Virus record (IMG/VR): IMGVR_UViG_3300042465_001934
Coordinates: 1-43,227 of that record
Length of the DNA: 43,227 nucleotides
Origin: a virus
Direction: 5' to 3' (one strand)
This document shows, piece after piece, positions 1 to 43,227 of the stretch. How positions within the stretch are numbered: the first letter of the stretch is position 1; each line of letters opens with the position of its first letter. The translations under genes were made by a program, and so were the position numbers. The notes below the pieces were generated by a model that searched no databases, was not told the DNA's origin, and was given only the letters and a program-made list of their open reading frames with translations.

Positions 1-127
1 CACGACTACCAGAGCATTGGCGCACAGGCCGTGAACCATGTGGTCAACAAGCTGATGCTAGCCCTATTCGCACCAAGCCGCCCGTTCATTAAGTTGATGG
101 CCGGTAAGGACACCAAGGCCGCAGCGG
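1..127. repeat. Terminal overlap, copy 1 (assembly closure)
   Basis: These 127 bases are identical to 43101-43227. Both copies lie inside the portal coding sequence and are in the same reading frame, so joining the ends restores one intact gene. An exact 127-base overlap matches a common maximum assembler k-mer. It shows that the contig is circular, not that the virion DNA carries a 127-bp terminal repeat. Confidence 0.95.
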
Positions 128-1371
128 CCAAGGCTAACCTGACAGACGTGCAGCTTAACGAGGTACTCGCCAACGGTGAGCGCGAGGCGGTCAAGGAACT
201 GGATGCTCGGGCACAACGTCCTAAGCTGTACCAGATTCTGCGCCACCTAGTCGTTACAGGCAACGTCCTGTTGGTACTGGGCAAGAAGTCCATGCGCGTC
301 ATGGGCCTCAAGTACTTCCGCGTTAAGCGTGACGTTGAGGGTGAGGTTATGACTATCTGCATCCGTGAGGATGTGGAGTTCTCCGAGCTTGACAAAGCTG
401 TACGCACCCTGCTCAGTAAGCAATTTGTAGCGGAGACTGTAGTAGCGCATTACCGCTACATCACCCGCGACGAGCATGGGTACTACGTCATGCGACAGTA
501 CATCAACAACACCCTGCTGCCCAAAGAGTTCAATGGTAGGTGGACGGCTGAGAAACTACCGTACCGCGTACTAACATGGGACTTAGCTGACGAGTCTGAC
601 TATGGTACTGGCCTAGTCGAGGAATACATTGGCGACCTTGAGGCACTGAGCACCCTGTCAGAAGCCGTTGTCGATGGCGCTGTCTTGGCCTGCGAGGCCC
701 GCACGTTGGTTAACCCTACGGGGATGACTAGCGTAGAGGACATTAAGAACTCCGTGAATGGTGACGCCGTAGCCGGTACGCCTGCCGACATTGCCTCTGT
801 GCAACTTGGCCGGGCCGATGGCGTACAGGTAGCACAAAGCGTAAGCTCTGACTACGAGAAGCGAGTAGCCCGTGGCTTCCTTATGGGTAGTGCCGTGATC
901 CGCGATGCGGAACGTGTGACCCAAGAGGAAGTGCGCCTAACCGCTAACGAACTTGAGACTGCGTATGGTGGTGTCTATAGCACCCTCGCCGCTAGCTTGC
1001 AGCTACCCGTTGCTGGCTGGTTGTTTGCGTCCATCGGTATGCCGCTGGCTAGCACAGACATCAAGATCACTATCGTCACAGGGCTCGACGCCCTTAGCCG
1101 TAACGGTGACTTAGAGAACTTCCGGCTAGCAATGGCCGACCTAGCCACTATCAGTACACTGCCAGAGACTTTGCAGATCAGGCTTAAGATGGGCGACATC
1201 GCTACCTTTATCGGCCAAGGCCGTGGGGTAGACATGAGCAAGTTCCTCAAGAGCGAAGAAGAAGTACAGGCTATGCTACAGCAACAAGCACAACAACGTG
1301 CCGCAGAAGCTGCCGCCACACAAGCTGGCGTTACCGCCGCACAACCACAAGAAGGACCACCCGCACAATGA
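1..1371 (+). CDS. Portal (head-tail connector) protein, C-terminal 456 residues
   Basis: The frame is open from base 1 to the stop at 1369-1371. The first 50 codons lie at 42951-43100, so the whole protein is about 506 residues, close to the usual size of T7-type portals. Portals form the dodecameric ring at one capsid vertex through which DNA is packaged and ejected, and they dock the tail. The late-gene position, just before a scaffold-like gene and the capsid gene, is that of T7 gene 8. The C-terminus is rich in Gln and Ala. The stop overlaps the next start (ATGA at 1368). The family is assigned from recognisable T7 portal sequence features and order. Confidence 0.93.
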   Translation, partial: HDYQSIGAQAVNHVVNKLMLALFAPSRPFIKLMAGKDTKAAAAKANLTDVQLNEVLANGEREAVKELDARAQRPKLYQILRHLVVTGNVLLVLGKKSMRVMGLKYFRVKRDVEGEVMTICIREDVEFSELDKAVRTLLSKQFVAETVVAHYRYITRDEHGYYVMRQYINNTLLPKEFNGRWTAEKLPYRVLTWDLADESDYGTGLVEEYIGDLEALSTLSEAVVDGAVLACEARTLVNPTGMTSVEDIKNSVNGDAVAGTPADIASVQLGRADGVQVAQSVSSDYEKRVARGFLMGSAVIRDAERVTQEEVRLTANELETAYGGVYSTLAASLQLPVAGWLFASIGMPLASTDIKITIVTGLDALSRNGDLENFRLAMADLATISTLPETLQIRLKMGDIATFIGQGRGVDMSKFLKSEEEVQAMLQQQAQQRAAEAAATQAGVTAAQPQEGPPAQ

Positions 1372-2108
1372 CCGATCCAGTAGCTAACCCAGCGCCGAGC
1401 CCTGCTCCGGTCCCTGCCCCTACCCCGCTGACCCTTGACGTTGCACCAGTAGTTCCCGCTACCCCAGCAACACCAGAGCCTACCCCTAGTGAGCCTTCCG
1501 GTGAAGTAGTCTACGAGGCTACGGGTGACCGTGGTTTGGATATGGCCCTTGCCTTTATCGGCAAGCAGGGCTTCCCCGGGGACCACCCGGCAGTACAGGC
1601 CGCAGCCGAGGGGGACTTCTCCCTGTTGAAGGCCGAGCTTGCCGCTAAGGGCGTGCCCGGTTACGCTGAGTTCTTGGAACTGGGTGAGCAGGCATATGCC
1701 CGTACCCAAGAGAAGAACAAGGCTACGGCTGAGTCTGCCCGCAAGGCAGTGCATGATGTAGTCGGCGGTGAGGAAAGCTGGAAGGCTGTCCAAGCATGGG
1801 CCAGCGCTAATGCTACTCCTGAGGAGAAGGCTGAGATTAACGCTCAGCTATCTAAGGGTGGTCTTGCTGCGAAGGCTGCTGCCACCTATCTCGCTAACGC
1901 TTACAGTAAGGCAAACAACGTGACCCAAGAACCCAAAGATGTTACTAACGGTAACGGCGGCAAGCCTCCAGTATCTGACGGTAAGCTCTCCGCTGCTGAT
2001 TACGCCAAAGAGGTTAACGCCTTGAACATCAAGCTGCGCGGTCGCCTTGACGGTAGCCCTGAGTATGCTGCTTTGCAGACCCGTCGCCTTGCGGCAATCC
2101 CTCGCTAA
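1368..2108 (+). CDS. Capsid assembly scaffolding protein
   Basis: 246 residues. The first 50 or so are Pro/Ala/Thr-rich and probably disordered; the rest is Lys/Glu/Ala-rich and probably helical, and the C-terminus is basic, ending in Arg. This composition and the position between portal and major capsid genes are those of T7 gp9-like scaffolds, which nucleate prohead assembly and leave before DNA packaging. The start overlaps the portal stop (ATGA), which implies coupled translation. Scaffold sequences diverge fast, so the call rests mainly on order and composition. Confidence 0.88.
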   Translation: MTDPVANPAPSPAPVPAPTPLTLDVAPVVPATPATPEPTPSEPSGEVVYEATGDRGLDMALAFIGKQGFPGDHPAVQAAAEGDFSLLKAELAAKGVPGYAEFLELGEQAYARTQEKNKATAESARKAVHDVVGGEESWKAVQAWASANATPEEKAEINAQLSKGGLAAKAAATYLANAYSKANNVTQEPKDVTNGNGGKPPVSDGKLSAADYAKEVNALNIKLRGRLDGSPEYAALQTRRLAAIPR

Positions 2109-2122
2109 GCCTGCTTAGTCCA

Positions 2123-2137
2123 CTGATCCTATAATAC
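2123..2137 (+). promoter_or_regulatory. Candidate phage RNA polymerase promoter upstream of the capsid gene
   Basis: Reads CTGAT CCTATAATAC. It is a variant of the CTGnnCCTATACTATCG motif at 14228-14244 and 42011-42027, with the CTG and the CCTATA at the same spacing. It sits in the scaffold-capsid gap, where T7 has its strong phi10 promoter. A stem-loop follows seven bases downstream. The promoter role is inferred. Confidence 0.5.
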
Positions 2138-2143
2138 AAAAGT

Positions 2144-2158
2144 ACCCTCCTTGAGGGT
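2144..2158 (+). other. Stem-loop in the capsid gene leader
   Basis: ACCCTC, a 3-base loop, then GAGGGT make a perfect 6-bp stem with no strong T-run after it. It lies between the candidate promoter and the capsid ribosome site. It could stabilise the 5' end of the capsid mRNA, as T7 late leaders do, or serve as a processing site. Confidence 0.45.
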
Positions 2159-2189
2159 TGAGTATTTTCACACCTTAAGGAGTAGGCAT

Positions 2190-3197
2190 ATGCCACTTGA
2201 CGATAGCTATACCATTGTACGCCCCGGTCAGAGTAACTCTGCTGGGGCAACCAACGCCCTCCACATTGAGGAGTACACCGGCGTTGTAGAAGCCACCATC
2301 GAACGCAAGTCGGTTATCAAACCGTTCGTGCCAGTGCGCCCTGTTAAGGGCACGTCGATGATCTCCAACTTTGCCGTTGGTGAGTCCAGCTTGCAGAAGG
2401 TCACCCCCGGTGGCCCGCCCCTGGACGGCACGCTCAACGACTTCGCCAAGCGCGTCCTGACCGTTGATACCTTGATCGCTGCCCGTAGCGCCTTCGCCTT
2501 GCTGGAAACATTCCAGACCTCCTACGATGCCCGTAAGGAAGTCGGCATGGAGCACGGCAAGAAGATCGCTAAGTTCTTGGACCAAGCGTTCCTGATCCAA
2601 GCCATCAAGGCTGCTCAGTTCACTGAGTCTACCTACAAAGGCTCTGGCGCTGCTGGTAAGCCTGCTGGCCACTTCGGCGGTTCGCAGCAGACCTTGGCCT
2701 TGGCCGGTGATGCCCTCGATCCAGCTAAGCTGTACCAAGCCATCGCTGACCTGTTCGTCAAGATGGAGAATAAGGACGTTGATCCCCGCACCGATGACGT
2801 GATGATCGCTGTCAAGCCCGCCGAGTTCTATACTCTGTTGGCTAACGAGCAGTTGATCGACAGCACGTACATCACCTCCGAAGGCAATAGCGTTAAGGCG
2901 CACTTGCTCAAGGCTTACGGTGTGCCTGTTATCAGCACCAACAACAGTCCTGCTGGCTCGGTTATCTCCGGCCACTTGCTGTCCAACGCTGACAACAGCA
3001 ACGCCTATGATGGCGACTTTTCCAAGGTTGTGGCCTGTGCCTTCTCGCCCCGTGCGTTGATGGCCGGTGAAACAATCCCCTTGCAGACTGACGTGTTCTA
3101 CGACAAGCTGTACAAGCAGTGGTTCGTGGACGCTCACTTGGCCTTCGGTGTTACACCGAACCGTGCCGAGTACTCTGGTGTCATTCTGAAACCCTAA
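2190..3197 (+). CDS. Major capsid protein
   Basis: 335 residues, the usual length for T7 gp10A/phiKMV-type capsid proteins with the HK97 fold. The ATG at 2190 follows AAGGAG at 2177-2182 at good spacing; there is an upstream in-frame ATG at 2151 but no ribosome site for it. The gene has its own upstream motif and a tandem terminator downstream, as expected for the most abundant virion protein. Codon use is strongly biased to C-ending and G-ending codons compared with its neighbours (for example AAG, TTC, GGC), which fits high expression. Confidence 0.95.
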   Translation: MPLDDSYTIVRPGQSNSAGATNALHIEEYTGVVEATIERKSVIKPFVPVRPVKGTSMISNFAVGESSLQKVTPGGPPLDGTLNDFAKRVLTVDTLIAARSAFALLETFQTSYDARKEVGMEHGKKIAKFLDQAFLIQAIKAAQFTESTYKGSGAAGKPAGHFGGSQQTLALAGDALDPAKLYQAIADLFVKMENKDVDPRTDDVMIAVKPAEFYTLLANEQLIDSTYITSEGNSVKAHLLKAYGVPVISTNNSPAGSVISGHLLSNADNSNAYDGDFSKVVACAFSPRALMAGETIPLQTDVFYDKLYKQWFVDAHLAFGVTPNRAEYSGVILKP

Positions 3198-3213
3198 CAG
3201 GTTCCTAAGGCTT

Positions 3214-3239
3214 AGCCCTTCCTTAACCGGAGGGGCTTT
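3214..3239 (+). terminator. First of two tandem hairpins after the capsid gene
   Basis: AGCCCTTCC, loop TTAACC, then GGAGGGGCT form a 9-bp stem with one G-T wobble, followed by a short T stretch. It lies 16 bases after the capsid stop and is followed by a second, stronger terminator at 3261. Confidence 0.65.
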
Positions 3240-3260
3240 GCCCTTAGCAACTTTTACCCT

Positions 3261-3294
3261 ACCCCAATCTCTTAACTGAGGTTGGGGTTTTTTT
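3261..3294 (+). terminator. Rho-independent-type terminator after the capsid gene
   Basis: ACCCCAATCTC, loop TTAACT, then GAGGTTGGGGT form an 11-bp stem with one wobble and run straight into seven Ts. This is the best terminator in the window. It matches the place of T7 T-phi, which lies after gene 10 and partly stops late transcription so that the capsid protein is made in excess of tail proteins. Confidence 0.9.
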
Positions 3295-3312
3295 CCATTT
3301 TTGGAGTACCTC

Positions 3313-3924
3313 ATGTACACTACACTGCAAGTCGTGAACGACTGCTTAGCCACTATGGGTGAGGCACCCCTCAACTCCCTTAGCGAATCCCACGGCTTCA
3401 AAGGTTCCGCACTAAGGTGCCTGCAACAGGTCGATAGACAAACGCAATCGCGCGGGTGGTGGTACAACACTGAGGAAATGACGCTAACCCCCAGCCCTGA
3501 TGACAAGGCCATCTACCTGCCCGGTGATGTGGCTCGGGTTAACTTCGGCTTCATTAGCGTTACCGGCCATAACTGCGGGCAGTGGCAAGGGCGCTATGTC
3601 CAGCGTGGTCGTAGGCTTTACGATGTGACCAAAGGCACTTATGAGATTGAGGAAATCCTCACCGCTCAACTGATACGCCTTGTGCCTTTCCCCGACCTCC
3701 CCCTCTGTGTTGCTGAGCTTGTTGCCGCTGAGGCTGTGCTTAAGTTCCAGTCAGATTATGATGGCGATAACAACCGCAGGGTTGAGCTAGTGTCAGCCGT
3801 TAAAGATGCCCGTGTATGGGCTAACTCAGAAGACATCCGGCAGCGTCGGGTTAACCTCTACAACATCAACACACGCCTACAGCGCATCAAGCGCGTAACC
3901 TCACGGGCGCGGTTCTCTTACTAA
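3313..3924 (+). CDS. Tail tubular protein A (adaptor/gatekeeper)
   Basis: 203 residues, similar in size to T7 gp11. It forms the ring that joins the portal to the nozzle and closes the head after packaging. The ATG at 3313 follows GGAG at 3303-3306, just after the terminator; an in-frame TTG at 3301 gives four more residues but has no ribosome site. The middle of the protein has recognisable tail-tubular-A features, including the LPGDVARV stretch. It is followed by the large tail tubular B gene. Confidence 0.92.
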   Translation: MYTTLQVVNDCLATMGEAPLNSLSESHGFKGSALRCLQQVDRQTQSRGWWYNTEEMTLTPSPDDKAIYLPGDVARVNFGFISVTGHNCGQWQGRYVQRGRRLYDVTKGTYEIEEILTAQLIRLVPFPDLPLCVAELVAAEAVLKFQSDYDGDNNRRVELVSAVKDARVWANSEDIRQRRVNLYNINTRLQRIKRVTSRARFSY

Positions 3925-3932
3925 GGATTACT

Positions 3933-6458
3933 ATGAGAGCTTCTGGAAGTTATGAGAGCCTCATTCGCGGGGTGTCTCAACAAGTGCCCCATGATCGGGC
4001 CATCGGTCAGCACACTGCGCAAGTGAACATGCTATCTGATCCGGTCAACGGTCTTACGCGTAGACATGGCTCACAACTGGTAGCGGAGAAGAAGTTAACC
4101 TCCTTATCTGTTGCACAGTTTGCGGCGTATGCCCAAGACACTAACAGTTGGCGCACGCTGGAGGGCAGCTATAACCTTAACGACTACGTGGTGTTGTACC
4201 GCACCGCTGCACGCCCAGCCGGAGCCAGCCCCCTGCCATTAATGATCGTCTACTGCAAAACGACAAAGACTTTCCTGACCTTAACACGTAATGCCTCCGA
4301 CCCTTACCTCGATCAACTTGAGGAGGGGGGTATTAGCGCGGCCTGCTTTATCGGACGTTACCTTTTCATGGCAGGTAACACAATCACAAGTCAGGGTAGC
4401 GTTACACCTAAATGGAACACTGCTGACAACATGGCAAAGTCCGTTGTTTGGATCAGGGGAGGTGCCTATGGGCGCACATTCACTGCCGTTCTGACTAAGA
4501 CGGACGGCTCGCTGGTTAACTACTCAGCATCGACACCTCCTCAAACATACCCCGGCACATTAGACACGTCTGATATACTGACCAGCGACCCTGACTACAC
4601 TAAAAAAGTTAATGATAGAGTCAACGCGTATAACTCTGCTGTTAACTCATGGATAACCAGTAGTACTTACCAAGTACAGCCCGCGAACATGGCGGCCCTC
4701 GTTGCCCCCGAGCTAGTCGCCTTAGGTATATCTGCTACGGCGATGGGTAGTCACATTGTACTATCAGGCGTGCGTTCGATAAGCGTCAACGACGGCGGTG
4801 ACGGTAGCCTGCTGCGTAGTGTGGGCGATGAGGTGGACAGTGTAGACAAACTCAGCCCTTTACATTATGTAGGTAAGGTAGTAAAGGTAAGGGCACGTAG
4901 CTCTGACCAAGCATTTTACATGCAAGCTATATCAAAGACACCCTCGATAGCCTCAGGGGTGACCGAGGTTACATGGGTAGAGTGCGCAGGGGAAGAGTAT
5001 TCTGTGGATCAGGGACTGTTCTTTGGCACAGTAGACGGGGGCATTACTACCGCCTACCTCGCCAGTTCACCGGCCCTGCTTAATGCTATCTTCCCCTCCG
5101 ACCACCCGCAGTACGCAGTAAGTCAAGCCGGTGATGGATTCAGCGCACCTATTCCTTATGTTGGTAATCGCCGCATTACTTACTTAACGTCTTTTCAAGA
5201 TCGTCTACTCGTAGGTAGCGGGGGTGTAGTCGTGTGTTCTAAAATTGGGGACTACTTAAACTTTTTCCGTAGCACTGTGCTAAGCGTACCGGCAGATGAC
5301 CCATTTGAAATGAAGTCGCAGGGGCCTGATGATGACGTGCTGCGACATAGCGTACTGTATGACCAGAGCCTCGTAATCTTCGGAGACAAGCGGCAGTATG
5401 TCATTAGCGGTAAGGTGGCGCTAAGCCCGACCAATGCCAGCATGCCTGTCATGAGCGCCTATGCTGACGCGGCTATCTGTCCACCCCATGTGGCAGGTGG
5501 TCTAATCTTCTACGCTAAGAATGGGGAGCGCTTTGCTAGCGTCAACGAGATACAGCCGGGTCGCGGGTTGCAGAATAGCCCTGAATCGTTCCCAGCCAGT
5601 AGCCAGATTGATGACTACATGCTAGGTGCAGCCATCGAGCTTACCAGCAACGCTGAGCCTAGTACGTTGATAGTACGCACCACGGGCTCTCGCAACTCCG
5701 TATACACGTTCTTCTACGTAGATCGTCCTGACGGGCGCAAGGTTGATGCGTGGAGTCGCTGGGACTTCGATCCGGCCCTTGGCCTAGTCATTGGTATGAC
5801 GCCTACAACCGAAGGGGTACACCTGTACTACCTGAGGGAAGGTCACGATGGGGTGTACGTTGCGTGCGACCTCTGCCCTATGACGGTAGGTCTGTCTGAT
5901 CGCCCTTACTTGGATAGTCAGCGGCCAGTCGCCACGGTGATCGCAGGTACAGGTAGCGTGCGCGGCACCACATCCGGGCCTTGGATGGCCGCTTATGACT
6001 ACACCGCGGGTGAGCGCCAGTGGCTCGGCAGCACGTTGGCTGACTCGGGCGCGTTGGCCACAACCTATCCCGGGGTGCCGGGTATGGTGATCGGTGCGCC
6101 GCAGGTAGCTTACTTTGAGCCCACTAACCCCTACATGCGGGACGGTAACGGTAGTGCTATATTGTCGGGACGGTTAACCATCACCAGCATGCGTATTGCT
6201 ACGGCTGATAGCGCGGGCTTTAAGGCAGTGGTCGATGTAGCGGGCACTCAGCAAACTATCTCCTTCACAGGCCGGGTAGTGGGGCAGCCCAACGTCATTG
6301 GCGTTGAGCACATAAGCACTAACGAGCACACTGTTCCAATTGGGCGGGAGACTAGGGCGTACAGCCTGAGGCTATCCGCACGCTCATGGCTACCGTTTAC
6401 GGTCACGGCTATCGAGTGGTCGGGTCAATACTTCAATCGCACACAGCGGTTTACTTAG
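3933..6458 (+). CDS. Tail tubular protein B (tail nozzle)
   Basis: 841 residues, the normal size for T7 gp12-like nozzle proteins. Six copies form the tail tip that DNA passes through and to which fibres attach. The N-terminus has the family pattern of a Ser-rich start followed by LIRGVSQQVP and later LTRRHGSQ. An AAGGA site precedes the ATG. Directly downstream of tail tubular A, as in all T7-like phages. Confidence 0.94.
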   Translation: MRASGSYESLIRGVSQQVPHDRAIGQHTAQVNMLSDPVNGLTRRHGSQLVAEKKLTSLSVAQFAAYAQDTNSWRTLEGSYNLNDYVVLYRTAARPAGASPLPLMIVYCKTTKTFLTLTRNASDPYLDQLEEGGISAACFIGRYLFMAGNTITSQGSVTPKWNTADNMAKSVVWIRGGAYGRTFTAVLTKTDGSLVNYSASTPPQTYPGTLDTSDILTSDPDYTKKVNDRVNAYNSAVNSWITSSTYQVQPANMAALVAPELVALGISATAMGSHIVLSGVRSISVNDGGDGSLLRSVGDEVDSVDKLSPLHYVGKVVKVRARSSDQAFYMQAISKTPSIASGVTEVTWVECAGEEYSVDQGLFFGTVDGGITTAYLASSPALLNAIFPSDHPQYAVSQAGDGFSAPIPYVGNRRITYLTSFQDRLLVGSGGVVVCSKIGDYLNFFRSTVLSVPADDPFEMKSQGPDDDVLRHSVLYDQSLVIFGDKRQYVISGKVALSPTNASMPVMSAYADAAICPPHVAGGLIFYAKNGERFASVNEIQPGRGLQNSPESFPASSQIDDYMLGAAIELTSNAEPSTLIVRTTGSRNSVYTFFYVDRPDGRKVDAWSRWDFDPALGLVIGMTPTTEGVHLYYLREGHDGVYVACDLCPMTVGLSDRPYLDSQRPVATVIAGTGSVRGTTSGPWMAAYDYTAGERQWLGSTLADSGALATTYPGVPGMVIGAPQVAYFEPTNPYMRDGNGSAILSGRLTITSMRIATADSAGFKAVVDVAGTQQTISFTGRVVGQPNVIGVEHISTNEHTVPIGRETRAYSLRLSARSWLPFTVTAIEWSGQYFNRTQRFT

Positions 6459-6466
6459 GAGATAAC

Positions 6467-7168
6467 ATGGCAGCAATGCTAGCAATGATGGCCCTACAGG
6501 CCGTGTCGGGTCTATCGGCTGGCTACTCTGCATCGCAGGCTGCGGGTCGGCAGACCTTGATTAACAAGGCCAATGCCGATGCCGCTAACGTGGTACGTGG
6601 TGCGCGTAATGAGCTTGTGGTGGCTAAGGGGCGCGTGGCCCGGGCTAACCAAGCTGAGAACAATCGACGCACCCTGTACCAAGGTGGCCGTGCGGCTGAG
6701 GCTGCGGCTATGAACTATCGCCGTATGAGAGACAGTGCTACCAGTGATGACTTTGAAAGCCAGATCAGGATGGCTGAGCAGGCCGGTGCGGCTATAGCCT
6801 CGCAGGCGCTGGCCGGGGTAGGGGGCTCAGTGGTAGATGTAGTCAACGGTACTACAGCCTTGCGGAATGCCCGCGTCCAGCAGGCTCAGAAAGAGCGCAT
6901 GAAGGCCGCTGACTACGATGCCGGGCAGGTGCAGACTGACATCAAGCGGGCCACTATCCAGAGCCTTGATGATAGCAGTATCATTGATGACCTAGACTAC
7001 AACGTGGACTTGGGGTTAGAGGTACACCGCTCAGGTAACTTGTTCACTGACGTTATAGGAGGACAAGACCCTAGGAACATAGCTAACGTGTTAGGCGGTA
7101 TGAGTAACTTCTCATTCCGTAGTAAAGGCGATACGCCGCTCTCGCTCTATTCTGGGGCCGTGGGTTAA
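6467..7168 (+). CDS. Internal virion protein B (gp14-like)
   Basis: 233 residues. The ATG at 6467 follows TAGGAG, 8 bases after the nozzle gene stop. The N-terminus is hydrophobic and Ala/Met/Gly-rich (about residues 1-25), and a long Ala/Arg/Gln-rich helical stretch follows. T7 gp14 is ejected into the host outer membrane to start the DNA conduit, which fits this membrane-active N-terminus. Gene order (nozzle, gp14, gp15, gp16) supports the call. Confidence 0.88.
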   Translation: MAAMLAMMALQAVSGLSAGYSASQAAGRQTLINKANADAANVVRGARNELVVAKGRVARANQAENNRRTLYQGGRAAEAAAMNYRRMRDSATSDDFESQIRMAEQAGAAIASQALAGVGGSVVDVVNGTTALRNARVQQAQKERMKAADYDAGQVQTDIKRATIQSLDDSSIIDDLDYNVDLGLEVHRSGNLFTDVIGGQDPRNIANVLGGMSNFSFRSKGDTPLSLYSGAVG

Positions 7169-7182
7169 CTTAAGGAGCCGTC

Positions 7183-9552
7183 ATGGCAGAGAATACATTA
7201 GGTGCCCCCACTGAGGGGCTGGGTCAGACGGTGACCTTTTCAGCTAACACACCGGGCGGTACTTCCCAAGCTAGCGCTGGGCGGCAAGTGCAGCAACGCA
7301 CTGAGGTGCAGGGCGGGTTCGGCGGTAACGTCAACCGCGCCATACAGATTCCTGAGAGGGGGCCTGATCCCACCATGCAGGTACTGTTCAAGATGGGCGC
7401 TACCATCCTTGCCCCCGCCATCAAGGCAGAGCAAGAGGCAGGCTTTGTGCGCGGTATGCAGCAAGCTGCGGCAGGGCAGGCGGTTAACGACATCGTAGAG
7501 GAGCAGCCTTGGTACTCCAAAGCCTTTGGCACTACCGATGTGGTAGACGGTGCGCGGGCTTATACCGCCTTCTCCAAGGCCAGCGAGATTAGCACTAGCA
7601 TCCAAGCTGCTATGCCTGAGTTGCGTAAGCTGTCGGGCTCTCAGTTTGCTGAGCATGTGCAGCGACAGATCGCAAGTACTAAGACAGGCGACGAGGCTAC
7701 GGACACGATGGTGTTCCAGCAGGCCATGAAGCAGATGCCTGACCAGATGGCTCAGCAGACTAAGCATAACTATGTTTACAAGCAAGAGCGTATGGTGGAT
7801 GCCCAGCGGCAAGCTATGGGCGCGGCCCTCACTAACGTGGGCGTGGTTACTACTAAGTACCGCATGGCCGCACCCGGGGACGCTTTCCAACCCGCTGTAC
7901 AGAACGAGATTACTGATAGCATTGACGCTGACGGTGCTCGGGTAGGTGCGGTACAGGCGTTCGTTCGCCCTGAGGGTATGGACCCTAAGGTACACAGCCG
8001 TAACGTCACACTGGCGCTAGCTGCTGCTGCCTCTGAGGGTAATCTTGCTGGCGTGTACGCTATGCAGGATGCGGGCATTGTAGATCAGTTGCAAGACGAT
8101 GACAGGGTCCACGTGACCCGTGCCCTAGATGCTGCTGAACGTAAGGCTCGGTTACTGATCGACGCCCCGTTGGCTATCCAAGCCTCGCAGTGGCAGACGC
8201 TGGCTAACGATCCGACTACTGCGCCCGAGACTATCATATCCGGCGCTGCTGCGCTGAATGAACAGTACTCCCGGTTAACGGGTAGCCGTGAGCCGTTGGT
8301 GCCACAGGCTGCTACTGTGCGTGAACTGGTACAGCTTGAGACTTCTCGCATCAACGAGAGGCACCGCGAGGCTGCTAGGCTGACGGCGGCTGCGGCCAAG
8401 GCAGGTACTGCTGACGAGAAGCAAGAGCTACATAACCGCAAGATCGAGCTTGGCGCTGCTGCGTTTAGCACTGGCGCTGACTTTAGCTTCCTCAAGGAAC
8501 CCGAGGCTCAGGAGGCATGGGCCTACAAGCGTAGCGTTAGCACTGACGAGCAGTACTTCTCCGCTATGGCGGCTAGTGCTGAGCGCAGTGGCGGTGTGAA
8601 CAAGGCGTTCAAGGAAACTCTACAGACCGAGATTAACCTAGCCGTTAGTCAGAGTAACCCACAGACCTTGCATGATGTCTACACCAAGCACTACCTCCCG
8701 TTACGTACAGCGGCTAAGGCCCAAGGCACTAAGGTGGCGGCTACTTACTCCGGTGAGTATGCGGCTAAGATGGACGAGTATCATCGCTTCATACAGGCCA
8801 CCGGCCAAGTCTCCGAAGGCGACAAGGTAGTAGGCTTGCTCAAGTTCTCCCAGCCCCGGGCTAAGGTGGATAACAGTAAGGACGCCGCAGAGTTCCAGAA
8901 GGTTGCTGCTCAGAAGGGCGTATGGCAGACGTTAGGTAACTTGTTCGATGACAAGCCCCCGCTTGATGCTGAGCTAGCGCCACAGTTTGTGTCGGAGCTT
9001 ATGCCATACATGGACAACCTACCGTCTTCCTTGTCTACCAAGGACAAGCTGAAAGAGGCCGGTAAGATGGCGGGTATCGAGCAGTACGCCGGTACATACT
9101 GGAAGCGCGGCCTAGATCAGGCCCCTATCGAGCAGGCGCTGGTTAAGCCTGAGCGCAACGGTAAGCCTAACCCTACTCAAATCCAAGTGACTGAGTTGGA
9201 TGCGGCTATCAAGCTGGGGTTCTCACAGGCGCTGACTAAGGCCGGGCTAGTTGACTCTGGAGTGAGCGCATACCGTATGCCTGATGACAATGGTGAGGCT
9301 ATGTTCTACGTGCTGAGTAGCACAGACAAGGGGGAGCCTAACGGTATCCTAATCCGTGGCTCAGAGATTGAGTCAGCTTGGTCTAATAAGAAGCAAGCCG
9401 GTGTGCTAGAGGATATTGCGTACATGGAGAACGCCCTCAAGGCGGGTAGGGGTAGTGGCTCGGGTAGCAAGTTTACCAAGGACGAGGTTAAGGATTATCA
9501 AGATCGCATTAACCGCAAACTCATTGAGATTGGGCAACCGCCTAAATACTAA
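7183..9552 (+). CDS. Internal virion protein C (gp15-like)
   Basis: 789 residues, close to T7 gp15 in size. Strongly Ala/Gln/Glu/Lys-rich and predicted largely helical. In T7 this protein forms the periplasmic part of the ejection conduit with gp16. AAGGAG precedes the ATG. A short Gly/Ser-rich linker lies near the C-terminus (about residues 759-765). Assigned from size, composition and position between gp14-like and gp16-like genes. Confidence 0.87.
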   Translation: MAENTLGAPTEGLGQTVTFSANTPGGTSQASAGRQVQQRTEVQGGFGGNVNRAIQIPERGPDPTMQVLFKMGATILAPAIKAEQEAGFVRGMQQAAAGQAVNDIVEEQPWYSKAFGTTDVVDGARAYTAFSKASEISTSIQAAMPELRKLSGSQFAEHVQRQIASTKTGDEATDTMVFQQAMKQMPDQMAQQTKHNYVYKQERMVDAQRQAMGAALTNVGVVTTKYRMAAPGDAFQPAVQNEITDSIDADGARVGAVQAFVRPEGMDPKVHSRNVTLALAAAASEGNLAGVYAMQDAGIVDQLQDDDRVHVTRALDAAERKARLLIDAPLAIQASQWQTLANDPTTAPETIISGAAALNEQYSRLTGSREPLVPQAATVRELVQLETSRINERHREAARLTAAAAKAGTADEKQELHNRKIELGAAAFSTGADFSFLKEPEAQEAWAYKRSVSTDEQYFSAMAASAERSGGVNKAFKETLQTEINLAVSQSNPQTLHDVYTKHYLPLRTAAKAQGTKVAATYSGEYAAKMDEYHRFIQATGQVSEGDKVVGLLKFSQPRAKVDNSKDAAEFQKVAAQKGVWQTLGNLFDDKPPLDAELAPQFVSELMPYMDNLPSSLSTKDKLKEAGKMAGIEQYAGTYWKRGLDQAPIEQALVKPERNGKPNPTQIQVTELDAAIKLGFSQALTKAGLVDSGVSAYRMPDDNGEAMFYVLSSTDKGEPNGILIRGSEIESAWSNKKQAGVLEDIAYMENALKAGRGSGSGSKFTKDEVKDYQDRINRKLIEIGQPPKY

Positions 9553-9561
9553 AGGACACAC

Positions 9562-12500
9562 ATGGCAGAAGATTATAGAGCAATGGCCGAAGCGGCTGCG
9601 AGGAAACATGGGATTGACCCTATCCTCTTTGGCAAGGTAGTTGGCACAGAGAGCAACTATAATCCCAAGGCCGTGTCCCCTAAAGGGGCTGCTGGGCTGG
9701 GGCAACTTATGCCTGCAACGGCTAAGGAAATGGGGGTCACCGACATCCATGACCCGGTTCAGAATCTCGATGGCTCGGCTAAGTACCTCGCTATCCAGCT
9801 TAAGGCACACAACGGCGATGTACCGCTGGCATTGGCTAGCTACAACGCTGGCCCCGGGGCTGTGAAGAAGTATGGCGGGGTGCCCCCCTTCAAGGAGACT
9901 CAGGACTACATCGCCAAGATCACAGGAGCGCCCGCTCCACAAGGCACCGCCAAGGCACCTGCTGGCCCCACAGTCAAGCCGATTGTAGATCAGTATGCAG
10001 TACGTAGGGCTGAGCAGATCGTGCAGCCGGAGCGCGTGGATTACAGCGGGCTTGAGACTGAGCGATGGAACCTTGAGATACTGAACGAGTCGCAGCCTAG
10101 CTTTCTGGCTATGGTCGGCGCTGGCGTGCGCGGGGCTACTACAGCCCGTATATACGACGGCCTTAAGAAGACGATGTTCTCTGAGGCTTACGAGCCTGAG
10201 GAGGGCTACGTGCCTAATACGGCTATGCCTCAGGCACAGGCCGACCCAGAGCTATTCAACAAGCTGCTTTCCACCCGGTCTACCCGCGAGGCTTCTGACA
10301 TAGTCGCACGCTGGGAGGATGACCAAGTACGCTCTAAGGCGCTGCACTCTCAGGGAGGTGGTGTAGGGTTGGCTATCGGCCTAGGTGCTGAGGTGCTGGA
10401 CTTCGCTAACATCCTGCCCGGTGTGGCAGTGCATAAGGTGATGGTGGCTAAGAACCTAGCGGCGACTGCCGCAGGGGTGGCTACTACCAGCACCAAGGGC
10501 CAGATGATTGGGCGTGAAATTGTAGGTAACCTGATGGCGGGTACTACTATCGAGGCTACGGCACAAGCACTTAACCAAGAGTTCCGTCCCGTGGACCTGT
10601 TCCTATCAGCGGCTATGGACATCGGCGTGGGCACCGTGCTGGGCAATGCTAGCGCTAACGTGATCCGTGATGCTACTATGAAGCAGGCTGCTTTCAAAGC
10701 CGCCGTTGAGGCTGAGCTACGCCATACTGAAATGGCCCAGGCTAGGCTAGGGCCAGATGCCTCTATCGCTGAGCTATCCGCTGAGGTGAAGCGTAGCATG
10801 ACGGCTGAGGCAGCGGCCCCGGTTATTGAGAATACTACCGGCGCCGTGTCTGCTAAGCGCAAGTTCTTTGAATCCCCTGACGATGTGGCCGCTAAGACTG
10901 AGGCCCCTCAGGGCGACATGGCTAGGGCTCCGGTAGAGATTGAGGCAGGCGCCTCTAGCTGGGGGCCGTTCAGGAGCAAGACGGGCATGGCCGAGCGCCG
11001 TGCCTTGTTTGCTAATAGCGACGGTACTACCTTACGCGACATGACAGGCGGCTCTATCAGTACCGTCGATCAGTTGGAGGCTATGCCCCCCGGCGTGAAG
11101 TTTACCGACCAAGTGCCTGAGGAGGCCCACAAGGCCATCAAGGCTGCGCAGTCTATAGCTGCCCGGTTCTTAGGCGATGACTTCCGCATGGTGGTACACT
11201 CCAAAGACATGGGCGACTCGCGGGCTGTGGTTATCCAAGTCTCCGACAAGGCTGCTCTGGTAGCACTCAACAAGAACCTGTCCGAGGTAGCCGCTATCCG
11301 CAGCGTGACCCACGAGATTGGGCACATGATCATCAACAAGAATCTGGCTAAGTTGGATGACGCGATGCTGACCAAGCTGGACGCCAGCTACAAGCGCTTG
11401 GTTAAGGAACAGCTTAAGGGGTCGCTGGAGGGCTCGTCTACACGCGGTCAACGGTACAGTTTACTTAACCCTGAGTTGATACCTGACCGTGAGTTGCCTC
11501 TGCCGCTGGGCCGGGACAAGTACAGCATGAGCCGCGACGAGTTTGCTGCTGAGCAGTTCGTTAAGTACATGGAAGAAGATTGGGCTACGGTTAACAAGGC
11601 CGCCATGCCGACTGACGTTATCGCTGTGCTCAAGAGCGCTATCAAGAAAGCGCTGGAGTTCCTGCGACTAGCTAAGCGCGAGAACATAGGGGTAACTGAC
11701 GAGTACCGTGAACTATTTGACATGCTAGCAGAAGGCCCACTGCCTGATGCTACTGCCGTGCGTAAAGCCGGTGATGGGCCGACTGTACAGGCCGACGCTG
11801 TAAGCGACATCCTGACAGACCCGTATGCTAAGAAAATCGGCGTAAACAACCTGCCCCTAGGTACAGACTACGAGCGGGCCATCGCTAAGGAAACTATCGC
11901 CCTCCACAAGAAGGCTGACGAGTGGGCCTTAGCTAACCCCAAGGACGCTGCATGGGATGCGCGGGCACAGAACATTGCGGATAACAACATCTTCAATGTC
12001 GCCTCGACTGGGCTTATCATGCTCAAGTCCGAGAGCAACCTGATGCGTATGCTGGCAAGCGAGTTGGTGGAGGATGCTAGCGGAGTAGCTGGTAAGAAAC
12101 AGGCTACTGCGGCTATCAGCAAGTACCTACATGAGCGCCTGATTATGGGTAACGCCATCAACGACTTGACCGGGGCCTATGAGGGCTGGGCTAAGGCGAC
12201 AGGCGTACCCGCACACGACATGGTGTGGGGCGGCAAAGGCTACGACAAGTTCAACCGTGAGGTGTTTGCAGAGCGCGAGGCTCGGGCACAGGGCACAACC
12301 CGCACACAAGATGGTTACGTTAAGGCTGCGGCTGACTCACTGGATGCGGCTTACGAGCGCAGCGCTAAGGCCCAAAAGGCTAACAAGACGCTGGGCTGGG
12401 CATCTCTTCCTGAGTCGAGCAAGGGCTACACCCCGCACCAAATGAGCGCTAAGGCTGTGCTGAGCTTGAACAACGAGCAACGTAGTATCCTGCAATCGGC

Positions 12501-14217
12501 ACTAACCGATCAGTACGTTGAGCTATCTGGCTGGGACATTAGCTTTGCTGACCAACTGGCCGCTAAGGTGGTGCAACGTATGCGTGACCGTGCCTCTGGT
12601 GGCTTCGTTCACCAAGTAGGCGGTAGCGGGGGCGGCTCCGTGGAGATTGTCGAGGACGCCTTGCGCTCTATGGGCATGACAGCCCCCGAGGTGCGTGCTG
12701 CTATGGAGAAGTACACCCGAGGTGCGGCTAAGCACACCAAGAAACGTATCGAGCTAGACCTGAACCGCGAGTACCCGACAGAGGCTGGGCCATTCAAGCT
12801 ACTGGATGTCTTTGAGACAGACCAGATCAGCTTGCTGCGTAACCAGACAGAGCGGGTATCCGGCGAGGTGGCATTGGCCCGGCACGGTATCTACGGTAAG
12901 CCGCACCTTGAGACAATGCGCAAAGCGTTGGCTATGGGCGAGGACGGTAAAGTAGCAACGCCTAAGGAACTGGAAGCCTTCGACCAAATCTGCGCTGAGT
13001 TCTTAGGGCAACCCTTCGGCACAGCTATGGGTAAGTGGCTGGACGGTGCGGTAACTGCTAACACGCTGGTGCGTATGGGCGGCGCGGTATTCAATCAGAT
13101 GGGTGAGTTCATTAACTCTATCTTCCACGTTGGCGCCGCCCGCACTTTTGACGCGGTTACCAGTATCGGGCGCTTGCGCTCTGAGATTCTGGCTAAGGCC
13201 CGGGGCGAGACTATCGAGAATAGCTGGCTTGATTCTATTGAGTTGACAGGTGGTGGGGAGTTCGGTACAGATGCCTACAAGGTGGTCATGCCTTACGATA
13301 ACCCCAATCACCACTTACCCGCCTATGGCCGGGACAGCACTAGCACAACCACCCGTATCCTACGGGCTGGCGCACACTACCAGAGTATTCTGTCTGGTTG
13401 GCGCTTGGTGCATAGTGCGCAACAACGTGGAGTCGCTGAGCAGATCGTTAAGAAGATCGCTAAGTATACCCGGGATGGGCAGAACGACATAGCCCTACAG
13501 CAGTTTGGCATTAGCCCTGAGCTACAGGCTGCGCTGCGCAAGGACTTGGACGCTGTAACGGGCTGGGACGGGGCTAAGGAAACTGGCTTTGATGTGACGA
13601 AGATCACAGACCCCGACATCCGTGAGCAGGTGATCCAAGCGGTACACCGGGGCACCCTCCAGATTATCCAAGGCACCTTCATCGGTGAGCGCGGTAAGTG
13701 GGTGCATGATGGCTGGATGCGTGCGCTGGCACAGTTCCGTACCTTCCCTATCACTTCGATGGAGAAGCAATGGGGACGGCAGCGTAATAGCCGTGGGGTA
13801 GCTTCGGCACTGGGTATGATTATGGGCAGCATGTCTATGGCTGCGCCAATCTACATGGCTCGGACCTATGCTAACTCTATAGGCCGCGAAGACCAAGAGG
13901 AGTACCTAGAGAAGAACTTGCAGCCGATAAACATTGCCCGGGCTACCATGAACTATGTGGCTATGAGCGGTATGGCTGGTGACTTCGTGGGCTTTACCAC
14001 AAGCCTGTTACCTGATGACTGGGGTGTGTCTCCAGTGCAAGGCCGCAACGGGCAGTCTGCTGACTTTGTCGGTAGCTACATCCTACCCGCATCGAGCTTG
14101 GTAGACGATGGCTACAAGCTGTTGCAGAACCTTGATGACCCAGCAGCATGGACTAAAGTTGCCCCGTTCGGGCGACTGCCGTGGCTGCTCCCGGCTATGA
14201 ACGCCACCAAGGATTAG
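9562..14217 (+). CDS. Internal virion protein D (gp16-like) with lytic transglycosylase and HEIGH metallopeptidase motif
   Basis: 1551 residues, the largest gene. Residues 5-120 are an SLT-type lytic transglycosylase: catalytic Glu30 in GTESNYN, then GAAGLGQLMPATA, then ASYNAGPGAV. This domain locally cuts peptidoglycan during DNA ejection, as in T7 gp16. A second enzyme-like motif is HEIGH at residues 584-588, with acidic residues at 660 and 664 in a DEFAAEQF stretch, the arrangement of a zinc metallopeptidase with a downstream Glu ligand. T7 gp16 lacks such a motif as far as I know. The C-terminal part (about 1400-1480) has Gly/Ala/Met hydrophobic stretches that may enter the inner membrane. 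Ends 67 bases before the fibre gene. Confidence 0.93.
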   Translation: MAEDYRAMAEAAARKHGIDPILFGKVVGTESNYNPKAVSPKGAAGLGQLMPATAKEMGVTDIHDPVQNLDGSAKYLAIQLKAHNGDVPLALASYNAGPGAVKKYGGVPPFKETQDYIAKITGAPAPQGTAKAPAGPTVKPIVDQYAVRRAEQIVQPERVDYSGLETERWNLEILNESQPSFLAMVGAGVRGATTARIYDGLKKTMFSEAYEPEEGYVPNTAMPQAQADPELFNKLLSTRSTREASDIVARWEDDQVRSKALHSQGGGVGLAIGLGAEVLDFANILPGVAVHKVMVAKNLAATAAGVATTSTKGQMIGREIVGNLMAGTTIEATAQALNQEFRPVDLFLSAAMDIGVGTVLGNASANVIRDATMKQAAFKAAVEAELRHTEMAQARLGPDASIAELSAEVKRSMTAEAAAPVIENTTGAVSAKRKFFESPDDVAAKTEAPQGDMARAPVEIEAGASSWGPFRSKTGMAERRALFANSDGTTLRDMTGGSISTVDQLEAMPPGVKFTDQVPEEAHKAIKAAQSIAARFLGDDFRMVVHSKDMGDSRAVVIQVSDKAALVALNKNLSEVAAIRSVTHEIGHMIINKNLAKLDDAMLTKLDASYKRLVKEQLKGSLEGSSTRGQRYSLLNPELIPDRELPLPLGRDKYSMSRDEFAAEQFVKYMEEDWATVNKAAMPTDVIAVLKSAIKKALEFLRLAKRENIGVTDEYRELFDMLAEGPLPDATAVRKAGDGPTVQADAVSDILTDPYAKKIGVNNLPLGTDYERAIAKETIALHKKADEWALANPKDAAWDARAQNIADNNIFNVASTGLIMLKSESNLMRMLASELVEDASGVAGKKQATAAISKYLHERLIMGNAINDLTGAYEGWAKATGVPAHDMVWGGKGYDKFNREVFAEREARAQGTTRTQDGYVKAAADSLDAAYERSAKAQKANKTLGWASLPESSKGYTPHQMSAKAVLSLNNEQRSILQSALTDQYVELSGWDISFADQLAAKVVQRMRDRASGGFVHQVGGSGGGSVEIVEDALRSMGMTAPEVRAAMEKYTRGAAKHTKKRIELDLNREYPTEAGPFKLLDVFETDQISLLRNQTERVSGEVALARHGIYGKPHLETMRKALAMGEDGKVATPKELEAFDQICAEFLGQPFGTAMGKWLDGAVTANTLVRMGGAVFNQMGEFINSIFHVGAARTFDAVTSIGRLRSEILAKARGETIENSWLDSIELTGGGEFGTDAYKVVMPYDNPNHHLPAYGRDSTSTTTRILRAGAHYQSILSGWRLVHSAQQRGVAEQIVKKIAKYTRDGQNDIALQQFGISPELQAALRKDLDAVTGWDGAKETGFDVTKITDPDIREQVIQAVHRGTLQIIQGTFIGERGKWVHDGWMRALAQFRTFPITSMEKQWGRQRNSRGVASALGMIMGSMSMAAPIYMARTYANSIGREDQEEYLEKNLQPINIARATMNYVAMSGMAGDFVGFTTSLLPDDWGVSPVQGRNGQSADFVGSYILPASSLVDDGYKLLQNLDDPAAWTKVAPFGRLPWLLPAMNATKD

Positions 14218-14227
14218 GCTTAAACCC

Positions 14228-14244
14228 CTGAGCCTATACTATCG
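14228..14244 (+). promoter_or_regulatory. Candidate phage RNA polymerase promoter upstream of the tail-fibre gene
   Basis: CTGAG CCTATACTATCG. The 12-base core is identical at 35821-35832 and 42016-42027. The last bases, ACTATCG, resemble the initiation end of T7-type promoters (ACTATAG). It lies in the short gap between the gp16-like gene and the fibre gene, where T7 has phi17. Confidence 0.55.
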
Positions 14245-14264
14245 CCCCGCCTAACCAGCGGGGC
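14244..14264 (+). other. GC-rich stem-loop in the fibre-gene leader
   Basis: GCCCCGC, a 7-base loop, GCGGGGC: a perfect 7-bp stem starting at the last base of the candidate promoter. The downstream sequence (TCCCTATTT) is a weak T-tract, so it might also be a terminator for upstream transcription. A 5'-end mRNA stabiliser is equally likely. Confidence 0.5.
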
Positions 14265-14284
14265 TCCCTATTTAAGGAGGCCCC

Positions 14285-15085
14285 GTGCCTACACCTACCG
14301 AACAACTTTTATCACGTACTTCGTATGCGGGTGACGGGGTCACTACTGCTTGGAACTTTACGTTTGCAAGCGGCTACATTGATCAAGAGCATGTTAAGGC
14401 TTACGTCACTGATAGCGAAGGGCTCCGCACTGACCTAGTGCTAACCCCAGCCGACTTCATTGGCGAGTTCCAGTTGCGGGTAATCCCTGCTGTGGCCGTT
14501 AGTGACGTGCTGACTATCTACCGAGACACCCCGAAGGATGCGCCCCTTGTTGACTTCCAAGATGGTAGCAACATTACAGAGGCCGCTCTCGACACCTTAG
14601 CCCGACAAGCCGTATTCGTGGCGGCTGAGGTTAGCGACGAGCTGGGTCTAGTCGTAGGCCCAGCCTTGCAGGAAACTGCTCAGCAGGTTGCTGATAACGC
14701 TGCTGCTGCTGCTGCCAGTGCCGTGGCTAGCGCTGCTAGTGCTGTAACTGCGGAAGGTGCGGCTACCGCTGCGGCTGCTGCGGCTGCTGCCGGTGTACTC
14801 CCTGCGGTGCTCGCTGCCGTTGACCCGTTAGTAGCTGCGGCTGACGCTAGCGCCGACGCCGCTGCTGCCAGTGCCACTACTGCCCAAAGCTACATAGCCC
14901 CCGCGCAGAATGCTGCCACATCGGCTGCGGCTAGTGCCTCAGATGCAGAGGATGCTGCGGCTATAGCCCAGTCCATTGCAGGCTCACTAGGCGGGAGCTT
15001 CGGCTTTACCAACACCGCCTACGATTTCGGCTTTGTCACAGACACTGCTACCTACCTTGACTTAGATTGTGGAGCTTTACCATGA
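14285..15085 (+). CDS. Tail fibre protein, T7 gp17-like N-terminal attachment part
   Basis: 266 residues, GTG start after AAGGAGG. Residues 1-150 carry the T7 tail-fibre N-terminal domain pattern (early YxGDGVTxxWxF, then a DFxGEFQLRV-type stretch), which attaches the fibre to the nozzle. Residues 135-225 are an Ala/Ser/Asp-rich repeat, probably a trimeric coiled coil or extended rod, encoded by many GCTGCT repeats. There is no receptor-binding C-terminal domain, so the adhesive part is probably supplied by the next genes, as in phages with split fibres. The stop overlaps the next start (ATGA). Confidence 0.88.
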   Translation: MPTPTEQLLSRTSYAGDGVTTAWNFTFASGYIDQEHVKAYVTDSEGLRTDLVLTPADFIGEFQLRVIPAVAVSDVLTIYRDTPKDAPLVDFQDGSNITEAALDTLARQAVFVAAEVSDELGLVVGPALQETAQQVADNAAAAAASAVASAASAVTAEGAATAAAAAAAAGVLPAVLAAVDPLVAAADASADAAAASATTAQSYIAPAQNAATSAAASASDAEDAAAIAQSIAGSLGGSFGFTNTAYDFGFVTDTATYLDLDCGALP

Positions 15086-15933
15086 CAACTGAATTACGCC
15101 TACGCCGAGGCACTACGGCCCAGACCAACGCCTTCACTGGCGCTGAGGGTGAGATTACCATCAACACTACGACCAAGGGTATCCACGTCCACGACGGCAC
15201 CACCCTCGGGGGTACGCCTATCTCTGGCGCGGCTGGTCTTGCGGCTCACTTGGCCGATCTGGCTAACCCCCATGCTGTGACTAAGGCACAGGTCGGGCTG
15301 AGTAACGTGGATAATGTGTCATCTGCCACACTCTACAACCGTGCTAACCATACAGGCACACAGCTAGTAGCCACTATCAGCGACTTCGCCACGGGCGTGC
15401 TGAATACTGTACTAACGGGCCTGAGCCTTGCCACAAGTACAGCGGTCACGGCTGCTGATACGCTTCTGGTAGCCCTTGGTAAGCTACAGGCACAGGTCAC
15501 TCTCCGTGCTTTGTTGACCGCCAATACCTTTAGCGGTAACCAGACATTGGCCGGGAACAAGCTGATCGAGGCTAACCTTGAGAAGGTCACTGAGGTGGCT
15601 GCTGCTCAGACAATCTCGGGCGGTGTACTTAACCTAGATTTGGCTAACGGTCTGTCTAAGGTGGCGTTGAACGCTAACATCACCTCCATTACAGTAAGCA
15701 ACAATGTCGCCTCTACCACAAAGGTGCAGGCGCACACTGTCGAGTTTACTGCTGATGGTACTGCCCGTACTATCACATGGCCTGCCGGTAACGGTACGTC
15801 TACGCTGCTGTTTAAGTGGCCTGGTGGCACAGCCCCTACGCTAACTAGCACTAATACTAAGCGCGACGTGTTCATGTTCAAGAGCGTTGATACGTTCCTA
15901 TGGGATGCGTTTATTGTTGGGCAGAATCTGTAA
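15082..15933 (+). CDS. Tail fibre/adhesin with tropism-determinant-like N-terminus
   Basis: 283 residues. The ATG at 15082 overlaps the previous stop. The N-terminal 50 residues match the repeat seen at the start of many phage fibres (RLRRGTTAQ, GEITINT, IHVHDG), the Mtd_N-like fold. The middle (60-180) is collagen-like fibre shaft sequence with NPHAVTKAQVGL and NHTGTQ repeats typical of tail fibres. The C-terminal 110 residues look beta-rich. It probably forms the distal receptor-binding part on the 14285 fibre. The TAATG overlap with the next gene suggests coupled expression. Confidence 0.8.
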   Translation: MTTELRLRRGTTAQTNAFTGAEGEITINTTTKGIHVHDGTTLGGTPISGAAGLAAHLADLANPHAVTKAQVGLSNVDNVSSATLYNRANHTGTQLVATISDFATGVLNTVLTGLSLATSTAVTAADTLLVALGKLQAQVTLRALLTANTFSGNQTLAGNKLIEANLEKVTEVAAAQTISGGVLNLDLANGLSKVALNANITSITVSNNVASTTKVQAHTVEFTADGTARTITWPAGNGTSTLLFKWPGGTAPTLTSTNTKRDVFMFKSVDTFLWDAFIVGQNL

Positions 15934-16433
15934 TGAGGTTAGCTAAATCATTTGCCAAGCCCCCCTCAGTAGGCGGGGGGGCTACATATCGATATCTACG
16001 GTTTATGTTCCCCTCTCCAGCATCTGCCGACTACCCGACTGTATCTGAACTGTACTGGATAGCCTCTGGTACGGACTATCCTACGGTTGCAATGACTAGT
16101 GCGACCTCCCCTGCGCCTTTGGCTGTAACTCAACTAGGGGGGACTGGGGGCGGGGCAGCCGTGTGGAGAGCCTTTGACAAAGCCACCGGCACGGGCAATG
16201 TCGAATGGCACCCCTTTGATTTTGGGGATGGCTCTTTAACACTGGACCTCGGAGCGGGTAATGAGATTGCGCCAACCGGTATTGGTATCGTAACGGCTTC
16301 TGTGGCTAGTAAAAATTTTAGGTGCTATGGGTCAAACAATGCCACATTCACCACTGGGCAAGTTCTACTGTATACTAGCGGGACGGTTTCAACTGGGTGG
16401 ACTGCTAACGTGCGCCGAAACTTCACCTTCTAA
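15933..16433 (+). CDS. Probable galactose-binding-like (discoidin-type) accessory adhesin
   Basis: 166 residues, starting in a TAATG overlap with the fibre gene. The pattern YRYLRFMF, then SELYW, then RAFDK, then LDLGAG, APTGIGI is that of F5/8 type C-like jelly-roll domains that bind carbohydrates. No signal peptide. It probably adds a sugar-binding domain to the fibre complex. A very stable GC hairpin (15958-15983) lies at its 5' end and may lower its translation or transcription compared with the fibre genes. Confidence 0.6.
   Translation: MRLAKSFAKPPSVGGGATYRYLRFMFPSPASADYPTVSELYWIASGTDYPTVAMTSATSPAPLAVTQLGGTGGGAAVWRAFDKATGTGNVEWHPFDFGDGSLTLDLGAGNEIAPTGIGIVTASVASKNFRCYGSNNATFTTGQVLLYTSGTVSTGWTANVRRNFTF
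15958..15983 (+). other. Strong GC hairpin at the start of the accessory adhesin gene
   Basis: AGCCCCCC pairs perfectly with GGGGGGCT (8 bp, 10-base loop). It lies 25 bases into the coding sequence and has no T-tract. It may act as an attenuator of expression or a processing site. Confidence 0.4.
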
Positions 16434-16442
16434 TAATAACGT

Positions 16443-17297
16443 ATGACTAAATTACTTATACCCATCATCATGCTTATCACCTTCTTCTTATGCGGTTGCG
16501 GGGGCGGTGGGCCGGGGGGCGCGGCCCCCGTGCCTCGGCTAAAAACTGCCTTCATTAACCCGACCGACGCTATCCTACCTGTTGGCGATAGCTACGACTA
16601 CCGCATATCTGTGACGCTGGACCCTAACCCCGTAACCTCAGTAGCCTACCAAGCTACTCAGTCAGGCGAACTTATCGCATGGCCCGGGCGTACCCGTGAA
16701 AACGGCTTCGGTGGATTCAGCACCTTCCTTGACGAAGTTGTGAAGTACCCTGCGTTTAAGTACGTGTACCTGTATGACGAGCTTGGGCTCGGTACTGGTA
16801 GACCGCAGGACGAGCTACACTTGGAAGACCAGACGGCTGTACTAGCCGCTAGTGTACAGGTGCGCGAGCGGGGCCTTAAGTCGGTAGTAATCTACTTTCC
16901 CAATGCTGTGCTTAACCCTGCATTTACTCTAGGCGTTGCTAACGGCCTTGATGTTATTGGGCTTGACATTTACCCTAACATCATGCCAACATTTAGTGTA
17001 CCTAACCTGTACCCGGGTAACCCCTATAAGAACTACTTGGCCGCTATGGTAACTAAGCTGCGCGGTATGGGCTTTACTGGGGAGATATGGTACGTGTACC
17101 AAGCCTTTGACATTGTAGGAAATGATCCGGTGTGGTTTAATGCTGAGCTTGTAAAGCAACGTGCAGCTATAGACGATGCCATTGAGCTTGGTATAACAGG
17201 CGTCATCCCGTTTGGCCTGTACACCGGTGCTGACGAGTTAGCGCGTGAACCTTGGCTAATACCCCTAGAAGACACACAGCCTCTGGTGATCCCGTGA
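16443..17297 (+). CDS. Predicted lipoprotein with TIM-barrel/glycoside-hydrolase-like sequence
   Basis: 284 residues. The N-terminus has Lys at position 3, a hydrophobic stretch (5-16) and a lipobox-like LCGC, followed by a Gly-rich linker; this predicts export and lipid anchoring. The remainder has alternating hydrophobic strands and helices, including KYVYLYDELG, GLKSVVIYFP, LDVIGLDIYPN and GEIWYVYQAF. Acidic residues end several strands, as in TIM-barrel glycoside hydrolases. I do not recognise the family. A lipoprotein among fibre genes could act after infection on the cell surface, for example by altering a receptor polysaccharide or blocking superinfection; that is inference. Codon use looks like its phage neighbours. 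Confidence 0.55.
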   Translation: MTKLLIPIIMLITFFLCGCGGGGPGGAAPVPRLKTAFINPTDAILPVGDSYDYRISVTLDPNPVTSVAYQATQSGELIAWPGRTRENGFGGFSTFLDEVVKYPAFKYVYLYDELGLGTGRPQDELHLEDQTAVLAASVQVRERGLKSVVIYFPNAVLNPAFTLGVANGLDVIGLDIYPNIMPTFSVPNLYPGNPYKNYLAAMVTKLRGMGFTGEIWYVYQAFDIVGNDPVWFNAELVKQRAAIDDAIELGITGVIPFGLYTGADELAREPWLIPLEDTQPLVIP

Positions 17298-17593
17298 TCC
17301 CCAAGCGCCTGAGGATTAACGGGCGCGTATTTAAAATCACCCCACTCCCCGTCGACTCTGATGCCCTTGGGCTGATGCACGGGGACGTGGGGGAGATTCA
17401 GATTAAGCCCTGTGACGATATGTTCGTTACTAAAGACACTGTCCTCCATGAGGCCATGCATGCCGTAAGGTATATGCAGGGCCGGGAGGATGGCGGCGAG
17501 GTCGAGGAGGATTATGTGCGTAGCCTAGCTACCGGCATCCTCGGCATTCTCCGCGATAACCCAACCTTTGCCAAATGGCTGATTGCTAAATGA
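17294..17593 (+). CDS. Small metallopeptidase-like protein (HEAMH)
   Basis: 99 residues from a GTG at 17294 that overlaps the lipoprotein stop (GTGA). There is no ATG upstream of the conserved part. Contains VLHEAMHAV with His52, Glu53 and His56, followed by an acidic stretch with EVEED at 69-73 that could supply a third zinc ligand. Small HExxH proteins of this type occur near lysis or tail genes in several podoviruses. The substrate is unknown. No signal peptide or membrane segment is visible. The stop lies directly next to the holin start. Confidence 0.6.
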   Translation: MIPKRLRINGRVFKITPLPVDSDALGLMHGDVGEIQIKPCDDMFVTKDTVLHEAMHAVRYMQGREDGGEVEEDYVRSLATGILGILRDNPTFAKWLIAK

Positions 17594-17594
17594 T

Positions 17595-17801
17595 ATGACT
17601 ATAGACCACGACTTCATCGTTGAGGCAACCCGCGCTGCACCCACGGTGACAGTCGGTGGCTTAACTATCGTAGGCATCCCCCTTCCTGAGGTGGTGCTAA
17701 TCGTCACCTTGGTGTACACCGTTGCTCAACTATATTTCCTGTTGAGGGATAAGTGGTACGTGCCCCGGCAACTAAAGAAAGGCAAACATGGCCGCGACTG
17801 A
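17595..17801 (+). CDS. T7-type (class II) holin
   Basis: 68 residues. The ATG at 17595 follows the previous stop by one base, so translation is probably coupled. The sequence resembles T7 gp17.5: an N-terminal AAPTV stretch, then one or two hydrophobic segments (about 20-50), a conserved YTVAQ, and a Lys-rich cytoplasmic tail. Holins make inner-membrane holes at a fixed time. The position directly before the small terminase gene is that of T7 gene 17.5. An in-frame TTG at 17583 could add four residues. Confidence 0.85.
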   Translation: MTIDHDFIVEATRAAPTVTVGGLTIVGIPLPEVVLIVTLVYTVAQLYFLLRDKWYVPRQLKKGKHGRD

Positions 17802-18105
17802 TAATGCCCTACAAGAGCTTCATGCTCAGATTGCCCGTAGCCTCACCGATGCTGTTAAGCCGGTAGAGGTTGTGGACGAGGATGGTACTGTTAAGGTGCT
17901 CCCGCCCAGCGCGGCGCATCTGGCTGCGGCCATTACTTTCCTCAAGAACAACAACATCACCGCTAGCCCTACGGGCAACAAGGCCCTATCCGACTTGTCA
18001 GACGCATTGGCCGCACGCCGCAAGAAGAAGATTGCCCCCGCCGCCTTGCAAGAGGCTGAGGAGCAGTTAGCCTTTAACCTCGGCCTACAGGCGGGCGTGC
18101 AATGA
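17788..18105 (+). CDS. Small terminase subunit
   Basis: 105 residues, overlapping the holin by 14 bases and followed by the large terminase with an ATGA overlap. Matches the T7 gp18-like family: a short acidic N-terminus, a PSAAHLAAAITFLKNNNI stretch and a basic AARRKKK patch. It binds the DNA ends or concatemer junction and recruits the packaging motor. Confidence 0.9.
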   Translation: MAATDNALQELHAQIARSLTDAVKPVEVVDEDGTVKVLPPSAAHLAAAITFLKNNNITASPTGNKALSDLSDALAARRKKKIAPAALQEAEEQLAFNLGLQAGVQ

Positions 18106-19889
18106 GGGCATGGGAAGGCGTCGAGCAGGCTGAGGTTAGATGGGACCAACTTGCCCTAGTGCAGGCACACTACAGCGAGTTCGTCCCCTTCCTTGAAGAC
18201 GTTATGCTGGAGCTTGGCTTTAGTACGTCAGAGATTCAGCGGGACATCGCAGGCTACATAGCCTATGGCCCCCCTAGCATCATGGTACAGGCCCAGCGTT
18301 CGCAGGCTAAGACCACGATTGCTGCGGCGTATGCTGTATGGTTCCTGATCCACGACTCCACCGGGCGTGTGCTAATCATTTCGGCGGGCGGTACGCAGGC
18401 TGAGGAAATCTCTACCCTGATCGTCCGTATCGTTATGAACATGGACGTGTTGGAGTGCATGCGTCCTGACAAGATGGCGGGTGACCGTACATCTGTGCTG
18501 GGCTTCGACTTGCACCACAGCCTCAAGGGTATGGACAAGTCCCCCTCCGTGGCTTGCGTTGGCATTGACTCCAACTTGCAGGGTAAGCGGGCCGACTTGC
18601 TGATCCCTGATGATATTGAGTCCTCCAAGAACTCGGCTACCGCTACCCAGCGGGCTAAGCTGTTGCACTTGACGAAGGACTTTACCTCCATCGTGGTGGA
18701 CAAGAACGGTAACCCGGGCCGCATTGTGTGGCTGGGTACTCCGCAGACGATGGACTCTATCTACAACTCCCTCCCGGGACGTGGCGTAGCTGTTCGTATC
18801 TGGCCGGGGCGTTACCCTACGCCTGAGCAGGTCAAGCACTACGGCAACAACCTTGCCCCCTACATCACCTCGCGGCTAGCCCGCAACCCTAGCTTGTCTA
18901 CGGGTGGTGGTATGCTAGGGGATCAGGGCTTGCCCGTTGATGCAGTGATGCTGGGTGAGGAAACCCTCCAGAAGAAAGAGCGCGACCAAGGTACAGCGTA
19001 CTTCCAGTTGCAGCACATGCTGAACACGACCCTCATGGACGCCATGCGGAACCCGTTGAAGCTGACTGCGCTGACGCTGATTAACCCAGCCGGGGATAAC
19101 TTCCCGCTGACGGTTATCCGAGGGATGCTTAGCTCCCATGTGCGTGACTTTGCTGTGCATGACTTCGGCTTTAAGCTGACAGAGGCCAGTGACGTTAGCC
19201 ACGAGGTGTCTAAGCTGCAATCCCGTGTAGCGTACATTGACCCGGCTGGCGGAGGTGCTAACGGGGACGAGACTGCGTGGGCTATTGGGGGATTCCTCAA
19301 CGGCAATGTTCACTTGATTAGCGTTGGGGGTATGCCTGGCGGCTATGAAGAATCTAAGCTAGAGGAACTGGCGAAGATCATCGCGGCACATAAGCCTGAC
19401 ATAGTGAAGATCGAAAAGAACATGGGGCATGGTGCTTTCCGCGCCGTCTTTGCACCTATATTACGCAAGCATCTGCAATGCGGCCTAGAGGACGACCTTG
19501 TCCACGGGCAGAAAGAGGCACGTATCATCGCCACTCTGGAGCCTGTCATGGGCCGTGGGGCGCTGGTGGTGTCCGAGGCTGTGGTGCGGGAAGACGCTAT
19601 GCGCTGTGCGAATTACGCACCGGCCTTACGCCTAACCTACAGCTTCTTCTACCAGATGGCCAAGCTGTCTGCTGTACGGGATAGCCTCGTACATGATGAC
19701 CGCGTTGACGCGGTGGAAGGGCTAGTTCGGCACTTCCAAGAAGCACTGGCCCTCGATCAAAAGAAGGCTGTTGCTAGTATGGTTGCTAAGGCTCACGCTG
19801 AGGCGATCAAAGACCCTATGGGTTATCTCCGCTACTCAACTCCCACATCCGGTGGGAACAGTATGCTTAAACACCGTCGTAGACGGTAA
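18102..19889 (+). CDS. Large terminase subunit (packaging ATPase/nuclease)
   Basis: 595 residues, as expected for T7 gp19-like terminases. The P-loop is the unusual RSQAKT form seen in this group (about residues 66-71), the Walker B is LLIPDD, and the nuclease domain begins YIDPAGGGANGDE and ends with VHDDRVDAVEG. It pumps DNA into the prohead and cuts concatemers. The C-terminus is His/Arg-rich. Confidence 0.95.
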   Translation: MRAWEGVEQAEVRWDQLALVQAHYSEFVPFLEDVMLELGFSTSEIQRDIAGYIAYGPPSIMVQAQRSQAKTTIAAAYAVWFLIHDSTGRVLIISAGGTQAEEISTLIVRIVMNMDVLECMRPDKMAGDRTSVLGFDLHHSLKGMDKSPSVACVGIDSNLQGKRADLLIPDDIESSKNSATATQRAKLLHLTKDFTSIVVDKNGNPGRIVWLGTPQTMDSIYNSLPGRGVAVRIWPGRYPTPEQVKHYGNNLAPYITSRLARNPSLSTGGGMLGDQGLPVDAVMLGEETLQKKERDQGTAYFQLQHMLNTTLMDAMRNPLKLTALTLINPAGDNFPLTVIRGMLSSHVRDFAVHDFGFKLTEASDVSHEVSKLQSRVAYIDPAGGGANGDETAWAIGGFLNGNVHLISVGGMPGGYEESKLEELAKIIAAHKPDIVKIEKNMGHGAFRAVFAPILRKHLQCGLEDDLVHGQKEARIIATLEPVMGRGALVVSEAVVREDAMRCANYAPALRLTYSFFYQMAKLSAVRDSLVHDDRVDAVEGLVRHFQEALALDQKKAVASMVAKAHAEAIKDPMGYLRYSTPTSGGNSMLKHRRRR

Positions 19890-19927
19890 CAGGTGCCGCT
19901 TAACCGCCGCCTAACTAAGGAATCACC

Positions 19928-20431
19928 ATGCGTGTATCTACTCTCCCCTCTCCTGGCCTGTTGTCTATGGGCATCAAGCTGCGCACTGAGGCCGCTAAGG
20001 CTATCTCTGCTGTCGAAATCTCTGCCGGTCGCGGTCATGCAGGTGCTGCTAAGTCCCCGCATGCCTTCCAGCTTAACGCCTTCTTCACGGCTTGTGCTGC
20101 TGCGGTCTCTACCTTCACTGAGACTACAGTGCCCGTGATCGCCTCCCGTAGCATCGGCGCTGCGAACAAGAAGCGTATCGTACTGGCCTACGGCGAGGGC
20201 TTGGACCCCGCCTCTGTGCCTGCTGTCACAGACTTCGCTATCACCACACAGGCCAAGGCCGTGACCAAGGTGACTATTGACGGCCCCTTCGTCTATCTGG
20301 ACGTGGCTACGGACTTCGTGGCTGGTGCCGTTAACGTGGCATACACTGGCGGTACTAACAAGCTGAAAGACGTATCGGGTAACCTCGCTGCTGACTTCAC
20401 TGCCACTGCCGTCACTAACGGTATCGTCTAA
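19928..20431 (+). CDS. Virion-associated protein with a SWM-type repeat domain
   Basis: 167 residues with AAGGA before the ATG. Residues 70-165 have the pattern of SWM-type (putative flagellar-system-associated) repeats: IVLAYGEGLDP, DFAIT, VYLDVATDFV, NVAYTGG, LKDVSGNLAA. These are beta-sandwich surface domains found in secreted and phage-decorating proteins. The N-terminal 65 residues are not recognised and may anchor it to the virion. It lies between the terminase and lysis genes. A capsid decoration or tail-associated role is inferred. The stop overlaps the endolysin start (TAATG). Confidence 0.55.
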   Translation: MRVSTLPSPGLLSMGIKLRTEAAKAISAVEISAGRGHAGAAKSPHAFQLNAFFTACAAAVSTFTETTVPVIASRSIGAANKKRIVLAYGEGLDPASVPAVTDFAITTQAKAVTKVTIDGPFVYLDVATDFVAGAVNVAYTGGTNKLKDVSGNLAADFTATAVTNGIV

Positions 20432-20940
20432 TGACGTTCCCCGACTGGATCAAAGGTCGGGTGGCTGTAGCCCTGCTCTCGCTGTCTATCGGCGGGGCAG
20501 GTGCTATAGTGGCCCATGAGGGTATGCGTCCCGTAGCGTACAAAGACCCTGTCGGCATTGTCACTATCTGTGCTGGTCATACAAAGACCGCTAAGATGGG
20601 GCAGGTGCTGAGCGCTGAGCAATGCGCTAAGCTACTGCAACAGGATGTCCGTGATGCCGAGGCTGCTATCAAGCGCTTAACCACAACCAAGCTGACACAG
20701 CGGCAGTATGATGCGCTTGTGTCTTTCGTATTCAACGTAGGTGAGTCTGCTTATGCTAAGAGCACTATGCTTCGTCATATTAACTCAGGTCGCTGCCATG
20801 CTGCGGCTGACGAGTTCAAGCGCTGGAACATGGCAAGCGGTAGAGTACTCCCCGGCCTGACTAAGCGGCGCGAGGCTGAGGCTATCGAATTTAGAACGGG
20901 GTGCGCCCCAAAAGGAAATCAAAATGTGGGCTCCATCTAA
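20431..20940 (+). CDS. SAR endolysin, GH24 lysozyme
   Basis: 169 residues. The catalytic triad of T4-type lysozymes is present with exact spacing: Glu30, Asp39 and Thr45 (E-x8-D-x5-T). Residues 10-28 are a weakly hydrophobic Gly/Ala/Ser/Leu-rich segment typical of signal-anchor-release endolysins, which the host Sec system exports and holds inactive in the inner membrane until the potential collapses. T7 itself uses an amidase; a SAR lysozyme is the phiKMV-type solution. Cys47 lies just after the catalytic Thr and could regulate activity through disulphides. No holin lies next to it; the holin is at 17595. Confidence 0.9.
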   Translation: MTFPDWIKGRVAVALLSLSIGGAGAIVAHEGMRPVAYKDPVGIVTICAGHTKTAKMGQVLSAEQCAKLLQQDVRDAEAAIKRLTTTKLTQRQYDALVSFVFNVGESAYAKSTMLRHINSGRCHAAADEFKRWNMASGRVLPGLTKRREAEAIEFRTGCAPKGNQNVGSI

Positions 20941-21169
20941 CTTGGGCGTAGGGCTTAAAGCCTTCGCTGTAACTCCTCACGACTCAACTAGTTTCACGTC
21001 CCGTGCCCGTACCCTGTACGTTGGCACTACAGGCAATGTCACTATTGTTAACGCTGATGGTACTACCTGCCTGTTCAGCAACGTACCTGCCGGGGCCTTT
21101 ATACCCGCCGAGTGTATTAGGGTTAATGCTACAGGGACTACTGCTAGCAACATCGTAGGGCTTGTGTAA
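20924..21169 (+). CDS. Spike base-like protein (RCAP_Rcc01079-type)
   Basis: 81 residues; AAGGA precedes the ATG, which overlaps the endolysin end by 17 bases. It matches, from memory, the short beta-rich phage family with a pattern of AVTPHDST, then TLYVGTTGNV, then FSNVPAGAFIP, then NATGTTASNIVGL, annotated as spike base proteins in gene transfer agents and many phages. It is followed at once (shared A of TAATG) by a tailspike gene, which fits a base on which the spike is mounted. Confidence 0.65.
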   Translation: MWAPSNLGVGLKAFAVTPHDSTSFTSRARTLYVGTTGNVTIVNADGTTCLFSNVPAGAFIPAECIRVNATGTTASNIVGLV

Positions 21170-23004
21170 TGTTAGGCCTCGGCTTACGCTTATCCGGCAT
21201 GTTAGCACCTCGGCACGGGATTGCCGAGGCAATAGAAACATTCCTGCTCAACCTATCCAGCCCCGTCAATGCGACCATTCTGGACGGTCAAGGCGTTGGC
21301 ACGATTGAGCAAAACCCGATCATTGCCAGCGTCACCGTTCACCGCACCACGGGCAAGCTGCCATTGGCGGTTTACTTTGATGCCAGCAATACAACAGCAT
21401 CCACAGTATCTAACGCAGAACATGAACTCTATTACCTCTGGGACTTTGGCGACAGCGTAGGCGAGACATGGGCTTACGGAGTCAACACTTCGCAAAACAG
21501 GAATGTTGCCTACGGCCACCAAGCGACCCACGTTTATAAAACCGCTGGCACAAAAACATGGACGTGCGCCATCATTGATGGCTCTGGAAACACTCGCGTT
21601 GCTACAGGCAATATCACGGTGTCTGCCTGGGCTGAAGCAGACACGACATATATCGACAATGGCGCTGTGCCAGTCGCAGGCGTCAACGGTGTTGGTTCTG
21701 GCGCAACGTACTACAACGAAACCACGTGGGCTGGTGTTGTATCCCGCATGGCGGAGGGTAAGCGGGTGCGCCTGAAGAAGGGCGCATCGTGGTCGGTGAC
21801 GGCATCAACCGCGATGCCTAACGGATGTCAGGTGGACGCCTACGGAACAGGCTCTGCGCCCTTGCTAACATCGACAGCCGACAACCAATGCCCTTTCCAG
21901 ATCAGCAATGGCAAGGACGATAACCGTGTGTGGGGCTTAAATCATGCTGGCCCGGGCGCATCGGTTGCAGAGTCTGGAACGGTTTTGCTGACTGGTACAC
22001 CGTCTACCAATGTGCTTGTATTGGAATGCGAAAGCAACGCAACGACCAGCTTGGTGAATGGCAGCGCCGATTACCTTTTCCTCGTTGGAAACAACGCGCA
22101 CGACTTCGGCGCAACATCCTCTAACGGCGCGACCATTGGGGTGTATGCAACCCACTGCCACCGTGTCGCGTTGTTGGGCAACCGATTCGATCTGACGCCT
22201 TCGCATTGTGTGCGATTCGCGGGAGTGAACGGGCTCATTGCAGCCAATAACACGTTCACCCGCGTCGGTAACACCCGGCACGCAATTACCGTGCGCGGAT
22301 TCAGCGACACAGTGTTGTCGAACTGGAATGGCTTGTGGACCGAGAAGGTGGTTATTTGTGACAACTACATTGACGACGAGGCGGGCACTGGGCAGTGGCT
22401 TATACACGTAGCGCCACAAAACACAGGGGACGCCTCACGCATCAGAAACGTCATCATTGAACGCAACCATGTGAAGGCGTCTAGCGTATGCATTGCGCAT
22501 GAGGTTAGCGAAAACTGCACGATCCGAAACAACATACTGAAGACAACGGGCGGGCGGTACGCAATCCATGTGATGGCGATAAACACCGTTGGCGCTCCAC
22601 CACCATCAAGCTGCTACGTGTACAACAACACGTTCTACAAGCCAAACATTGCGGTACAAAACGGATTTTCGCCACTGGCCATGTTTGAATCAACGGTGTC
22701 AGGCGTTGTATTCCAAAACAATCTGGCCTATTCCCCCGCAGACACGCTCGACGGCTCTGGCGGCGGATCAGCGCCAACGATGTACTACGCCGCAAATGGC
22801 GCATCGGTAACGTCATCGTCTGGAAACAGCAGCAATGCACAGCTCAAGTCAACCCAGCCGTGGGCCAGCGCAACGCCATCTAATCCCGTGGACTACACCC
22901 CCAACAGTTACGGTGTAAACGGCGGTGTATCTGTACCAGTGCAAAAAGACTTTTTCAATGCAGCCATCACCGGCACCCGTGAGATTGGAGCGATACAGGT
23001 ATGA
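21169..23004 (+). CDS. Tailspike: half Calx-beta, PKD domain and right-handed beta-helix
   Basis: 611 residues. Residues about 22-48 (ETFLLNLSSPVNATI and DGQGVGTI) are the C-terminal half of a Calx-beta domain whose N-terminal half is absent here. Residues about 50-150 are a PKD-like domain (YYLWDFGDS, ATHVYKTAGTKTW). Residues 165-560 have repeated short strands with Asn ladders (LLGNRFDL, LIAANNTF, VIIERNHV, TIRNNIL, YVYNNTF, VFQNNLAY), which indicate a pectate-lyase-like parallel beta-helix, typical of polysaccharide-cutting spikes. Codon choice differs from the rest of the phage (more GCA/GCG, ACG, GAA, fewer CTA and GCT), suggesting recent import. The stop overlaps the next start (ATGA). 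Confidence 0.75.
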   Translation: MLGLGLRLSGMLAPRHGIAEAIETFLLNLSSPVNATILDGQGVGTIEQNPIIASVTVHRTTGKLPLAVYFDASNTTASTVSNAEHELYYLWDFGDSVGETWAYGVNTSQNRNVAYGHQATHVYKTAGTKTWTCAIIDGSGNTRVATGNITVSAWAEADTTYIDNGAVPVAGVNGVGSGATYYNETTWAGVVSRMAEGKRVRLKKGASWSVTASTAMPNGCQVDAYGTGSAPLLTSTADNQCPFQISNGKDDNRVWGLNHAGPGASVAESGTVLLTGTPSTNVLVLECESNATTSLVNGSADYLFLVGNNAHDFGATSSNGATIGVYATHCHRVALLGNRFDLTPSHCVRFAGVNGLIAANNTFTRVGNTRHAITVRGFSDTVLSNWNGLWTEKVVICDNYIDDEAGTGQWLIHVAPQNTGDASRIRNVIIERNHVKASSVCIAHEVSENCTIRNNILKTTGGRYAIHVMAINTVGAPPPSSCYVYNNTFYKPNIAVQNGFSPLAMFESTVSGVVFQNNLAYSPADTLDGSGGGSAPTMYYAANGASVTSSSGNSSNAQLKSTQPWASATPSNPVDYTPNSYGVNGGVSVPVQKDFFNAAITGTREIGAIQV

Positions 23005-23825
23005 CAGTAAAAGTATGCGGTGGCAACACCGGGAACGACTACACAGGCGTTGCTGACGCGCAGATTAACGAGTCTGCAGGGCAGCAAAACATCAACTCCG
23101 GTAGCTCGACCTCCATATATTGGGGGTCGCCATCTGCCAGCAACCGCAAGCACATGCTTATGCGGTTTGATGGTCTTGCTGCGCTGACTGCTGCTTTTGG
23201 CTCTGTGACGGTCACTGATGCGGTTCTGTCAATACGAAGCCTTGACGCAATGGGGTCAACCACTGCGCTTAGGCTGTGTAAGCTGCTGGTCCCATTTGTG
23301 CAGGCGCAGGCCACATGGTTAAACAGAGCAACTGCAACGCCTTGGACTACGGCTGGAGGCTTCGGCGCATCTGATTGCGACACAGCAGGGTTTGCCACAG
23401 GCACCGTACCCACAGCGACAGGGTACTTTTCGGTTGGTGGTCTTGCTACACAGGTTCAACGATGGCTGGATGGGACAGACCCGAACTATGGGTTTCTTAT
23501 TTCTGCTGACCCGAACACGCTCTACAACGGAATCACACCAAGGTTCGCCACAACAGAAGGCACTTCGGGTAATCGTCCATATCTCACGGTCACGTTTACC
23601 ACTGTGCCTAAGATCAGCGTGGGTGATGTAACGGTATCCAACACTTCAGGGACCGCAACCTTTGTCGTGTCGTTAGATACCTCGTCTGCGTCTTCGATAA
23701 CTGTCAACTACGCAACGGCAGATGACACGGCAACGGCTGGAGTGGACTACACCTCAACCTCTGGGACGCTGACCTTCGCGCCGGGCGAGACTAGCAAAAA
23801 CGTAGTGGTGCCAATATTACCCTAA
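23001..23825 (+). CDS. DNRLRE (CBM96-like) protein ending in half a Calx-beta domain
   Basis: 274 residues, coupled by ATGA overlap to the spike gene. Residues 1-200 match the DNRLRE/CBM96 pattern of extracellular carbohydrate-binding domains (SIYWGSPSASNRKHMLMRFD, AVLSIRSL, ATWLNRATATPWTTAGG, VQRWLDG, NYGFLI, RPYLTVTF). Residues 203-274 are the first half of a Calx-beta domain (TATFVVSLD, TVNYATADDTATAG, TSGTLTFAPGETS, VVVPIL) and then the protein stops. The missing half is found at the start of the preceding gene. No signal peptide. Probably a spike partner or secondary adhesin. Confidence 0.7.
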   Translation: MTVKVCGGNTGNDYTGVADAQINESAGQQNINSGSSTSIYWGSPSASNRKHMLMRFDGLAALTAAFGSVTVTDAVLSIRSLDAMGSTTALRLCKLLVPFVQAQATWLNRATATPWTTAGGFGASDCDTAGFATGTVPTATGYFSVGGLATQVQRWLDGTDPNYGFLISADPNTLYNGITPRFATTEGTSGNRPYLTVTFTTVPKISVGDVTVSNTSGTATFVVSLDTSSASSITVNYATADDTATAGVDYTSTSGTLTFAPGETSKNVVVPILP

Positions 23826-23832
23826 GGAGTAT

Positions 23833-24153
23833 ATGAAGTATGTCATCTTAACCTTAACTCTTGCTCTGGCCCTCACGGGCTGGGGCCTTTGGGCACAGGT
23901 TCACACAAATGCCGAGCTATCGGCCAAACTGGAGGGTACCGAGGAGACCCTTTCCCGGCTCTCAGAGCAACGCGAACAGGACCGGAAGGTGCTGGTAGCA
24001 CGGGCACAGAAAATCGCCTCAAAACAGCGGGAATTGGCCCGGGCTCAGGAAGCCCTCGCAAAGGCCCTACAAGCGAATAATGACTGGAGCAATACCAATG
24101 TACCAACTGATGTTCAAAAGGCGCTCACAGGCCCTTCTGGTGCGTCTAACTGA
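23833..24153 (+). CDS. Rz: Rz-like i-spanin
   Basis: 106 residues with AAGGAG before the ATG. One N-terminal membrane segment (2-21) is followed by a long Glu/Gln/Arg/Ala coiled coil (about 27-82), the topology of inner-membrane spanins. It pairs with the Rz1 lipoprotein encoded in the +1-type overlapping frame and fuses inner and outer membranes at the last step of lysis. It is the penultimate gene before the long non-coding region. Confidence 0.88.
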   Translation: MKYVILTLTLALALTGWGLWAQVHTNAELSAKLEGTEETLSRLSEQREQDRKVLVARAQKIASKQRELARAQEALAKALQANNDWSNTNVPTDVQKALTGPSGASN

Positions 24154-24415
24154 TAGTCTGAGGGCTGTGAAATACACCTTCTGGCTGATGCTGCTGGGGC
24201 TGGGTGCTATCCTTGGCGGGTTAGGTGGCTGTAAGGCCACCCTCCCCATTAAGGTGCTGCCTCCCGTAGAGCTAATACAGGACTGTCCTGAGAGTGCTAT
24301 CGATGTGACTACGAATGGGGGCTTAGCTAAAGCTGTTCCTATACTTAGAAGCGACCTAGCTAAATGTAACATAGACAAGGCTGCGCTTAGGGCGTGGGCT
24401 GGGGACGTGCAGTAG
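24080..24415 (+). CDS. Rz1: Rz1-like o-spanin lipoprotein
   Basis: Up to 111 residues from the ATG at 24080; ATGs at 24098 and 24110 are alternatives and I cannot choose between them. It overlaps the Rz end by 74 bases in another frame, as Rz1 genes usually do. A hydrophobic segment ends in a lipobox LGGC (Cys about residue 51). The mature part starts KATLPIKVLPPVE, and such Pro-containing short periplasmic parts are normal for Rz1. It is the last late gene. The charged stretch before the signal segment is long for a signal peptide, which favours a later start. Confidence 0.85.
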   Translation: MTGAIPMYQLMFKRRSQALLVRLTDSLRAVKYTFWLMLLGLGAILGGLGGCKATLPIKVLPPVELIQDCPESAIDVTTNGGLAKAVPILRSDLAKCNIDKAALRAWAGDVQ

Positions 24416-24698
24416 CCTACGGCTTAAATTTGGTTCGCTATCGTGAGGGGGCACCTCCAATAGACGCAGGCGCGTACTCCCCCATGGGCATGTGCCTACA
24501 CGCACGCGGGCGCTAACACACGCGCGACTAAAGGGCTATGCATGCGCACGCGTAGCCCACAGTTAGCCTTATCCATAGCTTGATGCTTAGCTCTTACGGG
24601 CTATGCTGATAGCTGGATACGGGCGGGGGGCATCTGTCTCATTGCTTCGCTTAGCTACTGCTAGCCTGTCCCAATGCTTCGCTAGCTAGGACTTAGCT

Positions 24699-24989
24699 AC
24701 AGACATAGCTATTGCTTAAGCTCTACGCCAAGACTACAGACATAGCCTAATGCCTATGCATCTATACTACATCTCACAATCCCGATTCTTAAGGCTAACG
24801 ACTAATCACAATCACTCGCATCTATTGCAGTCATGGAATGACAGGCCACCAATTAGCATTGAGCTACCGATTAACCATCGGATTAATAGCTATCGATTAA
24901 CATCGAGCCTATGGACTACTCCACATCCCTATGACTGAGAGCTATAGACTACAGACATAGCTATAGACATGAGACGAATAGACATAGCT
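24699..24989 (+). repeat. Scattered AGACATAGC repeats
   Basis: ACAGACATAGCT occurs at 24699-24710 and 24951-24962, ACAGACATAGC at 24736-24746, and AGACATAGCT at 24980-24989, all on the + strand. A related 14-base repeat, GCTATAGGACTAGA, is at 25001-25014 and 25040-25053. Function unknown; terminase recognition, an origin, or decay of a longer tandem array are possible. Confidence 0.6.
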
Positions 24990-25057
24990 AAGACACTAGA
25001 GCTATAGGACTAGAGATACAGACAAGACTAGGACAACAGGCTATAGGACTAGACCTA

Positions 25058-25088
25058 TTGACAAGAGACTATAGAACTGTGATAGAAT
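25058..25088 (+). promoter_or_regulatory. Early promoter 1 (sigma70, extended -10)
   Basis: -35 TTGACA (25058-25063), 19-base spacer, -10 TAGAAT (25083-25088) preceded by TG one base upstream. The spacer is long, but the extended -10 can compensate. Confidence 0.6.
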
Positions 25089-25189
25089 ATAGGCATGCTA
25101 GGAACTACTAGAAGCTACGGTCTACGACCTGAGGCTAATAGGAGCTACTAGATAGCTAGGCGAAGCCTCTGGACCACCTTAGTGACCTA

Positions 25190-25220
25190 TTGACAGACAC
25201 GGATTAAACTGTGTTACAAT
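25190..25220 (+). promoter_or_regulatory. Early promoter 2 (sigma70, extended -10)
   Basis: -35 TTGACA (25190-25195), 19-base spacer, -10 TACAAT (25215-25220) within TGTGTTACAATAG, so with an extended TGn element. Confidence 0.7.
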
Positions 25221-25315
25221 AGCTCTAGATAATTAATTGATGCGTGAGGCTAGAACGATACTCTAGCCCTTAGGGTCTGTAGATGTAGGACTAAAGCGAT
25301 CAAACAAGTTAGTTA

Positions 25316-25344
25316 TCGACAAGAGGTTGATAGTGTGTTACACT
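25316..25344 (+). promoter_or_regulatory. Early promoter 3 (sigma70, extended -10)
   Basis: -35 TCGACA (25316-25321), 17-base spacer, -10 TACACT (25339-25344) within TGTGTTACACTAG. One -35 mismatch and two -10 mismatches to consensus, but the same extended -10 context as the others. Confidence 0.6.
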
Positions 25345-25395
25345 AGAGGCCAGATACGAAAGTATCAAGCTAGTTGATAGGTGCTTAGGCATCTG

Positions 25396-25424
25396 TTGAC
25401 AGTAGCTGCGAATTGTGATACAAT
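25396..25424 (+). promoter_or_regulatory. Early promoter 4 (sigma70, extended -10)
   Basis: -35 TTGACA (25396-25401), 17-base spacer, -10 TACAAT (25419-25424) within TGTGATACAATAG. The best match of the four; it lies about 510 bases before the first early gene, leaving a long leader. Confidence 0.8.
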
Positions 25425-25936
25425 AGCGGCTAACAGTAAGTAGGTGATCGTGCCTATTACTAAGTTCTTTAAACTTGTTATAGTGGCGTGCCTTAGGGTA
25501 TAGCCACACAATCGAATAGTGGCTGGATTGTATCTAGACTTTATGGCACTTGGCGGTTATACGTTCTTAAGGGAATAGTAGACTAGCTGATGGTTTCTGT
25601 TTAGTGGATGGTACAGAATACAACTACAGGCAACGGGTTACGTATGTAAGATGACGTAAGGCGGTGGGCAGGATGTTGTTATACAGTGGGGCGTGAGGAA
25701 CGTTCTTTACACTATATCCTAGGTTCTAATGTGCTTACATTAGCGGCTTAAGTCCTAGTAATAGGTAAGTGGCCGGGATAGGTGCGTCTAATAGCGTGTG
25801 TATCTGTTGTAAGTAAAGTTAGAGCTTAGGGATTAGGGCTATAGCCTTGCCGTGAGCATGTTCATGGTAATGGCCGGGGTGTGTGACGCTATAGCCTTAT
25901 TCCCTACGCTCTGTAGGTTACCTTTGGAGTATCGAA

Positions 25937-26455
25937 ATGAACCTGAAAGACATTGAAGCTAACATCGTGAAGATTGCCAAGACCGGTGCCGCATTGGATG
26001 CATTGATCCAAGCGACTGGGGTGGGTGTACTTGTACACTTCGCTGAGCATCACGATGCTGCTATCGTTAACCGTCTGTATCTGGCCCTGCCTGCCGGTAG
26101 TCGTAAGACTGCGTTTGCAAGCTGGTTGTTGGCTTACGGTGCCGTTATGGTGAATAACGGGGAGAACAAGAAAGAGCGCCCATTCTTGTGGGACAAGGAG
26201 AAGGAGACTAAGCCTGAGGCTGCTGCTGAGGATATGTGGTATAACCACAAGCCTGAGAAGCCCTTGGATGAAGTGTTTGATTTGCAGAAGGCTGTGCGCA
26301 GCTTGCTGGCTAAGGCCGGTAAGGCTGGCAAGTTGGAGCATGGCGACGGTGATACGCTCAAGGCTTTGGCTAAGTGCGTCGGTATCGCTGAGTCTGATGT
26401 GCCTACACGTCCGACTAAGGTTAATCTGGACAATGTGCCAGCGGCTACGTTTTAA
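25937..26455 (+). CDS. Early protein of unknown function
   Basis: 172 residues, the first gene behind the early promoters, with TTTGGAG before the ATG. The pattern of an N-terminal amphipathic helix, then LVHFAEHHDAAIVNRLYLALPAGSR and an Ala/Trp-rich helix, is one I have seen in uncharacterised proteins of other T7-like phages; no function is known to me. The middle (73-105) is charged and probably disordered. As the first gene to enter, it is a candidate for host takeover or anti-defence. No membrane segment or catalytic motif is visible. Confidence 0.75.
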   Translation: MNLKDIEANIVKIAKTGAALDALIQATGVGVLVHFAEHHDAAIVNRLYLALPAGSRKTAFASWLLAYGAVMVNNGENKKERPFLWDKEKETKPEAAAEDMWYNHKPEKPLDEVFDLQKAVRSLLAKAGKAGKLEHGDGDTLKALAKCVGIAESDVPTRPTKVNLDNVPAATF

Positions 26456-26468
26456 GGCTTAGCAGGTT

Positions 26469-26486
26469 GGGCTCGTAATTGAGCCC
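26469..26486 (+). terminator. Hairpin after the first early gene
   Basis: GGGCTC, loop GTAATT, GAGCCC: a perfect 6-bp stem 13 bases after the stop, followed only by TTCCT. A weak terminator or a 3'-end or processing signal. The 26456-26723 gap also has a 7-bp hairpin at 26678-26696 (TAGGCTA, loop TTCCG, TAGCCTA) and otherwise nothing recognisable. Confidence 0.4.
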
Positions 26487-26723
26487 TTCCTAGTACGTCT
26501 TAGTCCAAAGAATGCGACCCAACTTGCCTTAGGGCAGGGCCATGTAAGTGGCTATGATGGCGGGTGCCTCTGACGTATTGAAAGCGCTATGCGGTAGTAT
26601 AGTAAGCATCCGGGTTAGTCCAGCAGACTCTGTGGCCCGTTACCAATAATGAGAGTGTGTTAGCAGGTCACTGCCTGTAGGCTATTCCGTAGCCTATGGA
26701 GAGTGTCTTAACAAGGAGATAGT

Positions 26724-26843
26724 ATGGTATCTGTTGTGATGGAATGGTCTAAGGCTGCTTTAATGGTGGCCTTAGCCGCATGGGTCTGGGCCTATGTGCT
26801 TGTGTGCTTCATTGAGTGGGTGCGTGAGCTTAACGATTACTGA
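26724..26843 (+). CDS. 39-residue predicted membrane protein
   Basis: ATG at 26724 behind a strong AAGGAG (26713-26718). Residues 11-30 are a clear hydrophobic segment rich in Ala, Leu, Val and Trp, and the C-terminus is charged. It ends at TGA followed by C. The same frame stays open after this stop to TAA at 26955-26957 with protein-like sequence (37 more codons), so read-through or a recent nonsense change is possible. Small early membrane proteins of T7-like phages often act on host defence or exclusion; no function can be assigned here. Confidence 0.6.
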   Translation: MVSVVMEWSKAALMVALAAWVWAYVLVCFIEWVRELNDY

Positions 26844-26978
26844 CCGCTGACGGCCCGTCGCTGGGCACTGCGGCATAACTGGCAGGAGATTAAATATGAC
26901 TTGGCGAAGTACGGCGGCAGGCTAGCCCTGCGAGTACGCCTGTTTATTACTGTTTAAACAACTCAGGCGTATCATTGT

Positions 26979-27044
26979 AGGTAACAGAGCTTACCTGATT
27001 GCCTAGGTGCTATTTGCCTAGGCTTTCAAGTGCGCTTTGCACTT
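26979..27044 (+). other. Three consecutive hairpins before the 27062 gene
   Basis: Stem 1 AGGTAA/TTACCT (26979-26996), stem 2 GCCTAGG/CCTAGGC (27001-27023) and stem 3 AAGTGC/GCACTT (27028-27044) follow one another with almost no spacing and end 8 bases before the ribosome site. It could be a structured leader, a processing site or a small RNA. Confidence 0.5.
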
Positions 27045-27061
27045 TAACCGCAAGGAGTGAT

Positions 27062-27263
27062 ATGAAAAAGACATTTCAGGCCGCTGACCTCGGCCATGCT
27101 CAGGCTGACGCCGTCAATTCGGCTAAGGCTTACAAGGCCGCACAGACTGCTGCCTTTAAGGCCCTTGAGGCTCTCAAAAAAGGCTGAGGCTGGCCACATC
27201 GCCGCGCAGAAGACTCTGGCCGCTGCTGTGGAATCAGTGATGCAAGCTACCAAGGTCATCTAG
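27062..27263 (+). CDS. Small Ala/Lys-rich early protein with an apparent frameshift
   Basis: ATG at 27062 behind AAGGAG. The zero frame ends at TGA 27185-27187 (41 residues). Immediately after the A6 run at 27176-27181 the +1 frame continues the same Ala/Lys/Gln helical character for 26 codons, from GCT at 27183 to TAG at 27261-27263. With one A removed, a single helical protein of 66 residues results (joined sequence ALEALKKAEAGHIAAQ). So the A-run holds a sequencing or assembly indel, a real mutation, or a programmed shift. Function unknown. Confidence 0.6.
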
Positions 27264-27392
27264 CCCTCTATGGGCGACTGTGCTGGCAGTGAATCCAGAC
27301 CATTGTGTATCTATAGCCGTCCACGAAATCGGAAGGGTGCTGTAGGTATGCTCTGGTCTGCACTTACGCAGATTATCAACTTAGGAGTAATC

Positions 27393-27695
27393 ATGGCATC
27401 TATTGTCAAATCGTTTAATGGTAGCCCTGCTGTACCAGCCGTGGCTGAGGTCAAGGTCGAGGGTAAGCCTTATGTGGCCGCTAAGGACGCTAAGCCAGCT
27501 GTAGAAGCTGGCTATACCGTTTGCCTGTCGCAGACTGAGTTGGATTGGATCATTACTGCCCTTGGTATGAACGACTCATACAAAGAAGGTTCTGCCTTTA
27601 CCTTCCTCTTGTTTGATAAGCTGGCGAGTTACTCTAGCGAAGGCCGGCGAGTGGGTTATGTGAATGGTCTTACCAGCATCTGCATCCCAGGCTAA
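27393..27695 (+). CDS. Early protein of unknown function
   Basis: 100 residues. The ATG at 27393 follows TTAGGAG; the frame is open further upstream but without a ribosome site. Residues 40-60 are acidic and aromatic (LDWIITALGMND). A Lys/Ala/Val-rich N-terminal half contains repeated KPYVAAKDAKPAV words. I do not recognise it. It starts a run of closely spaced genes to 28657. Confidence 0.65.
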   Translation: MASIVKSFNGSPAVPAVAEVKVEGKPYVAAKDAKPAVEAGYTVCLSQTELDWIITALGMNDSYKEGSAFTFLLFDKLASYSSEGRRVGYVNGLTSICIPG

Positions 27696-27697
27696 TC

Positions 27698-27883
27698 ATG
27701 AACTACGAGGACACCCTCATAGCCATGCTGGCGCCACAAGAGATTGTGGATGCGGCTAAGCGGCTTGATGCCAATGAGTACCGCAACCACGGCCTTAAGG
27801 CTACCCTCTTCCGCAAGCAGGACGAGGATGCGCTTACTCGTTGGTACAACCAAGCCACGGGGCAGAACCGTTATGGGCAGTAA
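27698..27883 (+). CDS. Small early protein of unknown function
   Basis: 61 residues, starting 2 bases after the previous stop. Helical, with a charged centre and an aromatic C-terminal half (RWYNQATGQNRYGQ). No motif recognised. Tight spacing on both sides suggests a coupled cluster. Confidence 0.6.
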   Translation: MNYEDTLIAMLAPQEIVDAAKRLDANEYRNHGLKATLFRKQDEDALTRWYNQATGQNRYGQ

Positions 27884-27886
27884 GTC

Positions 27887-28261
27887 ATGCTTGACAACTC
27901 TGTGCCTATCTGCCCGGTTATCCTTAACGTGGGACTGTGCTCGTCAATTGACGATGCTAGCAGCGCTACTCATGCTGAGAGCCTGCGACTGGCTTTCTGG
28001 TATAAACTTGCTAAAGAGCGAGGAGGCCAAGTCTACCTCCAGCATAGCAACACGGAGCCTACGTTAGTCATCTACTTGGAGAAGCCTCCAGCTTGCCTCC
28101 AACTCGCCATAGAGCGTACACAGCAAGGTGCTATTGCTGCTTACTACCCTAGCCTACAGCAGGGGTGCTTGATCGGTCCTAAGGCTAGCGCCTATGGTCC
28201 TTTCCTCCGTGAGTTCTTTGTGCTGGCTGATGGTCAGCGTTTGTGTGAGGTTGCACTATGA
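27887..28261 (+). CDS. Early protein of unknown function
   Basis: 124 residues, starting 3 bases after the previous stop; its own stop overlaps the next start (ATGA). Mixed alpha/beta composition with five Cys. No recognised motif or membrane segment. Confidence 0.6.
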   Translation: MLDNSVPICPVILNVGLCSSIDDASSATHAESLRLAFWYKLAKERGGQVYLQHSNTEPTLVIYLEKPPACLQLAIERTQQGAIAAYYPSLQQGCLIGPKASAYGPFLREFFVLADGQRLCEVAL

Positions 28262-28458
28262 TTACCTATTACCCTGCGTTTGTGTTGCTGCTAGAGCCTG
28301 ACTTCCCGCCAGAGATTCTGGAAGGGTATAAGGGTAAGGAGGCTTGTACAGTTGAGGCTGACAAGCAGAACCGTAACAGTCCGCTGGTCCGTGACAAGAC
28401 TGTGCGTGAACTGGGCGGTGAGTTCGTATGCCCTAAGGTGGAGCGCTCGTATGTATAA
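28258..28458 (+). CDS. Small early protein of unknown function
   Basis: 66 residues, coupled by overlap to the genes on both sides. The N-terminus (YYPAFVLLLEPDFPPE) is hydrophobic then Pro/acidic; the rest is charged. Not recognised. Confidence 0.55.
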   Translation: MITYYPAFVLLLEPDFPPEILEGYKGKEACTVEADKQNRNSPLVRDKTVRELGGEFVCPKVERSYV

Positions 28459-28657
28459 CTTACCAGAGGGCTCTGCTCAGGGCCGTATGCCCGGTGCTGG
28501 TAGTGTCCAACCTACCTTCAAGGCCATAGACGTGCCAGTTTCTGTGTGTATAGGCTGCGTCAACTATACCCCTAGGTGCCCATTTGATCTTAACGGTCCT
28601 GCCGGGCATTGTGATGAAGTGTGCCCCGGCCCTAAGAAAATCCTTGTCAGGGCCTAG
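28451..28657 (+). CDS. Small putative zinc-binding protein
   Basis: 68 residues, ATG at 28451 overlapping the previous stop by 8 bases. The Cys pattern CIGC, then RCPF, then HCDEVC (CxxC-x8-C and Cys-x3-Cys with a His) suggests one small zinc-binding fold. The N-terminus is Gly/Pro-rich. Role unknown; small zinc proteins often bind nucleic acid or RNA polymerase. Confidence 0.55.
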   Translation: MYNLPEGSAQGRMPGAGSVQPTFKAIDVPVSVCIGCVNYTPRCPFDLNGPAGHCDEVCPGPKKILVRA

Positions 28658-28673
28658 CCCTTTGCCCTCGTAA

Positions 28674-28711
28674 CTGAGGGCTTAGGGGTACATCCTGTAC
28701 CGGCTACGGCC
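28674..28711 (+). other. Two hairpins in the 28658-28747 gap
   Basis: GCCCTC, loop GTAACT, GAGGGC (28674-28691), then GGTACA, loop TCC, TGTACC (28697-28711). Both stems are perfect 6-bp. The first has the same loop type as hairpins at 3261 and 26469. No T-run follows. Confidence 0.45.
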
Positions 28712-28747
28712 TACCGCTGTAGTCAATCTCTTTAATCTAGGAATCAT

Positions 28748-29131
28748 ATGACCGACAAGAAAGTTTTGACCAAAGAAGAACGCATCGCTAACATCACCGC
28801 TCAGATCGAGCGCTTGTTGGCTAAGAAAGATGACATCATCAACGACCGCGTTACTGCTAAGGTCAAGAAGGTTGTGCCCCTGCCTGAGATTGGTGACGTT
28901 GTCGCCTTCACGTATGGCCGCACTACCCCGACGAGTACAGCCCGCGAGTTGGTCGGTACAGTCATCGGCGTTAAGGCCAAGGTTGAGCCGGGCGAAGACG
29001 GTAAGGGCGGAACACCTGCTCTGGTCCGTGTGACCGTAGGCTCTGGCTTCGACATCGAAGTGCTGACGATCTACCCTGCGCAGATCAAGCCTGAGACTGA
29101 GGCCCCTGCCTTGGACGATGCTGCTGAGTAA
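28748..29131 (+). CDS. Early protein of unknown function, coiled coil plus beta-barrel-like part
   Basis: 127 residues with TAGGA before the ATG. Residues 8-40 are a charged helix, probably a coiled coil. Residues 45-115 have a beta pattern with conserved glycines (EIGDVVAFTYGR, GTVIGVKAK, VRVTVGSGFDIEVLTIYPAQI), like SH3/KOW-type barrels. The C-terminus is acidic (PALDDAAE). It may bind nucleic acid or a polymerase; no direct evidence. Confidence 0.65.
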   Translation: MTDKKVLTKEERIANITAQIERLLAKKDDIINDRVTAKVKKVVPLPEIGDVVAFTYGRTTPTSTARELVGTVIGVKAKVEPGEDGKGGTPALVRVTVGSGFDIEVLTIYPAQIKPETEAPALDDAAE

Positions 29132-29223
29132 TTAGCAGCAGGTCTACCAAGTACGCGGCTCGACGCGGAATAGGCGGGTTGGCGCTCACAAAACCTAGGC
29201 AAAGGTCCCGATATGGGCGTCAT

Positions 29224-29293
29224 GCTAACACAGAGGTTAGCGGTTAGACCCTTGGCCCTGCTAACGCGGGGCCTTGGGCCTACCTGTTGTAGG
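29224..29293 (+). other. Three hairpins in the 29132-29311 gap
   Basis: GCTAAC/GTTAGC (29224-29241), GGCCCTGC/GCGGGGCC with loop TAAC (29254-29273, one wobble) and CCTAC/GTAGG (29279-29293). The second is followed by TT only. Together they resemble an early-region transcription or processing boundary. Nothing else is recognised in this gap. Confidence 0.45.
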
Positions 29294-29311
29294 TTTACTA
29301 TAGGAGTTAAC

Positions 29312-29683
29312 ATGACACTAATGTTTAAGAAAGCCACGCTGCTGGATTTTAAGGCGGTCGTGCGCAAGGTAGTTAACCACAAGGGCGAATTGCCGAAACT
29401 TGTGGAGGGGCTGTGCAACTTCTTCGATGCTCGGCTGGGCTACCAAGGTGGGCCGGGAGCATACAACGTGATGGACCATATGGACCGTGATTTGTACTAC
29501 AGCCATCTAGGTCCGTTCGGTGAGTGGACCGAGCATCGCCTCAATGTCTTGGCCTTTATCGACAACCTCACCAACAAGGAATGGTTAGCTATGTTTGAAG
29601 GGCAGATCAAGGATGAAACCACTAAGCCCACAGAACCTACGCCTAGCCAAGAACCTACAGCCGGGACACAAGACCCGAGTTGA
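29312..29683 (+). CDS. Early protein of unknown function
   Basis: 123 residues with TAGGAG before the ATG. A compact alpha/beta part (1-95, rich in His, Phe, Tyr and Asp, with MDHMDRDLYYSHL) is followed by a Thr/Pro/Glu tail (98-123), probably disordered. The tail overlaps the start of the primase in another frame. Not recognised. Confidence 0.65.
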   Translation: MTLMFKKATLLDFKAVVRKVVNHKGELPKLVEGLCNFFDARLGYQGGPGAYNVMDHMDRDLYYSHLGPFGEWTEHRLNVLAFIDNLTNKEWLAMFEGQIKDETTKPTEPTPSQEPTAGTQDPS

Positions 29684-30431
29684 CCACGACTGCGGGAGCG
29701 GTAAGACTGCACTCCTTAGCCACACAGGCAAGGGCTATAGTCTACACTGCTTCCGATGCGGTGAGCCGGGCTGGTCACCAGCCGAGCCGGAACCCTTAAG
29801 CGTAAGACTCGAAAGGCTGAGCAAAGCTCAAGCCATTGACAACGTGGTCTGCCAAGATGCCACGTTACCAGAGCCGCAGGTTCGTGCTTGGGGTGACTGG
29901 CCTGGCGAGGCCCGGCTGTGGTTCCTGAAAGCCGGGCTTTCCAGCCACGATGCGGGTCAACTGGGGGCCTACTATCACCCACCTACCCAGCGCGTCGTGT
30001 TGCCCGTATACGGCCCCTCCAAACGCCTTTTGTACTGGCAGGCGAGGGCGCTGGACAAGCGTCTCCCAAAGTATCTCGGTTCGCCAGTCGGGAAGCAGGG
30101 GTGTGTGCCTACGTGGGGTAAGGCTGATGCCGTGACCCTCACCGAGGATATACTTAGCGCCTACAAGGTGGGCACAGTAGCTGAGGGCTGGTGCCTGCTA
30201 GGTACTAGCATGACTAAGACGTGCCTCGGTAAGCTGCTAGAGCGTGGCGCACCTGTCAACGTATGGCTTGACCCTTACGGTATAGATAAGGCTGGCACGG
30301 TAGCAGCTAACAAGGTCAGTAAGCAACTCAAGGCTGTTGGCTTAGAGGTGCGCATCATTAAGTCCTTAACGGACCCTAAGTTAGTTCATCGTTCACAAAT
30401 CAAGGAGTTGTTATGCAAGCAAGGTCACTAG
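29595..30431 (+). CDS. DNA primase (zinc ribbon plus Toprim)
   Basis: 278 residues from 29595, or 272 from the ATG at 29613; neither has a clear advantage. An N-terminal zinc site is made of HDC, a His and HCFRC (about residues 31-55), as in phage primases. The Toprim part has TEDILSA (about 186) and LDPYGIDKAG (about 224). The separate primase and helicase genes are the phiKMV arrangement; T7 fuses them in gp4. It makes RNA primers for lagging-strand synthesis. Confidence 0.88.
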   Translation: MKGRSRMKPLSPQNLRLAKNLQPGHKTRVDHDCGSGKTALLSHTGKGYSLHCFRCGEPGWSPAEPEPLSVRLERLSKAQAIDNVVCQDATLPEPQVRAWGDWPGEARLWFLKAGLSSHDAGQLGAYYHPPTQRVVLPVYGPSKRLLYWQARALDKRLPKYLGSPVGKQGCVPTWGKADAVTLTEDILSAYKVGTVAEGWCLLGTSMTKTCLGKLLERGAPVNVWLDPYGIDKAGTVAANKVSKQLKAVGLEVRIIKSLTDPKLVHRSQIKELLCKQGH

Positions 30432-30676
30432 ACCCAGTTACCAGCAAGGGTAAGCGCAAGGTCAACAAGTATGAGCAGGCTGTGCTGTTTGCTCTAGCAG
30501 GTGCCCCGAGTACGGGCAAGGAAATAGCCGAGTGCTCAGGGCACCCCCTCAACTGCATCACCCCACGCTTCGCACCGCTGCGCCGTAAGGGGTTGATTAA
30601 GGCTGCGATTATGGTGTATGAAGGAAGCACCATTACCCACAAGCGCGACAAGCAGATCGTGTGGGTGCTGGCGTGA
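30413..30676 (+). CDS. Winged-helix DNA-binding protein
   Basis: 87 residues, overlapping the primase end by 19 bases. An Arg/Lys-rich N-terminus precedes a winged helix: helix EQAVLFALAG, turn APSTGKEIAEC, recognition region LNCITPRFAPLRRKGLI, then a beta wing. Could be a transcription regulator or a replication accessory. Confidence 0.7.
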   Translation: MQARSLDPVTSKGKRKVNKYEQAVLFALAGAPSTGKEIAECSGHPLNCITPRFAPLRRKGLIKAAIMVYEGSTITHKRDKQIVWVLA

Positions 30677-30795
30677 TGTTACAGTTCACCGTGTGGCAAA
30701 GGCGCGGCGGTGAGCGCGATCTTATGGTTACCCACACCGACAAGTGGGATTACTTTTACGGCTTCTCTCGGTTTATCAAAACTCTAAAGGACTAA
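30676..30795 (+). CDS. 39-residue protein
   Basis: Starts in a TGATG overlap with the previous gene. Basic and aromatic (WQRRGGERD, DKWDYFYGFSRF). Not recognised; supported by the overlap and tight spacing. Confidence 0.45.
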   Translation: MLQFTVWQRRGGERDLMVTHTDKWDYFYGFSRFIKTLKD

Positions 30796-30799
30796 CATC

Positions 30800-31015
30800 A
30801 TGTTCAACAAATCCCTGTTCACTTCCCTTATTGCTAGCCTCGTTGGCCTTGGTGCTAGCCTGTCGTTGGACGGTGCTACTAAGCACTACTTCAAGACACC
30901 AAAGAAACCCTCTAAGCAATTGCCCTCTATGGTCATCGACTATGCCGACATGGCTGAGTGGAATCGCAAGGTAGCTGCCGGTAAGATCAGCCGCAAGGGG
31001 CACCGTCATGCCTAA
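30800..31015 (+). CDS. Small protein with N-terminal hydrophobic segment
   Basis: 71 residues, 4 bases after the previous stop. Residues 7-22 are hydrophobic (a possible membrane or export signal) and the rest is basic, ending RKGHRHA. Not recognised. Confidence 0.55.
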   Translation: MFNKSLFTSLIASLVGLGASLSLDGATKHYFKTPKKPSKQLPSMVIDYADMAEWNRKVAAGKISRKGHRHA

Positions 31016-31151
31016 GCCACACATCTGGCGCGGTTCGCATGGCCGTTGGCTGTGCACTCTCCTAGGCGCACTTTGTGGGCGAGCTGGCGGGGGCGGCACG
31101 CCCTTAGAAGCATACAACAATTGGAAGGAGCAGGTTTGTCCCTCGACATAA
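31008..31151 (+). CDS. 47-residue phage protein of the GxWxC...TPxEAYxxW type
   Basis: The ATG at 31008 overlaps the previous gene by 8 bases. The pattern HIWRGSHGRWLC, then GRAGGGGTPLEAYNNW, occurs in many very small phage proteins known to me only as hypothetical. It ends 16 bases inside the helicase if that starts at 31136. Confidence 0.55.
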   Translation: MPKPHIWRGSHGRWLCTLLGALCGRAGGGGTPLEAYNNWKEQVCPST

Positions 31152-32452
31152 CAGCGCTGCGGCTACTCAAGTACCGTGAGCGATACGAAAGGCTGGGCCG
31201 TGCTGTCCCTAAGGCGGCGCTTGCCCCACTCACTGCCACCTTGCTGGAGGACTTCGGCAAGTTCTTTAAGGAGTTCCCCGATGCTAACCGCATTGAGCAA
31301 GGCCCGTTCCTCATGTGGTTCAAGGGCTTCCGTCACCCCAATCTACAAGAGGCTGAGCTTACTGTTTACTCGGCCATCATCGGCAAGTCTATGGAAGATG
31401 TCGATGCTAGCATTGAGTCTGGCCTTATGGCTAGGCTTGTTGCCGCTGATACAGCAGCTAAAGTTACCTCATTGCTTGAGCGATGGAACGCTGGTGACGA
31501 GGTTGACTTGTATGCTACCCTCCGTGGGCACGTCGAGTCCTACGAACAACAGGTAGATCGCAAGGTCAACAACCCTCAGGTGCTTGATCCTATCGAGGAC
31601 TTGCTCAAGGCCGAGGAGAACGACATCGGTATCCATTGGCCGTTGCCTTGCCTTAACCGGCACATCAAGCCAATGCAATCGGGTGACTCTATCGTGGTAG
31701 CTATGCGTCCCGACGCAGGCAAGACTACATTTTGTACTCAAGTGGCTACCCACGCTGCCCCTCAGATAGACCAACTGTTCCCAGGTGAGGAACGTTCTAT
31801 CCTCTGGTTCAACAACGAGGGGCCGGGCCGTAAGATTGTGATGCGTGCATTCCAGTCAGCGCTTAACGGTACCGTCGAGGACTTGGTCAAGTGGAGCAAC
31901 GAGCCAGCCAGTGCAGCCGGTGCTAAGTACAAGACCTTGGTGCGCGAGAAGTATGCCAATGCACTGGGCGGTAGGCCCGGAGTGCTGCGCATCTTCGACA
32001 TCCACGGTATGTGGAACCACGAGGTAGAGGACTTGATGCGTAAGTACAAGCCTGCTCTGGTCATCTTCGACATGATCGACAACATCAAGTTCGGTGAGGC
32101 TATGAGTAACAACGGCTCACGCACTGACCAGATACTTGAGGCCATGTACCAGTGGGCACGGATGATGGGCGTTAAGCATGACTGCGCCACCATCGCAACC
32201 AGCCAGCTAAGCGCCGACGCTGACGGTGTATCATTCCCCACCCTGCCGCAGCTTAAGGATAGCAAGACAGGCAAGCAGGGTGCGTGTGATGTCATCATCA
32301 CTATCGGTAAACTCAATGACCCAGTGCTAGAGAATAGCCGCTACATTGGCACGACCAAGAACAAGAAGGTTAAGACCGGTCAACGGTCTAGCCCAATGCA
32401 GGAGGTTGTGTTTGATGGGGCTCGTGGTCGATACGTGGAGATAACGCAATGA
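31136..32452 (+). CDS. Replicative DNA helicase (DnaB/T7 gp4 helicase type)
   Basis: 438 residues from a TTG at 31136, chosen because AAGGAG lies 5 bases before it at 31125-31130; the open frame extends to an ATG at 31046 without a ribosome site. The RecA-type core has Walker A PDAGKTT (Lys196) and Walker B LVIFDMID. A late basic stretch (TKNKKVKTGQRS) precedes the C-terminus. It unwinds the fork as a ring and couples to the polymerase. Stop and polymerase start overlap (ATGA). Confidence 0.93.
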   Translation: MSLDITALRLLKYRERYERLGRAVPKAALAPLTATLLEDFGKFFKEFPDANRIEQGPFLMWFKGFRHPNLQEAELTVYSAIIGKSMEDVDASIESGLMARLVAADTAAKVTSLLERWNAGDEVDLYATLRGHVESYEQQVDRKVNNPQVLDPIEDLLKAEENDIGIHWPLPCLNRHIKPMQSGDSIVVAMRPDAGKTTFCTQVATHAAPQIDQLFPGEERSILWFNNEGPGRKIVMRAFQSALNGTVEDLVKWSNEPASAAGAKYKTLVREKYANALGGRPGVLRIFDIHGMWNHEVEDLMRKYKPALVIFDMIDNIKFGEAMSNNGSRTDQILEAMYQWARMMGVKHDCATIATSQLSADADGVSFPTLPQLKDSKTGKQGACDVIITIGKLNDPVLENSRYIGTTKNKKVKTGQRSSPMQEVVFDGARGRYVEITQ

Positions 32453-34869
32453 CAGCCATGCGCACGTGGGACATTGAGACAACTACCACCACCAGCTTCA
32501 AGCGCAAGGCTAACCCATTCGACGCAGCTAACTGGTGCGTGACGCACGGCTACCGCGACCAGCAAGGTAAGATCGTAGAACACCGCTTCGGCAGCAGCCG
32601 CCCGCCTAAGGGCTGGTTCTTGCAGGTGCTTGAGGGTACTAAGATGCTGGTCGGGTTCAACATTAAGTTCGACCTGTTACATGCGTTGCAAGACCCTGAT
32701 AACCTTGAGGGTTGGATGCGGTACATCGCAGATGGTGGCCTAGTTTGGGACTGTCAGATCGCTGAGTACCTGCTCAACGGTATGGGGCAGAAGGATCAGA
32801 TGCTTAGCCTCGACGAGGTAGCCCCGCGCTACGGCGGCGGCGTTAAGGTGGACGAGGTCAAGGCATTGTGGGCAGCAGGTGTACAGACTCAGGACATCGA
32901 GCCTGAGTTGCTTAGCCGTTACCTATGCGGCGGGCCTGACGAGAACGGCACGTTCCAGCCCGGTGACGTAGAGAACACCGAGAAGATTGCTATTGCACAG
33001 ATAGCCCGTGCCCGTGCCTGCGGTCAACTCAATAGCATCCTGCTCAACATGGGTGCGCTTGTGTTTACCGTCGAGGCTGAGCGTAACGGTATGTTTGTTG
33101 ACAAGCAGCAAGGCATGGACCAAGCTAGGCTACTCGACATCGAAGTCGATAAGCTCACGGCGCACCTTGCCACCTACCTACCCGATGACCTGCCCTTTGA
33201 CTTCAACTGGAACAGCATCTACCACAAGTCGGCGCTGATCTTTGGAGGCACGGTCAACTATGACCGCAAGGAGTGGGACTTAGCTGGCGGCGGTGTGACA
33301 TGGGATGAGCCGGGAGCTAACTTCGACTACGAACGCTTCGCCTACTCCCAGAAGGATGAGCAGCACTGGGTACTGAACGACGGTAACGCCACAGCAGTCA
33401 ACCCCTTCGACGCACCAGACATGGCCTGCTATGCTACCTTCAAGGGTGGCAAGAATGCTGGTGAGTTCAAGACCAAGAAGGTTAAGGTCGATGACTATAC
33501 CAAGCCTAAAGGCCGCATGACCACAGCGCAGTTCAAGTTAGCTGGGTACACTACCCCCGAGCCTGAGTGGAAGGGCGCTATACCCGGGGTCTACAGCACA
33601 TCGTCCGAAGTTATCGAGGAGCTAGGCACAAGGGACATCGCGTTCCTTAAGGACTACGCTAGCCTGATGAAACTATCCAAAGACTTGGGCACGTACTACA
33701 TCAAGACGCACCCCGAGACTGGTGTAGCTACAGGCATGCTGACCTTGGTCGATGCACTGGGCATCATCCACCACAAGCTGAATATGTGCAGCACGGTGAC
33801 GGCACGGCTTAGCAGCAGTGACCCTAACTTGCAGAACATACCTAAGGGTAACAACTCCGACATCAAGTTGGTGTTCAAGTCCCGCTTTGGTAAGTGGATC
33901 ACGGATGACTATGGCGACATGGTCTATGTGCCTGATGGTAAGATCATTCAGTCAGACTTCTCAAGTCTTGAGGTGTACGTTCAGGCTATCCTGACCAAGT
34001 GCCAGCAGCTTATTGCTGACCTGCGTGCCGGGCTCGACATGCACTGTGTTAAGTTAGCAGCTAAAGAAGGGATGTCGTATGACGATGTGTATGCTCTATG
34101 CAAGGGTGACAAGTATGACAAGGCATGGGATTACAAACGAACCAAGGCCAAGGAGTACAGCTTCCAGTCTGCCTTTGGTGCAGGGGATAAAGCTATTGCC
34201 AAGAAAACTGGCATGGTTATTGAAGACGTTGAGCGCCTGCGTGCAGCAGATGAGGCGCGATACCCCGAGATACCCCAGTACTATGCCGACATCACTGCGA
34301 CCATCAAGGCAGGGCGTAAGGTCACCCGCACTATACCCCATCCAGAGTTCCCGGGAGTCATGTGCAACATTGGCACAAGCTACTTCCGTACCCCGGACGG
34401 TAAGCTCTACAGCTACATCGAGTCACCCGCCCCCGGCTACCTTGTCAAGCGAGGCACTACAGCTAGCTTCTCCCCTACGGAAATCCGTAACTATGTGGTC
34501 CAAGGAACAGGCGGCGAGTGGGCCAAAGCGGCAATGGCCCTTTCCGTCAGGGCCTTCTACGCTCGGCGTAACTTCGGAGGAAAAGGCTTACTTGTTAACC
34601 AAGTGCATGATGCCGTATACTCAGACGCCTGCAACTCAGTAGCCTTTGAGGTTGCGGCTTTGCTCCATGCCTGCATGGAAGGGGCTAGCGATTACATGGC
34701 GTTCATGTTTAAGTGGGACATTCCCTTGCCTGTACCTAGCGACACTAGCTGGGGCTTGAGCATGATGGACGAGGACAAGATACCCGGCCTCAAGGAACGA
34801 GCAGCAGTGCTGCGAACAAAACTCAGGAATGAGTACATGGGTGGCTTCACCCCAATCTCTTATCAATAG
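32449..34869 (+). CDS. DNA polymerase, family A, with 3'-5' exonuclease
   Basis: 806 residues. The exonuclease begins at WDIE (Asp8, Glu10), with NIKFD as ExoII. Polymerase motif A is SDFSSLE (Asp503), motif B is YKRTKAKEYSFQSAFGAG, and motif C is QVHDAVYSD (Asp721). Family A usually has His-Asp-Glu in motif C; here Ala replaces Glu. This Glu is not one of the two essential metal-binding Asp residues, so activity is expected. Coupled by ATGA to the helicase. Confidence 0.95.
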   Translation: MTAMRTWDIETTTTTSFKRKANPFDAANWCVTHGYRDQQGKIVEHRFGSSRPPKGWFLQVLEGTKMLVGFNIKFDLLHALQDPDNLEGWMRYIADGGLVWDCQIAEYLLNGMGQKDQMLSLDEVAPRYGGGVKVDEVKALWAAGVQTQDIEPELLSRYLCGGPDENGTFQPGDVENTEKIAIAQIARARACGQLNSILLNMGALVFTVEAERNGMFVDKQQGMDQARLLDIEVDKLTAHLATYLPDDLPFDFNWNSIYHKSALIFGGTVNYDRKEWDLAGGGVTWDEPGANFDYERFAYSQKDEQHWVLNDGNATAVNPFDAPDMACYATFKGGKNAGEFKTKKVKVDDYTKPKGRMTTAQFKLAGYTTPEPEWKGAIPGVYSTSSEVIEELGTRDIAFLKDYASLMKLSKDLGTYYIKTHPETGVATGMLTLVDALGIIHHKLNMCSTVTARLSSSDPNLQNIPKGNNSDIKLVFKSRFGKWITDDYGDMVYVPDGKIIQSDFSSLEVYVQAILTKCQQLIADLRAGLDMHCVKLAAKEGMSYDDVYALCKGDKYDKAWDYKRTKAKEYSFQSAFGAGDKAIAKKTGMVIEDVERLRAADEARYPEIPQYYADITATIKAGRKVTRTIPHPEFPGVMCNIGTSYFRTPDGKLYSYIESPAPGYLVKRGTTASFSPTEIRNYVVQGTGGEWAKAAMALSVRAFYARRNFGGKGLLVNQVHDAVYSDACNSVAFEVAALLHACMEGASDYMAFMFKWDIPLPVPSDTSWGLSMMDEDKIPGLKERAAVLRTKLRNEYMGGFTPISYQ

Positions 34870-34876
34870 GAACTAC

Positions 34877-35761
34877 ATGATCGACTTCAAAGCGTTAGGT
34901 GCCCGGGCTGCGGCTGAGGGCAAGGACATGACACAGGCACAGGCCGGTGGCGGTGACTACACCCCACCACCCGAAGGCCCTTGCCGTGTTCGCTTCATTG
35001 GCTACATTGAACTGGGCAAGCAGAAGCAAAAGGTAAAGGGCATCGAGCAGATCAAGGACATGGTGCAGCTTGTGTTTGAAGTGCATGGTAAGGCGTACCC
35101 TGCACACGTTGCCGATGACGGGACCAAGACTCCGGTGCGTATAAGCATCGAGACTAACCTGAGTCTCAATGAGAAGGCGCACTTCTACAAACTGTTCCAG
35201 CGTATGAACCACACGCAACAAGCCAAGCACATGGCCGAGTTGCTGGGCAATGGCTACAAGGCGCAGATCGTACACGACAAGTGGACAGGGCAAGACGGTA
35301 AGGAACGCATCACAGCTACGCTCAAGGCGGCTGACGGCTACACCATCCAGCCTGCACGGGTTGAGGATGACGAGGTCGAGGGCGGCTGGCGTGCGCTTGA
35401 GGTGCCTCCTGCTATCAGCAGCATCCGTTGCTTCTTGTGGGACTACGCCGACCTCGACCAGTGGGGTAGCCTGTTCATCGACGGTGAGTTCCCCGAGCGT
35501 AAGAACGACAAGGGTGAAGTGATCGCCAAGGCCAAGAGCAAGAACGTCTTTCAAGATCGTATCAAGCGGGCCGTTAACTTCGGTAGCTCTCCGATGTACG
35601 CCCTGCTCACAGCAGGCGGCGCTAAGCTGGACATCCCTGATGCGGAGGATGGCGAGGGCGCACTGGGAAAGCCGGAGCAGTCAGCTTCCCCGACATCCCC
35701 TTCTGAGCAGGTAGCTAAGCTGGCCGCAGGCGGGGCTGATGCACTGTCGGGTATTTGCTGA
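34877..35761 (+). CDS. Possible single-stranded DNA-binding protein
   Basis: 294 residues, starting 7 bases after the polymerase stop. Residues 25-70 look like an OB-fold start (PCRVRFIGYIELGKQKQ, MVQLVFEVHG). The C-terminal 45 residues are Glu/Asp/Ala/Ser-rich but the last residues are not acidic as in typical SSBs. In phiKMV-type phages an uncharacterised gene occupies this place between polymerase and exonuclease. Function is inferred from context. Confidence 0.55.
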   Translation: MIDFKALGARAAAEGKDMTQAQAGGGDYTPPPEGPCRVRFIGYIELGKQKQKVKGIEQIKDMVQLVFEVHGKAYPAHVADDGTKTPVRISIETNLSLNEKAHFYKLFQRMNHTQQAKHMAELLGNGYKAQIVHDKWTGQDGKERITATLKAADGYTIQPARVEDDEVEGGWRALEVPPAISSIRCFLWDYADLDQWGSLFIDGEFPERKNDKGEVIAKAKSKNVFQDRIKRAVNFGSSPMYALLTAGGAKLDIPDAEDGEGALGKPEQSASPTSPSEQVAKLAAGGADALSGIC

Positions 35762-36747
35762 TGTTCGCTGATGCAATCAGTAAGGCCGTCGCTACTGCCC
35801 CGCAGGGCATGGGCGATGCGCCTATACTATCGAATCGAATCTTACGAGTAGACGGCGATGGTCTTGCGTACTACTGTGCAGGTAAGGACGGGTCTGATCC
35901 CACCGATGCCAAGCGTGCAGTGCTGGATAAAATCCGGTCAGCACGCCGAGCATGCGGCGCTGAGAAAGTCATTGTTCTTTTAACAGCAACGGGCAGCACC
36001 AAGGGTGGCCGGTACGCTGTGGCTACAGTCAAGCCCTACCAAGGGCAGCGGGTGTCAAGCCGACGCCCCGAGAACTGGCGCTTCCTGCGTGAGTTCCTTG
36101 AGGGTTACGATGGTACAGAGTTTGTAGTACAGACAAGCCTCGACCAAGAGGCCGATGACCTGTTCGCTCAGGCCAGCCATGCTGACCCGCTAGCCCATGA
36201 GAACTGTGTGATCTATACACAGGACAAGGACATGCGTATGATCCCCGGCATCCACCTTAACTGGGTGGATCACAGCATGGTGATTGTACCGCAGGGTACG
36301 TGGGCTATCGTGCATAACGACAAGGTCTATGGGCGCAAGTGGTTCTGGTTACAGATGCTGCACGGCGACACAGCCGACAACATCCCGGGCCTGTTCCGCA
36401 TGGTGGTCAATGGCAAAGAGGTCAAGGTCGGTGAGGTTACGGCTAATAAGATTCTTGCTGTATGCAAGGACGAGGCCGATGCTCGGTCCCTCGTACTGGA
36501 GGCATACTCCACGTACTACAAGGAGCTAGGCGAAGTACACCTTGCCGAACAAGCTCAGCTACTGTGGATGCAGCGCAAGCCTAACAGCTTAGATGTATTC
36601 TCAGAAGGTGCCCCTCTGTGCTGGGCTAGTGCTGAGACAGTGGACATCATAGACGCACGCATTCAAGCTGCTAAGGAACTCAATGACCTTGCCAATCAGA
36701 CTCAAGACAACGCAAGTATCGACGGCTCGGGCGCAACTAGCGAGTAA
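35761..36747 (+). CDS. 5'-3' exonuclease (FEN-like)
   Basis: 328 residues. The ATG overlaps the previous stop (TGATG). Acidic motifs of the PIN/FEN family are all present: RVDGDGLAYY, DQEADDLFAQ, YTQDKDMRMIPG and HGDTADNIPGL. It degrades host DNA or removes primers and resects ends, like T7 gp6. A candidate phage promoter core lies inside its first 25 codons. Confidence 0.92.
   Translation: MFADAISKAVATAPQGMGDAPILSNRILRVDGDGLAYYCAGKDGSDPTDAKRAVLDKIRSARRACGAEKVIVLLTATGSTKGGRYAVATVKPYQGQRVSSRRPENWRFLREFLEGYDGTEFVVQTSLDQEADDLFAQASHADPLAHENCVIYTQDKDMRMIPGIHLNWVDHSMVIVPQGTWAIVHNDKVYGRKWFWLQMLHGDTADNIPGLFRMVVNGKEVKVGEVTANKILAVCKDEADARSLVLEAYSTYYKELGEVHLAEQAQLLWMQRKPNSLDVFSEGAPLCWASAETVDIIDARIQAAKELNDLANQTQDNASIDGSGATSE
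35815..35832 (+). promoter_or_regulatory. Candidate phage RNA polymerase promoter inside the exonuclease gene
   Basis: GATGCG then CCTATACTATCG: the core is identical to 14233-14244 and 42016-42027, and TG sits at the same place before it. It is within coding sequence, encoding PILS. It could drive the downstream half of the replication genes plus RNA polymerase, or be chance. Confidence 0.4.
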
Positions 36748-37069
36748 GCAGGGACAACGCTGCGCTGTGTGTAACATGGTGATGGCCCCCGGCACGGAAG
36801 TGCTGGACCATGACCACAGCACCAGCGCGGTGAGAGCTACCCTGCACCGTGGATGTAACGCTTTGCTTGGTAAGATCGAAAACAATTACAAGCGTTATGG
36901 TGTGGCTAACCTAGCTGCGTTCACCAACGGCGTGGCTGCATACTTGCAACTACACCAAATGAATCAGACGGGCTGGCTGCATCCAACACATAAGGACGAG
37001 GACGAAAAGCGTCTTCTCCGCAACACCCGGGCCAGAAAGGCAAGGGCTACCAAGAAAGCAACAGCATGA
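36683..37069 (+). CDS. Recombination endonuclease VII
   Basis: 128 residues, overlapping the exonuclease by 65 bases in another frame. The T4 endonuclease VII pattern is present: CAVC, LDHDHST, LHRGCNALLGKIENN. It cuts Holliday junctions and branched DNA so that replicated concatemers can be packaged, the job of gp3 in T7. The Lys/Arg-rich C-terminus probably binds DNA. Stop overlaps the next start (ATGA). Confidence 0.92.
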   Translation: MTLPIRLKTTQVSTARAQLASKQGQRCAVCNMVMAPGTEVLDHDHSTSAVRATLHRGCNALLGKIENNYKRYGVANLAAFTNGVAAYLQLHQMNQTGWLHPTHKDEDEKRLLRNTRARKARATKKATA

Positions 37070-37851
37070 TTACAGGCCCCAAAGTTGGCGTGTTAGACAT
37101 TGAGACAGCGCCTATCATCGGCAACGTATGGGGCCTGTACGATCAGAACGTTGGCATCAATCAGATCGAGAAGGAGTGGGCTATCCTTAGCTTCGCCTTC
37201 GTTGATCTGGATGGGCGTAAGCGTGACGTAGTCTATATGGACAACGCCGACAACGACGATCCCCGAGATGACTTCGTGCTGTGCTATGCACTGTGGCTTA
37301 TCCTTGACGAGTACGACTTCATCATAGCGCAGAACGGTAAGCGCTTTGACTTGAAGAAGATCAGGGCTAGGCTTATCGAACTAGGGTTCCCTCCGCATAG
37401 CCCTGTCCAAGTGATCGACACAATGCTGATGGCCCGGCAAGTAGCAGCCTTCACCAGCAACAAGCTGGAGTGGTTGTCCGTTCACCTAACCGATGTGCCT
37501 AAGAGTAAGCACAAGAAGTTCCCCGGCTTTGAGCTATGGGCTGAGTGCTTGAAGGGTAACCGCTCAGCGTGGAAGGAAATGAAACGGTACAACATACCAG
37601 ACATCCTATCATGCCGTGCGCTGTACCTTAAGCTACGGCCTTGGGTAACAGACCACCCTAACTTCAATGTGTACCATGATGAAACTGACCTTGCCTGCCC
37701 GCGTTGCTCTAGCTCTGATTTGCATGAGCGCGGTTATAGCTACACTTCTGTGGGCAAGTATCGTCGCTATGTGTGCGGCTCTTGTGGTGGCTGGACTCGT
37801 AGCCGTTTCACACTGAACACAACAGCCAAACGCAAGACGCTATTAAAATGA
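37066..37851 (+). CDS. DEDDy-type 3'-5' exonuclease with C-terminal zinc ribbon
   Basis: 261 residues. RNase H-like exonuclease motifs: LDIETAP (near residue 10), QNGKRFDLKKI, and YNIPDILSC as the Tyr-x3-Asp end motif. Residues about 210-245 form a zinc ribbon, CPRC then CGSC, followed by Lys/Arg. It probably binds and trims DNA or RNA. This is a second proofreading-type nuclease in addition to the polymerase domain. Coupled by ATGA to both neighbours. Confidence 0.8.
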   Translation: MITGPKVGVLDIETAPIIGNVWGLYDQNVGINQIEKEWAILSFAFVDLDGRKRDVVYMDNADNDDPRDDFVLCYALWLILDEYDFIIAQNGKRFDLKKIRARLIELGFPPHSPVQVIDTMLMARQVAAFTSNKLEWLSVHLTDVPKSKHKKFPGFELWAECLKGNRSAWKEMKRYNIPDILSCRALYLKLRPWVTDHPNFNVYHDETDLACPRCSSSDLHERGYSYTSVGKYRRYVCGSCGGWTRSRFTLNTTAKRKTLLK

Positions 37852-38021
37852 TCCGAGTAGACGACACCGTAAAACGTGTGGTCGCTACCTCCACCAGCCT
37901 GTTACCTAAGGGTACGGTTGGTGAGGTGGCTGCGGTCACTAACACTAATCTTATCCTCGTAGCATACAGGCATCTGTTGTTACCTCTTGAGGATTTTGTC
38001 AAAGTTAATAAGGAGAACTGA
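37848..38021 (+). CDS. 57-residue SH3-like protein
   Basis: Starts in an ATGA overlap and ends in a TGATG overlap. The spacing of glycines and hydrophobic strands (PKGTVGEVAAV, LILVAYRHLL, LEDFVKV) suggests a KOW/SH3-like barrel. Function unknown. Confidence 0.6.
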   Translation: MIRVDDTVKRVVATSTSLLPKGTVGEVAAVTNTNLILVAYRHLLLPLEDFVKVNKEN

Positions 38022-38407
38022 TGTCTACCACCTCTGATCGTAACCACAAATGGGCGCCAAGCGGCGGCATCGCCATAGAGACTGATCCTAATGGCCTGTC
38101 CCTCAACGAGCCGGGGGCTAAGGCTGACTCTGGCAAGCTACGACCCACACTCATACTCAGAGATATGGCTAACGCCATCCTCGCAGTCACAAAGATCGCA
38201 ACGGATGGCGCGATTAAATACACACCCGGCGGCTGGATCGTCGTACCTCAGGCGCAGGGGCGTTATGAGGATGCGCATCTACGGCACATGCTCAAGCGCT
38301 TTGCCGGTGAGCAGGTGGACTCAGATAGCCATAGCCTTCACCTCGCTCATGAAGCGTGGAATGCGCTGGCTAAGTTAGAACTCCATATCAGGAACACCAA
38401 AGCATGA
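38021..38407 (+). CDS. dATP/dGTP diphosphohydrolase-like protein (DUF5664)
   Basis: 128 residues. GAKADSGKLRPTLIL, then AITKYTPGGW-like and EDAHLRHMLKRF, then HLAHEAWNALAKLEL match the phage DUF5664/MazG-related family. Relatives hydrolyse dNTPs; in Z-genome phages such a protein (MazZ) helps remove dATP. No PurZ gene is present here, so a general nucleotide-pool role is more likely. Confidence 0.7.
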   Translation: MSTTSDRNHKWAPSGGIAIETDPNGLSLNEPGAKADSGKLRPTLILRDMANAILAVTKIATDGAIKYTPGGWIVVPQAQGRYEDAHLRHMLKRFAGEQVDSDSHSLHLAHEAWNALAKLELHIRNTKA

Positions 38408-38640
38408 GCGCAGCTACAGCACTTGTGATAGCTCTAGCTATCTACACCCCCGGCACAGTACGCTGTAGCCAAGAGCATGAGGACTTTGTGTACGAGGCAG
38501 TCGAGTCTACGGGCTTTGACGAGGGCCAGAAGGCTGAGCTTTACGCACGCATTGCCGAAGTGCTTACCCCATCAACCCCACTGCGTGAAGCTGAGCACGC
38601 CATCGAGCAGGCTATCATTAAGGTGCAGTACCGTGGCTGA
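38404..38640 (+). CDS. Small protein of unknown function with possible export signal
   Basis: 78 residues, ATGA overlap with the previous gene. The first 15 residues are hydrophobic and the remaining 60 are helical and acidic. The single Cys is near residue 21. Ends 8 bases inside the ligase gene. Not recognised. Confidence 0.55.
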   Translation: MSAATALVIALAIYTPGTVRCSQEHEDFVYEAVESTGFDEGQKAELYARIAEVLTPSTPLREAEHAIEQAIIKVQYRG

Positions 38641-39556
38641 TTACATCGTTCACAAAGCTATTGAGCTAGACTCCCTAAGCAAGAAGCTACAGGCTGATGT
38701 TGAAAACCACACCTATATCCTCAGCCCTAAGTACGACGGGTGCCATGCTGTGTTCTTATTCCACGATGGGCGCTTCCTTGCTGCACGTACTAGGACCAAC
38801 GAGACTATTCATAGCATGGGCCACATTGGTCGTAGTCTACTTGACCATTACCCGTGGCTGCGCACCGACAAGTACACCGCCATCATGGGCGAGGCATGGA
38901 TACCGGGAGTAGAGTTTAGCGAAATTAGCGGCATCTTCCGCCGCCATGCACCGCAGCCCCAGCTTGGCTTTGTACCGTTCGATACAGTGTGTTGGCGTTA
39001 CGATCAGGCCGAAGACGGTAGGCCGGTATTGGGTGAGTTGGCATTAGGCGGGTCTGTGCTTAAAGAAGATCGTACTTACGACGAGCGCTTGGGCCGGTTA
39101 CACTTTCGGGAGTTCGCCCCGAGCTTAGTCTATAGCACACAGTGCCGCATACTTGAGCAGGGTGATGCTGTCCTTACTACAGCCACCGAGCAGGCCAAGC
39201 ACTACAAGGCACAAGGGGGATACGATGGCTGTATCCTAGCCCGTGCCGATGGGCACTACCAAGTGGGTGCAGGTAAGGGCGGTGAGTTCATTAAGATCAA
39301 GCCCCTGATTAGCTACAGCCTCAAGTGCATTGGGTACGAGGTAGGCAAGGGCGGGAGGACTGGCAAGAACACACTATCCTTAGGTGTGGACTTCAACGGT
39401 AAGACGCAGATGGTCAGCACCGGGCTGACGCAAGAGCAGATCGACAACCCACTACAGTTCAAGCACGTCATCATTGAGGTCGAGGCTATGGGCCTGACGG
39501 TCAACGGCTTGCTACGAGAGCCCCGCTTCAAGGGGATTAGAACAGACGTACTATAA
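38633..39556 (+). CDS. ATP-dependent DNA ligase
   Basis: 307 residues from a GTG at 38633 (ORF runs upstream but the family starts here). The nucleotidyl-lysine motif is SPKYDG with Lys33; later motifs are RTRTNE, GEAWIPG, YDGCILAR and FIKIKPL. It seals nicks in replicated DNA. In T7 the ligase is early; here it lies directly before the RNA polymerase. Confidence 0.92.
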   Translation: MADYIVHKAIELDSLSKKLQADVENHTYILSPKYDGCHAVFLFHDGRFLAARTRTNETIHSMGHIGRSLLDHYPWLRTDKYTAIMGEAWIPGVEFSEISGIFRRHAPQPQLGFVPFDTVCWRYDQAEDGRPVLGELALGGSVLKEDRTYDERLGRLHFREFAPSLVYSTQCRILEQGDAVLTTATEQAKHYKAQGGYDGCILARADGHYQVGAGKGGEFIKIKPLISYSLKCIGYEVGKGGRTGKNTLSLGVDFNGKTQMVSTGLTQEQIDNPLQFKHVIIEVEAMGLTVNGLLREPRFKGIRTDVL

Positions 39557-39564
39557 GGAACAAG

Positions 39565-42006
39565 ATGCAAGAGTTGCTAACGCAAGAACAGATTGAAGAT
39601 CGCATGTACCTTGGCGGTATCGCTAGGGCAGAGGCGGGTATGGCTAACGCCGAGGCCCGTGGTGCAGCATTCCAAAACCCCTACGCTAAGGAGATTTTCC
39701 GTGACTACGTTATGCCTCTTGCTCAAGCCATCGCAGCCGACTCAGTCGCCACCACCGCAGGCGCACGGATGGCACATACTAGGCTCCTCCTTGGGTGCGA
39801 CCCCGAGGCCGTTGCCTTCCTTGCTATACGGCATACGCTTGGCATCCTACTCGGCCCGTCACCCGAAGGACACCACACACTAGCCTACGGTATTGGGCGC
39901 ACCATTAGCCGTGAGCTTGTGCTTAGTCAGTTTGAAATGCAGAACCCTGAGCTATACCATACGCTCTCGCGTGACTTCTCCCGCCGTATGTCTAAGGACG
40001 AGACACACCGCATGACTGTGTTCAAGATGCAGGCTGCTCAGAACGGGATCAAGTTTACCGAGTGGCCTGTCGGTGCTTACAACCAAGTGGGCCTGTACCT
40101 GCTGGGGCTAATGGAGCAGGCGAGCTTGCTGGAAGTGGACAAGACTGAGATACGTGTAGGCTACAAGCGCAAGCAGCGGCCAGTCACTATCAACGCTGAG
40201 GTGCTAGAGCGTGTCGATCAGATCAAGGCTTACGTGTCCATCACCTCCCCGGTGTACGGCCCATGCGTAGCGCCGCCTAACGACTGGGGCTTCGGTATAC
40301 GTGGCGGCTTCCATACCCCACGTATGAGTATCCGTAACGGCATGGTACATGCCACTGCCGCTAGCCGCGACCTAGTCCGTGATACCGACATGCCTACCGT
40401 GTACGCCGCTATCAACGGCTTGCAGCGCACGGCATGGAAGATCAACACCAAGGTGCTCGACGCTATCTACGCGGTGTCCAAGGCATTCCACACCAAGGAG
40501 ATTGTTAGCCTAGCCGATAGCCCTAAGCCCGCAGTGCCCGAGTGGCTTACTAAGGGTAAGGATAAGGCCACCTTCACCGAGCAACAGATGGCCGAGTTCC
40601 TTAACTGGAAGCGTGCCGTTACTGACTGGCACACAGAGCGCAAGATCATAGGCTCCAAATACGGTAGGTTCTATAGTGCTACCCGTAGCGCTGAGTTCTT
40701 CCGGCATTACCCTGCGATCTACTTCGTGTACTTTGCTGATAGCCGTGGCCGCCTGTACCCCATGACTACCGGCATTAGCCCACAAGGCAGCGACCTAGGT
40801 AAGAGCCTGTTGCACTTTGCCGAGGGCTACCCAGTGACCACCCCTGAGCAGGTGCTGTGGTTCAAGGTACAGGGCGCTAACAAGTGGGGCTTTGATAAGG
40901 CTACCCTTGAGGACCGCGCCGCATGGGTAGACGAACGCAGCGACCTGATCCTCCAGTTTGCCGAAGACCCTGTCAACCACGTTGGCTGGACTGAGGCAGG
41001 TGATCCGCTACAGTTCCTAGCATGGTGCTTTGAGTACCGTGACTGGTACTACGATGACGGTACGTTCAAGAGCCACCTACCCATTAGCATGGACGGTAGC
41101 TGTAACGGGCTGCAAAACCTTAGCGCCATGTTCCGTGACAGTGTCGGCGGCAAGGCCACCAACCTGACCAACAACGCGGTGATGGAGGACATATACGCTA
41201 ACGTAGCCAAGGCTGCTGAGAAGCGCCTACGTGCTATGGTGTTCACCGAGGAACCGCAGCAGAAGGCTCAGGCTATGTGGCTAGCGCACGGTATCAACCG
41301 CAAGGCCGTCAAGCGGGCAGTGATGACCACGCCCTATGGCGTTACCTTGCGTACCGCTACTGAGTACATCATTGATGACTACCTCCGGGAAGGGCTCGGG
41401 CCTACGTTCGACAAGACAGAGTACCGTGTAGCTGCCGCTGTGCTGATGAAGGCTGTATGGCCCGCCATCGGTGACGTTGTGGTTAAGGGTCGCGAGGCTA
41501 TGGACTGGCTCAAGAAGTCTAGCCGGGTTATCGTCAAGGCCCTGCCCAAGAGTAAGGAGCCTGTCATAACGTGGCGCACACCCTCAGGGTTCCCTGCTAG
41601 TCAGGCATACTTTGAGCACAACGTCCACCAGATCAGCACCCACCTGCACGGGCTATCCCGTATCAAGGTACTGAGCGAGACTGACAAGCCTGATGCTAAT
41701 GCCCATGCTAGTGGCCTAGCCCCTAACTTCGTACACAGCATGGACGCGGCCCACTTGCACCTGACCACCGCTGATGCTAGCCGAGCCGGTATCTCCGCCT
41801 TAGCTATGATCCACGATGACTACGGTTGCCATGCAGCGTTTGCCCCGCAGCTTTACGACATTATCCGTAAGCAGTTCGTGGCTATGTACCTAGGCTTCGA
41901 TGCTATCGCGGCGCTGTGTGAGGACTATCCAGAGCTTAGCGCCCCGCCCAGCAAGGGTGATCTGGACATCATGGAAGTGTTGGAGTCCCAGTACTTCTTC
42001 TCTTAA
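39565..42006 (+). CDS. T7-type DNA-directed RNA polymerase
   Basis: 813 residues. Catalytic Asp510 is in SMDGSCNGLQNL and Asp751 in MIHDDYG; Lys583 and Tyr591 lie in VKRAVMTTPYG, matching T7 Lys631 and Tyr639. AAGGA precedes the ATG. The position right before the structural genes is the phiKMV order. It recognises phage-specific promoters (candidates at 2123, 14228, 35815, 42011) and transcribes late genes. T7 lysozyme, which inhibits T7 RNA polymerase, has no counterpart here. Confidence 0.97.
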   Translation: MQELLTQEQIEDRMYLGGIARAEAGMANAEARGAAFQNPYAKEIFRDYVMPLAQAIAADSVATTAGARMAHTRLLLGCDPEAVAFLAIRHTLGILLGPSPEGHHTLAYGIGRTISRELVLSQFEMQNPELYHTLSRDFSRRMSKDETHRMTVFKMQAAQNGIKFTEWPVGAYNQVGLYLLGLMEQASLLEVDKTEIRVGYKRKQRPVTINAEVLERVDQIKAYVSITSPVYGPCVAPPNDWGFGIRGGFHTPRMSIRNGMVHATAASRDLVRDTDMPTVYAAINGLQRTAWKINTKVLDAIYAVSKAFHTKEIVSLADSPKPAVPEWLTKGKDKATFTEQQMAEFLNWKRAVTDWHTERKIIGSKYGRFYSATRSAEFFRHYPAIYFVYFADSRGRLYPMTTGISPQGSDLGKSLLHFAEGYPVTTPEQVLWFKVQGANKWGFDKATLEDRAAWVDERSDLILQFAEDPVNHVGWTEAGDPLQFLAWCFEYRDWYYDDGTFKSHLPISMDGSCNGLQNLSAMFRDSVGGKATNLTNNAVMEDIYANVAKAAEKRLRAMVFTEEPQQKAQAMWLAHGINRKAVKRAVMTTPYGVTLRTATEYIIDDYLREGLGPTFDKTEYRVAAAVLMKAVWPAIGDVVVKGREAMDWLKKSSRVIVKALPKSKEPVITWRTPSGFPASQAYFEHNVHQISTHLHGLSRIKVLSETDKPDANAHASGLAPNFVHSMDAAHLHLTTADASRAGISALAMIHDDYGCHAAFAPQLYDIIRKQFVAMYLGFDAIAALCEDYPELSAPPSKGDLDIMEVLESQYFFS

Positions 42007-42010
42007 TCAA

Positions 42011-42027
42011 CTGCACCTATACTATCG
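42011..42027 (+). promoter_or_regulatory. Candidate phage RNA polymerase promoter after the RNA polymerase gene
   Basis: CTGCA CCTATACTATCG, ending 1 base before the ATG at 42029 and 5 bases after the polymerase stop. It would start the structural transcript. If initiation occurs near its last bases, the next mRNA would have almost no leader, which counts a little against it. Confidence 0.5.
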
Positions 42028-42028
42028 C

Positions 42029-42223
42029 ATGAATAAAAATGATAGCGCCTTACCTCAGCGCGAGATAGTGCGGCTAACCGCCCCTGTCTACGCAGACCTT
42101 GAGAAGAAGTGTACCCCTCCCCGGGTCACTGATACAACCACCGCACACCATGCGGGGTACATGCTGGGAATCCAGTTTGTGCTTAAGCTACTGCGGGAGG
42201 GCTATGTCGTACAGACTAGCTAA
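42029..42223 (+). CDS. 64-residue protein of unknown function
   Basis: The ATG at 42029 is the only start after the polymerase stop in this frame. No strong ribosome site is visible; it could be leaderless or coupled. N-terminal charged part, then YADLEKKC, HHAGYMLGIQFVLKLL helix. Overlaps the next gene by 20 bases. Not recognised, though a small gene is common at this place. Confidence 0.55.
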   Translation: MNKNDSALPQREIVRLTAPVYADLEKKCTPPRVTDTTTAHHAGYMLGIQFVLKLLREGYVVQTS

Positions 42224-42650
42224 CCTTCAGGACACCCAAGCGGTGGAGGATGCCTTCGTCGCCTTGGCGCTGGCATCCCCTGCCTATGGGTACTCCAGAA
42301 CACCCTCATGGCGTAAAGGTATGGCCCTCTTCCAGAAGATGCTGGAGGGCCGCAATGCCTACATCGTAGACGAGTGCTACTTGCTGCTCGTCGCTGAGGG
42401 CGTTGCGTGGCATAGCTACGATACCTGCCTAGAAGAAGTGCTTGTCCTCAAGCTCAACGAGGGCCGGGGTATGCTACGAGTAGGCGCTGCTCTTGAGGCT
42501 ATCGCCAGAGAGCGTGGCGTTAACTGTATACTAGCTAGCGATTCATCAATCAACTTCCGCATGGGGACTGTCTATAAAAGGGCAGGCTTCAAGCCTATCA
42601 CTATTACCTACTACAAGGAACTCTCATGGGACAATGGATCGCAAAGCTGA
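42204..42650 (+). CDS. GNAT acetyltransferase-like protein
   Basis: 148 residues. The ATG at 42204 follows GGGAGG at 42195-42200; the open frame upstream is not used. C-terminal FRMGTVYKRAGFKPITITYYKEL and the preceding AIARERGVNCILASDSS have the beta-bulge-helix-beta pattern of GNAT enzymes. Acetyl-CoA loop residues are less clear (NEGRGMLRVGAAL). Such genes occur in this place in several T7-like phages; the target is unknown. Confidence 0.6.
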   Translation: MSYRLANLQDTQAVEDAFVALALASPAYGYSRTPSWRKGMALFQKMLEGRNAYIVDECYLLLVAEGVAWHSYDTCLEEVLVLKLNEGRGMLRVGAALEAIARERGVNCILASDSSINFRMGTVYKRAGFKPITITYYKELSWDNGSQS

Positions 42651-42949
42651 CAGGGGACGACAAGACCCAAGACGCACAGAACCGTGCTGCCGAGAATCAA
42701 GCCGCTGCTACTAAGATCGCTGCTGAGAAAACGGCCAAGGCTACCCAAGAAGCTGCGGCTCAGGCTACCCGTCAGATGGAGCTAGCCGCCACCCGTAACC
42801 GCGCCGAAATGGCAGCGGCTGAGCAGGCTAACAAGCCCGTTGAGAACGCTGACGTATTGCTCGATGCCCCCGCTGCCAATAGCGTTAGCACAGCCCGCAA
42901 GCGTAAGAGCCAGTTTGGTACAGGCTATAGCGCCGGGGTGAGTATCTAG
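42626..42949 (+). CDS. gp7.3-like virion/tail assembly protein
   Basis: 107 residues, overlapping the GNAT-like gene by 25 bases. Ala/Gln/Glu-rich helical middle; the C-terminus ARKRKSQFGTGYSAGVSI resembles the basic-then-Gly end of T7 gp7.3. It lies directly before the portal gene, as 7.3 does before gene 8. T7 gp7.3 is needed for tail fibre attachment and adsorption. Confidence 0.7.
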   Translation: MGQWIAKLTGDDKTQDAQNRAAENQAAATKIAAEKTAKATQEAAAQATRQMELAATRNRAEMAAAEQANKPVENADVLLDAPAANSVSTARKRKSQFGTGYSAGVSI

Positions 42950-42950
42950 C

Positions 42951-43227
42951 ATGGCCCGCTATGACACAGCGGCAGACTTCTGGACTAGGGCCGGGGCTAT
43001 TGCCGACAACATCATAGACCGGGTTGAGCGCTACGCCGCCCTGACTATCCCTAAGGTGTGTCTGCCTGACGGGCTTGACGAGTCCACCGTAGACCAGTCG
43101 CACGACTACCAGAGCATTGGCGCACAGGCCGTGAACCATGTGGTCAACAAGCTGATGCTAGCCCTATTCGCACCAAGCCGCCCGTTCATTAAGTTGATGG
43201 CCGGTAAGGACACCAAGGCCGCAGCGG
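42951..43227 (+). CDS. Portal (head-tail connector) protein, N-terminal part
   Basis: ATG at 42951, 1 base after the previous TAG. The frame runs off the end and continues in frame at base 1 (43101 equals 1). Residues 1-50 are encoded by 42951-43100; 43101-43227 duplicates 1-127. The N-terminus has the family's DRVERYAALTIPKVCLPDG stretch. Confidence 0.95.
   Translation, partial: MARYDTAADFWTRAGAIADNIIDRVERYAALTIPKVCLPDGLDESTVDQSHDYQSIGAQAVNHVVNKLMLALFAPSRPFIKLMAGKDTKAAA
43101..43227. repeat. Terminal overlap, copy 2 (assembly closure)
   Basis: Identical to 1-127; remove one copy to get the 43,100-bp circle. Confidence 0.95.

Follow-up and report, generated by a model that had tools for sequence, protein, structure and literature searches.

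A Calx-beta domain divided in permuted order between a phage spike and the protein encoded directly behind it

Introduction

It is common for a phage to have several receptor-binding proteins, and the joining of unrelated ones on a tail is an open question of practical interest. In chaperone-usher pili, subunits are joined by donor-strand complementation and exchange, in which an incomplete beta-sandwich is completed by one or more strands of another subunit to give a tight joint. Strand complementation between subunits, a known principle, also occurs in TasA fibres (PMC9674648). On phage tails, the branched spikes of Ackermannviridae use a modular tailspike anchor/adaptor system (PMC11414711), with short, swappable N-terminal anchors and a joint for further receptor-binding proteins. 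In another system, an accessory Ig-like protein has been proposed as a separate ORF just downstream of the tail spike (PMC12309495). Calx-beta domains (PF03160) are found in NCX1 (CBD1, 2DPK), integrin beta-4 (3FQ4) and bacterial surface proteins, and proteins with tandem Calx-beta domains are common in bacteria.

Here we describe a phage locus at which one Calx-beta domain lies on two polypeptides, cut at the E-F loop and in permuted gene order. The pieces belong to known families: both resemble described Calx-beta domains in sequence, and the N half also resembles them in predicted fold. The joint that we propose would be analogous to donor-strand complementation, but two C-terminal strands rather than one would be supplied, and the pairing would be heterotypic, between the products of two adjacent phage genes; we claim no homology. 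As in Ackermannviridae-type systems, a short swappable N-terminal anchor would be combined with a joint for further receptor-binding proteins, but here that joint would be a split Calx-beta domain. As in the Ig-like case, the gene immediately downstream of the spike encodes a beta-sandwich accessory protein; in that case the separate ORF holds an entire Ig-like domain, whereas here one domain is split over both proteins. Our search of the open-access literature turned up no Calx-beta domain described from a phage spike and none described as naturally split.

Results and discussion

Genes at the locus

The window, meaning the whole stretch of DNA that was analyzed, is a virus record of 43,227 bases. 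It belongs to a T7-like podovirus, as judged from its head-tail connector, Gp10A-like capsid, T7 tail-fibre N-terminal domain, family A DNA polymerase and single-subunit RNA polymerase. Three overlapping genes lie between the endolysin (20431-20940) and Rz (23833), encoding an 81-aa protein, a spike, and a third protein that we call the partner. The features of this region are as follows.

20889..23877, + strand: cassette of about 3.0 kb between endolysin and Rz (blastn against L085)
20924..21169, + strand: small tail-fibre-associated protein, 81 aa (PHROG 12296, E=1e-19)
21169..23004, + strand: spike, 611 aa, with putative anchor, Calx-beta C half, PKD domain and predicted right-handed beta-helix
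21169..21219, + strand: N-terminal anchor-like peptide of the spike, MLGLGLRLSGMLAPRHG, 17 residues
21220..21306, + strand: Calx-beta C half, spike residues 18-46 (strands F and G, assigned by homology)
23001..23004, + strand: ATGA overlap of spike stop and partner start (read from the sequence)
23001..23825, + strand: partner (P0002), 274 aa, with DNRLRE/CBM96-like domain and Calx-beta N half
23055..23594, + strand: DNRLRE domain (carbohydrate-binding-module-like), partner residues 19-198 (NCBIfam NF033679)
23613..23822, + strand: Calx-beta N half (strands A-E), partner residues 205-274, ending ...VVVPILP-stop

The stop codon of the 81-aa protein, which has homologs in 95 phage records, overlaps the spike start in the sequence TAATG. 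Judging from the ATGA overlap, translation of spike and partner is likely coupled.

Two complementary halves of one domain

The spike begins with the anchor-like peptide MLGLGLRLSGMLAPRHG, followed by IAEAIETFLLNLSSPVNATILDGQGVGTI (residues 18-46), a PKD domain and a predicted right-handed beta-helix. Whole-domain Pfam searches of the spike, including its N terminus alone, reported no Calx-beta domain, because the stretch is too short for them; a half-domain profile resolves it. We built an HMM of the C half (36 positions) from 474 other Calx-beta domains, with the loci under study excluded, and searched 7,891 viral ORFs with it, taking the N-terminal 70 residues of each. The window spike ranked first among the 7,891 N termini, with 41.1 bits (E=5.8e-11) versus 14.9 bits for the best of 20,000 shuffles. 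On the full Calx-beta model, its C half covers hmm positions 65-95.

The partner presents the other end of the domain. Its residues 205-273 match positions 10-79 of the 119 in PF03160 (E=6e-15; 55.8 bits against a Pfam cut-off of 27), and its stop codon follows one residue past this match, right after strand E. The protein ends at position 61 of the 97 in the Calx-beta model, so the remaining strands, which we take to be F and G from general knowledge of the fold, are absent from its own chain. The DNRLRE domain in front scores 61.2 bits with NF033679 (cut-off 34).

Joined in domain order, the halves score 102.8 bits versus 73.2 and 26.7 separately, which is about the sum of the parts, with the C half adding about 30 bits. 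Against bacterial Calx-beta domains, the joined sequence lacks a single residue, at the junction, and the alignment is otherwise continuous, with 55-57% identity; it also aligns with NCX1 CBD1 across the junction. The missing loop amounts to only about one residue because the spike piece retains most of the E-F loop (GIAEAI). A preliminary description of this DNA had read the start of the spike gene as the C-terminal half of a Calx-beta domain and the end of the following gene as the N-terminal half, the two making a nearly complete domain without a short loop. The half-domain profile and PF03160 bear out both identifications, and the gap is shorter than had been claimed. The Calx-beta profile that it proposed for both proteins recognizes the partner; the spike is negative with the whole-domain Pfam model and positive with the C-half profile.

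Structure predictions differed between the two pieces. In the AlphaFold2 model of the partner, the C-terminal end forms five strands (residues 205-207, 217-225, 233-238, 254-259 and 265-272), and pLDDT across this block is 75-93. Foldseek placed this N half on NCX1 CBD1 (2dpk) at 1.5 A over 58 columns with 38% identity, and on the integrin beta-4 Calx-beta domain (3fq4) at 1.4 A over 57-58 columns, in each case covering about half of the target. The N half is thus predicted to fold without the C half. In the spike model (pTM 0.79), the PKD domain and helix are well formed, and Foldseek matched them to the PKD domain of ColG and to the beta-helices of GH28 and the HK620 tailspike. No strands are predicted for spike residues 1-48, where pLDDT is very low; the underlying alignment had six rows, few of which cover this end. 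Such modeled disorder would fit, if weakly, a segment whose folding requires the partner, and it may reflect no more than the shallow alignment.

The same split in a divergent phage

The preliminary description had pointed to related phages as the place to look for the same break point, and it was found in L294, a 24.6-kb contig whose terminase, portal and gene order differ from those of the window phage. The L294 spike and partner are 34% and 36% identical to those of the window, and the permutation, the cut position and the ATGA overlap are all alike. The L294 spike starts MGLNKTLLASIIASMGGGSSPPPSS-KTFSVTLSGITGATPSSVSATVTI, and its N terminus ranks second of all N termini with the C-half HMM (E=2.1e-5). 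The L294 partner (P0007) is likewise a DNRLRE protein (NF033679, 41.8 bits, cut-off 34) and ends ...TADITATAGVDYT...TITIPILPG-stop; its Calx-beta end (E=5.5e-9) stops at model position 61, as in the window. CBM96 (PF24517) passes its cut-off in this partner only, at 26.5 bits versus 26.

The two spikes have unrelated anchors, and BLAST homology between the spikes begins at residue 23, within the Calx-beta piece. Conservation of the halves is similar to that of the remaining sequence: identity between window and L294 is 38.6% in the N half (CalxN) versus 35.7% in the remainder of the partner, and 33.3% in the C half (CalxC) versus 36.5% in the remainder of the spike. The split may have arisen once, because the two loci are homologs.

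The cases are few and all come from metagenomic contigs, so a chimeric contig or frame error could in principle have made the split. We regard such an assembly artefact as extremely improbable, since two independently assembled contigs have the same gene order and overlap, and every cut falls at a proper start or stop, with neighboring genes overlapping or closely spaced.

Mobility of the segment and a possible origin

Two loci, L084 and L085, represent nearly the same phage as the window (terminase 99%). Neither has a gene between endolysin and Rz, and both have another gene behind Rz1. In blastn of the window against L085, the flanks are 91% and 88.5% identical with no match between them, and a cassette of about 3.0 kb in the window replaces 79 bp of L085. 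The segment is a mobile cassette, because a near-identical phage exists without it. The stretch downstream of the terminase varies across 80 related loci; in some, other large genes separate endolysin from Rz.

At a neighboring position, L085 has a 300-aa gene behind Rz1 (8272-9174) that is absent from the window (24399-24434), and the window has the spike cassette before Rz. Between window and L085, accessory genes are exchanged at two sites of the lysis region.

Cassette mobility may explain how the split originated. The preliminary description had suggested that the segment was cut out of a protein with repeated Calx-beta domains, both ends falling at the same place in the repeat. The mobile cassette and the abundance of tandem Calx-beta proteins in bacteria make this a possible origin, and the window halves retain 57% identity to domains of bacteria. 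If the halves were nothing more than inert leftovers of such an excision, erosion or loss would be expected, whereas L294 keeps both, with the same permuted cut, at 34-36% identity and about as well conserved as the remainder. Moreover, the starts and stops of both proteins are in register with the same loop, and spikes without one half also lack the other. As a full account, a recombination scar therefore appears unlikely; excision from a repeat protein is still a possible shared origin, compatible with a present function.

Searches outside the viral contigs placed the halves in context. With tblastn, the spike, the partner, and the L294 and L336 proteins found no full-length relative in isolate phages. 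Plasmids yielded Calx-beta proteins and one distant PKD/helix protein, none covering most of the spike or partner query. Bacterial genome contigs matched the partner in essentially the Calx-beta part only. Spike homologs in about 800 bacterial genomes were few and chromosomal-looking, and no split was seen among them. Among isolates, Erwinia phage Fifi067 (L003) has a nearly full Calx-beta domain on a GH48 protein. This protein starts with the domain, which lacks its first strand and is otherwise nearly complete, and the adjacent structural-region genes at 3793-8409 are annotated cellulase and GH48.

Occurrence of the halves in other relatives

In L336, a homologous spike is followed by a different protein of 421 aa with a different N-terminal part. 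Two Calx-beta copies lie in this protein: a complete one and, behind it, one that breaks off after strand E, at model position 60 (iE 0.82). The second copy is 51% identical to the first over 88 columns, and the full copy displays the part that is missing. The N terminus of the L336 spike (AFTVTLTALSNASGSVTTQAFI) resembles the C half at a level that is not significant with the C-half HMM (E=0.27). Just upstream of this spike, at L336 7561-7722, a 53-aa ORF resembles the anchor and hairpin-like start of the spike (ISFTGALTALSKAVGSDITRIYIN); from its sequence, it is perhaps a stand-alone strand donor.

This locus bears on whether each half might be stabilized elsewhere, the N half by another protein or by strand swapping in a homo-oligomer and the C-half hairpin within a spike trimer. 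Trimers are the usual state of spikes with this fold, and L336 combines an N-half end on another partner with a weak spike-side half. Against this, the halves co-occur in adjacent, overlapping genes, and the spike is the only window ORF of at least 100 aa among the C-half matches listed. We think it quite unlikely that the halves are stabilized separately.

Three spike homologs lack the C half. In L034, the next gene overlaps by ATGA, and a search of it for Calx-beta found none; in L338, the next gene is portal-like and there is no N half; in L339, the spike is cut by the contig end. Across 29 viral Calx-beta loci, an ORF ends inside the domain at iE<1e-5 in three (window, L294 and L165), and C-half-like N termini at E<0.01 occur in the same three. 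Random overlap of the two sets would be expected about once in 3,650, a figure to be taken as supportive and as no formal test, the sample being small and partly gathered by N-half patterns.

We considered L165 (7914-9719) as a further permuted case. Its N half is carried by an ORF of 109 aa that begins with a short peptide of its own. A small lipoprotein ORF starts inside the end of this first piece, and behind it comes a beta-helix-like ORF whose start resembles the C half (E=0.0016, C-half HMM). The split is in natural order, so L165 is only a weaker parallel. We also set aside an ORF of L412 that both starts and ends inside a Calx-beta domain; it comes from a bacterial MAG and is perhaps a frame error.

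A proposed shared-domain joint

The other suggestion of the preliminary description was that the two proteins complete the domain between them and so lock together. Conservation, co-occurrence, the L336 arrangement and the AlphaFold-disordered C half favor completion of one domain, and we infer the lock. Taken together, we consider it probable that spike and accessory protein are held together by one shared Calx-beta domain. This reading is favored because each half is significant and the two complement each other to within one residue, because window and L294 keep the same permuted split despite their divergence, and because spikes without the C half (L034, L338) have no N half behind them. 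It is weakened because the C half of L336 is not significant and the order in L165 is natural. We infer binding between the proteins, its stoichiometry, carbohydrate binding and a location on the tail.

With the gene overlap, spike and partner would be made close together. The F-G hairpin of the spike would stay unfolded until it docks beside strand C of the partner, completing the beta-sandwich. The resulting hybrid domain would sit at the base of the spike and tether the carbohydrate-binding-like protein there. With the anchor peptide attached at the cut loop, three arms would leave the assembled domain and make it a branch point: the anchor from the E-F loop, the accessory domain from strand A, and the spike from strand G. 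The arrangement would move between phages as a cassette and be refitted with a local anchor peptide. We tentatively suggest that the split Calx-beta domain could serve as a three-way junction, an exchangeable, non-covalent coupler for branching receptor-binding proteins. The heads of the partners do vary, with a DNRLRE protein in the window and L294 and another protein in L336.

If true, this would be a natural modular coupler resembling engineered split-domain tags, with a one-loop split conserved in divergent phages. A shared domain predicts binding between two defined peptides, and its signature can be searched for in metagenomes: an ORF ending after strand E that adjoins an ORF starting with strands F-G.

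Anchor peptides and neighboring tail genes

The spike's N-terminal peptide is a putative tail anchor, based on similar M-L-G-x-G starts in other phages, where they stand directly behind the homolog of the 81-aa protein. In the window itself, two ORFs accompany the tail fibre. A 284-aa lipoprotein-like ORF (MTKLLIPIIMLITFFLCGCGGGG...) at 16443-17297 lies in the tail-fibre region and has no PHROG or Pfam match at E<=0.001, and an ORF at 15067-15933 that adjoins the T7-type tail fibre gene matches Mtd_N, the Major tropism determinant N-terminal domain (E=5e-13). In many unrelated phages, L010, L032, L060, L081, L082 and L100 among them, a PHROG 12296 homolog is immediately followed by a gene with a short M-L-G-x-G-L-like start whose remainder is wholly different. 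From these sequence patterns, the peptide appears to be a minimal motif, widespread among phages, for anchoring receptor-binding proteins to the tail.
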